From assembly GCA_017542305.1 (NCBI GenBank), contig JAFXXK010000007.1, forward strand, positions 1 to 64,000: a DNA stretch of 64,000 nt. Direction: 5' to 3'. Positions 1-64,000 of the stretch are shown in pieces; the stretch's first letter is position 1; every line of letters starts with the position of its first letter. This DNA is from a bacterium. GTDB taxonomy: Bacteria > Cyanobacteriota > Vampirovibrionia > Gastranaerophilales > Gastranaerophilaceae. Both the position numbers and the translations under genes were made by a program. The notes under the pieces were generated by a model. It had not been told where the DNA came from, did no database searches, and was given only the letters and a program-made list of their open reading frames with translations.

Positions 1-162
1 AATTTCTGCAAGTTCGGGATTAAATTTTGAATTGCTTTCAATTTGTTTATACATAAATTCATTTCTCAACTGTTCGCTAAAACTTTCGCTTGCGGGTCGG
101 TTTAAAGTTTCCTCGTCAGGAAATATTATTTCTCTTGTTTCTTCGGTGTCAAAATTTGTCAT
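1..162 (-). CDS. Hypothetical protein, N-terminal fragment
   Basis: An open frame on the minus strand starts with ATG at 162-160 and runs 54 codons without a stop to the window edge. A good ribosome binding site (AGGAG) lies about 8 bases upstream. The visible residues begin MTNFDTEETREIIFPDEE and are acidic and polar, with no signal peptide or membrane segment. I do not recognise the family, and the rest of the gene lies outside the window. The support is the ribosome binding site, the intact frame and the position divergent from alaS. Confidence 0.6.
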   Translation of the reverse strand, partial: MTNFDTEETREIIFPDEETLNRPASESFSEQLRNEFMYKQIESNSKFNPELAEI

Positions 163-553
163 TAATTTTCTCCTGTTTTTTTAAGTACAAAGTATACTAA
201 GGCTATACAGCCATAGTGAGTCTATAATTTTTAAAGAAAAGGAATTTTTTTAAAAAATTCCTGTAAATAAAAAAGCTTTTGTATTTATATTCTTATTATT
301 TACCCTATTTAGGCATTTGTAAACCCTAAAACACCGGGTTCTTAGCAAATAATAACACTAAGATTTGTTAAGGCAGGTCGAATAACATGTTATATAAGCA
401 TTAGATGCATTACAAATTTTTGACAAAATTTCATATACTCTTTGCATGAATATATGTTTAGGGTAAAATATATGTTATGCGGAGAGTATCGCAAATTTTT
501 TGTAAGTATTCGGGTTAAATAATCCGATAATAATAAAAGAGGAATAATAAATT
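163..553. other. Intergenic region with AT-rich palindrome
   Basis: This 390-base gap separates the divergent left-edge gene from alaS and holds no open frame that I can support. It has a perfect 11-base inverted repeat around one central base at 240-262 (AGGAATTTTTT, then AAAAAATTCCT). A TTGACA hexamer lies at 420-425, but no good -10 sits at normal spacing. I looked for a T-box leader for alaS and found neither a specifier stem nor a terminator. The gap probably holds the promoters of both genes. Confidence 0.4.
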
Positions 554-3157
554 ATGCTAGGCGGAAATGAGATAAGAGATTTATATTTAAACTATTTTAA
601 AGAAAAACATCAGCATACTGTTGTGGAAAGTTCAAGTCTTGTACCGGATAACCCGACGGTTTTACTGACAACAGCAGGTATGTTACAGTTTTTACCTATA
701 TTTTTAGGTATTCAACCTTGTCCTTACGAACCCGCCAGAGCAACTTCCTGCCAGAAATGTGCCAGAGCAGGCGGAAAAGATTCCGATATTGAAAATGTCG
801 GCAGAACACCCCGCCACCACACGTTTTTTGAGATGTTAGGTAATTTCTCTTTCGGCGATTACTACAAAAAAGAAATTATCCCCTGGGCATGGGAATTTGT
901 TACCGAAGTCCTGAAATTGGATAAAGACAGACTTTGGATAACTATTTTTGAAACAGATGATGAAGCTTTTGATATCTGGAGAAGTGTTGGTGTTCCGGCA
1001 GAAAGAATTAAAAGAAAAGGTAAAAAGGATAACTTTTGGGGACCTCCGGGGGCATCAGGTTCTTGCGGACCTTGTTCCGAAATCCATTACGATTTAGGGA
1101 AAGAATATTCCTGCGGACATCCGAACTGCGGTATTGATACCTGTGAATGTGACAGATGGGTTGAAATTTGGAATCTTGTATTCACAGAATTATATCAGGA
1201 TGAAGAAGGCAACCAGTCACCTTTGGAAAGCAAAAACGTTGATACCGGTATGGGTTTGGAACGTATCACAATGGTTTGTCAGGGTGTTGCATCTACTTTT
1301 GAAACAGATTTATTAAAACCGATTATGGATAAAGTTTGCGAAATGAGCGGTGTACCTTATAAAAAATCAGAAAAAACCGACATTTCACTTCGTATAATTA
1401 CAGACCACGCAAGATGTGTTACTTTCCTGATTACAGACGGAGTTATCCCCGGTAATGAAGGCAGAAGTTATGTTCTTAGAATGATTTTACGCCGCGCATT
1501 AAGACACGGTAAAATTCTCGGAATGGAATTGCCGTTCTTATATAAACTCGTTGACGTTGTTGTTGACAGATACGGTAAAGCATATCCTGAATTGGTTAAA
1601 AATAAACAAAAAGTTATTGATACAATTAAAAAAGAAGAAGAAAGATTCGGTCAGACACTTGACAGAGGGTATAAGCTTCTGAACGAATTTATCGAAAACA
1701 AAAAAGATATTGACGGCGAAAGTGCATTCAGACTTTATGACACATTCGGTTTCCCGCTTGAACTAACAAAAGAAATTGCGGAAGAAAACGGTTTGAAAGT
1801 TGATGAAGCAGGCTATAAAGCAGCTATGCAGGAGCAAAAAGACAGAGCAAAAGCTGCTACAGCTAAGATTTCCGTAACAGGCGATATGAAATATGCTAAA
1901 GTTGAACAGGAAGTCGGCTCAACAGAATTTATCGGATATGAAAAGAACGAATGTAATGATGCAAAAATCCTTGCAACAATTGAGGGCGAAGGATATGTTG
2001 ACGTTGTATTAAACAAAACTCCTTTTTATGCCGAATGCGGCGGGCAGGTTGGTGATAGCGGTTATATCGAAAACGACAACGTAAAACTTGAAGTTTTAAC
2101 CACATTCAAGGTAAACGAACTTTATGTTCACAGATGTTCAATTCTTAACGGTGATATTGTAATCGGAGAAACCGTTAAAGCATATATTGACCTTGCAAGA
2201 CGTGAAGAAATCAGAGTTCACCATACATCAGCTCACTTGCTGCAGGCTGCATTAATCAAGGTTGTAGGTGATGAAGTTAAACAGGCAGGTTCTTATGTTG
2301 ATGAAGAACGTATGAGATTTGACTTTACTTTCTCAAGAGCTATGACACCTGATGAAATCAAGAAAACAGAAAACCTGATGAACAAATGGATAGGTGAAGG
2401 GTACAAAGTTGATACAAAAGTTATGAGTATTGAAGAAGCTAAACTAACGGGTGCAACCGCATTGTTTGGCGAAAAATACGGCGATAACGTTCGTGTTGTA
2501 TCAATAGAAAAAGACGGCGAAAGCATTTCAAAAGAGTTTTGTGCAGGAACTCATGCCAGAGAACTCAAAGACCTGAGATTTATCAAAATCGTTTCCGAAA
2601 GCGCTATTGCGGCAGGTACAAGACGTATCGAATGTGTAGTTTCAAAATCCGCACTAAATTTTGTAAACAATAAAGTTGCCGTAACAGATGAATTATCATC
2701 AAGATTTAAGGCTCATTCCGATGAAGTTATCGAACGTGTTGAAAAACTTCAGGAAGAAAACAGAGAACTTCAAAAAGAAATCGAAAAACTTCAGGAAGAA
2801 AATGCACGCTCAAAATTTGCAACATTCTTGGATAAAGCTCAGAACATCGACGGCGGTAAACTGTTTATTTCCAAAGTTCTTGACCTTAAACCCGTTGCTT
2901 TGAAAATCGGTTTGGAATTTATGTCAAAGAAATTAGGTGAAAGCATAATAGTTCTGGCTTCTGATAAGACAGTTGCAGTAAAGGTTTCCGACAGCTTTGT
3001 TAAAAAAGGTGTTAATGCAGGCAAGATTGTCGGAGAAATTTCAAGAGCAACCGGGGCAAACGGCGGCGGCCGTCCGAACTTTGCTCAGGGCGGAATTAAA
3101 GACCCGTCTAAGTTAGACGAAATCTTACCGCAAATTGAAGCTGAATTAAAAAACTAA
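554..3157 (+). CDS. alaS: Alanine--tRNA ligase
   Basis: AlaRS charges tRNA-Ala with alanine and hydrolyses mischarged Ser/Gly-tRNA in the cytoplasm. The 867 residues match the normal family length. In order there are a class II catalytic core with the HHTFFEMLGNFSFGDY motif near residues 87-102, the tRNA recognition region, and the editing domain. The editing domain has its zinc ligands in HTSAH (about 556-560) and CAGTH (about 663-667). A short coiled coil follows near 725-745, then the C-terminal C-Ala/DHHA1 domain ending in the glycine-rich GANGGGRPNFAQGG motif. The start follows an AGAGGAA ribosome binding site. A small membrane protein gene follows 29 bases downstream and may be co-transcribed. 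Nothing is missing. Confidence 0.98.
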   Translation: MLGGNEIRDLYLNYFKEKHQHTVVESSSLVPDNPTVLLTTAGMLQFLPIFLGIQPCPYEPARATSCQKCARAGGKDSDIENVGRTPRHHTFFEMLGNFSFGDYYKKEIIPWAWEFVTEVLKLDKDRLWITIFETDDEAFDIWRSVGVPAERIKRKGKKDNFWGPPGASGSCGPCSEIHYDLGKEYSCGHPNCGIDTCECDRWVEIWNLVFTELYQDEEGNQSPLESKNVDTGMGLERITMVCQGVASTFETDLLKPIMDKVCEMSGVPYKKSEKTDISLRIITDHARCVTFLITDGVIPGNEGRSYVLRMILRRALRHGKILGMELPFLYKLVDVVVDRYGKAYPELVKNKQKVIDTIKKEEERFGQTLDRGYKLLNEFIENKKDIDGESAFRLYDTFGFPLELTKEIAEENGLKVDEAGYKAAMQEQKDRAKAATAKISVTGDMKYAKVEQEVGSTEFIGYEKNECNDAKILATIEGEGYVDVVLNKTPFYAECGGQVGDSGYIENDNVKLEVLTTFKVNELYVHRCSILNGDIVIGETVKAYIDLARREEIRVHHTSAHLLQAALIKVVGDEVKQAGSYVDEERMRFDFTFSRAMTPDEIKKTENLMNKWIGEGYKVDTKVMSIEEAKLTGATALFGEKYGDNVRVVSIEKDGESISKEFCAGTHARELKDLRFIKIVSESAIAAGTRRIECVVSKSALNFVNNKVAVTDELSSRFKAHSDEVIERVEKLQEENRELQKEIEKLQEENARSKFATFLDKAQNIDGGKLFISKVLDLKPVALKIGLEFMSKKLGESIIVLASDKTVAVKVSDSFVKKGVNAGKIVGEISRATGANGGGRPNFAQGGIKDPSKLDEILPQIEAELKN

Positions 3158-3186
3158 AATTCAATGTTTAATTTTTGAGGTAAGCT

Positions 3187-3705
3187 ATGGAATTCTACCA
3201 AAAACGCTGGAGAGTAATGTTAGGAATAATTGTACTTGCAGGATTAATCTACGCATGTGTAATTATATTTACGCATGCTGCTGAATTTGCGGCGGTATCT
3301 GATAATATTTTTCTTTCAACACCCGGCGGAATAAAGCTGTTTGCTATATTTGCAATTATACTTTTCGGTTTACTGGGAATTCCTGCGATTAAATCTATTA
3401 TAAACCCCAAATTAGCATTAAAAATTACTGATGAAGGCTTTTATACACCAACATACGGATTTATCGAATGGGATAATATTGTCAGCATCGAACCCATGCC
3501 TATAAGTATGTTTACAAAATTTATAAAATTTTATGTGAGAGACTTCAGTAAAGTACAAGCTAATATGTCAAATCTATCAAAAATATTAATGACTCCTGAC
3601 GGCGAAAGATGTTCTATCAATTTAGGCGGCACAGGAGCTGATTTTAATATGGTCTATAATATTATGCTTGTAAAATGGCAAGCAGTTCGTAAACAAAATT
3701 TATAA
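3187..3705 (+). CDS. Two-TM membrane protein with PH-like C-terminal domain
   Basis: The protein has 172 residues. Two hydrophobic segments near residues 11-30 and 48-68 should span the inner membrane. The rest is a soluble domain with the pattern LALKITDEGFYTPTYGFIEWDNI followed by basic and beta-rich stretches. That pattern resembles bacterial PH-like domains of the STM3941-type membrane proteins; the resemblance is from memory and unverified. A GAGG ribosome binding site lies 8 bases before ATG. The gene follows alaS closely in the same direction. No specific function can be given. Confidence 0.75.
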   Translation: MEFYQKRWRVMLGIIVLAGLIYACVIIFTHAAEFAAVSDNIFLSTPGGIKLFAIFAIILFGLLGIPAIKSIINPKLALKITDEGFYTPTYGFIEWDNIVSIEPMPISMFTKFIKFYVRDFSKVQANMSNLSKILMTPDGERCSINLGGTGADFNMVYNIMLVKWQAVRKQNL

Positions 3706-3720
3706 TTATATTCGCATTCT

Positions 3721-4080
3721 AAAATGTTTGTGGTACTATGAATAAGTTGACAAGTTCAAACAAATATCGGGACACTCTGCCGAGCGAATTTGTGGACGGA
3801 TGGAACGAAGTAAATCCGGAAAGCGAAGATATTGAGGACTCTGAGCCATAGGCTCAAGGACGAAACTATCTGAGCGCAGAACAAATTCAAGACAAAAACG
3901 ATTGAGTATCGTTTTTGAGAGGAAGCAGCTTGGTAATCCAAGCAAGAGTGCATGACAAATAAATACAAATATCGGGACGTAGCACTCTGCCGAACAAAAA
4001 CAATCCTGTGAATTGTTTTTGTGAGAGGGGTAGCGCACCGCACAAAACGTAAGTTTTGTGTTATTATTATTTATAAGCAT
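3721..4080. repeat. Degenerate repeat field with tRNA-Pro 5' fragments
   Basis: This stretch carries no convincing gene. Two fragments resemble the start of the downstream tRNA-Pro with its flank: AAATATCGGGAC at about 3763-3774, and AAATATCGGGACGTAGC at about 3968-3984. Both are followed by the same CTCTGCCGA string. Short inverted words lie between them, such as GAGCCATAGGCTC and AAAACGATTGAGTATCGTTTTT, and GGTAGCGCACC-like text reappears near 4028. The region looks like decayed copies of the tRNA neighbourhood. The overlapping minus-strand open frames have no ribosome binding site and a composition unlike real genes here. Confidence 0.5.
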
Positions 4081-4106
4081 TGAAAATTTAATATTTTAGA
4101 AAATAT

Positions 4107-4180
4107 CGGGACGTAGCGCAGCTTGGTAGCGCACCACCTTGGGGTGGTGGGGGTCGCAGGTTCAAATCCTGTCGTTCCGA
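4107..4180 (+). tRNA. tRNA-Pro (anticodon GGG)
   Basis: The cloverleaf folds fully. The acceptor stem CGGGACG pairs with CGTTCCG with one G-T wobble. The D arm is GCGC-AGCTTGGTA-GCGC. The anticodon stem CCACC/GGTGG holds loop TTGGGGT, giving anticodon GGG, and the T arm is GCAGG-TTCAAAT-CCTGT. The discriminator is A4180. CCA is not encoded. The GGG anticodon reads the CCC proline codon. The flanks carry repeated copies of both tRNA ends. Confidence 0.96.
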
Positions 4181-4187
4181 TATTTTT

Positions 4188-4545
4188 GTGCCTGAGGCAC
4201 GACACTATATAGTTTATGGATAAAGGCTTAAAACACCTAACAAAATAACTTATCCTGCTCGCAGGTTCTCACGCACGCACAACTCTACTTCAAAATCAAA
4301 AAGAGTTGTTGCGTTCCTGATAGACGGCTGTACGGCTCATTCTTCGCCTACATCCGACTAAAATTCTGTCGTTCCGAGTACCTGAGGTACTGCACTAAAT
4401 GCTTCGCTCGTATTTTCCGCTAACCCTGCCCGTAGATATTACGCACGCACAACTCTACTTCAAAATCAAAAGAGTTGTTGCGTTCCTGATAGACGGGCTC
4501 ATTCTTCGCCTACATCCGACTAAAATCCTGTCATTCTAATATTTT
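4188..4545 (+). repeat. Tandem repeats each ending in a tRNA-Pro 3' end
   Basis: Two similar units follow the tRNA. A near-identical block of about 56 bases lies at 4271-4327 and 4441-4496, each containing a CAACTCT...AGAGTTG hairpin. A second shared block lies at 4335-4375 and 4497-4537. Each unit ends in a copy of the tRNA 3' end: the true end is 4164-4180, the copies are at 4365-4377 (TCTGTCGTTCCGA) and 4523-4536. Small hairpins at 4188-4200 (GTGCC-TGA-GGCAC) and 4378-4390 (GTACC-TGA-GGTAC) differ by a compensatory pair. No coding frame is supported. The layout fits repeated integration or duplication at the tRNA 3' end. Confidence 0.7.
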
Positions 4546-4616
4546 TATTATATAGTCTATTTTTTTTAATGTTTTTTTTGTTTTTATTGTGTTATTATGT
4601 AAAAAAGAGAGTTTAC

Positions 4617-5852
4617 ATGGAGTTAAGTATGTTACAAAAAATTATAGGTATATTCGGAATATTTGTTTTTCTTTTTATTGCTTGGATTTTTAGCAGTCAT
4701 AAAAAGGAAGTTAATTATAAAACAATTATAACAGCCCTTTTCTTTGAATTTATTATGGGAACTGTAATATTTCTAATTCCTAAAAGCAGAGATATCTTAT
4801 TAGCATTTAGTCATTTGTTTACAAAAATCATAGATGCTGCAAGAGAGGGTATAGTATTTGTATTCGGTTCTCTTGGAGCTGCGAATTCCGAACAGGGATT
4901 TATTTTGATATTTCAAAGTTTGATGTTTATAGTAATTTTTGCCTCAATTTGCAGTTTGTTGTATTATTTAAGAATTTTACCGTTCATTATTGTTAATATC
5001 GCTAAATTTGTGAAAAAGTTTTTTGGTATAAGTGCAATTGAAGCAATATGCTCTGCAAGTAATATATTTGTGGGTATAGAATCTTTTACAAGTATAAGAC
5101 CTTATTTTAAATCTATAACTCGTTCACAGCTTTTCTTGATATTTACTGTTTTTATGTCAACAATCGCTTCCTCTATGATGGCATTGTATGTATCTCTTCT
5201 TAGTGATAAAATTCCGGCTATTGCAGGACATTTGGTTAGCGCTACCGTATTATCCATTCCAAATGCAATTATGATTGCAAAAATTATGGAGCCTGAAACA
5301 GAAACTCCTGAAAAGAGTGAAATGAAGTTTGAAGTTCCTGATAGTGCAAAAACCTTTACAGGAAGTATTGTTAACGGTGCTATGGATGGCGGGAAAATGG
5401 TTTTCGGAATTACTGTGCTACTTGTTGCGGTAATAGGTATATTAGGTATAATAAATTTGGGTTTAAGCTACTTTACGGATGTTACAATCAGCGGATTTTT
5501 GGGTACTATATTCAAACCGGCAGCCCTCTTAATGGGAGTAAACCCGAATGATGCATCATTAGTTGGAGAATTCCTCGGCACAAGACTTATTATGACGGAA
5601 GTTCCTTCTTATGTCGGCTTAAGCGAGGCAATAAAAACAGGTGTTATTTCTCCACATAGTGCAATTATTGCATCATATGCTCTATGCGGTTTTACAAGTA
5701 TTGAATCTTTAAGTATTGCCATTGGCGGCTCGGTTGCTCTTGCGCCGGAAAAAACAGAGTTAATAACTTCAATTTGTTATAAGAGTCTGTTGGCTGCAAC
5801 AATGACAACACTAATAACCGGAACAGTTGCCGGATTATTTTATATCAGCTAG
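4617..5852 (+). CDS. NupC-type concentrative nucleoside transporter
   Basis: The 411-residue polytopic inner-membrane protein probably imports nucleosides with a cation gradient. It has an N-terminal helix set, a central region with repeated helices, and conserved stretches such as GSLGAANSEQGFIL and the later GEFLGTRLIMTEVPSY and YALCGFTSIESLSIAIGG. These fit the concentrative nucleoside transporter (NupC) family and its length of about 400 residues. I chose the ATG at 4617 because AGAGAG lies just upstream. The frame also opens at 4569, but that would add a hydrophobic stretch with no ribosome binding site. It stands alone, downstream of the tRNA repeat field. Substrate range cannot be read from the sequence. 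Confidence 0.9.
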   Translation: MELSMLQKIIGIFGIFVFLFIAWIFSSHKKEVNYKTIITALFFEFIMGTVIFLIPKSRDILLAFSHLFTKIIDAAREGIVFVFGSLGAANSEQGFILIFQSLMFIVIFASICSLLYYLRILPFIIVNIAKFVKKFFGISAIEAICSASNIFVGIESFTSIRPYFKSITRSQLFLIFTVFMSTIASSMMALYVSLLSDKIPAIAGHLVSATVLSIPNAIMIAKIMEPETETPEKSEMKFEVPDSAKTFTGSIVNGAMDGGKMVFGITVLLVAVIGILGIINLGLSYFTDVTISGFLGTIFKPAALLMGVNPNDASLVGEFLGTRLIMTEVPSYVGLSEAIKTGVISPHSAIIASYALCGFTSIESLSIAIGGSVALAPEKTELITSICYKSLLAATMTTLITGTVAGLFYIS

Positions 5853-5923
5853 AGTATAAATCCGGCAAATCTTTCTCTTATGACAACATACTATTTCAGG
5901 CTTATTTGGCTATATATTAAATT

Positions 5924-6571
5924 ATGAAGAAGTTTTTAATCGGTTTACTTGACTGGATTTATAAGAAAAAATGTTATTTTTGCAGGCGCTCAAAAGAATG
6001 TGTCAAAATGTGTTCCGAATGTTACAATGATATGGAGCTTTTGCCGGGAAAAGTTAACCGTATAATAGATGGGAAAAATGTTTATTGCGCAGGAATTTAT
6101 GAAAAAAACCTGCAAAAACTTATCCGAGGTCTAAAATATCATAACCAACCGGATTTGGCTTATTATCTTGCAAAATTTATGGCAGAATATTGGGTAAAAG
6201 TTTCAAATGATAAAGATTTTCAGGTTATTCCGGTACCGATTTATGAAAAACGCCGTAAACAAAGAAAATATAACCATATGGAACTTGTAGGAGAAGAGTT
6301 TGCTAAAATTATCGGTTGTGATTATAACCCTAATCTGATTAAAAGAATTAAAGATACTAAACCGCAGTATAATCTGAAAAAACAACAGCGTATGGAAAAT
6401 CTTAAAGATGCTTTTGAGGTTGATGTGTCAAAACTTCAACAAGGTAAATTGCTCTTAATTGACGATATTTGCACTACCGGTTCAACTTTTGAAGAGATGA
6501 TTTCCGAATTGAAAAAATACGGAATTAATGATATAGTATGTTTTACGGCTACAACCCCGTTTGGAGATTAA
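5924..6571 (+). CDS. comF: ComF family phosphoribosyltransferase-like protein
   Basis: The 215-residue cytoplasmic protein has the ComF layout. An N-terminal four-cysteine zinc site (CYFC and CSEC, residues about 17-33) precedes a type I phosphoribosyltransferase fold with the PRPP-binding motif LLLIDDICTTGSTFEEM near 176-192. In naturally competent bacteria ComF helps DNA uptake or processing of the internalised strand. Here the pilus-assembly genes 1.3 kb away make a link to uptake possible but not shown. No clear ribosome binding site precedes the ATG. The next small gene starts immediately after the stop codon, so the two are probably one operon. Confidence 0.92.
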   Translation: MKKFLIGLLDWIYKKKCYFCRRSKECVKMCSECYNDMELLPGKVNRIIDGKNVYCAGIYEKNLQKLIRGLKYHNQPDLAYYLAKFMAEYWVKVSNDKDFQVIPVPIYEKRRKQRKYNHMELVGEEFAKIIGCDYNPNLIKRIKDTKPQYNLKKQQRMENLKDAFEVDVSKLQQGKLLLIDDICTTGSTFEEMISELKKYGINDIVCFTATTPFGD

Positions 6572-6889
6572 ATGATTTTAGGTGAATTTTCAAAATATCT
6601 TCAACAGTTTGATGAAGAAATTATTTCAAACAAAACCACAGCAACAAAGGTGCTTTGCGAGTGGATTAAGCTCGTTATAAACAAAAACCCCAAAAATCAC
6701 ATTGATAAAATTGTTCATCGCGAAATAATGCTTGCGGATAATCAGCAGGGAGATTTTATTATTGTTGGGAAATCCGATAGCGGCAGAGTTTTGGTTAATG
6801 CATTATCAAATTATGCACTCAGCTATGAAAACTTTTTGATGAGCCGCTGGCTTGCAAATAAAAAACCGCAGGATTTTCAAAAAAATTAG
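6572..6889 (+). CDS. Small hypothetical protein next to comF
   Basis: This 105-residue soluble protein starts at the base after the comF stop codon, so translation is likely coupled to comF. It is rich in Lys, Asn and Ile, with no signal peptide, membrane segment or metal motif. The middle part reads IMLADNQQGDFIIVGKSDSGR, which suggests a beta hairpin within an alpha/beta fold. I do not recognise the family. The tight coupling to comF is the only hint of a role. Confidence 0.75.
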   Translation: MILGEFSKYLQQFDEEIISNKTTATKVLCEWIKLVINKNPKNHIDKIVHREIMLADNQQGDFIIVGKSDSGRVLVNALSNYALSYENFLMSRWLANKKPQDFQKN

Positions 6890-6971
6890 TAAAAATGTTA
6901 CCCCGTTGGTTAATTTTAAATATTTATTGTTGTTTTTAGAATAATCATATAAACAGGAGGAGAGGTTATTT

Positions 6972-7832
6972 ATGAAAACAGCAATAATGAAAGCGCCGGT
7001 TAGTGTATTAAAACATTTGGATAACATATTTATAGAAATGACTGCAAAAAGTTGTAATCAACGCTGTAAAAATTGTTATATAGATTTTCCGATTACAAGA
7101 AAAATAAACGACTTTATACCGATTGATACAGTAAAAAAAGCCCTCGAAGATACCGCTGAAAAAAAATATCAATGTATCTATCTCACAGGGGCTGAACCTA
7201 TGACCCACCCTGATTTTAACAGTATATTGAGATTATGTCTTAAGTATTCCTGCGTTTGTATATGCACTAACGGAAGCTTCATAAACGAGAAAAAAGCACG
7301 GTTTCTGAAACGTGTTCAGGAAGAAAGTACAAACGAAATTATCTTCAAATTAAGCCTTGACCATTATGAAGAAAATAAAAACGATACCATACGATGCAGA
7401 GGAAGTTACCGCCAAACTTTACTTGCAGTCAAATATCTTGTAAAATACGGGTTTAACCCGATTATTGCCGTAACAAATTATTATCATGAAGATGAAATTG
7501 TATTGGAAGAAAATTTTAAACGAATTTTAGATAACACAGGATTGTACACAGAAAAAAGAAATATCTGTATCAACAAATGGTTTGATAAAAATAACCCCGA
7601 ATACACACTTCAAAGTAATATCTCGGCTCATCCCGACTGCGAAAACGGCAGAATACTGACAAAACAAGGGATATATGCCTGCCCGTTTCTTGCTAATGAC
7701 CACAGAGGCAGATGCGGTTCTGATTTCAATGATTATTCCGACAAAGTTGCAATGGAAACTCCATACTGCAACACCTGCCTTAATAATATAAGACAGGTGT
7801 TTGGCATAAACTTTTCTGATTTTAATGATTAA
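6972..7832 (+). CDS. Radical SAM protein with SPASM-like C-terminus
   Basis: The 286-residue protein has the radical SAM cluster motif C28-x3-C32-x2-C35 (CNQRCKNC), followed by YLTGAEPMTHPDF, the usual GGEP-like SAM-binding region. The C-terminal third carries about seven more cysteines (DCENG, ACPF, RCGSD, YCNTCLNN), as in SPASM or twitch domains that hold extra iron-sulphur clusters. Such enzymes often modify peptides or assemble cofactors. No precursor peptide is visible next to it. A strong AGGAGGAGAGG ribosome binding site precedes ATG. It converges on the pilO-like gene with a 4-base overlap. Substrate is unknown. Confidence 0.88.
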   Translation: MKTAIMKAPVSVLKHLDNIFIEMTAKSCNQRCKNCYIDFPITRKINDFIPIDTVKKALEDTAEKKYQCIYLTGAEPMTHPDFNSILRLCLKYSCVCICTNGSFINEKKARFLKRVQEESTNEIIFKLSLDHYEENKNDTIRCRGSYRQTLLAVKYLVKYGFNPIIAVTNYYHEDEIVLEENFKRILDNTGLYTEKRNICINKWFDKNNPEYTLQSNISAHPDCENGRILTKQGIYACPFLANDHRGRCGSDFNDYSDKVAMETPYCNTCLNNIRQVFGINFSDFND

Positions 7833-8446
7833 ACTTTTTCAGCATATAACTTCAATGTCAGATTAATTATCAAAATAGATTTATCTTTACGGTAAGGAAC
7901 TATCTCAACACTTGCAATATCAAGATAATGTTCATGCTTATATAAATCTTTCATGAAGTTTTTGAAGCTTGTATAATTTGAAATCATAACCATATCCAAT
8001 TGACAAACACTGAATTTGCCGCTTGAACCGTTATAAAAATTATCATTAACTTCTTCATCGTATTTGTATTTTACTGATTTTGTTTTAATCTGATTTGCTT
8101 TCATTAAATCAAGAATTTCATTAAACTCAGCAGCAAGAATTAATTCAGAATCATTTCCTGCTTCAAGCGGTCTGAAAAATTCTTTATCAATACCTTCACT
8201 ATTACTTGCGGCTTCTAATGCTGCCTCATTATTCTGTTTTAAAGTTTCAAGTTTTTGAGATGCAGATACATATTTCTCTTTCTGATCTTTAAAACCGTTT
8301 GATAAGTTCCCGTATTCACTAAGTCCCGGAGCTATCTTACTGTTAATAATGAATATTACCATAAAAATTGCAATAAAAACTAATACCCCGGGTAATAAGA
8401 TTATATCCTTTAAATTACTTGAATTATTTGTATTTTCGTCTGCCAT
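7829..8446 (-). CDS. PilO-like pilus assembly protein
   Basis: The 205-residue protein has one N-terminal membrane helix (about 18-37), a coiled-coil stretch (about 50-80) and a C-terminal alpha/beta domain. This is the architecture of PilO/GspM-like proteins, which sit in the inner membrane and link the pilus motor to the secretin. It lies directly downstream of the PilM-PilN fusion, the canonical PilM-N-O order, which is the main support because the sequence itself is weakly conserved. A GGAATAA-type weak ribosome binding site precedes ATG. PilP and PilQ do not follow. Confidence 0.75.
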   Translation of the reverse strand: MADENTNNSSNLKDIILLPGVLVFIAIFMVIFIINSKIAPGLSEYGNLSNGFKDQKEKYVSASQKLETLKQNNEAALEAASNSEGIDKEFFRPLEAGNDSELILAAEFNEILDLMKANQIKTKSVKYKYDEEVNDNFYNGSSGKFSVCQLDMVMISNYTSFKNFMKDLYKHEHYLDIASVEIVPYRKDKSILIINLTLKLYAEKV

Positions 8447-8491
8447 ATTTATTCCTTTATAATTAATTCTGATTTACTACAAAAATTTATT

Positions 8492-10174
8492 TTATTGGAT
8501 AGGCTGATCACCTAATAAACCTTGTTCCGGAGGTTCATTTCCGGGGGCATCGCCTTCAGGATTTTCGCCGCCTTCTTCTCCTTCTGCAGCATCCGGATTA
8601 TGTAATGCTTTTAATTCAGATTCGCTCATATTTGTAATCTCGAATGAATATGTACCTGCACCGGCTACAGCTGCATCAACAGACTGAGAATCCATTTCGA
8701 GTTTTTGAAGTTTCAGCTTTGTACCTATTAAAGAATCTCTCATATTTTTAAAGAATACATATACAGAACTAACGTCATTTGCTCCACCCTGAATATCAAC
8801 GTATCCCGGACCTTGAGTCATGAAATATGTAAGCCATACATCCTGAGGAATTGACTCACCGGCTGCAACATAGTTCATTAATTTTGAACGGTTATTTTTA
8901 ACACCCATTTCAACTTCACGTTTTAAGTCGAAATTAGCTACATCACCTTTACCTTGCATTGTTTCTAATTCAGCATTTACAGCATTTAACTCATCTGTAA
9001 TTTTATCTACTTTACCCTGCATGTCCTTTGTAGCAGAAGGTATAATTACATATCCCAATAATCCAAAAATAATCGCTAAAACTGCTACAAGACCTAAAGC
9101 TGCATACAAAGCTCCATTTTTGGTAACAACAATTTCATGTTCACCTATAGGAAATGTAATTGAAGGTTCCATTGATTTGCGGGAGGTTGAATGCATATAA
9201 TTAAACTTCAACGGGAAGTCTGAAACATCAGATAATGCACAACCTATTGCCTGTAAAGAAATTTTTGATGCATACGATTGTAATACTTCCAAACTTACAG
9301 GAATTAATGATTCCTGAGTTTTAAATGCATTATTTTCAAGAAAATCAATAGTACCCATTACATTTAATCTTGAAATCAACGCTTCAGCACTTACTGAATC
9401 GGTATCAGATATTACATATAAGTAATTTGCAGGATAACTGCTTAATGCAATCTGAGCAGATTGCGCAATTGCATCATATATCTCATCTTCTTCAAATGAT
9501 TTGATAGGAAGCGGTTCTTCATAATATTCAATTACATTTTTTCCTGATAAAGATGTAATTGAATAACCGACCGAATTTACTACCAATAAGTTCCAAGTTG
9601 TGTTAGGCTCCATCTGAGCTGCCGTAACACCCATATATTCCAAAGCTCTGAATGTAGAAGAAAGAGAGTTTTCTACACCTACTAATACAGAACCGAGTTC
9701 CATTAATTTTTCAGATAATTTATCAATTACAGCTTTTTGGATTGCAGAATATAAAACTTGTCTGGTTTCTTTACCGGGGGTATTTGATGCTGCATTTGGT
9801 ACATCTACCCAATCAAGTGTAGGTTCTGATCTTCTGAAAATATATGTTTGTTCTATTTCGCCTTGAATTGCACCTGTAATAGCATCATCTGGAAGTAATA
9901 GGCCTAATTGCATAGTTCCGAAAGAAACTAAAGGCATATTAATAACTACTTCAATCTTCGGGTTAATCCCTAATTCTTCATACATGCTGGCAACTGCTTC
10001 TTTGAATTTATCGTAATCAACGATTTCTCTTGAAGATTCATTGTATGCCAACTCTCTTACAGCATAATTAGCAACAGTATTACTGTTAAGATCAAGCTGT
10101 ATCAATTCTAGACCTATGCCGGGAGTCACAGATAAATATGCTCTCGCTTTGCCGGATTTACTTTTTAAACTCAT
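8492..10174 (-). CDS. PilM-PilN fusion, pilus assembly platform protein
   Basis: The 560-residue protein joins two parts that are usually separate. Residues about 1-345 form a PilM-like actin-fold domain that begins KARAYLSVTPGIGLELIQLD. A single membrane helix near 358-380 (GLVAVLAIIFGLLGYVII) precedes a coiled coil and a PilN-like periplasmic domain (about 400-520). A low-complexity Gly/Pro/Glu tail ends the protein. In type IV pilus and type II secretion machines, PilM recruits the cytoplasmic motor and PilN connects it to the periplasm. Fusion would fix their ratio at 1:1. The pilO-like gene follows 45 bases downstream. The dispersed prepilins at 22.5, 42.0 and 49.9 kb are plausible substrates. 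Confidence 0.82.
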   Translation of the reverse strand: MSLKSKSGKARAYLSVTPGIGLELIQLDLNSNTVANYAVRELAYNESSREIVDYDKFKEAVASMYEELGINPKIEVVINMPLVSFGTMQLGLLLPDDAITGAIQGEIEQTYIFRRSEPTLDWVDVPNAASNTPGKETRQVLYSAIQKAVIDKLSEKLMELGSVLVGVENSLSSTFRALEYMGVTAAQMEPNTTWNLLVVNSVGYSITSLSGKNVIEYYEEPLPIKSFEEDEIYDAIAQSAQIALSSYPANYLYVISDTDSVSAEALISRLNVMGTIDFLENNAFKTQESLIPVSLEVLQSYASKISLQAIGCALSDVSDFPLKFNYMHSTSRKSMEPSITFPIGEHEIVVTKNGALYAALGLVAVLAIIFGLLGYVIIPSATKDMQGKVDKITDELNAVNAELETMQGKGDVANFDLKREVEMGVKNNRSKLMNYVAAGESIPQDVWLTYFMTQGPGYVDIQGGANDVSSVYVFFKNMRDSLIGTKLKLQKLEMDSQSVDAAVAGAGTYSFEITNMSESELKALHNPDAAEGEEGGENPEGDAPGNEPPEQGLLGDQPIQ

Positions 10175-10284
10175 AATCTTTCTTCTTACCTTTGTAACTA
10201 ATTCCTATTTTTATTATACAATATATTTTATAGAAGATACATATTTAACAAAAATTTACACTAAATAGAGGAGTTGTCCCAAAA

Positions 10285-11193
10285 ATGAATGCATTAACCG
10301 AAAAAATAAGAGAATTGAAAGCTAAAAAAAATGCGGTTATTTTGGCACATTGTTATCAAAATATAGAAATTGATGAAGTCGCAGACTTCGTTGGAGATTC
10401 TTTATATTTAAGTCAGCAGGCGGCGAAAACTGATGCTGATATTATAGTTTTTGCGGGAGTTTTCTTTATGGCTCAAACCGCCAAAATACTTAATCCGAAT
10501 AAAAAAGTTTTACTGCCGAGAATGGAATCCGGATGCCTTATGGCTGATATGATTGATTATAAGCAGTTAATTGATTTTAAGGCTCAACACCCGAATATTC
10601 CGACAGTTTGTTATATTAATTCAACTGCAGAAGTTAAATCGGAATGCGATATATGCTGTACAAGTTCAAATGCCGTAAGAATAGTGGAAAGTTTACATGC
10701 TCCCGAAATTCTGTTTTTACCGGATACATATTTAGGTAAATGGACTGAAAAAGTATTAAGAAATGTAAAGGTAATAACATATCCGGGATTTTGTCCGACA
10801 CATTTAAGAATAAAACCTGAAGATGTAACAGAGGCAAGGAAAAAATACCCTGAAGCAGAAGTTCTTGCACATCCGGAATGTCATCAGAGTGTAACGGAAT
10901 TAGCAGATTATGTCGGAAGCACAACCGGTATTATGAAATATGCTGCTGAAAGCAGTGCAAAACAATTTATCATTGCGACGGAAAAAGGTGTTGTTGACAG
11001 ATTAAAACGTGATTATAAGGATAAAGAATTTATACTTATAAAAGATAATATTGTATGTCCGAATATGAAATGGAATACATTAGAAGATATATACAATGCA
11101 TTAGAGTATGAACAATATGAAATTACGGTAGATGAAAATATTGCTCATAAAGCTCTTAAATGTATTGACAGAATGCTTGAGGTATCAAAATAA
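10285..11193 (+). CDS. nadA: Quinolinate synthase NadA
   Basis: NadA condenses iminoaspartate with dihydroxyacetone phosphate to quinolinate in de novo NAD synthesis. The 302-residue protein has the three cysteines that bind the 4Fe-4S cluster, C84 (MESGCLMAD), C170 (YPGFCPTH) and C258 (DNIVCPNMKW). It also has the family motifs AHCYQ, FLPDTYLG and HPECHQSV. A GAGGAG ribosome binding site precedes ATG. Its stop overlaps the rlmB start (TAATG), so the two are translationally coupled. The usual partners nadB and nadC are not in the window. Confidence 0.97.
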   Translation: MNALTEKIRELKAKKNAVILAHCYQNIEIDEVADFVGDSLYLSQQAAKTDADIIVFAGVFFMAQTAKILNPNKKVLLPRMESGCLMADMIDYKQLIDFKAQHPNIPTVCYINSTAEVKSECDICCTSSNAVRIVESLHAPEILFLPDTYLGKWTEKVLRNVKVITYPGFCPTHLRIKPEDVTEARKKYPEAEVLAHPECHQSVTELADYVGSTTGIMKYAAESSAKQFIIATEKGVVDRLKRDYKDKEFILIKDNIVCPNMKWNTLEDIYNALEYEQYEITVDENIAHKALKCIDRMLEVSK

Positions 11194-11930
11194 TGGATGA
11201 AATTATTTATGGCAAAAATTCCGTAATGGAAGCTTTGATTTCGGGGCAAAGAGAGATTAATAAAATTATTATTTCAAAAAATCTTCATTCAGATACGAAG
11301 CTGAATAAAATAAAAGAACTTGCACAGCAGAACGGTATTGTATTCCAATTTGTGGCAAAGGAAAAATTTATACCGTATGCTGAATATAATCATCAGGGAA
11401 TTATAGCTTTTGTTTCTCCAATAAAATATACCGATCTGGATGAGTTTTTGGAGCAACCGCACCAAAACGAATCCATAATAATATTAGACGGAATTGAAGA
11501 TGCACATAATGTCGGGGCAATAATAAGAACAGCCGTTTGTGCCGGAGTCAGCGGAATAATTATTCCGTCAAGACGCAACGCACAGATTAATTCCATTGCC
11601 GAAAAAACAAGTGCGGGAGCAATTAATCATATCCCGATTATTAAAGTAAACAGTCTTACAAATGCGGTAGAAAAACTCAAAAAATCAGACTGGTGGATAA
11701 TTGCAACAGATGCAAGTGCCAAAGATAATTATTATGATGTTAATTATAATAATATGAATTTTGCTGTAATTATGGGCGCAGAACATGCAGGTGTTTCAAA
11801 GTCCTTATTAAAAGCGTCGGATTTTGTGGTAAAAATTCCTATGCTGAAAGATTTTAATTCTCTGAATGTATCAAATGCACTTGCTGTAATTATATTTGAG
11901 GCTGTACGCCAAAAGTTAACCCGAAAATAA
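11193..11930 (+). CDS. rlmB: 23S rRNA 2'-O-methyltransferase, RlmB/TrmH family
   Basis: The 245-residue SpoU-class enzyme has an N-terminal substrate-binding domain (IIYGKNSVMEAL) and a C-terminal knotted SAM domain. The three family motifs are visible: LDGIEDAHNVGAIIRTA (about 91-107), AVIMGAEHAGVSKSLL (about 191-206) and VKIPMLKDFNSLNVSNALAV. The family methylates the ribose of G2251 in 23S rRNA (E. coli numbering); the exact target here is inferred. The start overlaps the nadA stop. Confidence 0.93.
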   Translation: MDEIIYGKNSVMEALISGQREINKIIISKNLHSDTKLNKIKELAQQNGIVFQFVAKEKFIPYAEYNHQGIIAFVSPIKYTDLDEFLEQPHQNESIIILDGIEDAHNVGAIIRTAVCAGVSGIIIPSRRNAQINSIAEKTSAGAINHIPIIKVNSLTNAVEKLKKSDWWIIATDASAKDNYYDVNYNNMNFAVIMGAEHAGVSKSLLKASDFVVKIPMLKDFNSLNVSNALAVIIFEAVRQKLTRK

Positions 11931-12005
11931 GATTAAGTAAAATTTACGAACTTGCGAATATTAAATAATAAGCATTATAATAATCAGGATGGAGAGCTTT
12001 TATAA

Positions 12006-13007
12006 ATGTCAAAAGATATAGAAGAACAATTGGGTATAACTGAGATTTCTGACGAAGGTGTTGATTTTGCCAGCCTTCAGATTGACGAAGATGAGGATGA
12101 AGACGTACTGAAAAGCGTAGAGGATCCGAAAGTTCAGGAGAGTTTGTCTTCCGTAAGCGCAGATGACAGCGTAAAAATTTATTTGCAGCAAATAGGAAAA
12201 ATCCCGCTTTTATCAAATGAAGAAGAACTTAATGTAGCTAAAAAAATCCAAGAAACAAACAGTGATTTTTACAAAAATGTGCTTGTTAATGCAAATTTAA
12301 GACTTGTTGTCAGCATCGCAAAAAAATATATCGGCAGAGGGTTATCATTCCTTGATTTAATACAGGAAGGTAATTTAGGTCTGATGAAAGCTGCGGGCAG
12401 ATTTGATTATACGAAAGGATATAAATTTTCAACATACGCAACCTGGTGGATACAGCAATCCATTACAAGAGCAATTGCAGATAAGGCAAGAATTATAAGA
12501 CTGCCTATTCACATGATAGAATCACTTGGCAGAATAAGAAAAGCTACATTGGATTTGTCAACAGAACTGGGACGAACTCCTACAAAACAGGAAATCGCTG
12601 ACAGACTTTGTATTCCGCTGAGTAAATTAAATACAATCATAAAATCTGTTCAGTCAACAATTTCAATGGATACTCCGACAGGTTCGTCCGAAGATTCTAC
12701 AAAAATTTCGGATTTTATTGTCGATAACAGCACAATTACTCCTGACGGCAGAGTAAGTCAGGAAAATATGCTTGACGATATAAGAAAAATGCTCAATCAG
12801 TTAAGCCAGAAAGAACGTGATGTTTTGATTTTGCGATACGGCTTAGATAGCAGCGGAAACAAGAAAACATTAGATGAAATCGGTACTCAATACGGGGTTT
12901 CAAGAGAAAGAATCCGCCAAATCGAAAACAGGGCTATTGCAAAACTTAAAAAATTATGCAAGACGAAAAAATTAACTGTAGGACTTAAAAACTACTTTGG
13001 AGAGTAG
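12006..13007 (+). CDS. rpoD: RNA polymerase sigma-70 factor, RpoD/SigA type
   Basis: The 333-residue sigma factor carries region 1.2 (DDSVKIYLQQIGKIPLLS), region 2 with the RNAP-binding and -10-melting helices (LDLIQEGNLGLMKAAGRFDYTKG, FSTYATWWIQQSI), region 3, and region 4 with the -35 helix-turn-helix (TLDEIGTQYGVSRERIRQIE). The acidic first 45 residues replace region 1.1, so it is shorter than many primary sigmas. It is most likely the housekeeping factor, although a group 2 paralogue cannot be excluded. Ribosome binding site GGATGGAGAG precedes ATG. It is convergent with a HEAT-like gene 7 bases away. Confidence 0.93.
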   Translation: MSKDIEEQLGITEISDEGVDFASLQIDEDEDEDVLKSVEDPKVQESLSSVSADDSVKIYLQQIGKIPLLSNEEELNVAKKIQETNSDFYKNVLVNANLRLVVSIAKKYIGRGLSFLDLIQEGNLGLMKAAGRFDYTKGYKFSTYATWWIQQSITRAIADKARIIRLPIHMIESLGRIRKATLDLSTELGRTPTKQEIADRLCIPLSKLNTIIKSVQSTISMDTPTGSSEDSTKISDFIVDNSTITPDGRVSQENMLDDIRKMLNQLSQKERDVLILRYGLDSSGNKKTLDEIGTQYGVSRERIRQIENRAIAKLKKLCKTKKLTVGLKNYFGE

Positions 13008-13014
13008 TTAATTT

Positions 13015-13740
13015 CTAATTCAGTATTCTTCTGACGTAATAGTTTTTGTCATTTTTAAGTTCTTCACGAATGATAAGGAGTTCTTTATCTTTAATATCAT
13101 TTGTCAGAATTTTTGCGACTTTTTCCCTTATGGTGTATTCATCGATGTTTTTTGAGGTTTTTATTATATTTTTCAAATCCGAAAGAGGAATCTTATTATA
13201 ATAAATATTTACGGCTTCAAGGCACCAATACAGTTTGAACACTTCTTTATTAACTTTATATTTGCCGTCCTGAAAATCAAAGTCTTTTATTTTATCGTTC
13301 AATTCATATATAAGTTTCACAAGTTTATTTGTAAACAAACCGGTAAAAATATTGTTATCTTCAAAATAAATTATTGTATCGAGGATATTTCTGCATATAT
13401 TTCCGTTAATATCAATAATTGCCGCCAAAAAATAATCGCTCAAAGTTTCGTTATCAAGCTCATAAAAATATTTTTTATAATAATTATCAGCTGCGAGTTC
13501 TTTTATCTTTAAAGAAACGGCTTCTCTTATTTTTCCGTCCTGTCCGACAAGATTATTTAATAAAGCTGCGGCATCATCTTTTGAAGTCAATTCTTCAAGC
13601 CTTAAAGCCGCAAGCTGTTTCTGTGGGATATTACCGTTTAATAACATCTGAACAAGCTCCGAATGGGTCAGGTCTTTATCTATAAGATTCAAAGCTTCAT
13701 TAAAATTTTCATCCAAAGTTTCGTAATAACTGTTATTCAA
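13015..13740 (-). CDS. Hypothetical HEAT-repeat-like protein
   Basis: The 241-residue all-helical protein shows repeated pairs of amphipathic helices of about 30 residues (LVQMLLNGNIPQKQLAALRL, LLNNLVGQDGKIREAVSLKI, then ILTNDIKDKELLIIREELKN). That pattern is typical of HEAT or ARM alpha-solenoids, which act as binding scaffolds. It has no signal peptide or membrane segment. The start ATG at 13740 follows AAGGAAA. No family name can be given. It is convergent with rpoD, with almost no gap. Confidence 0.65.
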   Translation of the reverse strand: MNNSYYETLDENFNEALNLIDKDLTHSELVQMLLNGNIPQKQLAALRLEELTSKDDAAALLNNLVGQDGKIREAVSLKIKELAADNYYKKYFYELDNETLSDYFLAAIIDINGNICRNILDTIIYFEDNNIFTGLFTNKLVKLIYELNDKIKDFDFQDGKYKVNKEVFKLYWCLEAVNIYYNKIPLSDLKNIIKTSKNIDEYTIREKVAKILTNDIKDKELLIIREELKNDKNYYVRRILN

Positions 13741-13853
13741 GTTTAAATTTCCTTCAAAATCTAATACAAATATACCATAAAGTTCAATGAAATTTGCATA
13801 AAGTTGAAATTTAATGTATTATGTATGTGAACAAAAATTTGAGGAAATACATT

Positions 13854-14027
13854 ATGAACACAATTGTAGCATTTTTTAAAGACATTTTTTCATTCGGCGG
13901 AAATGATGATACAAAAGTAGGTTTATCCCAATTTAAGAATCCCGCTCCAAAAAGTGTTGCGGAACAGAATGTTGTAAGCCGCCCAGGAGAAATAAAACTC
14001 TCTGATTTGATGAGAAAAAGCTATTAA
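13854..14027 (+). CDS. Small hypothetical protein, 57 residues
   Basis: A short gene starts at ATG 13854 after a GAGG ribosome binding site. An upstream ATG at 13821 has no such site. The product begins MNTIVAFFKDIFSFGGNDDTK, with an amphipathic N-terminal helix that may touch the membrane, and ends in a basic tail (KLSDLMRKSY). It stops one base before the convergent LOG-family gene ends. I do not recognise it. Confidence 0.55.
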   Translation: MNTIVAFFKDIFSFGGNDDTKVGLSQFKNPAPKSVAEQNVVSRPGEIKLSDLMRKSY

Positions 14028-14615
14028 TTACCTTTTATATAACTTATCTTTGTCAAAAGTTCTTATTTCAGGGTTATAACTCTTGAGGTATTCTATTGCA
14101 CTTTCCGGAGTATCTGCAATATAATACAATGTTCCGGCATCTTTATGGGCGAATTTTTGAGTAATAATTTCATTCATAAAATCCGCTAATTTATCATAAA
14201 AACCGTTTGTGTTTATGAATACAATAGCTTTATTGTTATAACAAAGCTGTTTTTGAACAATAATTTCGGAAACTTCTTCAAGCGTACCAAACCCGCCTGG
14301 GAGCGCTATAACAGCATCCGAAATTTCATCCATTTTGGCTTTTCTTTCTCTCATGCCTGAAGTCAGGTGGAATTCATCGCATATTTTAGCGGAAATACCG
14401 TAATCGTTTAGTTTTTCAGGCATAACTCCGTATAGTTTCCCGCCACCTTGTTTGAAGTTTCCTGCACAAGCCCACATCAGACCAAGCTGGCTTCCGCCAT
14501 ATACCATTTCAAAATTGTTTTCAGCAAGCAGTGTACCTAATTTTGAGGCATCTTTATAATATATTTCTTCCAAATAATTACAAGATGATGCAAATACACA
14601 TACTCTTTTAATCAT
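14028..14615 (-). CDS. LOG family (TIGR00730) nucleotide hydrolase
   Basis: The 195-residue Rossmann-fold protein belongs to the LOG/TIGR00730 family, which removes ribose 5-phosphate from AMP or cytokinin-type nucleotides. It has the GGSQLGLMWACAG nucleotide loop (about 40-52), the SGMRERKAKM segment, and the signature PGGFGTLEEVSE near 105-116. Length and motifs match the family. Its start overlaps the end of the upstream minus-strand gene by 8 bases, so the two are co-transcribed. Whether it acts on AMP or another nucleotide cannot be read from the sequence. Confidence 0.9.
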   Translation of the reverse strand: MIKRVCVFASSCNYLEEIYYKDASKLGTLLAENNFEMVYGGSQLGLMWACAGNFKQGGGKLYGVMPEKLNDYGISAKICDEFHLTSGMRERKAKMDEISDAVIALPGGFGTLEEVSEIIVQKQLCYNNKAIVFINTNGFYDKLADFMNEIITQKFAHKDAGTLYYIADTPESAIEYLKSYNPEIRTFDKDKLYKR

Positions 14616-15237
14616 TAAAATCGCCTCCGATAAGATAAAAATTGGAGCAACCTTTACCGCTTCCGTTTACAGAACAGTCATAATATTGTTTTTCTATAGT
14701 CATCTCTCTGCCTATAGGCTCAACTTTATCGGCATGAACTCTTACTCCGAAAACATCTTTTCCCCACATATTAGGAGGTAATAATCCGTTAATATCAAAA
14801 GTCATTAAGAATATTGTATCTCTTGTGTCTGAATCGTCAACATCTTTTAACCCTACTATCATATTATTTTCGGTAAAATAGTATTCATTAATATAATAAA
14901 AATCATCTTTCTGAATATTCTTTTTATCCATATATTTAACTTTGTACCGTCGGGGTACTTTTGTTTCCTTCAGACGAAAATACGGTTTTATAAGAGTAAT
15001 AATTATATCTTCTCTTTCATCAGGTGTTTTTGATTTAAGACTTGTCAGAATATCTGACTGTTCCTGTTTTAATATAGCTTCCTGAAGATAATTTATTTTA
15101 TTATAGGTATCTTTCCATTTGGTAATATGACCGGCCTGCACTGTAGTCTTAATAGATGTAGGAATAAATAACAGTATAAATGTGTATATAATAATCAGTG
15201 TTATTGTATATTCAACTCTCCAAGTACCAATTTTCAT
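14608..15237 (-). CDS. Hypothetical membrane-anchored protein
   Basis: The 209-residue protein has a single N-terminal membrane helix (about 9-28, VEYTITLIIIYTFILLFIPT) followed by an extracytoplasmic domain. The helix lacks a cleavage site, and there is no FTLAE-type methylation motif, so it does not look like a prepilin. Conserved-looking segments include DSDTRDTIFLMTFDINGLLPPNMWGKDVFGV. It lies 2 bases downstream of the PHP gene and overlaps the LOG gene, so it sits inside the rny-ymdB-PHP operon. Function unknown. Confidence 0.7.
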   Translation of the reverse strand: MKIGTWRVEYTITLIIIYTFILLFIPTSIKTTVQAGHITKWKDTYNKINYLQEAILKQEQSDILTSLKSKTPDEREDIIITLIKPYFRLKETKVPRRYKVKYMDKKNIQKDDFYYINEYYFTENNMIVGLKDVDDSDTRDTIFLMTFDINGLLPPNMWGKDVFGVRVHADKVEPIGREMTIEKQYYDCSVNGSGKGCSNFYLIGGDFND

Positions 15238-15239
15238 AA

Positions 15240-16091
15240 TTAACCTGCCATATCAATTCTGTGTTTTTCTTCCAACAGTTTATCGTATATCCATTCAGGA
15301 ACAAAGTTTTTACCTAATATTATTTGTCCGTTCATAATATTAGGAGCATGGAAATCAGAACCGCCTGTTACAATAAGTCCGAGATTTTCAGCCATTGATG
15401 AAAAATACTCTACACAAGCCGGTGAATGTTTTCTGTGATATGCTTCAATTCCTCTCAAACCATGTGTCATCAGTTCTTTTATCAAATCTTCCGCAATATC
15501 TATGTCATGAGGATGTGCAATAACAGGGATTCCGCCTGCTTCATAAATTATCTCTACGGCATCCTGAGGAGACACTGTTTTTCTCGGAACATAAACCGGT
15601 GATTTTTCATGGATATATTTTGCATAAGCTTCCATAACATTACCTGTTCCGCCAACATTGGTTATTGCTTTTGCAATATGCGGACGACCGATACTGCCGC
15701 CTTCAGCTACCTGTTTTTTTATGTCCTCAAGCTTAATTTTTATGCCTTCTTTTTTATTTAACAAATCAATAATTTCATTAACCTGTTCAATTCTGGCATT
15801 CTGCTGTGTTTTTAATAAATCTTTAAAATCCTCGTCTTCCGTATCCATCATGTATCCGAGAATATGGACTTCGTAACTTTTGTATAATGTATTAATTTCG
15901 ACCCCTTTAATAAGTTCTAAAGGTTTGTTATTTTTTTTGATATAATCTTGTGCCACTTTATACGATAAAACGTTGTCGTGGTCTGTCAGAGCAATGACTT
16001 GTAATCCGACATCAATTGCGGTGTCAACTATTTTTTCCGGCGAATAAACTCCGTCAGAAAAATAGGTATGGATATGAAAATCTGACTTCAT
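15240..16091 (-). CDS. PHP-domain phosphoesterase
   Basis: The 283-residue protein is a stand-alone PHP domain. Its metal ligands are visible as H6 and H8 in FHIHTYFSDG, TDHDN near 37-41, and later histidines in GVEINTLY, IAHPHDID and GGSDFHAPN. This subgroup (YciV/RNase AM-like) hydrolyses phosphate esters, including 3',5'-bisphosphates and short RNA 5' ends. The exact substrate here is inferred. It overlaps the ymdB stop by 4 bases and fits an RNA-turnover operon with rny and ymdB. Confidence 0.88.
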   Translation of the reverse strand: MKSDFHIHTYFSDGVYSPEKIVDTAIDVGLQVIALTDHDNVLSYKVAQDYIKKNNKPLELIKGVEINTLYKSYEVHILGYMMDTEDEDFKDLLKTQQNARIEQVNEIIDLLNKKEGIKIKLEDIKKQVAEGGSIGRPHIAKAITNVGGTGNVMEAYAKYIHEKSPVYVPRKTVSPQDAVEIIYEAGGIPVIAHPHDIDIAEDLIKELMTHGLRGIEAYHRKHSPACVEYFSSMAENLGLIVTGGSDFHAPNIMNGQIILGKNFVPEWIYDKLLEEKHRIDMAG

Positions 16092-16936
16092 TGACTTTTT
16101 ACCTCATCTGTTTCTTTTCTACTACAATAAAATCTTTTTATAGCAACAGCATATCCCGTTTCGGGATTAATCTCCACTAACACCGCATTAATTTGAGTGG
16201 TATTGCCGTTTGCGACTTCATAACGTTCCGGTAAAGCAGTTAAAAATCGGTTAAGAGATGTTTGATAATCCATTCCTATAACCCCGTCGGATGCTCCGCA
16301 ATATCCTGCATCCGTAATATATCCGGTTTTGTTATCTATAATACATTCATCAGCTGTCTGAACATGCGTATGAGTACCGAAAAATGCCGAGCAGCCTATT
16401 TCTGAGCAATATTTTGCAAAACATATTTTTTCCGCAGTCGCTTCAGCATGAAAATCAATAATAATAATCGGTGTAATCTCTCTTATTCGTTCAATTTCAG
16501 CTTTTACAATTTCCCATGGCGAATCTAAAGGACTCATAAACACTCTGCCAAGAGCATTTATGACTCCTATTTTATATTCTCCAAATTCAAATATTTCAGC
16601 CCCTTTACCTTGAACGGTATTGGGGTAATTAATAGGACGCAGAAGTTTCGACGCATTTTCGATGTAGTTTGATATTTCTTTTTTATCCCAAATATGATTT
16701 CCTGAAGTCATACAGTGAACACCATATTCGGATATTTCATTATAATTTTTTTCCGTTAACCCGAAACCGTGTGATGCATTTTCAACGTTAACTATAACAA
16801 AACAATCATCTAAATCTGTATCAATACACGGAGAAAATTCAGTCGGATTTTGCAGGAAATCTCTGACGGCAAATCTTCCCGGTCTGCCGACTATATCTCC
16901 AAAAAATAAAATTTTAATTGTAGCTGAATTTTCCAT
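16088..16936 (-). CDS. ymdB: YmdB family metallophosphoesterase
   Basis: The 282-residue protein matches the TIGR00282/YmdB phosphoesterase family. It has the dimetal motifs LFFGDIVGRPGR (about 10-21), VNVENASHG, TSGNHIWD, DFHAEATAEK and GTHTHVQTADE. YmdB hydrolyses 2',3'- and 3',5'-cyclic nucleotides and in Bacillus affects biofilm and motility decisions. It is next to rny, the common arrangement in Firmicutes and related groups. A 15-base-pair hairpin lies between the two genes. Confidence 0.92.
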   Translation of the reverse strand: MENSATIKILFFGDIVGRPGRFAVRDFLQNPTEFSPCIDTDLDDCFVIVNVENASHGFGLTEKNYNEISEYGVHCMTSGNHIWDKKEISNYIENASKLLRPINYPNTVQGKGAEIFEFGEYKIGVINALGRVFMSPLDSPWEIVKAEIERIREITPIIIIDFHAEATAEKICFAKYCSEIGCSAFFGTHTHVQTADECIIDNKTGYITDAGYCGASDGVIGMDYQTSLNRFLTALPERYEVANGNTTQINAVLVEINPETGYAVAIKRFYCSRKETDEVKSQ

Positions 16937-16966
16937 AGTTTTTATATTTCGTATAATGTGAACAGT

Positions 16967-17001
16967 AAATCGTGAATTGTTTAATTAACAATTCACGATT
17001 T
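16967..17001 (-). terminator. Hairpin between rny and ymdB
   Basis: A perfect 15-base inverted repeat (AAATCGTGAATTGTT at 16967-16981 and its complement at 16987-17001) encloses a 5-base loop. It lies 12 bases after the rny stop on the minus strand. It lacks a strong T-tract, so it may be an attenuator, an RNA-processing site or a weak terminator. Confidence 0.6.
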
Positions 17002-17013
17002 TACGATTCACAG

Positions 17014-18537
17014 CTATTTTGCTATCTCCGTAGTTCTGAACTCTCTGACTACCGTTACCCTGATTTGTCCCGGATAATCAAGTTCATCTTCAATACGTTT
17101 TGCAACATCACGAGCTAATCTTTGAGAAGCCAAATCATCAAACATCTCAGCCTGAACAATAATTCTTACTTCTCTGCCTGCCTGAACCGCAAAAGATTGT
17201 TTAATGCCTTCATAGCTGTTAACAATTTCTTCGATTTTTTGCAGACGTTTGATGTAAATTTCTAACGTATCACGTCTTGCTCCGGGTCTGCCTGCTGAAA
17301 TCGCATCAGCAACCTTTACAAGAACAGCTTCAATAGTGTTAGCTACAACATCATCGTGATGTGCTTCAATTGCATGGATAACTTCGGGTTTTTCGCCAAA
17401 TCTGTTTGCAATTTCAACACCGAGTTGGATATGTGTACCTTCCTGAGTTTGGTCAACGGCTTTTCCTATATCATGTAAAAGCCCTGCGCGTTTTGCAACG
17501 GCAACATTTGCACCGATTTCGGCTGCAAGCATGCCTGCAATATGACCTACTTCCAGTGAGTGTTTTAAAACATTCTGACCGTAACTCGTTCTGTAATAAA
17601 GACGTCCGAGTGTTTTGATTAACTCTTTATTTAATCCCATAACACCCATATCTAAAGCTGCATTTTCACCTTCTGTCCAAATCTTCTTTTCGATTTCCTC
17701 GTTGGCTTTTTCAACCATTTCTTCAATACGAACAGGGTGGATACGCCCGTCAACAATAAGTTTTTCGAGCGCTAATTTTGCAACTTCACGACGAACAGGG
17801 TCGAAACTTGATAATACAACTGCTTCCGGAGTATCATCAATAATTAAATCAACACCGGTTAATGTTTCCAAAGCTCTGATGTTACGTCCTTCACGACCGA
17901 TTATACGACCTTTCATTTCGTCATTAGGCAAAGCTACAACTGATACGGTTGTTTCAACAACCTGTTCAATCATACATCTTTGCATAGTTGTTGAGAGAAT
18001 TTCTTTAGCTTTTTCTAAAGAAACTTCTTTTATTTTGGCTTCATTTTCTCTTATGAGAGTCATCTGTTCCTGAGCCAAATCATGCTTCAATTGTTCTAAT
18101 AACATGTTCTTTGCATCTTCTGCAGACATGCCTGCAATTCTTTCTAATTCTGTTGTTTGCTTCTGAACAATTTCTGCTAAATAGTCTTCTTTTTCTAATA
18201 ATTCATCGATTTTTTTCTGTACCTGAAGATCCTTTTCGGTATATTCCTGAATTTTGTCTTCAAGCATGTCTTCACGTTTTGCGAGTTTTGCTTCTTGTCT
18301 TGATAATTCTTGTCTGCGTTCTCTTTCTTCTTCGTTTAATTTTTCTCTGTCTTCCTGAAGCTCTTCAATTGCTTTAATTTTAGCTTCTTTAAACAAGATT
18401 TTTTCCTTTTCCTCCAAAGCTTTTCTGTCTTTTTCAGCGGATAGGAGGACAGTATTCATTTTGTTCCGTTGAACAAAAAGCACGGCGATTAAGGCTATTA
18501 CCGCAATAATCGCAACAATTAGTGCAATATTCACCAT
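17014..18537 (-). CDS. rny: Ribonuclease Y
   Basis: RNase Y is a membrane-anchored endoribonuclease that starts mRNA decay. The 507-residue protein has an N-terminal membrane helix (2-22), a long charged coiled coil (about 35-165), a KH RNA-binding domain with [15 protein letters not shown] near 210-224, and an HD domain with [12 protein letters not shown] and [12 protein letters not shown] (about 333-365). Length and domain order are complete. Together with ymdB and the PHP gene it suggests an RNA-turnover operon. The 260 bases upstream to the divergent 920-residue gene hold promoters but no other gene. Confidence 0.97.
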
Positions 18538-18798
18538 GGATTGCTTACCTTGTCCTTTTCTATTTTTTTATAATACACGCAATGCCCGATACATTTAACC
18601 TATCGAGCTTATTGTCTAAATTCAACTATTCAAACAATTATCATTGCATATATTTCCAAAAATGTTATCTACTACATCTGATTATAGTGTATCATGATTT
18701 TTATTTTTTGTATAGGGGTTGTATTAAATTCACGTTACAAAATTTTGAGTTATTAGCAAAATTGAACTTGTTCAGATTTATTATTATCAGGACGTCTT

Positions 18799-21561
18799 AT
18801 GATTATAAATAATAATTGGATATTATCTTATAAATACTACCCCAAAATTCAAGCGGCAGAAAATAAACCGCCTGTTTTAAGCATGCCGAAAAATAATGAG
18901 ATTTCTAACGTATATTATCAACCGATTTTTACTGCAAGAAAAAAAGAGATGAGCGATGAAGAATTTGAACAAAGATATGAAAGTCTTAATGAAAAATTTG
19001 GGGATTACGGTATACCGAAAACTATTGTTACAAAAGAGAATATAGATTTTGCCGAAAAACTTTATGATAAAGGATATGCTAAAGAAATAATTTGCCGTAA
19101 TGATTACTATAGTTTAATTGAACATGTAAATATAGATAATAAGCATTTCGCAAACAAAATTATTTTTAAGAATTTAGGACATGTAAGATTTTATCCTGCA
19201 ATTACAACGGCACTTCCTTATGTAAACAAAGAAAACGAACATATTGCCGCTCGATTATGTGACGGAACATTCAGCGTAGGCAGTATAGAAGACATAATGT
19301 CACGGTTTAACAAAAGTAACTTACCGCTTGTAGAAGCTATATTTGACAGTCCGAATATATATTATGAGAGTTATGTATTAAGAGAAGTATTGTTAGCTCT
19401 GGAGAATGATGAAAGCGGAATTACGGCACTTGCAGAACTTTGCTTACATTGTTACGATGATTACGAAGAGAAACCACAAGGATTTCCTGAAAGTGTTATC
19501 CCCGCATTTCCGCAAAAATTTTCACCCGAAACTATAGAATTATTTAAACAAATCTATAACAATAATAATTACGATACAGCTAATGAAATATATCATCATA
19601 TAAATTCGGAAAATCTTGATTTAGTCAGGTGGCTACAGGAAAATAAAAAAGATTTAAGTGTAATAAATTTAGGCATGATTATCGGTAAGACGAATAAAGA
19701 TAATTGTGAATTTGTACTGAATGTACTTAAATCAGATAAAGTTAGTTCAGATAAAGCTGCTTGGCTTTCCGGATTATCATACAGGTACCCGTCAGCGATT
19801 CCATATTTGGAAAAAGAATTGAGTAAGGACAATTTTGATGCAGGCAAGCTTTATAAATATATTGAAGATGGCTATCATAAAGAGAACATGATTAAATTAT
19901 TTCTGCTTGAATGCGGAATGGATGATACTAATAAAAAAATCAAGCATCAAGAACAATTAATTTTAAAATATCCGGACAAATATCTAAACAACAATGATGG
20001 GGGATATACCGCCGGAGAAATAGAAAATGGCGGTTTCTACAATAGTCATAAAATTTTGTTTGCTTTATTAGATAAAGAAACTTTGGATGTGTTATTCAGA
20101 AAACGCATAAATAAAGCTGAAAAATTCAGTCAAAAAGTTCGCAGAGTTCTTGAATATAAAGAACTTTTTACTCTCAAAAAAGCATTCGACTGTAAAACAT
20201 CTGACGGAAAATATCTTACCCCGCAGGAAAAGCTGGATTTAATTGAAATAATTTGTCAATATAAAAAGTTAAATTTAGATATTTATGAATTGCAAAAAAT
20301 GGTCAGAAATAATGAAATTGATCTTGAAAAATTGAAATTTACTATGCTCAAAAAAATTATTGTGCAATTTGATTCGTCAATGTTAGATTTCAATTCTAAT
20401 TTTTCAGATGATAAATTATTGCTCTGGAATACAGATTATGTTCATCTGTTAAGTAAAACTTATAATGAAATTGATAATATAACTGATAAAGATATGTTTT
20501 GCAAATTAATAACAATGGCAAATTCTTCTTTTAAATTTAAAGATTTGATTCAAAGTGAAGATTCCCCGTTTGCTGAGAATAATAAAAATAATAAAGAAGA
20601 ATTTAAAGAATTGGGATTAGATTATGATAAATGGTTAAGTCCGCCAAAAAATTGTGAAGTACATTTTGTATCCACAGATAAAAATACCGAACGTATAAAA
20701 CAGATAGCAAATCAATTAACAGAAGATATAGAGGTTTTAAGAAAATCCGAACATGATGTAAAAACTTATATTGATAAACAACTCAAACATTGCATAAAAG
20801 ACGATGATTTTGTTATACCAAAAGAATATTATTCCAATAAAAATAATATGATAAAGTTTATTCTCGGAGCAGACAAGCAATTGGAAAAAGTCTGGAAAAG
20901 GGCAGAGTCTAATATAGATAATCCGAAAAAAATGGCTTTGGCGAAACAAACTTTAACTATAAAAAACCATATTCATCAAAGATTTAAAGATGTTTCCGAA
21001 CTTCCAAATTTTGAAGCAGAAAAAAATATGGATATTACAATCAAAATGTGGGACAGAATTCCTCAAAAGGATTTATTCCAGGGGAATTATTCTACCTGTT
21101 GTATTGGTATGGGAGAAAGCAATGCGGAAGCTATGAGTACGTACTTGATGAATACGGCATTTAATATGATTGAACTTGTCGATAATAATACAGGAAATGT
21201 AATAGGAAACGCTTTGTGTTATTTTGTGCAAAATGATTGCGGAGCTCGTGAACTAATTATTGATAACATAGAAATTCGCAACAGTGAAAAGCCTTCAAAA
21301 GAAGTCGGCAGTAAACTCAGAGATGCAATCAAACAGTACGCTCAAAATGTCTGCAAGTCAGTCAACAAAAATAAAACACTTCCTATATGGCTCGGGGAAT
21401 TTTATAATGACCTGCCGACATATTCTGATTTGCCTTGTTATGAACATGTATGTTCTTTTGTCGGAGATGTAAGCAGTGCAGATGGTGTGTATCTTGATGC
21501 CTTTGGTGGTTGGGGTAAATCGTATAATATAAGTGATGAAATCAGTGTGTTTCGTATGTAG
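18799..21561 (+). CDS. Large hypothetical protein with helical repeats and a C-terminal domain
   Basis: The 920-residue protein has no signal peptide or membrane helix. Residues about 100-450 read as helical repeat units, with segments such as LAELCLHCYDDYEEKP and LDLVRWLQENKKDLS. About 560-650 is charged and coiled-coil-prone. The C-terminal 210 residues form a compact domain with WDRIPQKDLFQGNYSTCCIGMG, then NTAFNMIELVDNNTGNVIGNALCYF, then ELIIDNIEI. That order of a CC motif, an IGNAL strand and a later beta strand recalls GNAT-like or papain-like folds, but I cannot assign it. ATG 18799 was kept although its ribosome binding site (CAGGACG) is weak. The gene is monocistronic and ends at a hairpin terminator. 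Confidence 0.75.
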   Translation: MIINNNWILSYKYYPKIQAAENKPPVLSMPKNNEISNVYYQPIFTARKKEMSDEEFEQRYESLNEKFGDYGIPKTIVTKENIDFAEKLYDKGYAKEIICRNDYYSLIEHVNIDNKHFANKIIFKNLGHVRFYPAITTALPYVNKENEHIAARLCDGTFSVGSIEDIMSRFNKSNLPLVEAIFDSPNIYYESYVLREVLLALENDESGITALAELCLHCYDDYEEKPQGFPESVIPAFPQKFSPETIELFKQIYNNNNYDTANEIYHHINSENLDLVRWLQENKKDLSVINLGMIIGKTNKDNCEFVLNVLKSDKVSSDKAAWLSGLSYRYPSAIPYLEKELSKDNFDAGKLYKYIEDGYHKENMIKLFLLECGMDDTNKKIKHQEQLILKYPDKYLNNNDGGYTAGEIENGGFYNSHKILFALLDKETLDVLFRKRINKAEKFSQKVRRVLEYKELFTLKKAFDCKTSDGKYLTPQEKLDLIEIICQYKKLNLDIYELQKMVRNNEIDLEKLKFTMLKKIIVQFDSSMLDFNSNFSDDKLLLWNTDYVHLLSKTYNEIDNITDKDMFCKLITMANSSFKFKDLIQSEDSPFAENNKNNKEEFKELGLDYDKWLSPPKNCEVHFVSTDKNTERIKQIANQLTEDIEVLRKSEHDVKTYIDKQLKHCIKDDDFVIPKEYYSNKNNMIKFILGADKQLEKVWKRAESNIDNPKKMALAKQTLTIKNHIHQRFKDVSELPNFEAEKNMDITIKMWDRIPQKDLFQGNYSTCCIGMGESNAEAMSTYLMNTAFNMIELVDNNTGNVIGNALCYFVQNDCGARELIIDNIEIRNSEKPSKEVGSKLRDAIKQYAQNVCKSVNKNKTLPIWLGEFYNDLPTYSDLPCYEHVCSFVGDVSSADGVYLDAFGGWGKSYNISDEISVFRM

Positions 21562-21576
21562 TATTTAAGCATTAAA

Positions 21577-21618
21577 AAACCCTAAAACTGACTTTTTATT
21601 TGTCGTGTTTTAGGGTTT
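21577..21618. terminator. Bidirectional hairpin terminator
   Basis: AAACCCTAAAAC at 21577-21588 pairs perfectly with GTTTTAGGGTTT at 21607-21618. It lies between two convergent genes, with A-runs on the left and T-rich sequence on the right, so it can end both transcripts. Confidence 0.75.
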
Positions 21619-21639
21619 CGGTTTATAAATAAAATTTAT

Positions 21640-22530
21640 TTAGTTATTAGCAGATCTTATGTTGTCTGTTAATTTTTCCGGTTTAATTAACTTACCTTCA
21701 GGTGTAATAATATATAAAAAAGTATCCGGATGTTTGCAGTCATTCTTATTTGTCGTATAAAAAGTATTAGTAGCTGATCTTCTGTTGGATTTTTCTCTTG
21801 CCCAGCCGGAACCGGAAGTACCTAAAAGTGATATCGCAGTAGTATTATCACTGACAAAATTGCTCGGAATATATGCGCAATTCGGAGCATTACTATCACC
21901 TTTAATAGCTACCTTAAAAGCTATAGGTTGATTATATCTGAAATCCGATACGGGAACAATCCATTGAATACCGTCATTTGAGACAAATGTTGGGGTTTTA
22001 CCATCATTATAAAATCCAACATTTCTAAATATTTTACAATTAATACCGGTATTAGGGAACAAGTTGAATTTTCTTGCAAAAAGTTTGCAGAATTTTGTAT
22101 TACCTTCATACGTTACACCATCCACATTAACAGCATAAGTATTTTGTACCCCGGTAACTACATCAGTTTTATAAGTACCGTCAGGTATACCGTAACTTGA
22201 ACAGCTTGATGGCATTTCAGAAGCACAATGATTATCTTCTATACAGCAAGAAGTAGATGAAGAAGATACTTCGCAATTACCATCATCATCCTTTACGCAA
22301 TTGGCTGTAAAAGTTTTTTCCGGTGCATATAAGTAATCATCGTTTACAATTGCCGAAGTAGTATGTTCAATTGCATAAGAAGCTTTTTTATACATTGCAT
22401 CATATTTATCCGGTAACACATTATGCAGCATCGGCATTGAAATAGCAGCCAATGCTCCGAGTATTGCAAGCGTTATAAGGGCTTCTGCAAGGGTATATCC
22501 TTTATTCATATTTGATGTAAAATTAATCAT
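21640..22530 (-). CDS. Type IV prepilin-like (pseudopilin) protein
   Basis: The 296-residue protein has a class III signal sequence, MINFTSNMNKG followed by YTLAEALITLAILGA. Cleavage is expected after Gly and before Tyr, Glu is at +5, and a 20-residue hydrophobic helix follows. The rest is a Cys-rich extracellular domain (CVKDDDGNCEVSSSSTSCC, CASEMPSSC) with likely disulfides. I used ATG 22530, because GGAG lies 7 bases before it; a TTG two codons earlier overlaps the ribosome binding site. A clear promoter lies at 22571-22599. It is not next to pilus machine genes. It may be a pilus subunit, adhesin or secretion pseudopilin. Confidence 0.88.
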   Translation of the reverse strand: MINFTSNMNKGYTLAEALITLAILGALAAISMPMLHNVLPDKYDAMYKKASYAIEHTTSAIVNDDYLYAPEKTFTANCVKDDDGNCEVSSSSTSCCIEDNHCASEMPSSCSSYGIPDGTYKTDVVTGVQNTYAVNVDGVTYEGNTKFCKLFARKFNLFPNTGINCKIFRNVGFYNDGKTPTFVSNDGIQWIVPVSDFRYNQPIAFKVAIKGDSNAPNCAYIPSNFVSDNTTAISLLGTSGSGWAREKSNRRSATNTFYTTNKNDCKHPDTFLYIITPEGKLIKPEKLTDNIRSANN

Positions 22531-22570
22531 CCTCAAACTCCAATTTCTCGTAAATACAGCTTATATATTT

Positions 22571-22599
22571 ATTATACCCCTTTTTAAATATTTATACAA
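22571..22599 (-). promoter_or_regulatory. Sigma-70 promoter of the 22.5 kb prepilin
   Basis: On the minus strand TTGTAT (22599-22594) and TATAAT (22576-22571) are spaced by 17 bases, close to the sigma-70 consensus. The predicted transcript starts about 35 bases upstream of ATG 22530. Confidence 0.75.
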
Positions 22600-22756
22600 G
22601 TTTTGAAAAATCATAATTACATTTCGTAATAATTAAAGGATATTCTATTGCATTAAGTCAGAAAATTGTTATAGAATAAGGGAACAACCCATGCTTATAT
22701 TATTGAAGCATGCTTAAAAAGATATAGGGATATAATTTTATAAATTGGAGGTTAGT

Positions 22757-24769
22757 GTGAATTTAGTGGAAGACAAATTAAATTTATCCGAAAACGCTGT
22801 CAAAGTTTTAGAAAAAAGATACTTGAAACGCGACAAAGACGGTAATTGTGTAGAAACCCCTGCTGATATGTTTTGGCGAGTAGCTCATACCATAGCATCC
22901 GGCGACTTAAAATTTGGGAAATCAGAGGAAGATGTGGATAACCTTTCTAAAAGATTTTATAAAATGATTACAAATCGTTATTTTATGCCAAACTCTCCTA
23001 CATTGATGAATGCGGGACGTGAACTCGGACAATTGGCAGCATGTTTTGTATTACCGGTAGAAGATTCATTGGAAGGGATATTTGAAACAGTTAAAAATAC
23101 TGCACTAATTCACAAATCAGGCGGCGGAACAGGTTTTTCTTTCTCAAGATTAAGACCGAAAAACAGCGTAGTTCGTTCAACTATGGGAGTTTCATCAGGT
23201 CCTGTATCATTTATGGAAGTATTTAATGCTGCAACCGAGGCCGTTAAACAAGGCGGAACCAGACGCGGTGCTAATATGGGTATTTTGAGAGTTGACCACC
23301 CTGATATTCTCGAATTTATTAATTGCAAAAGCGATAACAATAAACTGAATAACTTCAATATTTCTGTTGCGATTACAGATAAATTTATGGAAGCATTGAA
23401 AAACGGAACCGATTATGAATTAATTAATCCTCAAAACGGTGAAGTTGCAAACAGAATCAGTGCTAAAAAAGTATTTGATATGATAGTTGACGGAGCATGG
23501 AGAAACGGTGAACCCGGAATTATTTATATCGACAAGATGAATGCAGATAATCCGACACCTTTAATCGGTCAGATTGAATCAACAAATCCTTGCGGTGAAG
23601 TTCCGCTTTTGGCATACGAAGCTTGTAACTTAGGTTCAATCAACCTTGGTATGATGGTTGATGAAACCGAAAACGGCAATATGATTAATTGGGAAAGACT
23701 TGCTGATACTACAAGAACTGCCATCAGATTTTTGGATAACGTTATTGAAGTAAATAACTATCCGTTACCTCAAATTTCCGAAATGGTTAAAAATAATCGT
23801 AAAATCGGTCTTGGTGTAATGGGCTGGGCAGATATGCTTATGAAAATGGGTCTATCCTATGCATCAGAAGAGGGAACTAAATTAGGCGCACAAGTTATGG
23901 AATTTATTGATTACGAATCAAAATGCGAGTCAATAGAATTATCAAAAGAACGCGGAAGATTTAACAACTTCAGCGGAAGTATTTATGATAACAAAAATTT
24001 CTTAACTAATAAATATACAGGTAAATCTGCAGGAAAGATTTCCGATGAACAATGGGCTGAATTAGACAGACAAATTGAACAATGGGGAATCAGAAATGCA
24101 ACAACAACCTGTATTGCTCCGACCGGAACAATTTCTATGATAGCAGGAGCTTCAGGCGGAGTTGAACCGTTATTTGGTCTTGTATTCTCAAGATTAATTA
24201 TGGACGGAACAGAAATGCTTGAAATTAATCCTATCTTCAAGGACTATATGATTAAAAAAGGTCTTTACAGCGAAGATTTGATGAAAGAAATTGCAAAGAC
24301 AGGTTCGGTAGCTCATGTTGACGGAATTTCTGATGAAATCAAGCATATATTCGTAACGGCACACGATGTATCTCCTTACTGGCATGTAAAAATGCAGGCT
24401 GCATTCCAGCTTCATACCGACAATGCTGTTTCAAAAACAGTAAATTTTGAAGAACATGCAACCCGACAGGATATTGAAGAAGCATACATCCTTGCTTACG
24501 AAAACAACTTAAAAGGAATTACTGTTTACAGAAATAATTCCCGTCAATTCCAACCAATGAATTTGGACTCTAAGAAAAAAGAAGAAGAAAACAAGGTTGA
24601 AGAAATTGAAATTGTTGAAGAACCTGTAGAAGAAACAGCTTCAACAGAAGAAGAATACAATCCGACAGGCGAAATCAAGAAAGTTACCTGCCCTGAGTGC
24701 GGAAACACTATTGAAATGGCTGAAGGATGTTTTATCTGCTTAAATTGCGGATACTCAGGCTGCTCTTAG
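22757..24769 (+). CDS. nrdJ: Adenosylcobalamin-dependent ribonucleotide reductase (class II)
   Basis: The enzyme reduces ribonucleotides to deoxyribonucleotides with a B12-generated thiyl radical. The 670-residue protein has the substrate and active-site segments PNSPTLMNAG, AACFVLPVEDSLEGI, HKSGGGTGFSFSRLRP, ESTNPCGEVPLLAYEACNLGSINL (with the active-site Cys and Glu) and TTTCIAPTGTISMIAG. The C-terminus ends in a Cys4 zinc ribbon (CPECGNTIEMAEGCFICLNC). I chose GTG 22757, 5 bases after GGAGG; the frame also opens at TTG 22745 inside the ribosome binding site. I saw no cobalamin riboswitch upstream. Class II needs neither oxygen nor strict anaerobiosis, which suits a gut or sediment life. Confidence 0.95.
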   Translation: MNLVEDKLNLSENAVKVLEKRYLKRDKDGNCVETPADMFWRVAHTIASGDLKFGKSEEDVDNLSKRFYKMITNRYFMPNSPTLMNAGRELGQLAACFVLPVEDSLEGIFETVKNTALIHKSGGGTGFSFSRLRPKNSVVRSTMGVSSGPVSFMEVFNAATEAVKQGGTRRGANMGILRVDHPDILEFINCKSDNNKLNNFNISVAITDKFMEALKNGTDYELINPQNGEVANRISAKKVFDMIVDGAWRNGEPGIIYIDKMNADNPTPLIGQIESTNPCGEVPLLAYEACNLGSINLGMMVDETENGNMINWERLADTTRTAIRFLDNVIEVNNYPLPQISEMVKNNRKIGLGVMGWADMLMKMGLSYASEEGTKLGAQVMEFIDYESKCESIELSKERGRFNNFSGSIYDNKNFLTNKYTGKSAGKISDEQWAELDRQIEQWGIRNATTTCIAPTGTISMIAGASGGVEPLFGLVFSRLIMDGTEMLEINPIFKDYMIKKGLYSEDLMKEIAKTGSVAHVDGISDEIKHIFVTAHDVSPYWHVKMQAAFQLHTDNAVSKTVNFEEHATRQDIEEAYILAYENNLKGITVYRNNSRQFQPMNLDSKKKEEENKVEEIEIVEEPVEETASTEEEYNPTGEIKKVTCPECGNTIEMAEGCFICLNCGYSGCS

Positions 24770-25010
24770 AATGCGTAAGCCGGTGTGAGTGCCGGTATCG
24801 GCTTTGCGAAGGCAAAGACGAACAGGGCACGAACATTATATCAGCGACGTAGAAATCTTTGATTTCACAGGAGCAAGCGAGCGGAGGCTTATTTGTGAAG
24901 TAAATAAAATTTACGGAACAAATAACCGCAGGCACGAGAAAGCAGAATATTAAAAGTTTTGTTTCTTTTACTCGGGAAACAAAAGCCAGCAAGAGGAGAG
25001 AGGGTTTAGG
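24770..25010. other. Non-coding stretch with short inverted words
   Basis: These 240 bases after nrdJ hold no supported gene. They contain several small hairpin-forming words, such as GAAATCTTTGATTTC, GTTTTGTTTC with GAAACAAAAGC, and CTTATTTGT with ACAAATAA, and are more GC-rich than neighbouring intergenic DNA. The style resembles the repeat fields at 3.7-4.5 kb and 40.8-41.2 kb. It may be a decayed dispersed repeat or an unknown structured RNA. Confidence 0.35.
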
Positions 25011-25047
25011 ACACCGCAATTCAATAAGAATTGCGGTGTTATCTTTT
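25011..25047 (+). terminator. Strong rho-independent terminator
   Basis: ACACCGCAATTC (25011-25022) pairs perfectly with GAATTGCGGTGT (25028-25039) around a 5-base loop, followed by TATCTTTT. It would end transcription coming from nrdJ or from the non-coding stretch before it. Confidence 0.88.
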
Positions 25048-25110
25048 GCTTGATAAACGACCTTGTTTGAAGTATGATTTTTCGGTAGTGAAACTAAGGC
25101 AGAAATATAT

Positions 25111-25851
25111 ATGACAACCCAGACACTTGATAAAAAAATTACAGATTATGTAAAAGACACAAATTTGCAGCATATAGCAATAATTATGGATGGTAACAGA
25201 CGCTGGGCAAAACAAAAAGGTCTGCCATCAGCATTCGGTCATAAAAAAGGGGTTGATGCCTTAAAAGCCATAATGCGTGCATGCGACGATTTTGGAATTA
25301 AGTATTTGACTGTTTATGCTTTTTCAACGGAGAATTGGAACAGGAAACAGGAAGAAGTTGATTTTTTAATGGATTTATTGGGACAAACAATTAAAAACGA
25401 ATTGCAGGAAATGCACGAAAACGGTGTTGTAATAAATTTCATTGGAGATTTGACAAAATTAAATCCAAAATTGCAGGAAATTTTAGCTAATGCTGTTGAA
25501 GTCACAAAAAATAATACCGGAGTTCATTTGCAGATAGCATTTAATTACGGAGCGAGAGATGAATTGGTTCATGCCGTAAAAAATATAGTAAAACAGGCAC
25601 AGACTAATGAGCTGAAAATTGATGATATAAATGAAGATATAATATCAAAATCATTATACACATCATCAATTCCCGACCCTGACCTGTTAATCAGAACGGG
25701 CGGAGAGATGAGAGTTTCAAATTATCTGTTATGGCAGATAGCATATTCGGAATTTTTTGTAACAAAAACATTATGGCCTGATTTTGATAAGTCTGCATTA
25801 GCGGATGCCGTCAAAGAATTTCATTCCCGTCAGCGCAGATACGGAAAATAG
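25111..25851 (+). CDS. uppS: Isoprenyl transferase (undecaprenyl diphosphate synthase)
   Basis: UppS builds the C55 lipid carrier diphosphate for cell-wall synthesis from isopentenyl diphosphate. The 246-residue protein has the family motif IAIIMDGNRRWAKQKGLP (about 22-39) with the catalytic Asp, then HKKGVDALK, YAFSTENWNR, and DLLIRTGGEMRVSNYLLWQ (about 190-208). It starts a run with rdgB and a PAP2 phosphatase with gaps of 8-20 bases. The PAP2 enzyme could recycle the diphosphate product, so two of the three genes may share lipid-carrier metabolism. Confidence 0.96.
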   Translation: MTTQTLDKKITDYVKDTNLQHIAIIMDGNRRWAKQKGLPSAFGHKKGVDALKAIMRACDDFGIKYLTVYAFSTENWNRKQEEVDFLMDLLGQTIKNELQEMHENGVVINFIGDLTKLNPKLQEILANAVEVTKNNTGVHLQIAFNYGARDELVHAVKNIVKQAQTNELKIDDINEDIISKSLYTSSIPDPDLLIRTGGEMRVSNYLLWQIAYSEFFVTKTLWPDFDKSALADAVKEFHSRQRRYGK

Positions 25852-25859
25852 GAGAAAAT

Positions 25860-26432
25860 ATGAGAATAGTTTTTGCGACATCAAATCCGCACAAATTAAA
25901 AGAATTAAAAGAAATTGCAGATTCTTTCGGTGCTGAAGATATAGAATTTGTATTACCGCCGGAGGGTTTTGATCCTGATGAAACAGGAACAACTTTTGAA
26001 GAAAATTCTTTAATAAAAGCAAAAGAAGCGCACAGATTAACAGGATTACCTGCATTAGCGGATGATTCGGGATTATGTGTAGAATGTTTGAACGGAGAAC
26101 CGGGAATATATTCGGCAAGATATGCCGACACCCCTCAGGCGAGAATTGACAAATTATTAAAAGCCGTTGAACCTTTTGAAAACAGAAATGCTAAATTTGT
26201 TTGTGCAATGACACTTATCGGACAAGACGGAGATGTAATATTTGCGGACAGAGGAGAATGTCATGGTACAATAGCAAAAACACAAGCCGGAAATGGCGGA
26301 TTTGGTTATGACCCTGTTTTCCTTGTAAAAGGCAAAAACGGGTTAACAATGGCAGAGCTTTCAGAAGAGGAAAAAAATGAAGTTTCACACAGAGGAAATG
26401 CCTTAAGAAAAGTTTTGGAATTTCTAAAATAA
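25860..26432 (+). CDS. rdgB: XTP/dITP diphosphatase
   Basis: The 190-residue enzyme hydrolyses non-canonical purine triphosphates (XTP, dITP, ITP) and keeps them out of nucleic acids. The Ham1/RdgB motifs are VFATSNPHKLKELKEI (N-terminus), FEENSLIKAKEA, LADDSGLCVECLNGEPGIYSARY (about 66-88) and GNGGFGYDPVF (about 141-151). A GGAG ribosome binding site lies 5 bases before ATG. Length is normal. Confidence 0.95.
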   Translation: MRIVFATSNPHKLKELKEIADSFGAEDIEFVLPPEGFDPDETGTTFEENSLIKAKEAHRLTGLPALADDSGLCVECLNGEPGIYSARYADTPQARIDKLLKAVEPFENRNAKFVCAMTLIGQDGDVIFADRGECHGTIAKTQAGNGGFGYDPVFLVKGKNGLTMAELSEEEKNEVSHRGNALRKVLEFLK

Positions 26433-26451
26433 TAATTAAGTGGAGGATTTT

Positions 26452-27441
26452 ATGATTGATATTTTATCTGATGCAAGTTGGTTAAATCCGCAGGTAGATT
26501 TTCTTGTATTTTTACAGAATATAAGAATGGCACATTCGGATATTTTTAATAAATTCTTTTTATCAATAACGATATTTGGGGAAGTATGGTTACCGTCATT
26601 AATATGCGCAATAGTCTACTGGTGTTTTAGTTCAAGAAATGGTTTATATATGTTTTCACTTTTGAGTTTGAATGTACTTATCACCCATTTTTTGAAATTA
26701 ATAGCAGGGGTGTATCGCCCGTGGGTGTTAAGCAACAGAGTAAAACCCATAGAAACGGCATTACGTTTTGCAACGAGTTATTCTTTCCCGAGCGGTCATT
26801 CGGCTATGTCATCATCAGTTCTTGGCGGATTAGCATTTATTTTAAGGAAATATAAGGCTGCAGTTGCTGCTGTTATCATATTGGTTTTAATGATAGGATT
26901 TTCGAGATTATGGCTTGGCGTACACACTCCACAGGATGTAATTGTCGGATTTTCTACCGGTTTGATATTAATATTTGCGGGACATTATCTTATAAATTGG
27001 GCAGAACAAGATAAAAACAGATATTTATATATTCTTATTGCAGTCAATATTTTGACAATAATAGGAATGATTTATATCCGGTATTTTAATCAATACCCAA
27101 TGAATTACATTGACGGTAAAATCCTCGTAAATCCATTTAGCTCAATGAGAAATACCGTAATATTTTACGGTTACGCTTTGGGATTAATTAACGGCGGAAT
27201 GTTGTGCAGAAGATTTTTCCCGTTTGATGCAAAAAACGGCGGGGTAAAAGTCAGAATTGCCAGAGGTGTTGTAGGGGCATTATTGCTTGTATATTTACTT
27301 AGAGGACCTGCTCAATATGTTTTGGATAATCCTTTGAGGTGGTCAGTATCATTTGGATTAATGTTCTTATTCGGAATTACTATTACGGCAATATATCCTC
27401 TGATATTTACCGCAATCGAAAAGAAATTTTGTAAAGAGTAA
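26452..27441 (+). CDS. PAP2 superfamily membrane phosphatase
   Basis: The 329-residue polytopic protein has the PAP2 phosphatase signature in order: K-x6-RP (KLIAGVYRPW, about 79-88), SYSFPSGHSAMSSS (about 107-120) and SRLWLGVHTPQDVIVG (about 153-168). The catalytic His residues and Arg are present. A further set of helices follows the catalytic part. The family removes phosphate from lipid phosphates, for instance undecaprenyl diphosphate. Proximity to uppS makes that substrate plausible but unproven. I used ATG 26452, since the GTG at 26440 lies within GGAGG, the ribosome binding site. Confidence 0.9.
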   Translation: MIDILSDASWLNPQVDFLVFLQNIRMAHSDIFNKFFLSITIFGEVWLPSLICAIVYWCFSSRNGLYMFSLLSLNVLITHFLKLIAGVYRPWVLSNRVKPIETALRFATSYSFPSGHSAMSSSVLGGLAFILRKYKAAVAAVIILVLMIGFSRLWLGVHTPQDVIVGFSTGLILIFAGHYLINWAEQDKNRYLYILIAVNILTIIGMIYIRYFNQYPMNYIDGKILVNPFSSMRNTVIFYGYALGLINGGMLCRRFFPFDAKNGGVKVRIARGVVGALLLVYLLRGPAQYVLDNPLRWSVSFGLMFLFGITITAIYPLIFTAIEKKFCKE

Positions 27442-27443
27442 CA

Positions 27444-27476
27444 AAAAATTCCCTGCTTTATAAACAGGGAATTTTT
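27444..27476. terminator. Bidirectional terminator
   Basis: AAAAATTCCCTG (27444-27455) and CAGGGAATTTTT (27465-27476) form a perfect 12-base stem with a 9-base loop, flanked by A and T runs. It separates the convergent PAP2 and peptidase genes. Confidence 0.88.
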
Positions 27477-27489
27477 GTATCAATAATAT

Positions 27490-29208
27490 TTATGCAAGTT
27501 TATCAGCTAATTCGGTTTCCAGTGTACCGTTAAGTGTCTTGCTGATTTTTTTGAGTTTTTGTCCGATAAGCTCCATATTATCAGTCCAGACAAAATTATC
27601 TTTAACATATTTTTCAGCCTTGTCAAAATCCCCGTCAATCTGTATTCTGACAATCTCAGCAAGCATTTCTTTTGCTATCGGAACAACTTTATCAATATTA
27701 ACGTGAATTTTACCATCAATAATGTCGTAAGCTCCGCGTTCTGCAAAATATTTATTCTGCATTACGGTACGAACCCTGTGAGCCTGAGATAAAGTCGGTT
27801 TTGTCTTTAAGAAATTGTCCGCAATTGTGGTTACGATAATCTGTTTACGTTGTTCTTCAGTATACATACCGAGCTCTGTCAGCAAATCAACAAATGCCAA
27901 AGCCCCCATATCGGCTTTGTTTTCTTCTATGATATTTCTGTATTTGCCAAGTTTTTCGTTACCTTTTTTAGGTCCGAGAGAATGTGCATTCTCATGCCCT
28001 ATTGTAAACCAGTGATCAGCTTCGTCCAGATAATATTGATGTTGTTCTTTATCCAAAACAGCATCTAATCTTTCCTGCAATTTTTTCATATCACTTATAA
28101 ATCTGATTTGTCTGTGATAAACATTTCTTCTGCCGCCGCCAATTGTCAGGGATAATTTGTCATCATTCGGAAGATTTTCCGCCAGAGTAATTCCGCCTCT
28201 GTATTGACCGACATCCCCTGTTGCCGTAACCATATCAACATCAACCATTGTCTGTTTTGTATCTTCATCGGGTTTTATATTTTGTTCATATTCATCGTTG
28301 TAAGGCATATTTTTTGCTAATGTCGGCAGATATTTTTTTATTGCCATAAGGGCATCTGTACCTTTTTTGTTGATAATACCTACACGACCGCCAAGAAAAT
28401 CTTTCGGAATCGGTGAAATATTGTTATCATCCAAAAGCTGCTTCAATTCAGGATTTTCAATTACACTTCCCGTCATTTCGTCCGCATAATTCTCTCTTGT
28501 AATAGTAAATTCAAGCGGAGTATCCTGCAGGGTTGCCCATTTTTTATCTGCATAAGCATCAAGCATCGGGTCTGCCGTTCTCAGAGCTTTTGCCTGTAAT
28601 TTAAGATACTCGTTAAAATCCGCGTTAGTCGAAACTTCGCTTGCTTTATCAAGTTCATCCGCCATTTTTGCAAAATCATCTTTGAACTTTTCAATATAAT
28701 CAATTCCGATTAATTCATCGCCGTCACGCTCGACAACAGAACGCTGAGTGAGAATTTTTTTGACTTTATCGGCTTTACCTTCTTTGAGCATCTTAATCAA
28801 AATTGAATGAAATTCCTCTTTAGATAAATCTTTCGGGTAGCAGCCTTTACCTGCCAAACCCGGAGCCTCTTTTGCCAAAAATATCGGTTCCGATAGTGTA
28901 TCTATTGCATTAACACCCTTTTGTGCATCAAAAAGAATTTTTGTTAACTCTGCCTGTTTATTGCCTTTTTTAATTTCTTCTTCCAAAAATGCTTTAAACG
29001 GTAAATTATCGGGATGGTCAAGCTGCATATCAATAACTTCCAAAATATTAGCTGCTCTGACAAGATGTTTTAATGCCTCTTTATCACCGTCTGCAAGTTC
29101 AAGATATTCGGGGGCATCGGCTTTTAAAAATTTTTTTGTCATCAAATAATCTTTATGAGTTCTCTTTTCTAATTCTTCCATAGAAAGATTAAGGGTATAA
29201 TTTGTCAT
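27490..29208 (-). CDS. M49-like zinc metallopeptidase (DPP III-related)
   Basis: The 572-residue cytoplasmic protein has HENAHSLGP near residue 404 and EENKADMGALAF about 27 residues later. These give an HExxH zinc site plus the distal Glu and Asp, as in M49 dipeptidyl peptidase III-like enzymes. The classical DPP III motif has one extra residue in the His-Glu helix, which this group lacks. The all-helical N-terminal half is typical. No signal peptide is present. It is a single-gene unit between a terminator and the ABC permease. Peptide specificity cannot be predicted. Confidence 0.78.
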   Translation of the reverse strand: MTNYTLNLSMEELEKRTHKDYLMTKKFLKADAPEYLELADGDKEALKHLVRAANILEVIDMQLDHPDNLPFKAFLEEEIKKGNKQAELTKILFDAQKGVNAIDTLSEPIFLAKEAPGLAGKGCYPKDLSKEEFHSILIKMLKEGKADKVKKILTQRSVVERDGDELIGIDYIEKFKDDFAKMADELDKASEVSTNADFNEYLKLQAKALRTADPMLDAYADKKWATLQDTPLEFTITRENYADEMTGSVIENPELKQLLDDNNISPIPKDFLGGRVGIINKKGTDALMAIKKYLPTLAKNMPYNDEYEQNIKPDEDTKQTMVDVDMVTATGDVGQYRGGITLAENLPNDDKLSLTIGGGRRNVYHRQIRFISDMKKLQERLDAVLDKEQHQYYLDEADHWFTIGHENAHSLGPKKGNEKLGKYRNIIEENKADMGALAFVDLLTELGMYTEEQRKQIIVTTIADNFLKTKPTLSQAHRVRTVMQNKYFAERGAYDIIDGKIHVNIDKVVPIAKEMLAEIVRIQIDGDFDKAEKYVKDNFVWTDNMELIGQKLKKISKTLNGTLETELADKLA

Positions 29209-29262
29209 AATAAAGCTCCTTTTTTGAGAGAATTATAACATTTTTTATGCCCTTTGACAAGG

Positions 29263-30087
29263 CTACTCCTTAACCCCGCCCTGCATAATATCATTTATAA
29301 AATATTTTTTACCGAGCAAAAAGACCCCAATAACAGGAATTGTACAGATAACAGAACACGCTAATAATTCGCCCCACAGAGTAATTTCTCTGAAACTGCC
29401 TTTAAATATTGCAAGTCCAACAGGCAAGGTTCTCATGCTCTCGGAATTTGTAACGATTAACGGCCACATAAAACTGTTCCAGGTAGTTACAAAGGTAAAT
29501 AATGCCAGCGTAACAACAGTCGGCAAAGCTAACGGCAATGCTATTCTAAAGAAACTTTCAAACAAGTTACATCCGTCAATTTTAGCGGCTTCTTCAAGAT
29601 CTTTGGGGTAATTAAGGAAATACTGCCTCATCATAAAAACACCAAATCCGCCAAATAACCCCGGTAAAATTAATGCCCAATATGTGTCTATTAAATGCAT
29701 TTCTCTCATCAGGAAAAATAATGGAATTATATTTACCTGAGGGGGAATTAGCATTGTAATAAGGATTATTAAAAATATAGTATCTCTACCCCAAAATTTC
29801 AGCCTTGCAAATGCGTACCCTGCCATTGAAGCAAACAATACCTGTCCGACAGTAGTAACTGCAGCAACTAACAGACTGTTAAAGAAATATCTCGATAACG
29901 GAATCTGAACAAATACATTTTTATAATTTTCAAAAGTTAATCCGGTATAAAAAAGATTTCCCGCCTGATTAAAAATTTCATCATTTTTCACAAATGACAG
30001 GTTAACCATCACAAAAAACGGATAGAGCATACTTATCGCAATAAGAATTAAAATTAAATATCCAAAATATACTCTCAACTTTCCCAT
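29263..30087 (-). CDS. Carbohydrate ABC transporter permease, MalG/UgpE type
   Basis: The 274-residue inner-membrane protein has six predicted helices and the EAA loop EEAAKIDGCNLFESFFRIALP (about 190-210), which docks on the ATPase. The DIMQGGVKE C-terminus is typical of the MalG class. Such permeases work with a MalF-type partner, a binding protein and an ATPase, but none is visible within several kilobases. Its 5' side faces yidC across a 140-base divergent gap. The partners must lie elsewhere, or the gene is an orphan remnant. Confidence 0.9.
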   Translation of the reverse strand: MGKLRVYFGYLILILIAISMLYPFFVMVNLSFVKNDEIFNQAGNLFYTGLTFENYKNVFVQIPLSRYFFNSLLVAAVTTVGQVLFASMAGYAFARLKFWGRDTIFLIILITMLIPPQVNIIPLFFLMREMHLIDTYWALILPGLFGGFGVFMMRQYFLNYPKDLEEAAKIDGCNLFESFFRIALPLALPTVVTLALFTFVTTWNSFMWPLIVTNSESMRTLPVGLAIFKGSFREITLWGELLACSVICTIPVIGVFLLGKKYFINDIMQGGVKE

Positions 30088-30226
30088 AAGCTGATTTTAT
30101 AATAATTACATTTATATTTCAAGTTTATCGGATAAGTCATATACTCAAACATACTTGACTATAGGGCATTTTTATAATACCTTGTAATAAGATTATAATT
30201 TATGAATAAATAAGAGGATTAGGGAA

Positions 30227-31312
30227 TTGGATTTTGTTACACTAACGATAAAAGTACTAAAACTATTAGCTTCATTTTGCGGAAGTTACGGACTCGCAAT
30301 TGTAGTCTTAACATTGATTATGAGAGCTTGCTTATGGCCTTTCAATACTTCACAGCAAAGAAATATGAGAACAATGCAGGCTTTACAGCCAAAAATGAAA
30401 GCTATTCAGGAGCGTTATAAAAGTAATCCTCAGATGATGCAACAAAAAATGATGGAGTTCTACAAAGAACACAAATTTAATCCTATGGGCGGATGTTTGC
30501 CATTGCTAATTCAAATGCCTATATTCATTCTTTTGTACTCATCATTAATGAGCCCTCAATTTATCCAGATTGCAGGGGATTCAAAATTCTTATTCATAAA
30601 CAGACTTGATACAACGTTGAAAGCCAGTGCCGGTATTTCTAATGACGGAACTATGGGTGTTGCTAAAGAACATAAATTTATGCCCGGGAAAGTTGCAAAA
30701 GTATATATAGGTGATGAAATTCTTGAAAATGTAAAAATTTCTAATCCTAAAAATGCCGTAGAAGTTCAAGGTGAGATTGAACCCGGTAAAGATATGGATT
30801 TAAAGATAAGTCTTGACCACCTTGATTTAAAATTCTCCCAGTTAAAAGATGTTGATAAGGCAGAAATTACTGTTACAGATGTTAATACAAGAGAAAATGA
30901 GAATTTAACATTTAATCGACAAGGAGAAGATTTGCTTGTAGCATCTGTTCCTACTATTCCTATTAATACGGCTTGGCATTTCGATGTAATAATATTGATT
31001 GCATTATTTGGTATTACAATGTGGCTGTCGCAGAAATTAATGATGGCTATAAACAAGAAAAATACTGATATTGACCCGGCTCAACAAGCTATCCAAAAAT
31101 CCATGGGAACTTTTATGCCGATAATGATAATGTTTACATTTATTATTATCCCTATCCCGGCCGGTGTGTTTATTTATCTTATCGTAAGCAACCTTGTTCA
31201 GATAGTTCAGACAGTAGTAGTAAATAAACAACTTGATGCGGAAGAAGCAGCTAAGAAAAATGCCGTAAGCGACATTGATTTAGCTAATGCCAAAAACGTT
31301 ACGAAAGAATAA
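30227..31312 (+). CDS. yidC: Membrane protein insertase YidC/Oxa1
   Basis: The 361-residue protein inserts and folds inner-membrane proteins. Its N-terminus is a membrane helix. A positively charged cytoplasmic loop follows (RNMRTMQALQPKMKAIQERY), then FNPMGGCLPLLIQMPIFILLY. A soluble domain of about 120 residues sits between helices 2 and 3, and then come the C-terminal helices with FIIIPIPAGVFIYLIVSN. The soluble insertion sits later than the large N-terminal periplasmic domain of proteobacterial YidC. I accept the TTG start at 30227 after GAGG; no nearer ATG fits. queA follows 3 bases downstream. Confidence 0.92.
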   Translation: MDFVTLTIKVLKLLASFCGSYGLAIVVLTLIMRACLWPFNTSQQRNMRTMQALQPKMKAIQERYKSNPQMMQQKMMEFYKEHKFNPMGGCLPLLIQMPIFILLYSSLMSPQFIQIAGDSKFLFINRLDTTLKASAGISNDGTMGVAKEHKFMPGKVAKVYIGDEILENVKISNPKNAVEVQGEIEPGKDMDLKISLDHLDLKFSQLKDVDKAEITVTDVNTRENENLTFNRQGEDLLVASVPTIPINTAWHFDVIILIALFGITMWLSQKLMMAINKKNTDIDPAQQAIQKSMGTFMPIMIMFTFIIIPIPAGVFIYLIVSNLVQIVQTVVVNKQLDAEEAAKKNAVSDIDLANAKNVTKE

Positions 31313-31314
31313 TT

Positions 31315-32364
31315 ATGCTTATTTCGGAATACGATTATAATTTACCCGAAGAATTAATTGCACAGCTGCCCGCTGATAAACGCCAAAATTCTAAAATGCT
31401 TGTGCTGGATAAATCCAAAAAAACAATAGAGCATAAACATTTTTACGACATTGTTGATTTAATTGATGAAAATTCCGTACTTGTACTAAACAATACAAAA
31501 GTTTTACCGGCAAGATTATACGGTATAAAGGAAGAAACCGGTGCGAAAATCGAAGTATTTTTGCTTGAAAAAACAGACTCTGATAAAAATTGGAAGTGTC
31601 TTATAAAACCATCTAAAAGGGTAAAACCCGATACAATTATCAAAATATCCGAAGAACTTTCCGTAAAGGTAATAAAATCACTTGAAGATGCCGGAGAGTG
31701 GCTTGTTGAATTAATATATGACGGGAATTTAACCGATATTCTGCACCGTGTCGGGAATATTCCGCTTCCGCCATATATTGAAAGAAAAATGGAATCGGAA
31801 GATATTAAAAAACTTGATTTTGAACGTTATCAGACAGTTTACGCTAAAGACGAGGGTTCTGTTGCCGCTCCGACAGCAGGTTTGCACTTTACCGAAGAAA
31901 TTCTGAAAAAGCTGCAGGATAAAGGAGTCGATATAATATATGTAACTCTTAACGTCGGCATGGGAACATTCCGACCCGTAAAATGCGAGAAGGTGGAAGA
32001 CCACATTATGCACTCCGAAACTTTTGAAATCACTCAGGAGGCAGCCGATAAAATCAATAAAGCAAAAGAACTTGGTAAAAAAATTATCGCAGTCGGTACA
32101 ACTTCAGTCAGAACACTGGAAACTGCATACCAAAAATACGGCTGTATAAAAGCCTGACATGACAGCTCAAAGTTATTCATTTATCCGCCTTATGAATTTA
32201 AAGTCGTTGACAGATTAATAACAAATTTCCATCTGCCAAAATCAACATTACTAATGCTTGTAAGCGCCTTTGCAGGTAAAGATTTTATATTCAAAGCATA
32301 TCAAGAAGCTATTGAAAACAAATATCGCTTCTTTAGTTACGGGGATTGCATGTTTATCCGCTAA
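31315..32364 (+). pseudogene. queA: S-adenosylmethionine:tRNA ribosyltransferase-isomerase with in-frame TGA
   Basis: QueA adds the epoxycyclopentane part of queuosine to tRNA. The frame opens at ATG 31315 with MLISEYDYNLPEELIAQLPA and runs to a TGA at 32155-32157. It then continues in the same frame as [38 protein letters not shown] and ends [13 protein letters not shown] at TAA 32362-32364. Together this is 349 positions, the normal QueA length. The codons after TGA are clearly conserved QueA sequence, so one base change, readthrough or a consensus error separates the parts. Context is GCC-TGA-C. Another gene here (53565) ends in TGA after ATG AGG, so wholesale recoding is unlikely. I call it a possible pseudogene. 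Confidence 0.85.
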
Positions 32365-32365
32365 A

Positions 32366-34240
32366 TTATGCAGAATAGATTTTTAATGTTCTTTCGGTAT
32401 TCTTTTGGACAACAGCTTTTGCGGATTCGTATTCTGTCTGTAATGCACTGTGTTCGGTATCTATCAGCTTTAATACACTGTCATACTGTTTATCTTTATC
32501 TTCAAGAACTCTTTGTTTTCTTTCATATTCGGCCTGAGCTTTTGCAACCGCTTTATCATCAGTCTGTTCTACAATATCGAGTGCATTTTTATACGGAGTA
32601 GCAACCCAGTCATATTTCTTGATACCTGAACCGAGTTTACTCGGATTAGCATAATCAACTCTTTCAATTATAATAGCACCTGTTTCAAGTGCGGTTTTAA
32701 GCCATTCTGCGCTGTTCATTAAACCGTCTTCAAGAATATCCCAACGTTTTTGATTAGTAAATAAACCGTTAAGAGTATTGGTTGTAGCAAACTGGTTAGT
32801 GGTATAACCGTCTTTCTGTTGTGAATCACCATTCATTCTGTGCCAAAGATTTACATACCATTGTGCATCGTCAGGAAGTGTATATGAATAAGTTTCTTCT
32901 TCAATTGTTGCTTCAATTTCTTCCATTTCCGGTTCTTCATCGAGCCATCTTTGGTAATCTTCATCATATGCATCCTGGTCAAATTTATCTTCTTGTTCAA
33001 TAAATGCATTTTTTAAATCATGGTAAGCAAAGTGTAATATAGAATCGTAAGCATTCTGTAACGAGAAAGTATATTCAGAACCATATTCACTCCATGTTAT
33101 AGAGCGATATGTCATATTGGCTGTACCAATATCATATCCCATACCATAATCCAAATCTACTATTTTTTGATATACAGATTTAAGTTGTGGTTGATTATTG
33201 CTATCATAGTAATAATCACTCATTAAAACTTTAGCTTTTGCATTCAAATCACCTGCTTTAGCAGAATTCCAATCCTCTAATGTAATATCTACTCCACCTT
33301 CACCGCAACATATTGCTAATGGAGTTGCATCCGGTTTAAGCAATTGAGTAAGTTCATCTGAATCATCTCTACGATATCCGTTATTATTATCCCACCAATG
33401 TCCAAAAGGATATGAATACTGTGTATCGGAAACAGTTATTGGATCTCCTAAAGAAGTATAATGATCACCGTTTTCAAGTAAATGGCTTAATGCATGGCAA
33501 TAACATAATCTGTTCATATCATCGATACCGCCACCGCCAATTTGTGAACCTGATTCATCAAACATTCTTATAAATACATAATCGTCACCCTGATGTTCAT
33601 AAGAAGAAACTTTTCTACCCTGACTATCATAAAATTCCTGATCCGGAATATCTAATTCTCTTGCAAGATAGCCAATAGCACATATAAAACAAGTTCTGGT
33701 TGACCATAAAAATTTATCATAGTAGTCATAATTTACGGCATTTTCTTGTTCTATCCAATAAATAGGATCTGCAGGATCAGGTTTTCTGGTTTCCCACTCT
33801 TTGTGTTTCTTATCCCAATCATCATAAGCAAGCTGATAATCCGGATTAACAACAGTATGAATTTCTGATTCCTCAATCGGATCAAAACCGTATTTTGCAA
33901 GAAATTCATTAATATCTGCACTGTCTTCATAATTTGCGGCATCTTTTTCTGATACCAAAACTTGTCCGCTTGCATTAACAAGAGCATACTGATTTTTGAT
34001 AGGAGAATAAGTCATTAATTCTGAGCCTGTTAATGGTACATAAACCTTTTCACCGTCATCATTATAGGTAGAATATGTCAAAGCAGTTTTGTTCATTGCA
34101 TTAACATATTCTTCACTGATTTTAGCTGTATCCATAGCAAGAGCTTCTTTTGCACGCGAAATCTGCTGTGAACGTAATTCTAACGTTGACAGTCTTGAAG
34201 TTATGCTCAATAATTTCGCCTGTGAAGCTGCTAATCCCAT
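32366..34240 (-). CDS. Large hypothetical protein with coiled-coil ends
   Basis: The 624-residue protein begins MGLAASQAKLLSITSRLSTL with a helical, heptad-like N-terminus and ends in a helical coiled coil (KAVAKAQAEYERKQRVLEDK onward, to NTERTLKIYSA). The middle is rich in Tyr, Asp and Trp. Helical coiled-coil termini around a variable core resemble flagellin- or hook-type filament proteins, an analogy only. I recall similar N-termini in gut Gastranaerophilales proteins of unknown function. There is no classical signal peptide. The gene is convergent with queA, with 1 base between the ends. GGAAA lies upstream of ATG 34240. Confidence 0.7.
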   Translation of the reverse strand: MGLAASQAKLLSITSRLSTLELRSQQISRAKEALAMDTAKISEEYVNAMNKTALTYSTYNDDGEKVYVPLTGSELMTYSPIKNQYALVNASGQVLVSEKDAANYEDSADINEFLAKYGFDPIEESEIHTVVNPDYQLAYDDWDKKHKEWETRKPDPADPIYWIEQENAVNYDYYDKFLWSTRTCFICAIGYLARELDIPDQEFYDSQGRKVSSYEHQGDDYVFIRMFDESGSQIGGGGIDDMNRLCYCHALSHLLENGDHYTSLGDPITVSDTQYSYPFGHWWDNNNGYRRDDSDELTQLLKPDATPLAICCGEGGVDITLEDWNSAKAGDLNAKAKVLMSDYYYDSNNQPQLKSVYQKIVDLDYGMGYDIGTANMTYRSITWSEYGSEYTFSLQNAYDSILHFAYHDLKNAFIEQEDKFDQDAYDEDYQRWLDEEPEMEEIEATIEEETYSYTLPDDAQWYVNLWHRMNGDSQQKDGYTTNQFATTNTLNGLFTNQKRWDILEDGLMNSAEWLKTALETGAIIIERVDYANPSKLGSGIKKYDWVATPYKNALDIVEQTDDKAVAKAQAEYERKQRVLEDKDKQYDSVLKLIDTEHSALQTEYESAKAVVQKNTERTLKIYSA

Positions 34241-34320
34241 AATAATTTCCTTTCACCATGCTTTACGGCGTTTTAAACCGAATTCTTTAGAATATGTTAA
34301 GCAATTGTTACAATTATAAT

Positions 34321-35211
34321 TTAGTTAAAAAAATCATAAAAATGGAAAAACTGAAACGGATTTTTTAATATAATTTTTTCAAGATAGTTTGTATATGAAG
34401 TTATCATATCTTTTTCATTCAAAGAATTTTGTTTTTCAAGATATATTTTGTACTGCTTGCCGATTTTTACGGCAGATATGTAATACACAGGCACATCCAT
34501 AAGTTTTGCCAACTTAAATGTACCTTTCGGGAGTAAAATATCTTTTGAAAACAGTTTTGCTTTAAGACTTTTTGTATCATTGTTTTGGGCTAATCTGTCA
34601 CCCGCAATAAATACTACTTCACCTTTTTCAAGATTTTCTTTTAATTCAATACCGGTAGTTAATCCTATATCTTCAACAGGGAAAAACCTTACGGGAAATT
34701 CTTTTTTTATACTCCGCAGAAAATCATTAAAAATTTGGCTTTGTTTGTTACTCATAAAAATATTAACATTATGTTTTAATTGGGTAGCTTCATTCAAAAA
34801 TAAAGCCTGCATAACCTCAATATTCCCAATATGGTCGCAGATAAAAAATACCCCGTTATTACTTTCAATATCCGATAACAATTGAGCCTTGTCATTATCA
34901 TTTTCAAATATAATTTGCTCTGTATCAAAATCTCCGCAATATACAAGAATTTTATCGGCAAGAGAATTCGCATAACTGTATATGTGCCTGAATTCATTAC
35001 CTAAAGACGGTTTTATACCTGTTTTATTTTCCGTTATTTTAAAGTATTTTTTAGAGTATTCTCTGATTTTAGAAGAAAAAACAAAAGTAAAAAAAGCGAC
35101 TAAAAATGCAATTAAATGCAGCATTTTCTTTCCGAAAATCTTGTATAAATACCAGGTTAAAATTAATCTTTTTTTCCCTGCGGATTGTTCTTTAACCTGA
35201 AACCACTGCAT
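34321..35211 (-). CDS. LpxL/HtrB-type acyltransferase of the polyene cluster
   Basis: The 296-residue membrane-bound acyltransferase belongs to the lipid A lauroyl/myristoyl transferase family. A basic N-terminus and a membrane helix near 35-50 come first. The catalytic H-x4-E motif is in CDHIGNIEVMQA (about 117-128), followed by VVFIAGDRLAQN near 190-200 and the DILLPKGTFKLAKLMDVPVYY region. In aryl polyene clusters such an enzyme probably attaches the polyene to a lipid. Its ATG overlaps the end of the MMPL gene by one base. Confidence 0.9.
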   Translation of the reverse strand: MQWFQVKEQSAGKKRLILTWYLYKIFGKKMLHLIAFLVAFFTFVFSSKIREYSKKYFKITENKTGIKPSLGNEFRHIYSYANSLADKILVYCGDFDTEQIIFENDNDKAQLLSDIESNNGVFFICDHIGNIEVMQALFLNEATQLKHNVNIFMSNKQSQIFNDFLRSIKKEFPVRFFPVEDIGLTTGIELKENLEKGEVVFIAGDRLAQNNDTKSLKAKLFSKDILLPKGTFKLAKLMDVPVYYISAVKIGKQYKIYLEKQNSLNEKDMITSYTNYLEKIILKNPFQFFHFYDFFN

Positions 35212-37316
35212 TATTTTTTACTCCATATAATATGACCTGTAATATATGAAATTACTATCCCGAAAAACAGTATCAAAGCAATAGAACTCAATAATTTGAA
35301 ACCGCATAACGACAACAGCAAAAATGAGAAAGATGTTGTAATACAGGACACAAGAACGGCATCTTCTGTCTGTTCTTCCCCGTCTGTTCTGAATATTGAG
35401 TAGTCCATAGTAAATCCCAAAACCAGAAATAAAGAAATTATACTAAACAGGTTTAATTCACCGCATACAAGACAGTTCAGCCCTGTCGCACACAATATCC
35501 CGACAAGCGGAGGTGTAATAATTTTCACCACTCTTTTTAGTCCGTAAATATATACAAGTAACAGGAATAATACCAAAATTACAACAGGGAAAAGTTTAAG
35601 CAATGTTTCTCTGTATTGTTTCATATAGATTTCTATATCCGATTTCAGATTTACAATACTGACTCCATCATCGGTTATATTCGGTTTTTTATCACTGAAC
35701 ACAAATATTACGGAAGTATTTTCGTTTAGCATAAAACTGCTTAAATACGGGTAATTTTTTATATCAAAATATACCGGAATAAATTTTGAATTTATGAGAT
35801 TTCTAATCTGATTAGAAGATAAAATATCCGAGTATTTATTCAAATTATTTGCATACAAGTCTTTTACAAGTTCAAAATTTTCTTTTTGTCTTTTCTCAGA
35901 CGGAATAAATTTTGAAAGCGAGATATAATCAATATTATCTTTGTTTAATTTTTCCGTAACAGCTTCTTCTTTTTCAATAATATCCTGACTGTTTTCCCCT
36001 TTCAGCGTTAGTATTTGGGTATTTTGATAATTATCTCCGGCAATTTTATTATAAAGTGTTTCTGCTTTCAGAAGTTCTTTTGCAGGAATATACAATGAGT
36101 TCAGAGAATCATTAAACCGTAATCTGCAAAAACCGGCCAAACTTAAAATAACAACTGCGATAAGTATTACTCCATAAATTTTGGTATTTATTCTTACGGA
36201 AAATTTGCTATCAGGCAATTTAAAACACGGGTAAATTATAAGAACTGCAGAATAAATTGCAAGCAGCCCGAACACCGTAAATACGGAAATTTGTTTTAAT
36301 AATTCAATACCCGTTAAATACAGCAGGGCAAACGGAATAATCGTTGTAATAAGACTAAACGAAAGATTTTTTACAAACAATGTTTCTCTGTTTTTGCTGA
36401 AAAAATAATGATATGAATAGTCAATTCCAATACCTATAAGAGTAGCGGAAAATACCATTGTAATAATTTGAAAATCTTCAAACCATAACTTTGTAGCTGT
36501 ATACCCCGATAACATTCCAAACATTATACTCAGTGCTATCGGGAGCAGCATTTTAATATTCCTGAAATAAAGATATGTAAGACATATAATAAGAAATATT
36601 GACAATATACAAATTACATTAATATCTGTCTTTGATTTGATACTCGTATGATATGAATGTATCGGATTTCCTGCAAGATAAATTTTGGTATTTCCGGTAT
36701 TCAGTTCTTTTTGGCTTTTAACAATTTCCGATATTTTTTTATTACTGATTTCAGGTGACAGACCTTCTTCCGATTTTATTTTTAATGACATTGTACTGTA
36801 GTATTTATTTTCTTCTTCGGACAAATCAGGGGACATTTTTCTGTTTTGCATTATAAAATCGTCAAGTAAAAGATACGGGTCTTTATCTAATGGTGACAAC
36901 TGTATTCCTGTCGGATTATAAAGGGTTTCTATACTTTTAGAATATATTTCATCATATTTTTTATTTTTTAGAAGTTTTCTCGTTTCATCCGATATAAAAT
37001 TTGTCGGATTTTTAAGATATTGTTCCAAAAGCGGTGATATATCAGGATTATTTATTTCAAAATAATTTTTATCAATTTGTTCCGTAAATTTTTCTTTGAG
37101 GGTTTCTAACGAGTCTTCATCGTCAGCTTCAAAAACCACTTTTATAACCGATGCGGATTTATTGGCAAGGGGAACTATATCTGTTGAAGCTATAATATTT
37201 TGCGGCAAAAGAGTTTTCAACATATTTGTTTCGACATTACCTTTTACTGATAATGACAGAAAAATCATCAATACCGTGATTAAAAATAATATAACGACTT
37301 TTACTTTTTGAACCAT
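35211..37316 (-). CDS. MMPL/RND-type exporter of the polyene cluster
   Basis: The 701-residue protein is an RND-superfamily transporter in the inner membrane. It has one N-terminal helix, a large periplasmic loop (about 30-235), a block of helices with IGIGIDYSYHYFF near 295, a second periplasmic loop, and a second helix block with LGFTMDYSIFR near 645. The paired G/T-x-DY motifs in helices 4 and 10 carry the proton relay expected of MMPL lipid exporters. Aryl polyene clusters carry a similar gene to move the lipid-linked product toward the outer membrane. It overlaps the frameshifted LolA-like gene upstream by 16 bases, so translation was coupled. Confidence 0.93.
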   Translation of the reverse strand: MVQKVKVVILFLITVLMIFLSLSVKGNVETNMLKTLLPQNIIASTDIVPLANKSASVIKVVFEADDEDSLETLKEKFTEQIDKNYFEINNPDISPLLEQYLKNPTNFISDETRKLLKNKKYDEIYSKSIETLYNPTGIQLSPLDKDPYLLLDDFIMQNRKMSPDLSEEENKYYSTMSLKIKSEEGLSPEISNKKISEIVKSQKELNTGNTKIYLAGNPIHSYHTSIKSKTDINVICILSIFLIICLTYLYFRNIKMLLPIALSIMFGMLSGYTATKLWFEDFQIITMVFSATLIGIGIDYSYHYFFSKNRETLFVKNLSFSLITTIIPFALLYLTGIELLKQISVFTVFGLLAIYSAVLIIYPCFKLPDSKFSVRINTKIYGVILIAVVILSLAGFCRLRFNDSLNSLYIPAKELLKAETLYNKIAGDNYQNTQILTLKGENSQDIIEKEEAVTEKLNKDNIDYISLSKFIPSEKRQKENFELVKDLYANNLNKYSDILSSNQIRNLINSKFIPVYFDIKNYPYLSSFMLNENTSVIFVFSDKKPNITDDGVSIVNLKSDIEIYMKQYRETLLKLFPVVILVLFLLLVYIYGLKRVVKIITPPLVGILCATGLNCLVCGELNLFSIISLFLVLGFTMDYSIFRTDGEEQTEDAVLVSCITTSFSFLLLSLCGFKLLSSIALILFFGIVISYITGHIIWSKK

Positions 37317-37821
37317 ATTACAGTTTTATTTCCGTTTGTTTGAGCAATTTCAATTTTATATATGTAATCGACTCCGTTTACAGTTATGGAAGAAATATAG
37401 TTGTACGCTTTGGAATTTTTTTTCGGCTTCATACCCAAAGTCCAGTTTTCAGACTGTTTAGTAAAGAAAAAGCTAAACTCTTTTTCCAGCGCCGAATACT
37501 TTTTAGACGATATTGCTTTTATAATATCGTTAATTTGTTTATAGTTTTTATTTGTATAATCAACTACAGATTTTACGGGATATGTTGTATAAAAATATAC
37601 CCCTTTATTTTCTACGAATTCAAAATCACCGCCCGATACCAGAGGTTTTGTGATATTCGGGATATATTTTCCTGTTTAAATTTGCATTTTATGCTGCCAA
37701 ATTGCGGAATTTTTGTCGAGATACTTTCAAGAGCAGCAGGTGAATTATACACATCTGCAAAAACAGGACTGCAAAAGAATAAAAATAAAAAAATTATAGA
37801 AATGAAACTAAATTTTTTCAT
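37301..37821 (-). pseudogene. LolA-like outer-membrane lipoprotein carrier, frameshifted
   Basis: The gene opens at ATG 37821 with a clean signal peptide (MKKFSFISIIFLFLFFCSPVFA) and reads to CKFKQENISRISQNLWYR, then hits an early stop. Shifting frame at the four-base T run 37667-37670 (one A missing in the minus-strand A4 run) gives KYIPNITKPLVSGGDFEFVE and then GVYFYTTYPVKS, continuing to a stop TAA at 37303-37301, inside the MMPL start. The joined product is about 173 residues, normal for LolA-like proteins of aryl polyene clusters. These carry lipid or polyene through the periplasm. It may be a real inactivation or a sequencing indel. Confidence 0.85.
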
Positions 37822-38233
37822 TACTTACTCCTTTAACTGCATCAACTAGCCCTTGTGGCGGAACATAAAGACTTTCCTTTGTATTCATATCAATTCCGAT
37901 TTGCATTGTGGAGCCTTCAAAGATTTTTTCACCTGTTTGTTTATTGGAAATACTATATTTTATATTAATCGCCGGTTCTATGGAAATTAATTCCGTTTTA
38001 ATAACAAGAATATCTTCAAAAGTTGCGGATTTAATATACTTTACGTCCATTTTTGCAATGGGATAAAAGTAGCCGTCATGGCGCATATTGTTATAATTGT
38101 ATTTTAATTTTGAGAGCATATCGCATCGTGCCTGCTCCATATAACGCATATAATTTCCATGCCAGACAACATTCATCGGATCAAGATCTTCAAATGGTAC
38201 TTTTACTTCGTATTCTGATTGAAATAGACTCAT
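37808..38233 (-). CDS. Acyl-ACP/CoA thioesterase, 4HBT hotdog family
   Basis: The 141-residue hotdog-fold protein has the 4HBT signature FEDLDPMNVVWHGNYMRYME, with Asp in the catalytic position (about 18-37). A single hotdog domain fills the length. In aryl polyene clusters a thioesterase of this type releases or edits acyl chains. The gene overlaps its LolA-like neighbour by 14 bases and the AMP-ligase/dehydratase gene by 4 bases, so it sits inside the minus operon. Substrate is inferred. Confidence 0.92.
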   Translation of the reverse strand: MSLFQSEYEVKVPFEDLDPMNVVWHGNYMRYMEQARCDMLSKLKYNYNNMRHDGYFYPIAKMDVKYIKSATFEDILVIKTELISIEPAINIKYSISNKQTGEKIFEGSTMQIGIDMNTKESLYVPPQGLVDAVKGVSNEKI

Positions 38234-39831
38234 TTTAATATTTCCTCAAATATATTTTCACATAAAAATACGCCGGAAGCATATTTTTTTGTATCGGAAT
38301 AGTATTCATAAGATACATGTTTTTCTGTTTTTTCAAGTTTTAGATATACAATACTGTCGGGTTCAATAATGTTTGAAAACTTAATTCTTTTCCATTGACC
38401 CTGTCCGAGATTAAGCTGAAAATGCGCATTGGCAAATTCTTTTGCAAGATAAATTTGGGCAACTCCCGGAACTATCTCAAATTCAGGGAAATGCCCTTTG
38501 AAGAAATTGCAGTTTTTATAAAATAAAATTTTATAAATTATAATGTTTTCTTCAACAGTTCTGCTTAAAATGACGGGCAAAGATAAATTTATATTAAAAA
38601 GGTGCATTATAAAATTCTTGTTGATTTTACCCATATCCGTTTTTGGGATTTCATCAATAAATTTCCATTTTTGCGGTATTATCTCGGAATATTTCAGCAA
38701 ATGCTGTTTTAAGTTTTTGGTTAACGATGCTACGTTATTATCAAGCAAATAGTCCTGTCCTGTTTTGGATAAAGCACACAAACAAACTAATTTATCCTCA
38801 TACTTTGTGATATAACAGTCTTCCGCAAATTCGTGTTGCTTCAGTTTTTCTTCCAATTCGTCTGCCGATATTCTTTTTTCGCATATTTTAAACATTCTGT
38901 CAGTTCGCTTTTTTATGATTATCTGATTATTATTAATTTCAATTTTGTCGTTAACAATTGCAGATTTATTATAAATGTAATCGGATATAACTTCAATATT
39001 ATCTTCATTTACTTTTATATCTACGCAATTAAATAACCTGAAATTATCGCTATAATGTGTTTTATGAGCAATATCACCCGTTTCTGAGCTGCCGTATATC
39101 TCGATAACTTTAGAATTTTTCTCTAATTTTTCAAATATTGTACCGTCAAGCTTTGAGCCTGCCGAAAAAATATATTTTGGAGGTACTTTAAAGGGAATAT
39201 TATACTTGAAAACAGAACTTAAAAATGATGGTGTTGTTACAAGAACGGAATTTTCAATATCAACATTATCGGGGTATGCAATGCTTTTAATGTATATTTT
39301 TAGTTTATGAGTTATCGGGAACATCAAATGCGTTACAAGCCCGTACCTGTGGCAAAGTGTAGTTGTTGACATTACGGTCATATTTTCATCATCAAGGTCA
39401 AATTCATCCCCTAAATCTTTCCCCTCAAAAATAATATTGTATAAAGAATGGGTTATTATTTTGGGTTTGCTTGTCGAACCCGAAGTAAAAAAATTGATAA
39501 AAATATTGTTTACATCAATATTTGGGAAATCATAGTTTTCTATGCTGCCAAAAGTGGTTTTGTCCAAAACTTCAAAATCCGCATCAATATCATTCAGCCT
39601 TGCTCTGTCGGTTATCAGGTAAATATTTTTTCCGCTGAAAACAGACGCAAAAAAATGTATTATAAAGCTGTAATTATCTTCTCCTAATATGACTACATTT
39701 TTATTTTTGTCTTTGAGTTTTTCTGTTTGGTATGCTATTTGTTTTTTTATATTAGAAAAAGTATAAGTTCTGTTATCGTCAATTAAGGCGATTTCATCGT
39801 CAAATTTTGTTGTGGTAAAAATTTCCAGCAT
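38230..39831 (-). CDS. AMP-ligase fused to a hotdog dehydratase
   Basis: The 533-residue protein has two domains. Residues about 1-395 are an acyl-CoA synthetase-like adenylating domain with INFFTSGSTSKPKIITHS (P-loop, about 111-128), IEIYGSSETGDIA (about 244-256) and the closing IPKTDMGKINKNFI (about 389-402). Residues about 430-533 form a hotdog domain with FFKGHFPEFEIVPGVAQIY, the active-site pattern of FabA/FabZ-type 3-hydroxyacyl dehydratases. In aryl polyene clusters an AMP-ligase loads the starter acid and a dehydratase forms the conjugated double bonds. Here both are one polypeptide. The start overlaps the COG4648-like gene by one base. Confidence 0.92.
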   Translation of the reverse strand: MLEIFTTTKFDDEIALIDDNRTYTFSNIKKQIAYQTEKLKDKNKNVVILGEDNYSFIIHFFASVFSGKNIYLITDRARLNDIDADFEVLDKTTFGSIENYDFPNIDVNNIFINFFTSGSTSKPKIITHSLYNIIFEGKDLGDEFDLDDENMTVMSTTTLCHRYGLVTHLMFPITHKLKIYIKSIAYPDNVDIENSVLVTTPSFLSSVFKYNIPFKVPPKYIFSAGSKLDGTIFEKLEKNSKVIEIYGSSETGDIAHKTHYSDNFRLFNCVDIKVNEDNIEVISDYIYNKSAIVNDKIEINNNQIIIKKRTDRMFKICEKRISADELEEKLKQHEFAEDCYITKYEDKLVCLCALSKTGQDYLLDNNVASLTKNLKQHLLKYSEIIPQKWKFIDEIPKTDMGKINKNFIMHLFNINLSLPVILSRTVEENIIIYKILFYKNCNFFKGHFPEFEIVPGVAQIYLAKEFANAHFQLNLGQGQWKRIKFSNIIEPDSIVYLKLEKTEKHVSYEYYSDTKKYASGVFLCENIFEEILK

Positions 39832-40235
39832 TAAATAATATTCCTTTTTCTGAGAATAATTCTTACGATATATTCTACTCCAAACAACAAGCCTATCAAA
39901 ATATATGAAATACAGCCGTTATAAAGCATCCATATTCTGTCTGATTGGAATATTGTCCATATTGATACAAGTAAATTTATAAACGTAAAACCTGCCCAAA
40001 CACAGGTCAATTTTCTTGTATAATCCCAGGCAGGAGTATCCGGTTTTTCGCCGCAGGCTTTTGCAATCTTTTGGATTACGGTTTCTTTCATAAATAAAGA
40101 ACAGAAAAAAACAAGAAAAATAAATGTATTACACACCGGCGGATAGTATTTTAAGACAACAAACCTTTTTATATAAAAAAGAAAAACCACACATAAAGTT
40201 ATAATAACAGGTATAATGTGCTTAATCCTTTTCAT
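39831..40235 (-). CDS. Small membrane protein, COG4648-like
   Basis: The 134-residue inner-membrane protein has about four helices. The middle reads DYTRKLTCVWAGFTFINLLV and then LYNGCISYILIGLLFGVEYI. This pattern matches COG4648-type membrane proteins found in aryl polyene clusters between the acyl carrier proteins and the AMP-ligase, exactly as here. Its role is unknown. ATG 40235 follows AGGAAAG at normal spacing. Confidence 0.8.
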   Translation of the reverse strand: MKRIKHIIPVIITLCVVFLFYIKRFVVLKYYPPVCNTFIFLVFFCSLFMKETVIQKIAKACGEKPDTPAWDYTRKLTCVWAGFTFINLLVSIWTIFQSDRIWMLYNGCISYILIGLLFGVEYIVRIILRKRNII

Positions 40236-40244
40236 TACACTTTC

Positions 40245-40496
40245 CTATAACAGGTTATAAACAGCTTCCGTTACGTCATTAACTGTTCTGATTTGTTTAA
40301 ATTCTTCCGGAGAAATTCTCTTATCCGTAAACTGCTGCAGTCTGACCGCTAAATCAACAGCATCGATACTGTCTAATTCCAAATCGGTAAACAAATTTGT
40401 ATCACCGTTGACAGAAGATTTGTCTATTTCAAATTCTTCTTCCAAAATTTCGCATAATTTATTATAAATATCTTCTTTTGAATACTTTTTAGTCAT
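40245..40496 (-). CDS. Acyl carrier protein 2 of the polyene cluster
   Basis: The 83-residue acidic helical protein has the phosphopantetheine site Ser in LELDSIDAVDLAVRLQ (Ser near residue 43). It is long enough for the four-helix acyl carrier fold, and the chain is loaded on this Ser by a holo-ACP synthase encoded elsewhere. The ATG overlaps the end of the upstream ACP gene by 8 bases. Aryl polyene clusters use two such carriers. Confidence 0.95.
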   Translation of the reverse strand: MTKKYSKEDIYNKLCEILEEEFEIDKSSVNGDTNLFTDLELDSIDAVDLAVRLQQFTDKRISPEEFKQIRTVNDVTEAVYNLL

Positions 40497-40746
40497 TTTG
40501 TTGACTCCTAACTAAATCTGCAATAGTTTTAACAGAATAAAAATGCTGTTTATTTTCTTCTTTATTTTTGCTCAAAGTCAGATTAAATTTCTTTTTCAAA
40601 GCCATACCAAGCTCAAGAGCATCAATGGAATCCAAACCCAAACCCTCATTAAATAAAGGCTCCTCGTCCACAATATCCGTAGTTGTTATATCTTCCAACT
40701 CCAATGAATCTATGATTATTTGTTTAATCTGCTCTTCCAATTCCAT
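40489..40746 (-). CDS. Acyl carrier protein 1 of the polyene cluster
   Basis: The 85-residue acyl carrier has its Ser attachment motif in GLGLDSIDALELGMAL (Ser near residue 40). It overlaps the second carrier by 8 bases. The 430 bases upstream to the prepilin gene hold repeat elements, so the chain from the KS-CLF/acyltransferase pair to this gene is broken. It therefore needs its own promoter. Confidence 0.95.
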   Translation of the reverse strand: MELEEQIKQIIIDSLELEDITTTDIVDEEPLFNEGLGLDSIDALELGMALKKKFNLTLSKNKEENKQHFYSVKTIADLVRSQQND

Positions 40747-40798
40747 AACAAGAGTATATCATGGATTTTTTGGTTAAGCAAGGGAAGCAATTTTTCCG

Positions 40799-40972
40799 GT
40801 GCGTCGTTTTACAAAGCGAACATTCGAGCTTGCGAGAATTGTGAGCCTGTATGCAGAGCTGACGCACCCACTATGTATAAAAAACAATCCGACGGTCAGG
40901 ATGTACTGGAGGATTAAGCCAGATATCTGCATTTTCCCCGACCTGTCGGACTGCCTTTAGGCAATTGTTTTT
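40799..40972. repeat. Nested inverted repeats next to the MITE-like element
   Basis: GGTGCGTC (40799-40806) and GACGCACC (40861-40868) are inverted copies. An A-rich AAAAAACAAT and CCGAC set near 40879-40894 pairs with GTCGG and ATTGTTTTTT near 40945-40973. No coding frame is supported. It looks like one or two decayed palindromic elements joined to the repeat at 40973-41174. Confidence 0.55.
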
Positions 40973-41174
40973 TCATGTCATTGCGAGGGAGGCAGAAGCC
41001 TGCCGACCGAAGCAATCCAGCCGTTTTTACGCCTGTTTAATAAGTTTCATTATTTGAAATTTGCTCTGTTTTTTCATTTTTGAACTAATTACCTTATCAT
41101 TGAATTTTACTGCTATGATAAATAAGCTGGATTGCCACGCAAATCAAGCCTTTGATTTGCTCGCAATGACATGA
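40973..41174. mobile_element. MITE-like palindromic element, about 200 bp
   Basis: The termini are perfect 15-base inverted repeats, TCATGTCATTGCGAG (40973-40987) and CTCGCAATGACATGA (41160-41174). A second inverted pair lies inside: AAGCAATCCAGC near 41010-41021 and GCTGGATTGC near 41125-41134. No coding frame is supported. Size, termini and lack of genes fit a non-autonomous MITE moved by a transposase elsewhere. Its right end lies 3 bases from the prepilin stop codon. Confidence 0.75.
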
Positions 41175-41177
41175 ATC

Positions 41178-41961
41178 CTAGTAGTTCATTGCGTCTTCTT
41201 CAAGTACTCTGCCTGCGCAAGCAAGACCCATAGAACTCGTGTCGCATTTTAAAGAGTTAATCGTTGTAGTTCGCCAATATTCTCTGTTTGAATCACTTGC
41301 CGCCATTTCAGAATAAGCCTGAGAACCAACTGCATATATTGTTCCGTTATTACCCATATAAAGATAGAAAATATCTCTGCCAATAGTATTTGGATTTTTA
41401 GGTCCGTTTACATCCACATACATTGTACTAACATAGCCACCTGTTGGGTGTGCTATGTTTCCCCTCCGAGTTTTGTAAGAAGTGTAATTATAAATTTCTG
41501 ACCCATCAGGAAACTCTATGCATGTGCTATTTGCAGACTTTGATGATGCATTATTTCCGTTCAAGTATTTTACCTGAGAGCCATCACACGGAGTAAATTT
41601 AATATTAGAAAATACTCTCTCTAATCCATCTTTCATACTAAGACACTTATCCGTAAGGATAGTGCTCTGGGTACAGGAACTGCGTGCCATCCCACTAAAT
41701 GCATCGGTATCCTTTAATTCAGTCACACCGTCCTGTCCCATCATTGTAGTAAAGCCCTGACTCAATACTGAAACAGATTTTTTAAGCTGGGTTACATAAA
41801 CACGTTTTTGGTAGTTAGAAATCAGTGTAGGCAAGGTCAGCGCCGCAACGACACCGATAATACCGAGGGTAATCAATACTTCCGCTAACGTAAAACCCTT
41901 GAAATCCTTGCTATAAGAGGCTGCCCCCCCCCCTATTGCTCTTAAATACAGACATAATCAT
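41178..41961 (-). pseudogene. Type IV prepilin-like protein, out of frame by a G10 tract (likely phase-variable)
   Basis: The real start is ATG 41961-41959, 8 bases after GGAGG and with a promoter at 41985-42012. It reads MIMSVFKSN and enters ten Gs (41933-41924 on the minus strand). With ten Gs the frame hits a TAG soon after; with nine it runs into FKG-FTLAEVLITLGIIGVV, a perfect class III prepilin cleavage site, and on to 41178. The distance from ATG to the TTG codon at 41876 in the reading frame is 85 bases, one too many. The remaining 232 residues form a Cys-containing pilin-like domain. The tract in the leader would let slippage switch it on and off. I treat it as off in this assembly. 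Confidence 0.85.
41924..41933 (-). repeat. Poly-G (10) tract in the prepilin leader
   Basis: Ten consecutive C on the plus strand, G on the minus strand, in codons 10-13 of the prepilin leader. I noticed no comparable G or C run elsewhere in this AT-rich window. Nine Gs restore the prepilin frame. Such tracts are slippage-prone contingency sites in many bacteria. Confidence 0.9.
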
Positions 41962-41984
41962 AGTTTTCACCTCCATATATTAAC

Positions 41985-42012
41985 ATTATGTCATATTTTT
42001 CAAATTTGTCAA
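41985..42012 (-). promoter_or_regulatory. Sigma-70 promoter of the phase-variable prepilin
   Basis: On the minus strand TTGACA (42012-42007) and CATAAT (41990-41985) are spaced by 16 bases. Transcription would start about 15-20 bases upstream of ATG 41961, just before the GGAGG ribosome binding site at 41974-41970. This supports the upstream start and places the G tract inside the coding region. Confidence 0.8.
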
Positions 42013-42073
42013 GCCTTTGTGCCTGATTTCGTATGGTGCATCAGACAATGCATCATAATTAATATTATTATCC

Positions 42074-42811
42074 TTATTCCTTTGCGTACAAATTCTTCGC
42101 AATTTCTTTTGAAATTTCTGTTTTAAAATCCACTTCATCAGGATATTTTTCAATATATTCGGCGGTATTTATTTCGCCAAGGTATTTAATTGTATAAACT
42201 GTTGGCTTTGAACCTGCTCTATATACAGGCTGATGACCGGCTAAAAATGCAAAATCATTATTTATTTGGAGCATAACAATATTTCTTTTGGATTTTCGGG
42301 CAATTAATGCAGCACCGCGTCTGATTCTCGGGTGTTCATCTTTCATATGTCTGCCACCCATAGGAAAAATAATAATGTTTATTCCGTTTTCCAGCATTTC
42401 GCAGGCATCGTTTACCCATTTATCCATGGGCTGTCCTTCGAGAATAAACAACAGTTTTACCATTCCTTTGAAAAACGGATTACGGGCAAGTTTATCGGCA
42501 ACAAAACAGGTTGAATGCGGTATTATTGACATTAAAAGTACTATATCCAAAAAACTCGGATGGGTAGATACTATGATAGAGTTTTTAATATTTTTAAGTA
42601 TTTCTGAATTGTCAGGCTCAAATTCTATTACTTTAAAGAATTTCAGCAGCGATATATAAATTTGCCATGATTTTTGTAGGGTCTCATATTTTTGAATTCG
42701 TTCTTTTTTAAACGGTAATAAGCAATATCTTACTACAAGTGCCCCTACGCCAAAAAAACATATAAAAAATACAACGATTATACTTCTGTAAATTTGTACT
42801 ATTTTAGTCAT
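42074..42811 (-). CDS. PlsC-type acyltransferase of the polyene cluster
   Basis: The 245-residue inner-membrane protein has an N-terminal helix and the 1-acylglycerol-3-phosphate acyltransferase motifs THPSFLDIVLL (catalytic H-x4-D), FFKGMVKLLFILEG and GINIIIFPMGGRH. Aryl polyene clusters carry a lipid acyltransferase of this kind, which may build the lipid part of the product. I chose ATG 42811, which overlaps the chain length factor stop (ATGACTAA), over the upstream TTG at 42823. The reading frame and the tight overlap show translational coupling with that gene. Confidence 0.9.
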   Translation of the reverse strand: MTKIVQIYRSIIVVFFICFFGVGALVVRYCLLPFKKERIQKYETLQKSWQIYISLLKFFKVIEFEPDNSEILKNIKNSIIVSTHPSFLDIVLLMSIIPHSTCFVADKLARNPFFKGMVKLLFILEGQPMDKWVNDACEMLENGINIIIFPMGGRHMKDEHPRIRRGAALIARKSKRNIVMLQINNDFAFLAGHQPVYRAGSKPTVYTIKYLGEINTAEYIEKYPDEVDFKTEISKEIAKNLYAKE

Positions 42812-43421
42812 TGCCACCAACACTTTCTATTGCAAACAACTGCGTATTTATTATATTTTTGTCTTTATTGAATAATTTTATATAGTCATCAAAATTATCA
42901 TCAAAATCTTTATTACCTGTTGTAATCCGAAACTTTTGCGACTGCGGCAACGGGTTTTTGGAAATATTTATCGCAAATGCCCTGAAATCATCCCCATTCG
43001 GGTCGGCATAGCAATATAAAATGTTGTTATAATCCGATATAACAGCCGCCAAAAGTCCTGAAGATATTGAATTTCTTCCGGATGCAACTGCATTATAAGG
43101 AACAGATTTTTTATTGTTAAGCAAAAAGAAACCGACAGGATAATTGTGAACAGAACCGGAAAAGGTGTTCGGGGAAACTTCTTTGTCCTCTGTGTATTGG
43201 GTAATTATTTTTATTAATCTCTCGAATTCTCCGTATTGCGAGGAAAATACTATGTTTTGTATATCATCGGTGAATGTTTTGTTTAAAACAGAAAGAGTAC
43301 ATTTATCAAGTTTGCTGAGCCGTCTTCTCATTATCGGCGGAATAAAACTGATATCAACCGCTTCAGTTGATTCCGCATAATCAAATTTGTTTACATAAAA
43401 TTCTAATATGTTATCTTTCAT
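42804..43421 (-). CDS. Beta-ketoacyl synthase-like chain length factor
   Basis: The 205-residue protein matches the short ketosynthase-like chain length factor found in aryl polyene clusters (pfam Ketoacyl-synt_2 type). It has the partial thiolase fold segment FSSQYGEFERLIKIITQY, then SPNTFSGSVHNYPVGFFLLNN with Ser/His in place of the active-site Cys, and VASGRNSISSGLLAAVISDY. The fold is retained but no catalytic Cys is visible. It pairs with a full ketosynthase to set chain length. It is the first gene of the minus operon and overlaps the acyltransferase gene. Confidence 0.88.
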   Translation of the reverse strand: MKDNILEFYVNKFDYAESTEAVDISFIPPIMRRRLSKLDKCTLSVLNKTFTDDIQNIVFSSQYGEFERLIKIITQYTEDKEVSPNTFSGSVHNYPVGFFLLNNKKSVPYNAVASGRNSISSGLLAAVISDYNNILYCYADPNGDDFRAFAINISKNPLPQSQKFRITTGNKDFDDNFDDYIKLFNKDKNIINTQLFAIESVGGND

Positions 43422-43459
43422 GCTACAATTATATTATAAAAATTAAGAGGGTTATATTT
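43422..43459. promoter_or_regulatory. Divergent promoter region between the two polyene operons
   Basis: Only 38 bases separate the two start codons. A minus-strand TATAAT lies at 43438-43433, so its transcript would start about 5 bases before ATG 43421, leaving almost no leader and no ribosome binding site. On the plus strand AGAGG (43446-43450) serves the TTG at 43460. The two promoters must overlap the coding starts, which could let one regulator control both operons. Confidence 0.45.
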
Positions 43460-44590
43460 TTGAAGATAACGGGTTATGAAGCTCTGTGCAATTTGGGGAA
43501 TAATATTGATGCAATTTATGAAAAAGCCATAAATGGCGATAATTCCTGCTTTGAAGATATAGAAGGCTATATTCCCGATAGTCATATTCATGTCGGAATT
43601 ATAAAAGAAGAACTTCCCGAAATTACTGATAAAAATTATAATATCCGCTGTAACAGCTTATTACTAAAGAATTTAGGACTCATTGAAAACGAGATTAAAC
43701 AGCTCATTACAAAATACTCAAAAGACAGGATTGCCGTAGTTGTTGCATCTACAAATTCAGGTGTTGAGGAATTTGAAATATCAAATAATGCAGAACACTA
43801 TGAACTTGGTAATCCTGCTAAATTTATACACACATATTTAGGGTTGAATTGTTTTTATACAACTGTTTCGACAGCATGTTCTTCCGGTATAAAGGCTTTT
43901 TTACTTGCAAGGGATTTGATGAATAATAATATTGCAGATGCCGTTATAGTGGCTTGTGCAGATATTTTGGCGAAAGTTCCCGTATACGGATTTCATTCTC
44001 TGGAAGTTTTGTCGGATAAGCCGTCAATACCGTTTAGCGTAAACCGTAACGGAATGAATATAGGAGAAGCAAGTTCAATATTCATTACCGAAAAAGAGGC
44101 TTTAAACGGAATAGATATTATGGGTGTAGGCGAAAGTACTGACATTTATCACTCAACCACTCCCGACCCTGAGGGCAAAGAGTCCGTTAATGCTATTAAA
44201 ATGGCGCTTGCTGAGGCAGGAATTACGGCATCCGATATCGATTATATAAATGCTCACGGAACAGGTACAATTGCCAATGATATTATGGAATCCAATGCGA
44301 TATATAAAGTCTTTGGAAATAAAGTTCCGGTAAGTTCTACAAAACCGCTGACAGGACATTGTCTTGGAGCGGCAGCAGGTATAGAAACAGCTTTATGCTG
44401 TAAATTGCTTGATGATTTTGACGGCAGACTCTATCCGAACGTTTATGACGGAAATTATGACAACTCGTTGCCTAAAATTAATCTTGCTCAAAAGAATAAA
44501 AAATACAATAAATGTAAAGTTTGTATGTGTAATTCTTTTGGTTTTGGCGGCACTAATGCTATACTTATTTTGGGGAAAAAAGATGGATAA
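43460..44590 (+). CDS. Beta-ketoacyl-ACP synthase (KAS II type), first of two
   Basis: The 376-residue condensing enzyme has the Cys-His-His triad: active-site Cys in VSTACSSGIKAF (about 139-150), His in NAHGTGTIANDI (about 267-278) and His in KPLTGHCLGAA (about 298-308). A TTG start at 43460 after AGAGG fits KITGYEAL, the usual N-terminal strand. The frame also opens at 43367 with no ribosome binding site and foreign composition. It pairs with the chain length factor or with the second synthase to elongate the polyene. It overlaps the dehydratase gene by 8 bases. Confidence 0.93.
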   Translation: MKITGYEALCNLGNNIDAIYEKAINGDNSCFEDIEGYIPDSHIHVGIIKEELPEITDKNYNIRCNSLLLKNLGLIENEIKQLITKYSKDRIAVVVASTNSGVEEFEISNNAEHYELGNPAKFIHTYLGLNCFYTTVSTACSSGIKAFLLARDLMNNNIADAVIVACADILAKVPVYGFHSLEVLSDKPSIPFSVNRNGMNIGEASSIFITEKEALNGIDIMGVGESTDIYHSTTPDPEGKESVNAIKMALAEAGITASDIDYINAHGTGTIANDIMESNAIYKVFGNKVPVSSTKPLTGHCLGAAAGIETALCCKLLDDFDGRLYPNVYDGNYDNSLPKINLAQKNKKYNKCKVCMCNSFGFGGTNAILILGKKDG

Positions 44591-45038
44591 CAAAGAATAT
44601 ATAGCAACCGTATTACCGCATGAAAAACCGATGATATTAATTGATGATATTATTGATTATTCGCTTGAGGAAAAATGGCTTAGAAGCTGCGTTACCATAA
44701 GAGAGGACAGCGTATTTTTTGATAAAGAATTAAACGGTATTGATTCCGTTGTCGGTATTGAATATATGGCACAAACTATAGGCTGCTATGCATATTTGAG
44801 AAAAAAATTAGATAAACCGAGAATCGGTTTTTTGCTTGGTACAAGGTTGTATAACAATGCTATCAAGACTTTTGAACTCGGAAAAACCTACAATATTTTG
44901 GTAAAAGAAGTTTTTGTTGCAGATATATACTCTTTTGAATGTTTCATTTATAATGAAGAAAACGAAGAGATTGCAAGCGCAACAATAAATGTGTATCAAA
45001 ATGACGATGATAATATAAAGGAGTTAATATATGGGTAA
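44583..45038 (+). CDS. 3-hydroxyacyl-ACP dehydratase, hotdog type
   Basis: The 151-residue hotdog protein begins MDNKEYIATVLPHEKPMILI. The HEKPM loop and the later GIEYMAQTIGCYAYLR helix match the FabZ-like dehydratase of aryl polyene clusters. It introduces trans double bonds during elongation. The start ATG 44583 lies in the end of the ketosynthase gene; the frame opens further upstream, but that part lies inside the synthase in another frame. It overlaps the reductase gene by 8 bases. The AMP-ligase fusion supplies a second dehydratase domain. Confidence 0.9.
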   Translation: MDNKEYIATVLPHEKPMILIDDIIDYSLEEKWLRSCVTIREDSVFFDKELNGIDSVVGIEYMAQTIGCYAYLRKKLDKPRIGFLLGTRLYNNAIKTFELGKTYNILVKEVFVADIYSFECFIYNEENEEIASATINVYQNDDDNIKELIYG

Positions 45039-45753
45039 AACGGTTTTAATTACGGGGTCAAGCAGAGGTATCGGGAAAGAAACGGCAATGTATCTTGCAC
45101 AAAACGGTTTTGATATAGTTTTACATTGCAACAGAAACAAAGAAAAAATGCTGGAAGTCCAAAAAGCCATAGAAGCTATGGGCAGAACTGTTCGTGTACT
45201 TCAGTTTGACGTATCTGACAGAGAACAGGCAAAACAAGTTTTGCTGGATGATATAGAAAAAAACGGAATATATTATGGTGTTGTAGTTAATGCCGGAATT
45301 ACCGCAGATAACCTTTTCCCGCTAATGGAAGATGATCAGTGGGACAGAGTTATAAATATTAATTTAAACGGATTTTTCAATACAATTAGGCCGCTCATTA
45401 TGCCGATGATACAGAACCGACAGGGCAGAATTGTTGCACTGTCCTCCGTATCGGGGTTAGCAGGTAACAAAGGTCAGGTAAACTACAGCGCATCAAAAGC
45501 CGGTATTATCGGTGCGGTAAAATCTTTGAGCAGAGAAGTTGCAAAAAGAAAAATTACCGTAAACTGTGTTGCTCCCGGTATGATAGAATCGGATATGACT
45601 GCGGAAATACCTTTTGAGATGATTAAAGATGCTGTTCCAATGGGCAGGGTAGGAACGGCTAAAGAGGTAGCAAGTGCTATTAATTACTTGTTCAGCGAAG
45701 ATGCGGGTTATATTACTGGACAGGTTATTTCCGTTAACGGAGGAATGTTTTAA
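45031..45753 (+). CDS. 3-oxoacyl-ACP reductase, FabG type
   Basis: The 240-residue short-chain dehydrogenase reduces the beta-keto group with NADPH. Its cofactor loop is LITGSSRGIGKET (about 6-18), and the catalytic Ser-Tyr-Lys set is in ALSSVSGLAGNKGQVNYSASKAG (about 135-157). The C-terminal ITGQVISVNGGM is typical of FabG. The start and stop overlap both neighbours, so the plus operon is translationally coupled throughout. A GGAG ribosome binding site is present. Confidence 0.96.
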   Translation: MGKTVLITGSSRGIGKETAMYLAQNGFDIVLHCNRNKEKMLEVQKAIEAMGRTVRVLQFDVSDREQAKQVLLDDIEKNGIYYGVVVNAGITADNLFPLMEDDQWDRVININLNGFFNTIRPLIMPMIQNRQGRIVALSSVSGLAGNKGQVNYSASKAGIIGAVKSLSREVAKRKITVNCVAPGMIESDMTAEIPFEMIKDAVPMGRVGTAKEVASAINYLFSEDAGYITGQVISVNGGMF

Positions 45754-46979
45754 TGACCAGACGCGTTGTAGTTACAGGCATGGCACTGGCAAGTCCTTTG
45801 GGCTCGACTGTTGAATCCGCCTTTAACAGATTACATAAACTTGAAAACTGTATTATTTATGATGAAAATCTTGCAATATACAAGGGTTTACATACAAGAC
45901 TTGCATCAAGAGTTCAGGGCTTTGTACTGCCGGAGGATTTTAACAGAAAAATTACCCGAACAATGGGTGATGTTGCCATATTATCTGTTGCAACAGCCAA
46001 ACAGGCGGTAGAAGATGCGAGGTTAACGGATAATCCCATAATTTCAAGCGGACAAACCGGTGTCAGCTACGGTTCCTGCAGCGGTTCAATTGATGCCATT
46101 ATGGATTTTTATTCCATGTGCGTTAACCATGAGGTCAAAAACCTCAATTCCGGCTCTTATATCCGTATGATGTCGCATACTGCCGCAGTTAATATTTCTC
46201 TGTATTTCAAAACTCACGGCAGGGTTATTCCGACCTCAACTGCATGCACATCGGGTTCTATGGGTATAGGTTATGCTTATGAGGCAATAAAATCAGGTGC
46301 GCAGACGGTTATGATTTCAGGGGGCGGCGAGGAATACAGTCCGAGTAATATCGGGGTTTTCGATACCCTGTTTGCAACAAGCGTGAAAAATGATACCCCA
46401 AACTTAACCCCGTCACCGTTTGATAAAGACAGGGACGGACTTGTAATCGGCGAGGGTTCAGGAACTCTTATTCTGGAAGAATATGAACACGCTAAAAACA
46501 GAGGGGCAAAAATATATGCGGAACTCGTCGGTTTTGCAACGAATTCTGACGGAACTCACATAACAAATCCTAACCCTGAAATGATGGCAGAAGTTATGAA
46601 ACAGTCATTAAATTCTGCAGGTTTGTCTGCCCGGGATATCGGATATATTAATGCACATGGCACGGGTACAGTTAATGGCGATATCGCAGAATCTCAGGCA
46701 ACCTATAATGTTTTTGGCAGCAATGTGCCTGTCAGTACGATAAAAAGTTATACAGGACATACCCTCGGCGCCTGCGGTGCCATTGAGGCTATTATGAGCA
46801 TAGAAATGATGAACAATAATTGGTTCTGCCCTAACCTGAATTTAAAAAATGTTGATGAAAGATGTGCCGAACTTGACTATATAATTACTAATCCGAGGGC
46901 ATTTGAAACCGAATACTTTATGAGCAATAATTTTGCCTTTGGCGGAATAAACACCTCACTAATATTCAAAAGAATATAG
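45753..46979 (+). CDS. Beta-ketoacyl-ACP synthase, second of two
   Basis: The 408-residue KAS II-type enzyme has the active-site Cys in TSTACTSGSMGIG (about 160-172), His in NAHGTGTVNGDIAE (about 302-315) and His in SYTGHTLGACGA (about 332-343). It ends with NNFAFGGINTSLIF. It starts at ATG overlapping the reductase stop (TAATG). Two full ketosynthases plus a chain length factor are the usual aryl polyene set. Confidence 0.95.
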   Translation: MTRRVVVTGMALASPLGSTVESAFNRLHKLENCIIYDENLAIYKGLHTRLASRVQGFVLPEDFNRKITRTMGDVAILSVATAKQAVEDARLTDNPIISSGQTGVSYGSCSGSIDAIMDFYSMCVNHEVKNLNSGSYIRMMSHTAAVNISLYFKTHGRVIPTSTACTSGSMGIGYAYEAIKSGAQTVMISGGGEEYSPSNIGVFDTLFATSVKNDTPNLTPSPFDKDRDGLVIGEGSGTLILEEYEHAKNRGAKIYAELVGFATNSDGTHITNPNPEMMAEVMKQSLNSAGLSARDIGYINAHGTGTVNGDIAESQATYNVFGSNVPVSTIKSYTGHTLGACGAIEAIMSIEMMNNNWFCPNLNLKNVDERCAELDYIITNPRAFETEYFMSNNFAFGGINTSLIFKRI

Positions 46980-46994
46980 AAATTTTGGTCAAAA

Positions 46995-47747
46995 TTATTT
47001 TAATTGAAAACAATTATCAATAATATCTAATTCACAAAGCTTCTTATCTGCAAGGGCTTTATTGTATTGTTTTCTGTTATTTGCCGCTTGTAAATTTAAA
47101 TGTCTTGGTTTCCCATTAACAAGAGCTTTACAATCTTGCGTATCTTGTTTAGCATAAGTAAATAATTTTGTATTAATATTATTTTTCTTTATTTTTTTTA
47201 TTATTTCAAAATAATCAGAATACAAGTTTGAATCAATACTATCTCCGCAGGCAACAAGTATTTCATTACTACTATTAAGTATTTTTTCTACTAATTCAAA
47301 ATTTAATTTAAAAAATTCGTTATTTGATTTATTTTTTTTATAATATTCATTAGCTACTTTGCTATTACTTTCTATATACGGAAATGTATTTATAACTATT
47401 ATTTGACTATATCCAATTGCATTTGCTAATACTATAAGATTTCTTATTGTTTGATCAAATCTAGATTTTAGATTTTTCTTTTTTACAATATCAGCAGGAA
47501 AAGTATTAGCAGGATTCACAAGTAATGTCGATAGTACTCCTTTTTTATTTTTATTATTAGGCAATTCTATTAGTAAGCAAAATCGGTTTTCAGCTTTTGA
47601 ATCATATATACCATATCCTTTTACATCATAGATATATTTTTTTTTATTTAAATACTTATCATCTATAATTGGTTTAGACCATTGGAACGTAATATTCCCG
47701 AGTTTATTTATTTTATTTATTGTTTTTAATATAGTATTTTTATCCAT
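46995..47747 (-). CDS. DUF1643 family protein
   Basis: The 250-residue protein has the DUF1643 pattern: LLVNPANTFPAD (about 79-90), FDQTIRNLIVLANAIGYSQIIVIN (about 100-123) and a late VACGDSIDSN near 165-174. The family is of unknown function and often lies in mobile or defence neighbourhoods. I chose ATG 47747; a TTG at 47762 is also possible. The composition is even more AT-rich and Lys/Asn-rich than the polyene genes, which hints at recent arrival. Confidence 0.8.
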   Translation of the reverse strand: MDKNTILKTINKINKLGNITFQWSKPIIDDKYLNKKKYIYDVKGYGIYDSKAENRFCLLIELPNNKNKKGVLSTLLVNPANTFPADIVKKKNLKSRFDQTIRNLIVLANAIGYSQIIVINTFPYIESNSKVANEYYKKNKSNNEFFKLNFELVEKILNSSNEILVACGDSIDSNLYSDYFEIIKKIKKNNINTKLFTYAKQDTQDCKALVNGKPRHLNLQAANNRKQYNKALADKKLCELDIIDNCFQLK

Positions 47748-47777
47748 AATAGCATCTTTCAATATTTTCTTTCTAGT

Positions 47778-48992
47778 TTAAATATTTTTATTAAAAATTC
47801 TTGCTTGGAGTAATGCCCTGTCTGCTTCCTCAGATTTGTTTAACTTCATAAGAATTTGGTATTTTGTATAATAATTCTCGTCATTTGCATCATAATTTAT
47901 TGACTCATTACAAACACTCAATGCAGCTTCATACTTGTTCCATAATATGTAATTTTTGGCAAGTTCATTACAGTATTTGCTGATTATTCTTTTTTGCATT
48001 GCAATTTCATCCGTGCGATTGTCTTTAACCATTGTTTGTAAATCAGTTTTGTACGATTCTATCATTTCAATTAATTCATCTAACACGCCAATTCCTATGC
48101 CTTCTGTACAAACATCCTGTGTCCTTGATTCTTCATCATAACCCCAAATGTGAAATCTGGTTATTTTGTCATTCTTATAATAATTCAGAATTTGCAGGGT
48201 CATTAAGCCGCTTGGACTGTAATAGATATAATGTTTTGAGGTAAGTTGATTGTTTTCATAAGATATGCTCAGACATTGTTTCATAACAGAATTGGTATAA
48301 TATTGATATTCAGAAATATCTTTTGTATTGGCATCGTTATTAATAACTTCTCTTTGCATAATTCTCCCATTGTCATATAAAAATCGGATTTCTCTAAGCC
48401 CAAAGAGCTCATCCTGAATTATCTTTATTACATTCCCTTTATCGTCATACTCATAAGAAGTGTTTTCTGTATCATTATTGTCCTCTTTAATCCGAATATT
48501 TAATAATTTGCCGGACGTATCATATTTATATTCATAAATTGTTATTTTACCTAAACTCTCGCTCTTTTCTTCTTTCTTTAGAAGTTTGCCATTATTATAA
48601 AAAGACTTACATTCAATAACGTCATCTTCTTCATTTTCCTCAATTTCATCTAAATACACATAGCGGACGGATTCGGTATTGTTTTTGAAAACTTCTCTCG
48701 TTGAACCTAACATAAGAGAGTAAATGTCCTTGGAAATTATTTCTGATAAATCTCCATTTTCACGATATTTATAAGATTTTTTTAAATTGTAATTACTCTT
48801 TATAAAATCATGATACAACTCTGAAATTAATTTATTGTCCTGATTATATAATTTCCCGTTTTTGTAAGAAGAATACTGTGAATACAAATTTTCATCATAC
48901 ACAGGAATTTGTGCCAACTCAAAAATATCAGCTTCATCATCAACTTTTATATTAAAATCATCATCACTTATTATCATAATATCAAAATTCAT
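47778..48992 (-). CDS. Hypothetical protein with YD-like and TPR-like repeats
   Basis: The 404-residue protein is hydrophilic and has no signal peptide. Residues about 65-270 repeat the theme Y-x-Y-D-x-x-G-x-L (YEYKYDTSGKLLNIRI, TSYEYDDKGNVIKII, IRFLYDNGRIMQREV), resembling YD or MORN-like beta repeats. The last 90 residues are helical and look like a TPR pair (AKNYILWNKYEAALSVCNES). I do not recognise a full family. It lies 30 bases upstream of the DUF1643 gene on the same strand. Confidence 0.7.
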   Translation of the reverse strand: MNFDIMIISDDDFNIKVDDEADIFELAQIPVYDENLYSQYSSYKNGKLYNQDNKLISELYHDFIKSNYNLKKSYKYRENGDLSEIISKDIYSLMLGSTREVFKNNTESVRYVYLDEIEENEEDDVIECKSFYNNGKLLKKEEKSESLGKITIYEYKYDTSGKLLNIRIKEDNNDTENTSYEYDDKGNVIKIIQDELFGLREIRFLYDNGRIMQREVINNDANTKDISEYQYYTNSVMKQCLSISYENNQLTSKHYIYYSPSGLMTLQILNYYKNDKITRFHIWGYDEESRTQDVCTEGIGIGVLDELIEMIESYKTDLQTMVKDNRTDEIAMQKRIISKYCNELAKNYILWNKYEAALSVCNESINYDANDENYYTKYQILMKLNKSEEADRALLQARIFNKNI

Positions 48993-49064
48993 ACTATCAT
49001 TTTTAATACTCTATGTCAAAATCCCTAATACAACAACACAGCTAAATTAATTGGGAAATATATA

Positions 49065-49721
49065 TTATTGATGTCGCAAGTGTTTTAACAATCCTATAAC
49101 TACTTTACTTAGGATTCTATTAGTAACATCAAAAGTTTCATTTATACTTATTGTCCTTTTTACGACTTGTAAAAGCTTGTCATTTTCTATAATAACTGTC
49201 TTATCAAAATATTGTTTTAAATTTTTAATACCTTCTTCTGCGATAGTAGTTCTTCTTTTACCTTCAAAAGTGAATGGTTTTGTAACAACAGCAACAGTCA
49301 AAATCCCCAATTCTTTTGCAATTTTTGCAATAACAGGAGTTGCACCTGTACCTGTACCACCACCTAAACCTGTGGTTATAATCACCATATCTGCACCTTC
49401 TAACGCTTTTATTATTTCATGTTTAGATTCTTCCGCTGCTTGTTTCCAAATTTCATAGTCGTCACCGGCACCAAGTCCTTTTGTAGTTTTTACACCTAAC
49501 AGGATTCTGTTATCAGTACGTCCAAGCTCTAACAATTGCTTATCAGTATTCATTAACCAAAATTCAACATCTGCTAACCCGCATTTAATCATATGATTAA
49601 CGGCGTTGCAACCTCCTGTACCGACTCCGATTACTTTTATTTTTTTATTTTTTACTGTGTTTTGTTCAGGGTTTACTAACTTTTTTAAATTTTCCGCTTT
49701 TTCAATACTGTTTTTTGTCAT
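49065..49721 (-). CDS. Truncated FtsZ-like GTPase
   Basis: The 218-residue protein covers only the N-terminal GTP-binding half of FtsZ. It has VIGVGTGGCNAVNHM (about 29-43), the tubulin signature GLGGGTGTGATPV (about 119-131) and VVTKPFTFEGKRRT (about 145-158). It ends at NRILSKVVIGLLKHLRHQ, before the T7 loop (N-x-D-F-A-D) that completes the GTPase site of the next subunit. It therefore cannot form a normal treadmilling filament. It may be a decayed duplicate or a dominant regulator of cell division. AGGAGTAAG precedes ATG 49721. A full ftsZ is presumably elsewhere. Confidence 0.85.
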   Translation of the reverse strand: MTKNSIEKAENLKKLVNPEQNTVKNKKIKVIGVGTGGCNAVNHMIKCGLADVEFWLMNTDKQLLELGRTDNRILLGVKTTKGLGAGDDYEIWKQAAEESKHEIIKALEGADMVIITTGLGGGTGTGATPVIAKIAKELGILTVAVVTKPFTFEGKRRTTIAEEGIKNLKQYFDKTVIIENDKLLQVVKRTISINETFDVTNRILSKVVIGLLKHLRHQ

Positions 49722-49888
49722 TTCTTACTCCTTTTAAGTTAATTATAATTCCCAACTACGTCATTTCCGGACATATAAGCATAGTTATATTAAATACAGA
49801 AACTCATAAGCCTACTATACAATAGCACTGTAAGTTACATAGCAAAATCTTAAGATACAATGAAATACGCAAGAAGGCAAAACTACAC

Positions 49889-49917
49889 TTGAATAATAGC
49901 AACACATATGTTATAAT
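49889..49917 (+). promoter_or_regulatory. Sigma-70 promoter of the 49.9 kb prepilin
   Basis: TTGAAT (49889-49894) and TATAAT (49912-49917) are spaced by exactly 17 bases. Transcription should start near 49924, about 20 bases before ATG 49944, with the GGAGG at 49929-49933 in between. Confidence 0.85.
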
Positions 49918-49943
49918 TATATATAAAAGGAGGGTTGAAAACC

Positions 49944-50804
49944 ATGAGTATGACTGCTTTTAAGCATCGTGGGATGGGGGTAAAGTTCTCTCACAACAGG
50001 AGTTTTGGCTATTTTGGAAGATTGGCAGCTAAATTGCTTAATGACCTGGAAAATACTGCTTTTTTTCAATGCGGAAGAGGTAGTCGTGCCGCTTTTACCC
50101 TGGCCGAGGTTCTGATAACCCTTGGTATAATTGGCATTGTAGCTGCTATGACATTACCAACGGTAATTAGTAATTACCAAAAACAAGAAACTATTTCAAA
50201 GCTAAAAAAAGTTTATGCTATGTTGGGCAATACTACTTCTATGGCTATAGCAGAATACGATGATACAAGAAATTGGGAACTGGGAAATAATTTAGATTGG
50301 GCAACGGGTAAAGCTTTTGCAGAAAAATATATAATGCCATATTTAAAAATTGCCAGAGTATGCGAAAATAATAGTACAAAAGAGTGCAATTACCCAATAA
50401 AAAGATTAAACGGACAGAGTTTCAATAATTATACTGAATTTGCAAATTCATATCGTTTTTATCTTGTAGATGGTACATTTGTATGTGTTGCTGCAAATCA
50501 TAAAAGTCAACATCATGATAAATTGGTACAAATAATTTTTGATATTAATGGTGAAAGAAATCCTAATAGAGTAGGTAAAGATGTTTTCTTTTTGGAGTAT
50601 TTTATAAAACCCGCAAGCACTAACACAGTATCAGGTAGTGCATTTCAGGGTAGAATGTTACCGGCCAATCTGGATTATCAAGACAGGAATCAAATATTAG
50701 GAACAGGAAATAACGATTTCTGCAATAAAAGTAAAGATGGCAAAGGCTGTTTGGCTGTAATATTTATGGACGGATGGCAGATAAAACCCGACTATCCGTG
50801 GTAA
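49944..50804 (+). CDS. Type IV prepilin-like protein with long leader
   Basis: The 286-residue protein has the class III motif RAA-FTLAEVLITLGIIGIV, but only after a basic leader of about 50 residues. Most prepilin leaders have 5-25. The residue before the cleavage site is Ala, not the usual Gly. The mature part is a pilin-type domain with Cys pairs (CENNSTKECNYP, FCNKSKDGKGC). ATG 49944 lies 10 bases after GGAGG; a TTG at 49935 is too close to it. The strong promoter at 49889-49917 supports the start. A later in-frame initiation cannot be excluded. Confidence 0.85.
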   Translation: MSMTAFKHRGMGVKFSHNRSFGYFGRLAAKLLNDLENTAFFQCGRGSRAAFTLAEVLITLGIIGIVAAMTLPTVISNYQKQETISKLKKVYAMLGNTTSMAIAEYDDTRNWELGNNLDWATGKAFAEKYIMPYLKIARVCENNSTKECNYPIKRLNGQSFNNYTEFANSYRFYLVDGTFVCVAANHKSQHHDKLVQIIFDINGERNPNRVGKDVFFLEYFIKPASTNTVSGSAFQGRMLPANLDYQDRNQILGTGNNDFCNKSKDGKGCLAVIFMDGWQIKPDYPW

Positions 50805-50823
50805 TATTTGATTTAATATATAA

Positions 50824-50846
50824 AAAAGAGCCTCTTGGGCTCTTTT
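50824..50846 (+). terminator. Rho-independent terminator after prepilin
   Basis: AAAAGAGCC (50824-50832) pairs with GGCTCTTTT (50838-50846) around a 5-base loop and runs into T-rich sequence. It ends the prepilin transcript. Confidence 0.85.
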
Positions 50847-50854
50847 ATTAAAAA

Positions 50855-50963
50855 TTGGGAAGTAGGGGAAGAAATCCTAACTAATAATGCTTATGATATA
50901 TATGAAATGAATCCGTATCTTATGGAAATGAAAAATTGGTTAAAGGAACTGGATAAAAAATAA
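50855..50963 (+). pseudogene. Remnant of a coding frame
   Basis: An in-frame segment reads WEVGEEILTNNAYDIYEMNP and then YLMEMKNWLKELDKK, ending at TAA 50961-50963. The composition is protein-like, but no ribosome binding site or start precedes it and it lies just after a terminator. It is probably the 3' scar of a gene cut when the mobile element or prepilin arrived. Confidence 0.35.
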
Positions 50964-51313
50964 CCCCTTATTATCTAATGTATAGCAGAGACGAATAAGA
51001 TAAAAAGTAGTGATTAGCATATATATAAATTGAAAAATTTGAAAAATTTTAAATGTAGAATGTAATGTGAAGCTGAAACTGATAGAAATAAATAAAAGAT
51101 TGATTATAGAGGTTTGTTGCTAGTACAAGTGAGTCTGCACCGTTAAGCGAGCGAAGCGAGTAGGGGCTGACTCCTTATGTATGAGTGACATACATAAGTA
51201 ATTTATTACTTAATCCTATTAGTGAAGCGAAACATTTGATAACTAAATATATCTTACTTAAATTTTTTCATGCACCGAAAATAAGTATATGGTGTAGAAA
51301 AGAGGATTTTAAG
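50964..51313. other. AT-rich junction upstream of the integrase
   Basis: These 350 bases hold no supported gene. They include a less AT-rich stretch at about 51130-51180 with the words GCGAGCGAAGCGAG and GGGGCTGACTCC. The open frame of the integrase extends up to 51185, but without a ribosome binding site. This is the likely place for the left attachment site. I could not define it by repeats within the window. Confidence 0.3.
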
Positions 51314-51880
51314 ATGAAAAATTTGGTTGAACCTATTAAGGACAAAAAAGACGTAGAAGCTATTGAAAAGTATTTAGCGAAGCATAGTTTACGGAATCAG
51401 CTTATTTGGATATTTGGCATTAATACAGGGCTTAGAATCTCTGATATTCTGGGGTTGAATGTAGAAAGTGTAAAAGGAAAACAATATGTTGAAGTTGTGG
51501 AAAAGAAAACAAAGAAATTTAAAAGATTTCCATTGAATAAAAAACTGCAAAAGCTGATTAAAGAATATTTGGTAGAACGTGAGAAAAAATATTATTCAAT
51601 TACGGGCGAAGAACCTTTATTTGTGGGGAAAAAGCACAAAAGATTACACAGGTCGCAAGTGTACAGATTTATTAATGACGTATGCAAAAAATTGAATATA
51701 TCCGTTAATGTCGGCACTCACACAATGCGTAAGACTTTTGGGTATCACCACTACAAGCTAAATAATGATGTGGCACTATTGCAGAAAATATTTAATCACA
51801 GCTCACCGTCAATAACCATGCGATATATCGGAATCGCACAAGAGGAATTAGACGAGTCATATATCAATTTTGAATTGTAA
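51314..51880 (+). CDS. Minimal tyrosine recombinase
   Basis: The 188-residue protein is a catalytic-domain-only tyrosine recombinase. The Arg-Lys-His-x-x-Arg-His-Tyr set is visible: TGLRISDI (Arg I), THTMRKTFG (His-x-x-Arg), HSSPSITMRYIG (His and nucleophile Tyr). The N-terminal core-binding domain is very short, as in Xer-like integrases of small integrative elements. I chose ATG 51314, 9 bases after GAGG. It marks the left part of the mobile region and may act on the inverted repeats just downstream. Confidence 0.9.
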   Translation: MKNLVEPIKDKKDVEAIEKYLAKHSLRNQLIWIFGINTGLRISDILGLNVESVKGKQYVEVVEKKTKKFKRFPLNKKLQKLIKEYLVEREKKYYSITGEEPLFVGKKHKRLHRSQVYRFINDVCKKLNISVNVGTHTMRKTFGYHHYKLNNDVALLQKIFNHSSPSITMRYIGIAQEELDESYINFEL

Positions 51881-51890
51881 AATAGCGGAA

Positions 51891-52045
51891 ATGCACCGTA
51901 TTACAATGCAACAGTTTATTTAAACGGTTGCATATATTGTTACTGCTTGATTATAGCACAAATTATTTAAAAACATACGGTGCATAAAAGCATAAAATTG
52001 CCGATATTTGCAAATATAAAACACAGTATTTGCAACATTCGGCAA
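51891..52045. repeat. Two inverted-repeat pairs downstream of the integrase
   Basis: ATGCACCGTAT (51891-51901) and ATACGGTGCAT (51975-51985) are perfect inverted copies, 73 bases apart. Next to them TTGCCGATATTTGCAAATA (51998-52016) and TATTTGCAACATTCGGCAA (52027-52045) form a stem that matches at 16 of 19 positions with a 10-base loop. More GGTGCA/TGCACC words occur at about 52052, 52071 and 52096. This layout fits recombinase, origin or regulator binding sites. Confidence 0.6.
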
Positions 52046-52105
52046 GAATATGCACCAAAATAAATATAATGGTGCAAAACGTCAAGAAAGGTTATTGGTG
52101 CTGAA

Positions 52106-52627
52106 TTGAAAAATAAATTATTATACATGGCAGTAATACTTGCAATACCTGTTATAACATTTGCATACCCTTTTAAGTATGAAACCTGCAATTTGGGGTG
52201 GCAACACGTTCACCACGACCATAATGAAGAAAGTTATCAACAGGCATGGTGCAAAGCACATAACGGTATTATTGAATATGAAAATGAAGATTTTACCAGA
52301 GTGGATTGTTTAACCAAAACACACGCAGTAGAATTTGATTTTGCAAATAAATGGCACGAAAGCATAGGACAGGCTTTGCATTATGCCGTTATGACTGGCA
52401 AAAAGCCAATGGTAGTGTTAATTCTTGATGAACCCAAAACACAAATGGTTTATTTTAAGCGGATTCAAAAAATTGGTAAAAAATACAAATTTGATACGGA
52501 ATACGTAACAAATGATATTCTAAACTTGAATAAAGACGGTAAGTGTTTTAACCCAAAATGCAAGTGTAACAGAGATATGCACCAAAACATAATGCACCAG
52601 AATATCTATTTTGGTGAAAAATATTAA
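52106..52627 (+). CDS. Exported hypothetical protein
   Basis: The 173-residue protein has an N-terminal signal-like segment (LLYMAVILAIPVITFA, cleavage after FA at about 20) and a Cys-rich C-terminus (CFNPKCKCN). The middle reads HAVEFDFANKWHESIGQALH and then VLILDEP, a pattern with E-x-D and a later Q that loosely recalls PD-(D/E)XK nuclease folds; I would not assert catalysis. I kept the TTG start at 52106, which gives the full signal segment; ATG 52127 would lose its basic start. It lies upstream of the DUF2997 operon with its own 150-base gap. Confidence 0.65.
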   Translation: MKNKLLYMAVILAIPVITFAYPFKYETCNLGWQHVHHDHNEESYQQAWCKAHNGIIEYENEDFTRVDCLTKTHAVEFDFANKWHESIGQALHYAVMTGKKPMVVLILDEPKTQMVYFKRIQKIGKKYKFDTEYVTNDILNLNKDGKCFNPKCKCNRDMHQNIMHQNIYFGEKY

Positions 52628-52781
52628 AAATGCAGAAAATAATGACGGTTAAACCTATACAAAAACTAACTTAATACTATTTTATGCAACATATACTTTA
52701 ACAATTATTCATGCTATCATTTAGTAGTAAAAGTTATACAACAGTATAGATAGAATGGTGCAAAAACTGGGAGTATCTCAA

Positions 52782-52997
52782 ATGGCAAAACAAATTAAAA
52801 TCAGGGTATATCCTGACGGAAGAATTGAATCGGAAACAGTAGGCATAAAAGGTAAATCCTGTATGAACTACATAAAGGAAGTTGAAAACTTAACAGGTGC
52901 AAAGACTGTTAAATCCGAATTTACAAATGAATACTATGAAGCTGAAACAGTAGAAAATAATACCTATAATGAGGGGTATCAGCAGAGTGGATATTAG
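52782..52997 (+). CDS. DUF2997 family small protein
   Basis: The 71-residue protein has the DUF2997 pattern: a basic beta hairpin (IKIRVYPDGRIESETVGIKG), a Cys in GKSCMNYIKEVENLTG, and EYYEAE near the end. DUF2997 proteins occur beside DUF1257/Ycf35 genes in cyanobacteria. The conserved Cys could hold a cluster or be a modification target; that is inference. I chose ATG 52782 after GGGAG over ATG 52755. The end overlaps the radical SAM start by 11 bases, so the two are translationally coupled. Confidence 0.8.
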   Translation: MAKQIKIRVYPDGRIESETVGIKGKSCMNYIKEVENLTGAKTVKSEFTNEYYEAETVENNTYNEGYQQSGY

Positions 52998-53565
52998 GAT
53001 TAATTCATATATTCCTATAACAAATGTTGAAGGTGTTGGAACACGTTTTGCTATATGGGTTCAAGGGTGTTCTATTCATTGTAAGGGTTGTGCAAACCCT
53101 CACATGTGGGATTTTGACGGTGGTACTTCCTACAAGGTTGAAGATTTTATCAATATCATAAAATCCTATGCGAATAAAATAGAGGGCATTACTTGGCTCG
53201 GTGGTGAACCTTTAGAACAAATAGAACCTGTAACAAAGATAAGTAAGGCAGTTCAAGAACTTGGACTGTCTGTTATTGTCTTTACTGGGAATGATTACGC
53301 TGACATTAAAGACAGACAGGATTTTCGAGAACTAGCAAAATATACGGATATTTTGATTGATGGCAGGTACGAGCAGGATAAACAGGATTTTTCACGTGCT
53401 TGGGTGGGTTCAAGCAATCAGAACTATTATTTTTTTACGGACAGGTACAATGAATCCGTAATATATGAAAACAAAAACAAAATTGAAGTGCGTATATCAC
53501 CTGATAATGAGGTTGTCTTGACTGGTATGGGTGATTTTAAAGAACTGATGGAAGTAATGAGGTGA
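52987..53565 (+). CDS. Small radical SAM enzyme, NrdG/activase-like
   Basis: The 192-residue protein has the radical SAM motif C-x3-C-x2-C in GCSIHCKGCANPHMW and the GGEP-like segment TWLGGEPLEQIEP. It lacks extra cluster domains. The closest class is NrdG/PflA-type glycyl-radical activases, but no glycyl-radical enzyme is in the window. I used GTG 52987, 10 bases after GAGGGG; the ATG at 52969 overlaps that site. The gene sits between DUF2997 and the AAA+ ATPase, with overlaps on one side and a 5-base gap on the other. Confidence 0.85.
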   Translation: MDIRINSYIPITNVEGVGTRFAIWVQGCSIHCKGCANPHMWDFDGGTSYKVEDFINIIKSYANKIEGITWLGGEPLEQIEPVTKISKAVQELGLSVIVFTGNDYADIKDRQDFRELAKYTDILIDGRYEQDKQDFSRAWVGSSNQNYYFFTDRYNESVIYENKNKIEVRISPDNEVVLTGMGDFKELMEVMR

Positions 53566-53570
53566 TAATT

Positions 53571-55271
53571 ATGGCTAAAACAGGGCAATTAGAAGGTATG
53601 AGAAAAACCGAACAATATCTAACAAATTTATTTAGGGCAAGGTTTCCCTTTGTTTATATACCAACATGGGAAGAAATAAGGATTGTAGAGCTTATCGTTA
53701 AAATTGCCGAATCAAAAGAAATAAAAACACAAAGAGAAATATTTATATGGAGTTCTACTGAAGGTTTAAAAAGGCATACTGACGAAGGTCAAGAAAAAGT
53801 TAATATAAATGAAGCAAATAATCCGATTAGTGCATTATCTTATATAGAAGATTTTAATAAACCTGCAATACTTATATTAAAAGATGTTCACTGTCTTTTA
53901 GGGGCAAAAGGCGGTAGGACTGATTACGATTTTATTAGAAAAATAAGAGATGTAGCAGGGTCATTAAAAAATGCAGATTTCCCTAAAAATGTTGTTATCA
54001 TTGCCCCAATATTGCTATTGCCTGATGATTTGCAAAAAGATATAACTGTAGTCGATTTTAATTTACCTACGCTTGACGAATTAAAAAGCCTATTAAATGA
54101 AATGATTGAGTTGAACAAAGGGACAGGCATTACTATAAAACTTAATGAAAATGCAAAAGAAAAACTATGTAAAGCAGCACAAGGATTAACTTTACAAGAG
54201 GCAGAAAATGCCTTTGCACGTGCAATGGTAACAACAGGACAACTTACAGAAAATGAATTAGATATTATTTTGGAAGAAAAATGTCAGGTTATTAAAAAGA
54301 CAGGTATCCTTGAATTTGTAAATACAGACATAAATATTGATGATGTTGGCGGACTTGAAAATATGAAAAAATGGCTGACAAAACGCAATAACTCATGGTT
54401 AGGGAAAGCACAAAAAGATTACAATTTACCAGCACCTAAAGGAATATTGATAACAGGTATCGCAGGTTGTGGAAAGTCAATGACTGCAAAGGCGATGAGT
54501 GCATTATGGCAATTACCGTTGTTAAGACTTGATGTCGGTAGGATTTTTTCTGGGCTTATCGGCAGTAGTGAGGAAAATATGCGTAAAGCTGTGCAAACTG
54601 CGGAAGCCGTTGCTCCTTCAATTTTATGGATTGATGAAATAGAAAAGGGTTTTGGTGGCAATGGCGGAGAACGTGACGGCGGTACTACAACAAGAGTTTT
54701 TGGAACATTTCTTACTTGGATGCAGGAAAAAACAAAACCAGTATTTGTTATAGCAACCGCAAATAAAATTAATCAGTTACCGCCTGAAATGCTCAGGAAA
54801 GGCAGATTTGATGAAATATTCTTTGTTGATTTACCGACAGTAAATGAACGTAAAATTATTTTCAAATTGCACCTTGAAAAAAGGCTAAAAGGTAGTATAT
54901 CAAAGGAATTCAAAGTTACTGATGAACTATTAACAAAATTATCTGATGCAACTGAAGGCTTTGGCGGGTCAGAAATAGAACAAGTTGTTGTTTCAGCTTT
55001 ATTTGAAGCATTTTCTGAAAATAGAGAATTACAAGAGGAAGATTTATTTAAGATTATAAAAAATACAATACCGCTTTCAACAACGCAAGCAGAACAAATA
55101 CTTGCAATTCGTGAATGGGCAAATGAAAGAGCCGTTGCTGCAACCGCTCATGATGAACAGTACAATTATGTACCTGAAGAAACTGAAGAAATTGTTATCA
55201 AAAAAGAAAAAGCAAAGAAAAATACCGAAACCGTCAAACGTGCAAGAGGTGGCAGAACTATTGATTTTTAA
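53571..55271 (+). CDS. AAA+ ATPase, Ycf46-like
   Basis: The 566-residue protein has an N-terminal domain (about 1-240) that begins NLFRARFPFVYIPTWEEIRI and a C-terminal AAA+ module. Walker A is GIAGCGKSMTAKA (about 296-308), Walker B is SILWIDEIEKGF (about 350-361), sensor-1 is VIATANKI, and the second-region arginine lies in RKGRFDEIFF. Residues 470-540 form the lid, and the tail is basic. Both halves match Ycf46, the cyanobacterial and plastid AAA+ protein. Such ATPases usually remodel or unfold proteins. The start at ATG 53571 follows GAGGTG, and the gene is followed 30 bases later by the DUF1257 gene. Confidence 0.88.
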   Translation: MAKTGQLEGMRKTEQYLTNLFRARFPFVYIPTWEEIRIVELIVKIAESKEIKTQREIFIWSSTEGLKRHTDEGQEKVNINEANNPISALSYIEDFNKPAILILKDVHCLLGAKGGRTDYDFIRKIRDVAGSLKNADFPKNVVIIAPILLLPDDLQKDITVVDFNLPTLDELKSLLNEMIELNKGTGITIKLNENAKEKLCKAAQGLTLQEAENAFARAMVTTGQLTENELDIILEEKCQVIKKTGILEFVNTDINIDDVGGLENMKKWLTKRNNSWLGKAQKDYNLPAPKGILITGIAGCGKSMTAKAMSALWQLPLLRLDVGRIFSGLIGSSEENMRKAVQTAEAVAPSILWIDEIEKGFGGNGGERDGGTTTRVFGTFLTWMQEKTKPVFVIATANKINQLPPEMLRKGRFDEIFFVDLPTVNERKIIFKLHLEKRLKGSISKEFKVTDELLTKLSDATEGFGGSEIEQVVVSALFEAFSENRELQEEDLFKIIKNTIPLSTTQAEQILAIREWANERAVAATAHDEQYNYVPEETEEIVIKKEKAKKNTETVKRARGGRTIDF

Positions 55272-55301
55272 GGAATAAATAAAAATAAAGAGGTAATAAA
55301 T

Positions 55302-56135
55302 ATGTCAATAAAACAGGATTTAATAGATAGCGAACGTAGAGCTGCACAACAACGTGCCAGAATGGGGGCAAAGGAATATGATGAATGGGTAAAATCCCGA
55401 CAAACACAGTATTATACTTTGTTTAAATCTGAATCCGAAGTTAAAGAATTTATGCGAAAAGCGGGATATGATTATAAAAGAATTGATACTGGCAGATTCA
55501 TATACATAAAAACTCATATAGGTTCTGATGACTATGATTGTGTTTGGTGGTTATACAGAGGAAATGAAATTTTAGCTGTTATAAATAATTATGTTGATGA
55601 AAGTTATATTAAAACCTACATAGAAAAGGTTGAAAATGTAATGGGTAAAAAAGTATTCTTTTTATCAATTTCAGACAGAAATATTTATAAAAATAAACTT
55701 TCAAAACAGGTAGACACAGATACTAAACCTGTAAGGCAGTCAATAACAACAGTTGTAAAAATGCAAATAACCGAACCTGAACCTGAATATACATTCCCTA
55801 CAATTTATACTGATAAAAGTATATTAAAGCAAGCACTTAAAAATGCGGATATAACTGCAACAATGAAAGGTGATAATTTTGAATTCTTATTAGACGGGTT
55901 TGATGCAAGTATTTATAGACAGGGGGGTAGTAATTACGAATTTAAAGTAATCGGAAAATGCAATTTGAAGGCTGTCCATAAGCATTTTAGCAAAATTGAA
56001 ACCGAATATAACAAAGTTGTTCAGCACAACATTTGTGAAAATATCAAAAACAAAGTAGCCAAAAGCCCTACAATGCGATTAGAACAAGAAGAAGTATTAG
56101 AAGATAATTCAGTATTGATAACTATAAGGATATAA
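55302..56135 (+). CDS. DUF1257 (Ycf35-like) protein with N-terminal extension
   Basis: The 277-residue protein ends in a DUF1257 domain (about 170-277), with TDKSILKQALKNADITATMK, a middle with NLKAVHKHFSKIETEYNKVV, and the typical final strand RLEQEEVLEDNSVLITIRI. DUF1257/Ycf35 proteins normally have about 120 residues, so the first 160 here are extra. That extension contains a second compact segment with VWWLYRGNEILAVI and VENVMGKKVFFLSI. No signal peptide or membrane helix is present. In cyanobacteria Ycf35 sits next to DUF2997 and ferredoxin genes. The stop is 1 base before the TPR gene start. Confidence 0.82.
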   Translation: MSIKQDLIDSERRAAQQRARMGAKEYDEWVKSRQTQYYTLFKSESEVKEFMRKAGYDYKRIDTGRFIYIKTHIGSDDYDCVWWLYRGNEILAVINNYVDESYIKTYIEKVENVMGKKVFFLSISDRNIYKNKLSKQVDTDTKPVRQSITTVVKMQITEPEPEYTFPTIYTDKSILKQALKNADITATMKGDNFEFLLDGFDASIYRQGGSNYEFKVIGKCNLKAVHKHFSKIETEYNKVVQHNICENIKNKVAKSPTMRLEQEEVLEDNSVLITIRI

Positions 56136-56136
56136 A

Positions 56137-58350
56137 ATGCAACAAGATTATTTTTTGATATTTCTAATCGTGGTATATTCTTTAGTAGTACTATTGATTA
56201 TTTCTGTTCCTATTATTAAAAAATTGCGGAATTATATCAATACTAAGCGACATTCATCTTATATAGACAACTTATACAAATATGGAGATGAACTTTGCCA
56301 AAAAGGAATGTATAATCAAGCTATTGCCGAATACCAAAAAGCATATTCAGAAGATACTACTAATAAATATTATAATTATGCAATGGGAATGGCATATTAT
56401 GGTCTAAAAAATTATGATAAAGCTGCATATTTTTTATTGGAGGCGGTTGCAAATTTACCAAGTTTTTCTGAGGAAATATATCTTACAATGATTGATATAT
56501 ACGCAGAATGTAATAAACCAGAAGCCTGTGCTGAAATGTTTGACATATTAATTTCAACCTTTAAAGATGACAGTAAAAAGTATAAAAAATACCAAGAACA
56601 AAAAATTTACTACTTAGAAAATATAGATAAAATTAAAGCCAAAAACAAAATTAAAGATGCAAAAATATTATATGATAAGGCATTAGAGTCTGCAAAATGT
56701 TCAAAATTTAAGGATGCAGAGCTACAAATTTTAAAGGCATTAGAACTTGTACCTGATAATGAAGATTATAAAAACTTATTCAAAGAGGTTCGAGATTTAT
56801 ACCAAAAAGAAGTAGCTAAAGTTGATGAATTATACAAAAAAGTTGAAACTTTAAAAGAAGAAAAACAATATCAACAAGCATTGAATGAAGTCGATAAAGC
56901 TGAAGGTATTGCTAAAAAACATGGTATTGGGATATTCAAACTTAGTAAATTAAAGACTGAAATAGAAAAACAGATAGAAATACATAAAGATGCAAAAAAA
57001 TTATATGATTTGGCTGTAAAATCATTGGGTCGGAAAGATTATAATTGTGCATTAATAAACATACAAGATGCAATAGGTATCGAACCTGAAAATAGTGAAT
57101 ACAAATCTCTATTAGTAAAAATTCAACAAGAAATAAAGGATGCAAGTGTTGAAGTAAGCGAATTATTAAATGATTTTGAAGTTGCAAAAAATAATGGTGA
57201 TGTAAAAAAAGCCATGTATTTTATAAATGAGGCAATTAAGTCAGCGAGAGATAAAAAACTCGATACTTCAAAACTTACAAAGGCAAAAAATGATTATGTA
57301 AAATATACGGAAAATATTGAAAAAGCTCAAAGCAGCTATAATCGTGCTATGGCAGGGTATAAATATAAAAATTATGAAAATACAATAAAAGATTTAAAAA
57401 ATGCTGTTTCCCTAGCACCAGACAATCTTGAATACCAAAATACATTGCAAAAAATTAAAAGTGAATATGAAAAAATATGTGCAAAAGCGGATAAACATTA
57501 TCTTGAGGCAAAGGATTTTTACAAAAAAGAAGATTTAAAAAATGCAAAAAGCTCTATAAATAAAGCCCTAAAATTACTGCAAATACAGTATTATATTGAT
57601 TTAAGTAATAAAATTGAGGATAAACAACAAAAACTTATAAATGAACAAAAAGCCGAAACTTTGTATAACGAAGCACTATCGCTTTATAATTCATCAAATC
57701 ATGATTATGACAAGATATTTAACTTGCTTGACAAAGCAATAGATTTATATCCCAAGAAAGTATATAAAGATTTACGTGGCAAAATTAAACACGATAGAGA
57801 TATAATAGTTGCAGAAAAATTTTATGAAGAAGCAAAAATATGTTTTAGTAATAACGATTTTGACAAAGCACTATCTTTTGTTAAAGAATCTATTAAACTT
57901 TCACCTAGTAACAAAATTTACATAGATTTAAAGCAAAAAATTGACTGGGAACAAAAAGAGTTTCAAAAAAGGCAAGAAGCAGAAGAATGTTATAAATCAG
58001 CCATTGAATACTACAATGATGGTGATTTTTCAGAAGCTATTGAATATTTAGAGGAAGCATTGGATTTACAACCTAATAATGAAACATACCAGAACCTTTT
58101 GGATAGAGCAGAAGAAGGTAAAATTGACATAATGACATGTACTAAAAACGCATTATTAACTCTTGATTTTATAAATGAAGAACAAGCTGAAAATATCATA
58201 CAAGCAAGAAATAACGGTATTACATGGTATGATTACCAAAAATTTGCAGAGCAATTTAATATTATGCCTCACCAGTGGACAGAGGTAGAAGAAAAAATAA
58301 TTTTTCCGCTTAAACAAGCAAGCAGGTATGGCAGAAAATTGGATGCGTAA
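56137..58350 (+). CDS. Membrane-anchored TPR protein
   Basis: The 737-residue protein has one N-terminal membrane helix (about 5-28) and then many TPR-like helix pairs (YGDELCQKGMYNQAIAEYQK, YYGLKNYDKAAYFLLEAV and repeats to about residue 650). The C-terminal 75 residues (TCTKNALLTLDFINEEQAEN, then IIQARNNGITWYDYQKF) resemble a helix-hairpin-helix or ComEA-like end. The domain faces the cytoplasm if the N-terminus is outside. Such proteins act as scaffolds for protein complexes. Close spacing with the DUF1257 gene (1 base) and the nuclease (15 bases) places it in the same operon. Confidence 0.85.
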   Translation: MQQDYFLIFLIVVYSLVVLLIISVPIIKKLRNYINTKRHSSYIDNLYKYGDELCQKGMYNQAIAEYQKAYSEDTTNKYYNYAMGMAYYGLKNYDKAAYFLLEAVANLPSFSEEIYLTMIDIYAECNKPEACAEMFDILISTFKDDSKKYKKYQEQKIYYLENIDKIKAKNKIKDAKILYDKALESAKCSKFKDAELQILKALELVPDNEDYKNLFKEVRDLYQKEVAKVDELYKKVETLKEEKQYQQALNEVDKAEGIAKKHGIGIFKLSKLKTEIEKQIEIHKDAKKLYDLAVKSLGRKDYNCALINIQDAIGIEPENSEYKSLLVKIQQEIKDASVEVSELLNDFEVAKNNGDVKKAMYFINEAIKSARDKKLDTSKLTKAKNDYVKYTENIEKAQSSYNRAMAGYKYKNYENTIKDLKNAVSLAPDNLEYQNTLQKIKSEYEKICAKADKHYLEAKDFYKKEDLKNAKSSINKALKLLQIQYYIDLSNKIEDKQQKLINEQKAETLYNEALSLYNSSNHDYDKIFNLLDKAIDLYPKKVYKDLRGKIKHDRDIIVAEKFYEEAKICFSNNDFDKALSFVKESIKLSPSNKIYIDLKQKIDWEQKEFQKRQEAEECYKSAIEYYNDGDFSEAIEYLEEALDLQPNNETYQNLLDRAEEGKIDIMTCTKNALLTLDFINEEQAENIIQARNNGITWYDYQKFAEQFNIMPHQWTEVEEKIIFPLKQASRYGRKLDA

Positions 58351-58365
58351 ATGTAAGGGGTAACT

Positions 58366-59127
58366 ATGACTAGAAAAAGTGATTACAGAAGTTTTTATGA
58401 ATTGATTATTTTACTTATAACGATTATCGGTATCGGGATAAAATTTTTGATAGAAGTCAATAAACGTGGATTATGGAAAGAGTGTATCTTATCAGTTGGC
58501 GGGGTAGCTTTGTTAAACTATGTTTTATATCAACTATGGATGCAGAATACTTTGCCATTTAAGGTTTTTGGGTGGACTTGTTTTATATCATTCGTGGCTT
58601 TTTGCATTTATTGGGGTAAATTATTTGACAGTTCACCTTATGGACAATTTTCAAAAAGCAGCTTGAAACAAAATTCTGCAAGTTGGTCTGAGCAGGCATG
58701 GTGGTGGAGTTTAGACGGTTGGCAGTTTGAGCAGGAGGTCGCAAAATTATTTATTCTGCAAGGATACAGGGCAACTGTTACTAAAGGTAGTGGTGATGGC
58801 GGAGTTGATATTATTCTCAAAAAAGACGGATATACTGCAATAGTTCAATGCAAACATCATCAAAATCCTGTACCACCTGAACCTATAAGAGCATTATGGG
58901 GCTGCAAAGATGATTTTGGTGCAGATGAAGTAATTTTGGTTGCATCATCGGGTATAACTCAAGCAGGAGCAGATTTTATCGGTAACAAACCTAATTTTAA
59001 AGTCTTAAACCTTGATGATATTATCCGCATGAGCCAAATGCCAGAAAAGATTGTTGAAACAAAACCTATAAAAACAAAATCACATACAGCAAATAAAGGT
59101 TCAATAGGGCGAAAGATAGATATATAG
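58366..59127 (+). CDS. Membrane-anchored Mrr-like restriction endonuclease
   Basis: The 253-residue protein has two N-terminal membrane helices (about 13-30 and 38-58, then a third short hydrophobic stretch near 68-82) and a cytoplasmic Mrr_cat nuclease domain. The PD-(D/E)XK set is visible: Glu in FEQEVAKLF, Asp in GSGDGGVDIILK (about 140-151) and Q-x-K in AIVQCKHHQN (about 159-168). Mrr-type enzymes cut modified or foreign DNA. Two helices tethering it to the membrane are unusual. It is the last gene of the DUF2997-to-nuclease operon and ends 35 bases before a hairpin terminator. Confidence 0.88.
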   Translation: MTRKSDYRSFYELIILLITIIGIGIKFLIEVNKRGLWKECILSVGGVALLNYVLYQLWMQNTLPFKVFGWTCFISFVAFCIYWGKLFDSSPYGQFSKSSLKQNSASWSEQAWWWSLDGWQFEQEVAKLFILQGYRATVTKGSGDGGVDIILKKDGYTAIVQCKHHQNPVPPEPIRALWGCKDDFGADEVILVASSGITQAGADFIGNKPNFKVLNLDDIIRMSQMPEKIVETKPIKTKSHTANKGSIGRKIDI

Positions 59128-59161
59128 TGTATTATAAAGATTTTGATAGGTCTATTGTCAA

Positions 59162-59191
59162 AGTCCATAAAAAGTACACTTTTTGTGGACT
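59162..59191. terminator. Bidirectional hairpin terminator
   Basis: AGTCCATAAAAAGT (59162-59175) and ACTTTTTGTGGACT (59178-59191) form a stem of 13 standard pairs plus one wobble with a 2-base spacer. It separates the plus-strand nuclease operon from the minus-strand recombinase gene. The centre forms a very tight loop, so it may be cruciform DNA as well as a terminator. Confidence 0.75.
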
Positions 59192-59259
59192 GTTACCGTA
59201 TTCAAAAAATCAAACTTTTTAAGCGTTGATTTTTCAGAATTTTAGTACATGAAAAGCAC

Positions 59260-59853
59260 TTAACTTTTTATAGACTGTGCGTATTTGTAAAATGTGCTTT
59301 TTGCAATATTACACATAGACATTACATCTTTAACTTTAATAAAACCTTGTTTGTAAAGTTCATAGCACCTAATAAAATCTTTTGGAATTTCTGCTAAGGG
59401 TCTGCCAAATTTGACCCCTCTGCATTTTGCACTGGCAATTCCTTCTGCTTGTCTTGTTTTGATATTATCTCTTTCACGTTCTGCAACATATCCAAGTAAT
59501 TTAAGGATAATATCCGTTATAAGCCGACCTGTTAAGCCATTTTGATTATCACGTGTATTAAGTATTGGCATATCCAAAACTTGAATATCCACACCAAGAT
59601 TTATTATGCTTTCCCATTCCTTACAAATTTGTGTGTAATTCCTGCCAAACCTGTCAATGCTTTTAACGATAACAAGGTCGCCTGCCCTTAATTGTGATTT
59701 CATCTGCTGATATTTTTCTCTGCCGACAAAATTTTTTCCACTTGCTTTTTCTATAATTATTTCATCAACATTCAGCCCCACAATAGAATCAAGTTGTCTG
59801 TTTTCATTTTGTTCACGTGTTGAAACACGTATATATGCAAATGTTTTACCCAT
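59260..59853 (-). CDS. Small serine recombinase (resolvase/invertase family)
   Basis: The 197-residue recombinase has the catalytic Ser in YIRVSTREQNENRQL (Ser 11), SIDRFGRNYTQI (about 65-76) and a C-terminal helix-turn-helix (VKDVMSMCNIAKSTFYKYAQ). Length and domain order match Hin/Tn3-resolvase-type enzymes, which invert or resolve DNA at short sites. No transposase is adjacent, so it may resolve dimers of the element or flip a nearby segment. Its C-terminus faces the nuclease operon. No inverted recombination sites were found around it by eye. Confidence 0.92.
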   Translation of the reverse strand: MGKTFAYIRVSTREQNENRQLDSIVGLNVDEIIIEKASGKNFVGREKYQQMKSQLRAGDLVIVKSIDRFGRNYTQICKEWESIINLGVDIQVLDMPILNTRDNQNGLTGRLITDIILKLLGYVAERERDNIKTRQAEGIASAKCRGVKFGRPLAEIPKDFIRCYELYKQGFIKVKDVMSMCNIAKSTFYKYAQSIKS

Positions 59854-59890
59854 ATTATTACCTCATATTAAAAGGCTTAGGGGATAACCC

Positions 59891-60178
59891 CTAAGCAATA
59901 GTGAATTTTCTGTAGTTACTTTGCTTGATAAAAGCATTGTATAATTCCAAGTACTTTTTCTTAAATGCTGATGTGTTGAAATTGTTACGAACTACATTTG
60001 TGAAGCGTACCGTAAATGAACCGATTGCCATTTCTTCAACTCCTGCATTATCCATTACAGTTTTGATAATGTTTTCTTTTTCTTCTTTGAGTTCTTTTAG
60101 TTCATTGATTTTTGCTTCTAGTGTTCTAATGTCTTTGATTTCATTTTCCAAATTTGATGTAATAATAACTGTTGTCAT
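59891..60178 (-). CDS. Phage-like small coiled-coil protein
   Basis: The 95-residue protein has a coiled-coil first half (LEAKINELKELKEEKENIIK) and a C-terminal half reading GSFTVRFTNVVRNNFNTSAF followed by YNAFIKQSNYRKFTIA. That pattern is common to small proteins of Firmicutes-type phages and integrative elements. Function is unknown. ATG 60178 follows AAGGAGG at 5 bases, a near-perfect site; the earlier TTG/ATG starts up to 60220 lack one. It is transcribed divergently from the HTH gene across a 143-base operator region. Confidence 0.8.
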   Translation of the reverse strand: MTTVIITSNLENEIKDIRTLEAKINELKELKEEKENIIKTVMDNAGVEEMAIGSFTVRFTNVVRNNFNTSAFKKKYLELYNAFIKQSNYRKFTIA

Positions 60179-60195
60179 TTTGACCTCCTTTTCTT

Positions 60196-60302
60196 GTATC
60201 ACTCTTTCATGATGTATCACTATTCCATGAATTGCAAGAGATTTTTAGGATTACGACACAAAAATTTACAAAAGAGTGATATGTTACAAAATAGTGTTAT
60301 AA
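60196..60302. promoter_or_regulatory. Repeated operator half-sites in a divergent promoter
   Basis: TATCACTCTTT (60197-60207) and TATCACTATT (60215-60224) are matched by the inverted AAAGAGTGATA (60271-60281) and the imperfect AATAGTGTTAT (about 60290-60300). A TATAAT lies at 60299-60304, just before the HTH gene. The pair of inverted sites on each side of the gap is the layout of a two-operator repressor circuit. The 89-residue HTH protein is the likely binder. Confidence 0.6.
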
Positions 60303-60321
60303 TAATTATAGAGGTGATAAT

Positions 60322-60591
60322 ATGACAGATATATATAAACCGTCAGAAGAACAAAAAGAACGCATTAGAAGGCTTGTAAAGGGGTTTTTGCAAGAGCAGA
60401 ATACATCTGTGTATAAACTTGCACAAATGTTAGAAAAAACGTATGGTCGCTCTGGTTCTGTTTCAAATTTATTAAATAAATTATCAAGAGCAACATTTAA
60501 AATATCCGAACTCATGGATATTGCGGATTTATTCGGCTATGAAATAAAATTTGTAAAAGCCTCGATAGAGGAAAATTCAAAAAAAATTTAA
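60322..60591 (+). CDS. HTH (XRE-like) regulator
   Basis: The 89-residue protein has a helix-turn-helix-like middle, TSVYKLAQMLEKTYG then SGSVSNLLNKLSRATFKISE, and a following helix (LMDIADLFGYEIKF). This resembles small XRE-like repressors of phages and plasmids. It is preceded by GAGGTG 6 bases before ATG. The gene sits next to repeated operator half-sites and is transcribed away from the phage-like small gene, so self-regulation is likely. Confidence 0.78.
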   Translation: MTDIYKPSEEQKERIRRLVKGFLQEQNTSVYKLAQMLEKTYGRSGSVSNLLNKLSRATFKISELMDIADLFGYEIKFVKASIEENSKKI

Positions 60592-60663
60592 TTACCCTTT
60601 TTTATAGACACAAATTCGGGGGGCAAATTTCCCAAATTTATGCACCATATTGATTATGATGTG

Positions 60664-61236
60664 TTAATTTATCCATTTTACTATTGTTTCACCATTATAG
60701 CCCTTTAACCAAACAAACCAAGCGTAAGCAACTGCACCCGAATTATAGGTTACAAAATCCCCATTTTTAGCACAATTTACACGTGAGCTGAACACATATA
60801 CTGTTTTGGGTGGATATTTTTCAAATAATTTTTTTCTGGCTTGACCTTCAAGAAATAATAACCGCAAAAACATGCAAACATATCTGCCATTATCAACCTT
60901 ATTTAATGCATGTTCTACAAATTTTTGAGCATACTTAAAAGGTGGATTTGTGACAATATCACCATTTTTGTAGGTTTCATTATTTAATAAAAAATCTTCA
61001 ACATTTCCATAACCACGATTTATAAGGTCTGTTGCTTTTCCTAACTTGCCTGCTTTTGCAAAAACTTTGGCTAAATGTCCTTCACCACAAGCACATTCCC
61101 AGATATTATTTAACTGCGGTTCAACATCTAATAATAATTTTGCTGCTATGGGGTCAGTAGCATAATAGTCGTTTTCTTCTCTTGTACCTTTAGCATGATT
61201 TGTTGCTCCAATTAGGGTAAATAAATCTTCTTTCAT
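60664..61236 (-). CDS. Phage-type DNA adenine methyltransferase
   Basis: The 190-residue protein has a SAM-binding motif I (NIWECACGEGHLAKVF, about 44-59) and the catalytic NPPF motif (IVTNPPFKYAQKF) of N6-adenine methyltransferases. It fits small Dam-like phage enzymes. The N-terminal YYATDPIAAKLLL segment is typical of that group. The target sequence is unknown. It may protect the element from host restriction or, if the Mrr-like nuclease cuts a modified site, bear on its specificity. AAGGAG precedes ATG 61236. Confidence 0.85.
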   Translation of the reverse strand: MKEDLFTLIGATNHAKGTREENDYYATDPIAAKLLLDVEPQLNNIWECACGEGHLAKVFAKAGKLGKATDLINRGYGNVEDFLLNNETYKNGDIVTNPPFKYAQKFVEHALNKVDNGRYVCMFLRLLFLEGQARKKLFEKYPPKTVYVFSSRVNCAKNGDFVTYNSGAVAYAWFVWLKGYNGETIVKWIN

Positions 61237-61569
61237 TTTAAAACTCCTTATGTTGTTTTACATAAGAGAATTTAGTTTTTGTTGAGCTTAAGCTCAAAGA
61301 TTGACATTAAATATGGACATGTTACAATTATGGGTACAAAAATATACTTAAAAGTAAGATATTAATCGTGCCAATACTTCTGTATTTGAGCATCGCGGTT
61401 CTTACGAAACTAAGCCTAGTACAAAATTGTATTGAGGTTCAGATTTGTTACAGAATTGGCAGAAATAGCTCCGCGATATTATCTTATTAGATATAGCAAA
61501 CCGTAGTAAAACTTTAGCTTACAAGATTTTTCCATAAGCTATTTCTGCTTTAAGCAAGAAAGGCAAGAA
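61237..61569. other. Structured non-coding stretch upstream of the Rep gene, possible origin
   Basis: No gene is supported in these 333 bases. Two perfect inverted-repeat pairs are present: ATCGCGG (61392-61398) with CCGCGAT (61471-61477), and GCAGAAATAGCT (61459-61470) with AGCTATTTCTGC (61537-61548). They nest and overlap, and the stretch lies just upstream of a Rep-like gene. That layout fits a replication or nicking origin. No iterons were seen. Confidence 0.5.
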
Positions 61570-62943
61570 ATGGAAAAAATCTTAAAAGCTGAAAAGGTTT
61601 TACAAACCAAAAATAGCAGAAATGAATTCGATGTTAGTGATTTAGAGGACATAGAACCTTATAACAATTCTAAGGAAAGCTACGATTTTAATTTTGAAAG
61701 AGAAGATTTAGACAAAAAAATCCCTGAAGTAAATATTGATTCTGTACGACAGCAATCTTCTGTTATCAGTTTTGACTTTATAAAGCTGTTATTTCCGCTT
61801 ACTTATAGTAGGGAAGCTAGATTTTCAGTAAATAGACACTGTTTTTTTAGAACCAATAAACCACGCATACCTGCACGAAGCGATGAAAGTATTTTGGTAA
61901 TGTATGCCGAAGAAAAACATTACCAAAAAATGATTTTAACAGATAATGAACGGCGAAAATTAAAAACGGAAGAATACGAAAATGATTCATTAAAGCGAGC
62001 TAAATTAATATTTCCAAATGCAAAACCTTTTTATAATGACAAGAATCAACATATAGGGTTAGGTCATATGTACTTTGCTGATGGGAATTTTATTATATCA
62101 ATTAGTGGCAAAATTGTTTCTGCAAATAATTTTTTAGGGCTTTTAACCAATGATACTATTGATAGAGCTTTAAATGAAATAAAATCTACAGGTCTTGTAA
62201 AATTTGATAACAATATTTTTAAAAAATATGCAAATATTCTTTCTTCGCATGTTACTAATGATTTACTTGTACCTAGTATAAATACAAGTGTAAGAGCTTT
62301 TTCAAGCTATTTACCAATGCGAACGGACAAATACAATGTATTAAAGTATAGTAATTCTGGCTATGAAGTCATTGCTAGGGGCAGACAGTCAAAACAAGTA
62401 CCAAAATACGAATTTTGCATTTATAACAAAGGTCTAGAAATTAGAGAACATAATCAGAAAAGCTATATTAAGCGTATTGGCAGTAGTGGTATATCCCTTG
62501 CTAATAATACACTAAGAATGGAATTACGCTTACTGAATTTCCATGCAATAAGAAAATTCCTTGCACCTAATTTGAAGAAAGGAACACTAACTCTTAATGA
62601 ATTGTTGACATGTGAACAAAGACCAATTATTGAAATGCTAAATCTCTTAAACATTAAAGAAGATAGTCTAAGAGGGGCTAGAGGCAAGTATATAACAATG
62701 GTTGAAAGCGATACTTCTCCTACACAAGCTGAATTTGAGAGAATGCATGGACTGATACGCTTATTGGAACTACATGACTACAACCTTGATAGAGTACGAA
62801 GCTACACCGAAACTGAAACAGGTAGAAAAACTCATTCAACATATTTTTCGGAAAAGCGGGATATTTTACAACGGTATATCACATGCTACATGCCTCAAAC
62901 AGTAGCAACATTGACCGAATTGTTAGCAGGCATGAGTTACTAA
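61570..62943 (+). CDS. Replication-initiation-like protein (filamentous-phage II/X-like)
   Basis: The 457-residue protein resembles the gene II/X (Phage_CRI-like) replication initiators of filamentous phages and related plasmids. The visible themes are SVNRHCFFRTNKPRIPARSD, YEFCIYNKGLEIREHNQKSY and TLRMELRLLNFHAIRKFL, with Tyr residues and a later helical C-terminus. I could not place the catalytic Tyr with certainty. No membrane segment is present. It sits between the structured stretch and the large serine recombinase, so it may drive replication of the excised element. ATG 61570 follows AGAAAGGCAAGAA. Confidence 0.6.
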   Translation: MEKILKAEKVLQTKNSRNEFDVSDLEDIEPYNNSKESYDFNFEREDLDKKIPEVNIDSVRQQSSVISFDFIKLLFPLTYSREARFSVNRHCFFRTNKPRIPARSDESILVMYAEEKHYQKMILTDNERRKLKTEEYENDSLKRAKLIFPNAKPFYNDKNQHIGLGHMYFADGNFIISISGKIVSANNFLGLLTNDTIDRALNEIKSTGLVKFDNNIFKKYANILSSHVTNDLLVPSINTSVRAFSSYLPMRTDKYNVLKYSNSGYEVIARGRQSKQVPKYEFCIYNKGLEIREHNQKSYIKRIGSSGISLANNTLRMELRLLNFHAIRKFLAPNLKKGTLTLNELLTCEQRPIIEMLNLLNIKEDSLRGARGKYITMVESDTSPTQAEFERMHGLIRLLELHDYNLDRVRSYTETETGRKTHSTYFSEKRDILQRYITCYMPQTVATLTELLAGMSY

Positions 62944-62953
62944 GGAGAATATT

Positions 62954-63094
62954 GTGATAAATAATATTCCCGATAATAATGATATATCTGATAAAATTAC
63001 CCAAGAGTTTAGCGAGGATGTGCTAAATTTTCTAATTTTATTAGTTGATGAATATTTGAGATTAGAAAAATTAAACAAAGCCCCACCAGAATAA
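62954..63094 (+). CDS. Small hypothetical protein, 46 residues
   Basis: A short frame starts at GTG 62954, 6 bases after GGAG and 10 bases after the Rep-like stop codon, and ends at TAA 63092-63094. The product, beginning MINNIPDNNDISDKITQEF, is acidic and helical. The ribosome binding site and tight spacing suggest co-transcription with the Rep-like gene. Function unknown. Confidence 0.5.
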   Translation: MINNIPDNNDISDKITQEFSEDVLNFLILLVDEYLRLEKLNKAPPE

Positions 63095-63170
63095 GTGTCA
63101 ATAAACATTATCGTTAAAAATATTTACAGAATAAGATTTATTGGTTAATATTCATGAAAAGGGGTAATTT

Positions 63171-64000
63171 ATGTACGCATTAAACAAATCAGATTTGCAA
63201 GCAAAAGTTGCAGTAATACTAGGCAGGGTGTCATCAAAACCGCAAGAAGATGGATATTCTATTGACGGACAAATAAATAAGGGTAGGAACTATTGTGAAA
63301 GGAAAGGTTTACAAATTATTCAGGAGTACACATTTCAAGAAAGTTCCACTCGTGGAAATCGTCCAAAGTTCTTTGAAATGATAAAGTTTATTAAGAAGCA
63401 AAAAGAACCAGTTGCCTTAATATGTGATAAAGTTGACAGGCTACAACGTGGATTTAAAGAAGCACCTATTATAGAAGAATTACGAAAGAGCGGAAAGTTA
63501 GAAATTCATCTTATTACTGAGAATCAAGTATTACACCAAAATTCTACCAGTCAAGAGCTTATGGTATATAACATGTGGGTTATGATGGCTCAAAACTATA
63601 CAGACAGTCTATCTGATAACATAAGACGTTCCCACAATGAAATGATTAGTCAAGGCAGGGTATTTACTAAATTAAGAGTAGGTTATAAGCGTAGCGAAAC
63701 CAACAGTAAAGACATTATAATTGATGATAGTTGTGCCTTCCTTATAAGAAAACTTTTTGTAGAATATTCGACAGGGCTGTATTCAATAGATGAAATACAT
63801 GCCAAAGCTACAGAATGGGGATTGAAGAACAAAAAAACTGGTAAACCTTTTAATAGAAGTAATATTGGTAAAATCCTCCAAGACGAGTTCTATATTGGTA
63901 CAGAAGTTATAAACAAAGGGAAAAAGAATGAAATCCGTTATAAACATATATACCCTCACTTGATTTCAGACGAGCTGTTTGAAAAGTGTAGAAAAGTTAG
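63171..64000 (+). CDS. Large serine recombinase, truncated by window end
   Basis: The frame opens at ATG 63171 after AAAAGGGG and is still open at the window end (276 codons seen). It begins MYALNKSDLQAKVAVILGRV, with the catalytic Ser in ILGRVSSKPQEDGYS. The resolvase domain continues with LICDKVDRLQRG and ARMMA-like NMWVMMAQNYTDSLS. The second recombinase domain follows with GRVFTKLRVGYKR and INKGKKNEIRYKHIYPHL, typical of large serine integrases. This class inserts elements at specific att sites. It probably mobilises the right part of the region. Confidence 0.9.
   Translation, partial: MYALNKSDLQAKVAVILGRVSSKPQEDGYSIDGQINKGRNYCERKGLQIIQEYTFQESSTRGNRPKFFEMIKFIKKQKEPVALICDKVDRLQRGFKEAPIIEELRKSGKLEIHLITENQVLHQNSTSQELMVYNMWVMMAQNYTDSLSDNIRRSHNEMISQGRVFTKLRVGYKRSETNSKDIIIDDSCAFLIRKLFVEYSTGLYSIDEIHAKATEWGLKNKKTGKPFNRSNIGKILQDEFYIGTEVINKGKKNEIRYKHIYPHLISDELFEKCRKV

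Follow-up and report, generated by a model that had tools for sequence, protein, structure and literature searches.

A six-gene operon of a Gastranaerophilales gut bacterium encodes an AAA+ ATPase, a membrane-anchored tetratricopeptide repeat protein with a helix-hairpin-helix domain (TPR-HHH), and a membrane-anchored Mrr-type nuclease that all end in one common C-terminal tail, G/E-R-x-[ILV]-D-[FLIVW]. The operon fills a swappable cargo slot of a mobile element integrated in the Gastranaerophilales genome and, with slightly better than even confidence, is read as a phase-variable, membrane-anchored AAA+/Mrr defence module. All positions refer to the window, that is, the whole stretch of 64,000 nucleotides that was analyzed.

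Gene content and architecture of the operon

The operon consists of six ORFs in the same direction (52782–52997 to 58366–59127, spanning 52782–59127), in the order DUF2997, radical SAM, AAA+, DUF1257-like, TPR-HHH, and Mrr. Going along the operon, the junctions are overlaps of 29 and 4 nt followed by gaps of 30, 1, and 15 nt, in agreement with an earlier sequence-only reading that described a tight run of six genes with overlaps or gaps of at most 30 bases. This reading had placed the run between a tyrosine recombinase and a terminator. The recombinase is present upstream; a terminator 3′ of the Mrr gene was rejected, as no intrinsic terminator was detected between 59127 and 59260. This gap holds a conserved inverted repeat common to sibling elements. 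The non-photosynthetic context was correctly recognized, but the genome belongs to the Gastranaerophilales, the sister lineage of the Cyanobacteria. The family assignments are clear for five of the proteins (DUF2997, NrdG/PFL-activase–like radical SAM, Ycf46-type AAA+, TPR-HHH, and Mrr), and only the homology to DUF1257/Ycf35 is weak. PADLOC holds no model for the gene set, with matches at the domain level only, and no paper was found that joins radical SAM, Ycf46, and HHH proteins.

The small DUF2997 protein (52782–52997, + strand) scores 55.7 bits against Pfam PF11211, above the cut-off of 24.1. Its invariant residues are G13, G24, and C27, and the invariant Cys lies in a GxxGxxC motif. An alternative in-frame start lies upstream at 52755. 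The structure model (pLDDT 82) gave no credible PDB match, and the sequence profiles of DUF1257 and DUF2997 identified no solved relative. The radical SAM protein (52969–53565, +; Pfam Fer4_12/Radical_SAM) has an intact CxxxCxxC motif, and its closest solved relative is the pyruvate formate-lyase activating enzyme. It shares fold and cluster motif with NrdG and PFL-activating enzymes. However, it scores 119.6 bits against the NCBIfam NrdG equivalog with a cut-off of 126.1, the operon encodes no glycyl-radical enzyme, and no NrdD is present among the operon and slot genes; a function as NrdG was rejected on the score and the missing glycyl-radical enzyme. The DUF1257-like protein (55302–56135, +) has no Pfam match, and PF06868 gave no hit in the whole genome. 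A weak profile–profile match to cyanobacterial Ycf35 was obtained (hhalign probability 48, E 2e-4), but the related genes that take this place in the operon on one Paenibacillus and one Bacillus plasmid carry the DUF1257 annotation. Its AlphaFold2 model (mean pLDDT 84.8) has a predicted fold with two TBP-like helix-grip repeats, for which Foldseek matched TBP and the N-terminal domain of spermine synthase.

The AAA+ ATPase (53562–55271, +; Pfam AAA) is composed of a degenerate N-terminal domain and a catalytic AAA domain with the Walker A motif GIAGCGKS and the Walker B motif ILWIDE. It matches phrog_8638 with 477 bits over residues 14–537, which indicates full-length likeness to the Ycf46 family, and is 44% identical to a homologue on a Geminocystis plasmid. 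The TPR protein (56137–58350, +) combines an N-terminal hydrophobic segment and Pfam TPRs with a weak C-terminal HHH_3 domain (Pfam, E 1.2e-4). Earlier designated a membrane scaffold, it is a variant of an HHH membrane protein that bears the tail and is widely distributed. The nuclease (58366–59127, +) matches Mrr_cat with 77.9 bits (Pfam), and an alignment shows the motifs FEQEVA, GDGGVDI, and QCKH to be kept in eight relatives. In all eight intact loci seen, the Mrr gene shares an operon with those of the AAA+ and TPR proteins. The Mrr_cat domain is common to the defence-associated type IV restriction enzymes and the PADLOC candidate PDC-S02, in contrast to which the present nuclease has N-terminal membrane helices and the C-terminal tail.

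A shared C-terminal tail

The tail, the integrating link that the sequence-only reading had missed, is GRTIDF in the AAA+ protein (55251–55268, +), GRKLDA in the TPR-HHH protein (58330–58347, +), and GRKIDI in Mrr (59107–59124, +). In Mrr, it follows a linker of variable length and sequence; alignment of the relatives shows that the linker differs while the tail is kept. Among the tails of 61 AAA+ proteins and 78 partners, the R is invariant and the D nearly so, but the search pattern itself demands R and D/E, so the evidence lies in the location of such ends. They were found in 68 of 620 nearby same-strand ORFs compared with 0 of 544 opposite-strand ORFs, and four seemingly distant cases all belong to operons. 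In 12 carrier genomes, exact tail codons occur 27 times in operons and 4 times elsewhere, and 3 were counted in 6 genomes without the system. Hits outside the operons are, thus, no commoner in carriers than in noncarriers, and a role of the tail as a tag for cellular clients was rejected. The tail is essentially confined to these operons, as far as can be judged from sequence. An N-terminal hydrophobic segment is present in 70 of the 78 tailed partners versus 6 of 181 AAA/radical SAM controls, and HHH_3 was detected in 18 of the 20 tailed partners tested.

The tail is also kept where the operon is reduced to AAA-TPR-Mrr, with no radical SAM, DUF1257, or DUF2997. In two such loci (L188 and L189), tails persist although the operon has no radical SAM gene and no DUF1257-like or DUF2997 gene was found genome-wide; in L189, the AAA+ protein has lost the tail, and scaffold and Mrr retain it. 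DUF1257 or DUF2997 as reader of the tail was rejected, since minimal loci without both keep the tails of Mrr and scaffold. Because the tail is confined to the operons and kept in the minimal versions, it looks like a docking motif for assembly and not like a substrate of the radical SAM protein. For proteasomal AAA+ ATPases, the HbYX tail represents such a short, conserved C-terminal motif. Both are borne by an AAA+ ring and would suit insertion into a partner; the present motif differs in sequence and is also found on non-ATPase partners, including a nuclease.

Distribution and the cargo slot

All six genes were found together in six Gastranaerophilales genomes (the window, G115, G029, G035, G034, and contig L089). 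AAA-TPR-Mrr alone is found on the same element in two further genomes (G110 and G133), and G139 holds an Mrr-only remnant at a contig end. A second form, herein called form B, comprises the four-gene core and a membrane HHH protein without the nuclease. It is commoner than the six-gene set: the four genes without TPR and Mrr were counted in roughly 20 of the 146 Gastranaerophilales genomes. The sequence-only reading had counted against itself a distribution in which the four genes occur without TPR protein and nuclease and show no recurrent linkage. The former is indeed common, but the six-gene linkage recurs, and does so beyond chance. The chromosomal location of form B is fixed, with neighbours that include genes read from sequence as ATP-synthase or NifU/NifS-like genes, which argues for a housekeeping origin and against the defence reading.

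The four-gene core with a membrane HHH protein is also present in Bacillota, Actinomycetota, Armatimonadota, and Bacteroidota. Hence, the earlier label of cyanobacterial-type genes understates its spread. The AAA+ protein is 56 to 59% identical to homologues from Bacillota, 43 to 52% to actinobacterial relatives, and 42 to 49% to cyanobacterial Ycf46. An origin from Cyanobacteria, either vertical or by transfer from phototrophs, was rejected on these identities, with Bacillota being closer and actinobacterial relatives at least as close. The tail-linked core, not previously described, appears from its sequences in many bacterial phyla.

The operon occupies a cargo slot between a small tyrosine recombinase/invertase, INT, and a small serine resolvase/invertase, RES. 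INT (51314–51880, +; Pfam Phage_integrase, 97 bits) forms the left border. Xer and FimB/FimE-type invertase models score below cut-off; the reading frame extends back to a GTG at 51185, but relatives start at the conserved ATG at 51314. A 26-bp imperfect palindrome, TGCACC-N14-GGTGTA (51271–51296), lies just upstream and is present in siblings. The right border (59162–59276) contains the inverted repeat AGTCCATAAAAAGT (59162)/ACTTTTTATAGACT (59263), conserved beside RES in siblings, and homology to siblings with other cargo breaks sharply at about 59162. The constant part of the element follows with RES (59260–59853, −; Pfam Resolvase, conserved in siblings), p109 (59891–60220, −), HTH (60322–60591, +), and MT, a DNA methyltransferase-like gene (60664–61236, −). 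Beyond these lie a putative, weakly Rep-like replication protein of the element (61570–62943, +) and a large serine recombinase that begins at about 63171.

Sibling elements have the same INT/RES/p109/HTH/MT frame and different cargo, which was typed by PADLOC and Pfam: type I restriction–modification (R-M) with an OLD/Gaj-like ATPase, type III R-M with HKD-SNF2, an MmeI type IIG enzyme with LmuB and AbiEii, Eco57I-type R-M, a PP2C-kinase set, and Mrr with a pVip-like radical SAM protein. This cargo spans restriction systems of types I, II, IIG, and III. The view of the genes as one system on a mobile element, with recurrent linkage, is supported, and the operon shares its exchange slot with known defence systems. 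Because the same slot carries such systems in siblings, defence is the best reading; the earlier suggestion of this role has strong contextual support, and its functional steps are all inferred. The slot could carry nondefence genes too.

At the INT–cargo junction of siblings, a 176-bp segment with 98% identity is inverted between L218/L220 and L219, so that a TTGACA-17-TACTAT promoter faces the cargo in one orientation and points away in the other. Inversion was seen in siblings only, and the window contains two inverted-repeat candidates. S1 (51906–52076; palindromes 51906–51931 and 52051–52076) lies between INT and a separate small cargo gene, and is a candidate invertible segment by analogy with the L218/L219 inversion. 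This cargo gene encodes a 173-aa protein (52106–52627, +; TTG start) with a signal peptide-like N terminus and no PHROG match. S2 (52591–52765; repeats 52591–52621 and 52735–52765) directly precedes the operon as a candidate invertible promoter segment, in which an extended −10-like TGCTATCAT faces the operon. A consensus promoter scan of the window gave chance-level matches only and does not support a sigma-70 site at S2.

Proposed mechanism, rival explanations, and significance

In the proposed module, the AAA+ ring, at least one membrane-anchored TPR-HHH protein, and the membrane-anchored Mrr would form one complex, with R-x-hydrophobic-Asp-hydrophobic-COOH as the common tail for docking. 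Its membrane and TPR-HHH parts would tether the complex to the inner membrane, where the AAA+ protein would serve to remodel or gate it and Mrr would cleave DNA that is foreign or aberrant. The minimal operons do without radical SAM, DUF1257, and DUF2997, which are, hence, probably accessory to the mobile form: an ancestral sub-module that can be lost, with Fe-S or redox-dependent activation or sensing as a guess for its step. Expression is probably switched by an invertible promoter beside the small tyrosine recombinase. In a broader reading, which we hold with somewhat less than even confidence, a multiphylum AAA+/radical SAM assembly system joins unrelated proteins (AAA+ ring, membrane HHH, TPR-HHH, and nuclease) by the common tail. 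The tail would then be a modular code: once attached to a new effector, for instance Mrr, it would make a defence system out of the ancestral membrane machine.

The core could instead be a physiological stress or Fe-S/redox repair machine that keeps some membrane or redox enzyme working, with the mobile form merely carrying it along with a nuclease. Herein, the core would comprise radical SAM or ferredoxin, AAA+, DUF1257, DUF2997, and the HHH membrane protein. The chromosomal, nuclease-free form B fits this explanation, as do the neighbouring genes: those immediately upstream in L039 and L040 are read as NifU/NifS, and L045/L048 adjoin ATP-synthase genes. A DUF2997-DUF1257-fed7 cluster has been reported in Synechocystis, where mutation of fed7 sensitizes cells to oxidative, metal, and iron stress (PMC4284462). 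The cyanobacterial/plastid Ycf46-Ycf35-DUF2997 set with Fed7 shares the AAA+ and DUF2997 families, a DUF1257-like protein, and an Fe-S protein with the operon, which differs by having radical SAM in place of the ferredoxin, by the added TPR-HHH and Mrr, by weak DUF1257 similarity, and by a tail of GR-x-[IL]-D-F compared with EYQR[ML]EF. However, the slot of the mobile form is one for defence cargo, and this form can drop radical SAM, DUF1257, and DUF2997 without losing AAA+, scaffold, or Mrr, which leaves this explanation unlikely.

Element maintenance, whereby nuclease and partners stabilize the element by addiction or exclusion of competing elements and do not protect the host, appears more improbable still. 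The gene set is always inside the element, the nuclease is of Mrr type, and the AAA+ protein has IetA-like similarity, with a precedent in sgiAT of SGI1, where a related AAA+ antitoxin is paired with a protease toxin (PMC10954446). IetAS and SgiAT (AAA+ with S8 protease) likewise carry a SpoVK/Ycf46/Vps4-type AAA+ domain on mobile elements, but the present operon has Mrr and a membrane scaffold in place of a subtilisin-like protease: no protease was found among its proteins by Pfam, NCBIfam, or PADLOC, and PADLOC matches IetA over the AAA domain only. Against maintenance, most of the cargo in siblings consists of classical genes for restriction and abortive infection and not of toxin–antitoxin pairs, and a gene that maintains the element should lie in its constant and not in its exchanged part. 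Least probable, and only a slim chance, is modification of the tail glycine or arginine (radical or other) by the NrdG-like protein as a means to activate AAA+, scaffold, and nuclease. Its closest similarity is to glycyl-radical activases, the known targets of which are modified at a glycine in their C-terminal region, and G occupies position −6 in 56 of 61 AAA+ proteins. This position is, however, Glu in 22 of 78 partner tails, the tails persist in L188/L189, the AAA+ proteins of L131 and L133 have a similar tail with no radical SAM gene nearby, and cyanobacterial Ycf46 ends in EYQR[ML]EF. The Glu residues and the survival of tails without radical SAM led to rejection of a strictly radical SAM-dependent glycyl-radical site.

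The function of Ycf46, Ycf35, and DUF2997 has been poorly defined for decades; even red-algal plastids have kept Ycf46 and Ycf35. The Ycf46 family is now tied to a widespread operon that also encodes a radical SAM enzyme and a membrane HHH protein bearing the tail, and the mobile version connects the family to a slot for defence cargo with a probable phase switch. The tail makes system membership and assembly directly testable. AAA+, TPR-HHH, and Mrr represent a concrete candidate anti-phage system that is small enough to be expressed, and should the tail act as a plug, it may serve to find further effectors of the same machine.

Composition and recurrence of the operon

The operon consists of six genes, whose order and coordinates are as described in the sequence-only reading. 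They encode a DUF2997 protein (52782-52997), a radical SAM protein (52969-53565), an AAA+ ATPase (53562-55271), a DUF1257-like protein (55302-56135), a TPR protein with a terminal HHH_3 domain (56137-58350), and an Mrr nuclease carrying membrane helices at its N terminus (58366-59127). Five of the six family labels have Pfam support; the DUF1257 label, without it, reflects weak profile similarity to cyanobacterial Ycf35. The AlphaFold2 model of this protein (pLDDT 84.8) contains two helix-grip repeats, and its Foldseek matches are TBP and the N-terminal domain of spermine synthase. Among solved structures, the nearest relative of the radical SAM protein is the PFL-activating enzyme, and the protein scores slightly under the NrdG cut-off. 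A terminator had been described as bounding the operon; none was detected 3' of the Mrr gene.

The host is a gut relative of Cyanobacteria, with a source genome of 1.7 Mb (78% complete) of which the window is contig 17. Searching the order Gastranaerophilales with the DUF1257-like protein revealed 25 carriers among 146 genomes; the neighborhoods that were fetched sort into two forms. Form A contains DUF2997, radical SAM, AAA+, at least one TPR and DUF1257-like gene, and Mrr; it occurs in the window and, as a recurrent linkage of the six-gene set, again in genomes G115, G029, G035, and G034 and in locus L089. Form B (14 fetched loci; the DUF1257-like search places it in about 20 genomes) contains radical SAM, AAA+, DUF1257-like, and DUF2997 genes without Mrr, usually with the gene of an HHH-domain membrane protein upstream. 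An Mrr search added three genomes that are not among the carriers listed by the DUF1257-like search and from which DUF2997 is absent when they are searched for it: G110 and G133 exhibit AAA+, TPR protein, and Mrr alone on the same element, and in G139 Mrr alone is visible, at a contig end.

The shared C-terminal tail

Three products of the window operon end alike, namely the AAA+ ATPase (GRTIDF), the TPR-HHH protein (GRKLDA), and Mrr (GRKIDI). In form B, the AAA+ termini are mostly GGR[ATS]LD[VF] and those of the membrane HHH partner [GE]R-x-[IVL]-D-[FLI]. When the AAA+ alignment was run against a species-level collection of genomes, 80 loci were obtained. Tailed AAA+ genes accompanied by radical SAM, DUF1257-like, DUF2997, and a tailed partner are found in several phyla, among them Bacillota, Actinomycetota, Armatimonadota, and Bacteroidota. 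Radical SAM and tailed partner both lie within 4 kb in 50 of 61 tailed-AAA+ loci. Counted from the C terminus, position -5 is always R, an invariance built in by the search pattern that required it, and position -2 is D in 50/61 AAA+ and 77/78 partner tails. HHH_3 shortly precedes the tail in 18 of the 20 tailed partners tested, and an N-terminal hydrophobic segment is present in 70 of 78 (controls, 6 of 181).

A chance origin of this clustering is excluded because the tail is found on 68 of the 620 ORFs that lie near tailed AAA+ genes on the same strand, as opposed to none of 544 opposite-strand ORFs. The four "far" cases were without exception operon members. A DNA-level scan of 18 genomes located exact tail codons 27 times inside operons and four times elsewhere in 12 carriers; the six non-carriers gave three, similar to the four outside operons. 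The linker before the Mrr tail differs in both length and sequence from protein to protein, yet the tail is kept, which reads as the hallmark of a linear motif. Since loci devoid of radical SAM, DUF1257, and DUF2997 still have tails, the tail depends on none of the three. In L189, the tail is gone from the AAA+ protein and still present on scaffold and Mrr. We infer from these sequences that the tail serves for docking and that either the AAA+ ring or the scaffold would recognize it.

Further termini were observed among relatives. Cyanobacterial Ycf46 proteins, from loci without radical SAM (L140, L144, L146, L148, L149, L152, L155, L156, L159, L160, L162, L163, L165, and L167), share the conserved C terminus [EY]..R[ML]EF, mostly EYQR[ML]EF, a related tail with shorter spacing. 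Most phage-borne Ycf46-type AAA+ proteins in IMG/VR (many loci within L233-L281) have no tail; many terminate in an acidic [DE][DE]L, which may be another kind of docking end. On the IMG/VR contig L230 (4096-9423), a form B operon is complete and includes two tailed membrane genes; a nearby gene is a putative terminase by its terminase-like GSGKT start. The system thus also rides on a likely prophage. In L109 (1305-6347), at least six tandem tailed HHH membrane-protein genes lie 5' of radical SAM-AAA-DUF1257-DUF2997, an array that suggests diversification of the plugged partner. Spirochaetes (L052:7366-9521, L143, and L168) contain a radical SAM-AAA pair, joined by DUF2997 in L143 and L168, which have several flanking gene families in common; L052 is a Treponema plasmid with neighbors annotated as VgrG/Pvc8 and baseplate V (contractile injection system).

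An exchangeable slot and promoter inversion in sibling elements

The operon resides on a mobile element, as had been proposed, and fills an exchangeable slot between a small tyrosine recombinase (INT) and a small serine resolvase/invertase (RES). INT, RES, p109, an HTH protein, and a DNA methyltransferase are the constant genes around it. Sibling elements, located by RES and methyltransferase searches and then fetched, contain different cargo beside RES, mostly between INT and RES: type I R-M with an OLD/Gaj-like ATPase (L224), type III R-M with HKD-SNF2 (L222), MmeI-type IIG R-M with LmuB and AbiEii (L223), Eco57I-type R-M (L218-L220), and PP2C-kinase-TPR sets (L217 and L221). The same slot in L225 (4580-9891) again combines a radical SAM gene, here separate and pVip-like, with an Mrr nuclease, here untailed. 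At the nucleotide level, homology of the window to its siblings stops sharply at 59162-59164, adjoining an inverted repeat beside RES. The fetched stretches of L222, L223, and L224 have no recognized INT on their left side; hence, uniformity is lower at the left border than at the right one. The slot is a defense-cargo slot in which the operon is one interchangeable cargo among others.

The siblings L218, L219, and L220 have the R-M cargo in common. Between INT and cargo, 176 bp are exactly inverted in L218 (within 4180-4400) and L220 (within 6932-7152) versus L219 (within 7818-8040), at about 98% identity. The TTGACA-17-TACTAT promoter on this segment points to the cargo in L219 and in the opposite direction in L218 and L220, and the inversion is read from these sequences as an ON/OFF switch for defense cargo in Gastranaerophilales. 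Similar palindromes in the window, near 51906/52051 and 52593/52735, make phase-variable expression of its operon likely. Upstream of the operon, a 173-aa protein with a signal-peptide-like N terminus (52106-52627) is flanked by the two candidate invertible segments; a PHROG search with it gave no match.

A probable defense role and a likely physiological ancestry

A literature search found no paper on this gene combination, and neither PADLOC nor NCBIfam has a model of the whole set. The window AAA+ resembles IetA over the AAA domain only and the operon contains no protease; thus, it is not IetAS. Likeness to known Mrr is at the domain level only. The AAA+ and DUF2997 proteins belong to cyanobacterial families. 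In Synechocystis, the DUF2997-DUF1257 pair clusters with the ferredoxin Fed7, which is tied to oxidative, metal, and iron stress (PMC4284462).

A physiological role may also apply to the mobile form. Form B is chromosomal, has no nuclease, and in places adjoins genes read as ATP-synthase or NifU/NifS, which makes a physiological ancestor of the system likely; it is the strongest point against a defense reading. In L039 (4432-6455) and L040, form B lies directly 3' of genes reading as NifU and NifS, and a tie to Fe-S cluster supply is possible. For the mobile form, the defense role raised by the sequence-only reading is the leading one by genomic context, from which we infer the phenotype itself. 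Herein, AAA+, scaffold, and Mrr would dock via their shared tails into a membrane-anchored complex that would act on, and presumably cleave, incoming or aberrant DNA, and radical SAM, DUF1257, and DUF2997, passed down from form B, would constitute an accessory module for activation or sensing.
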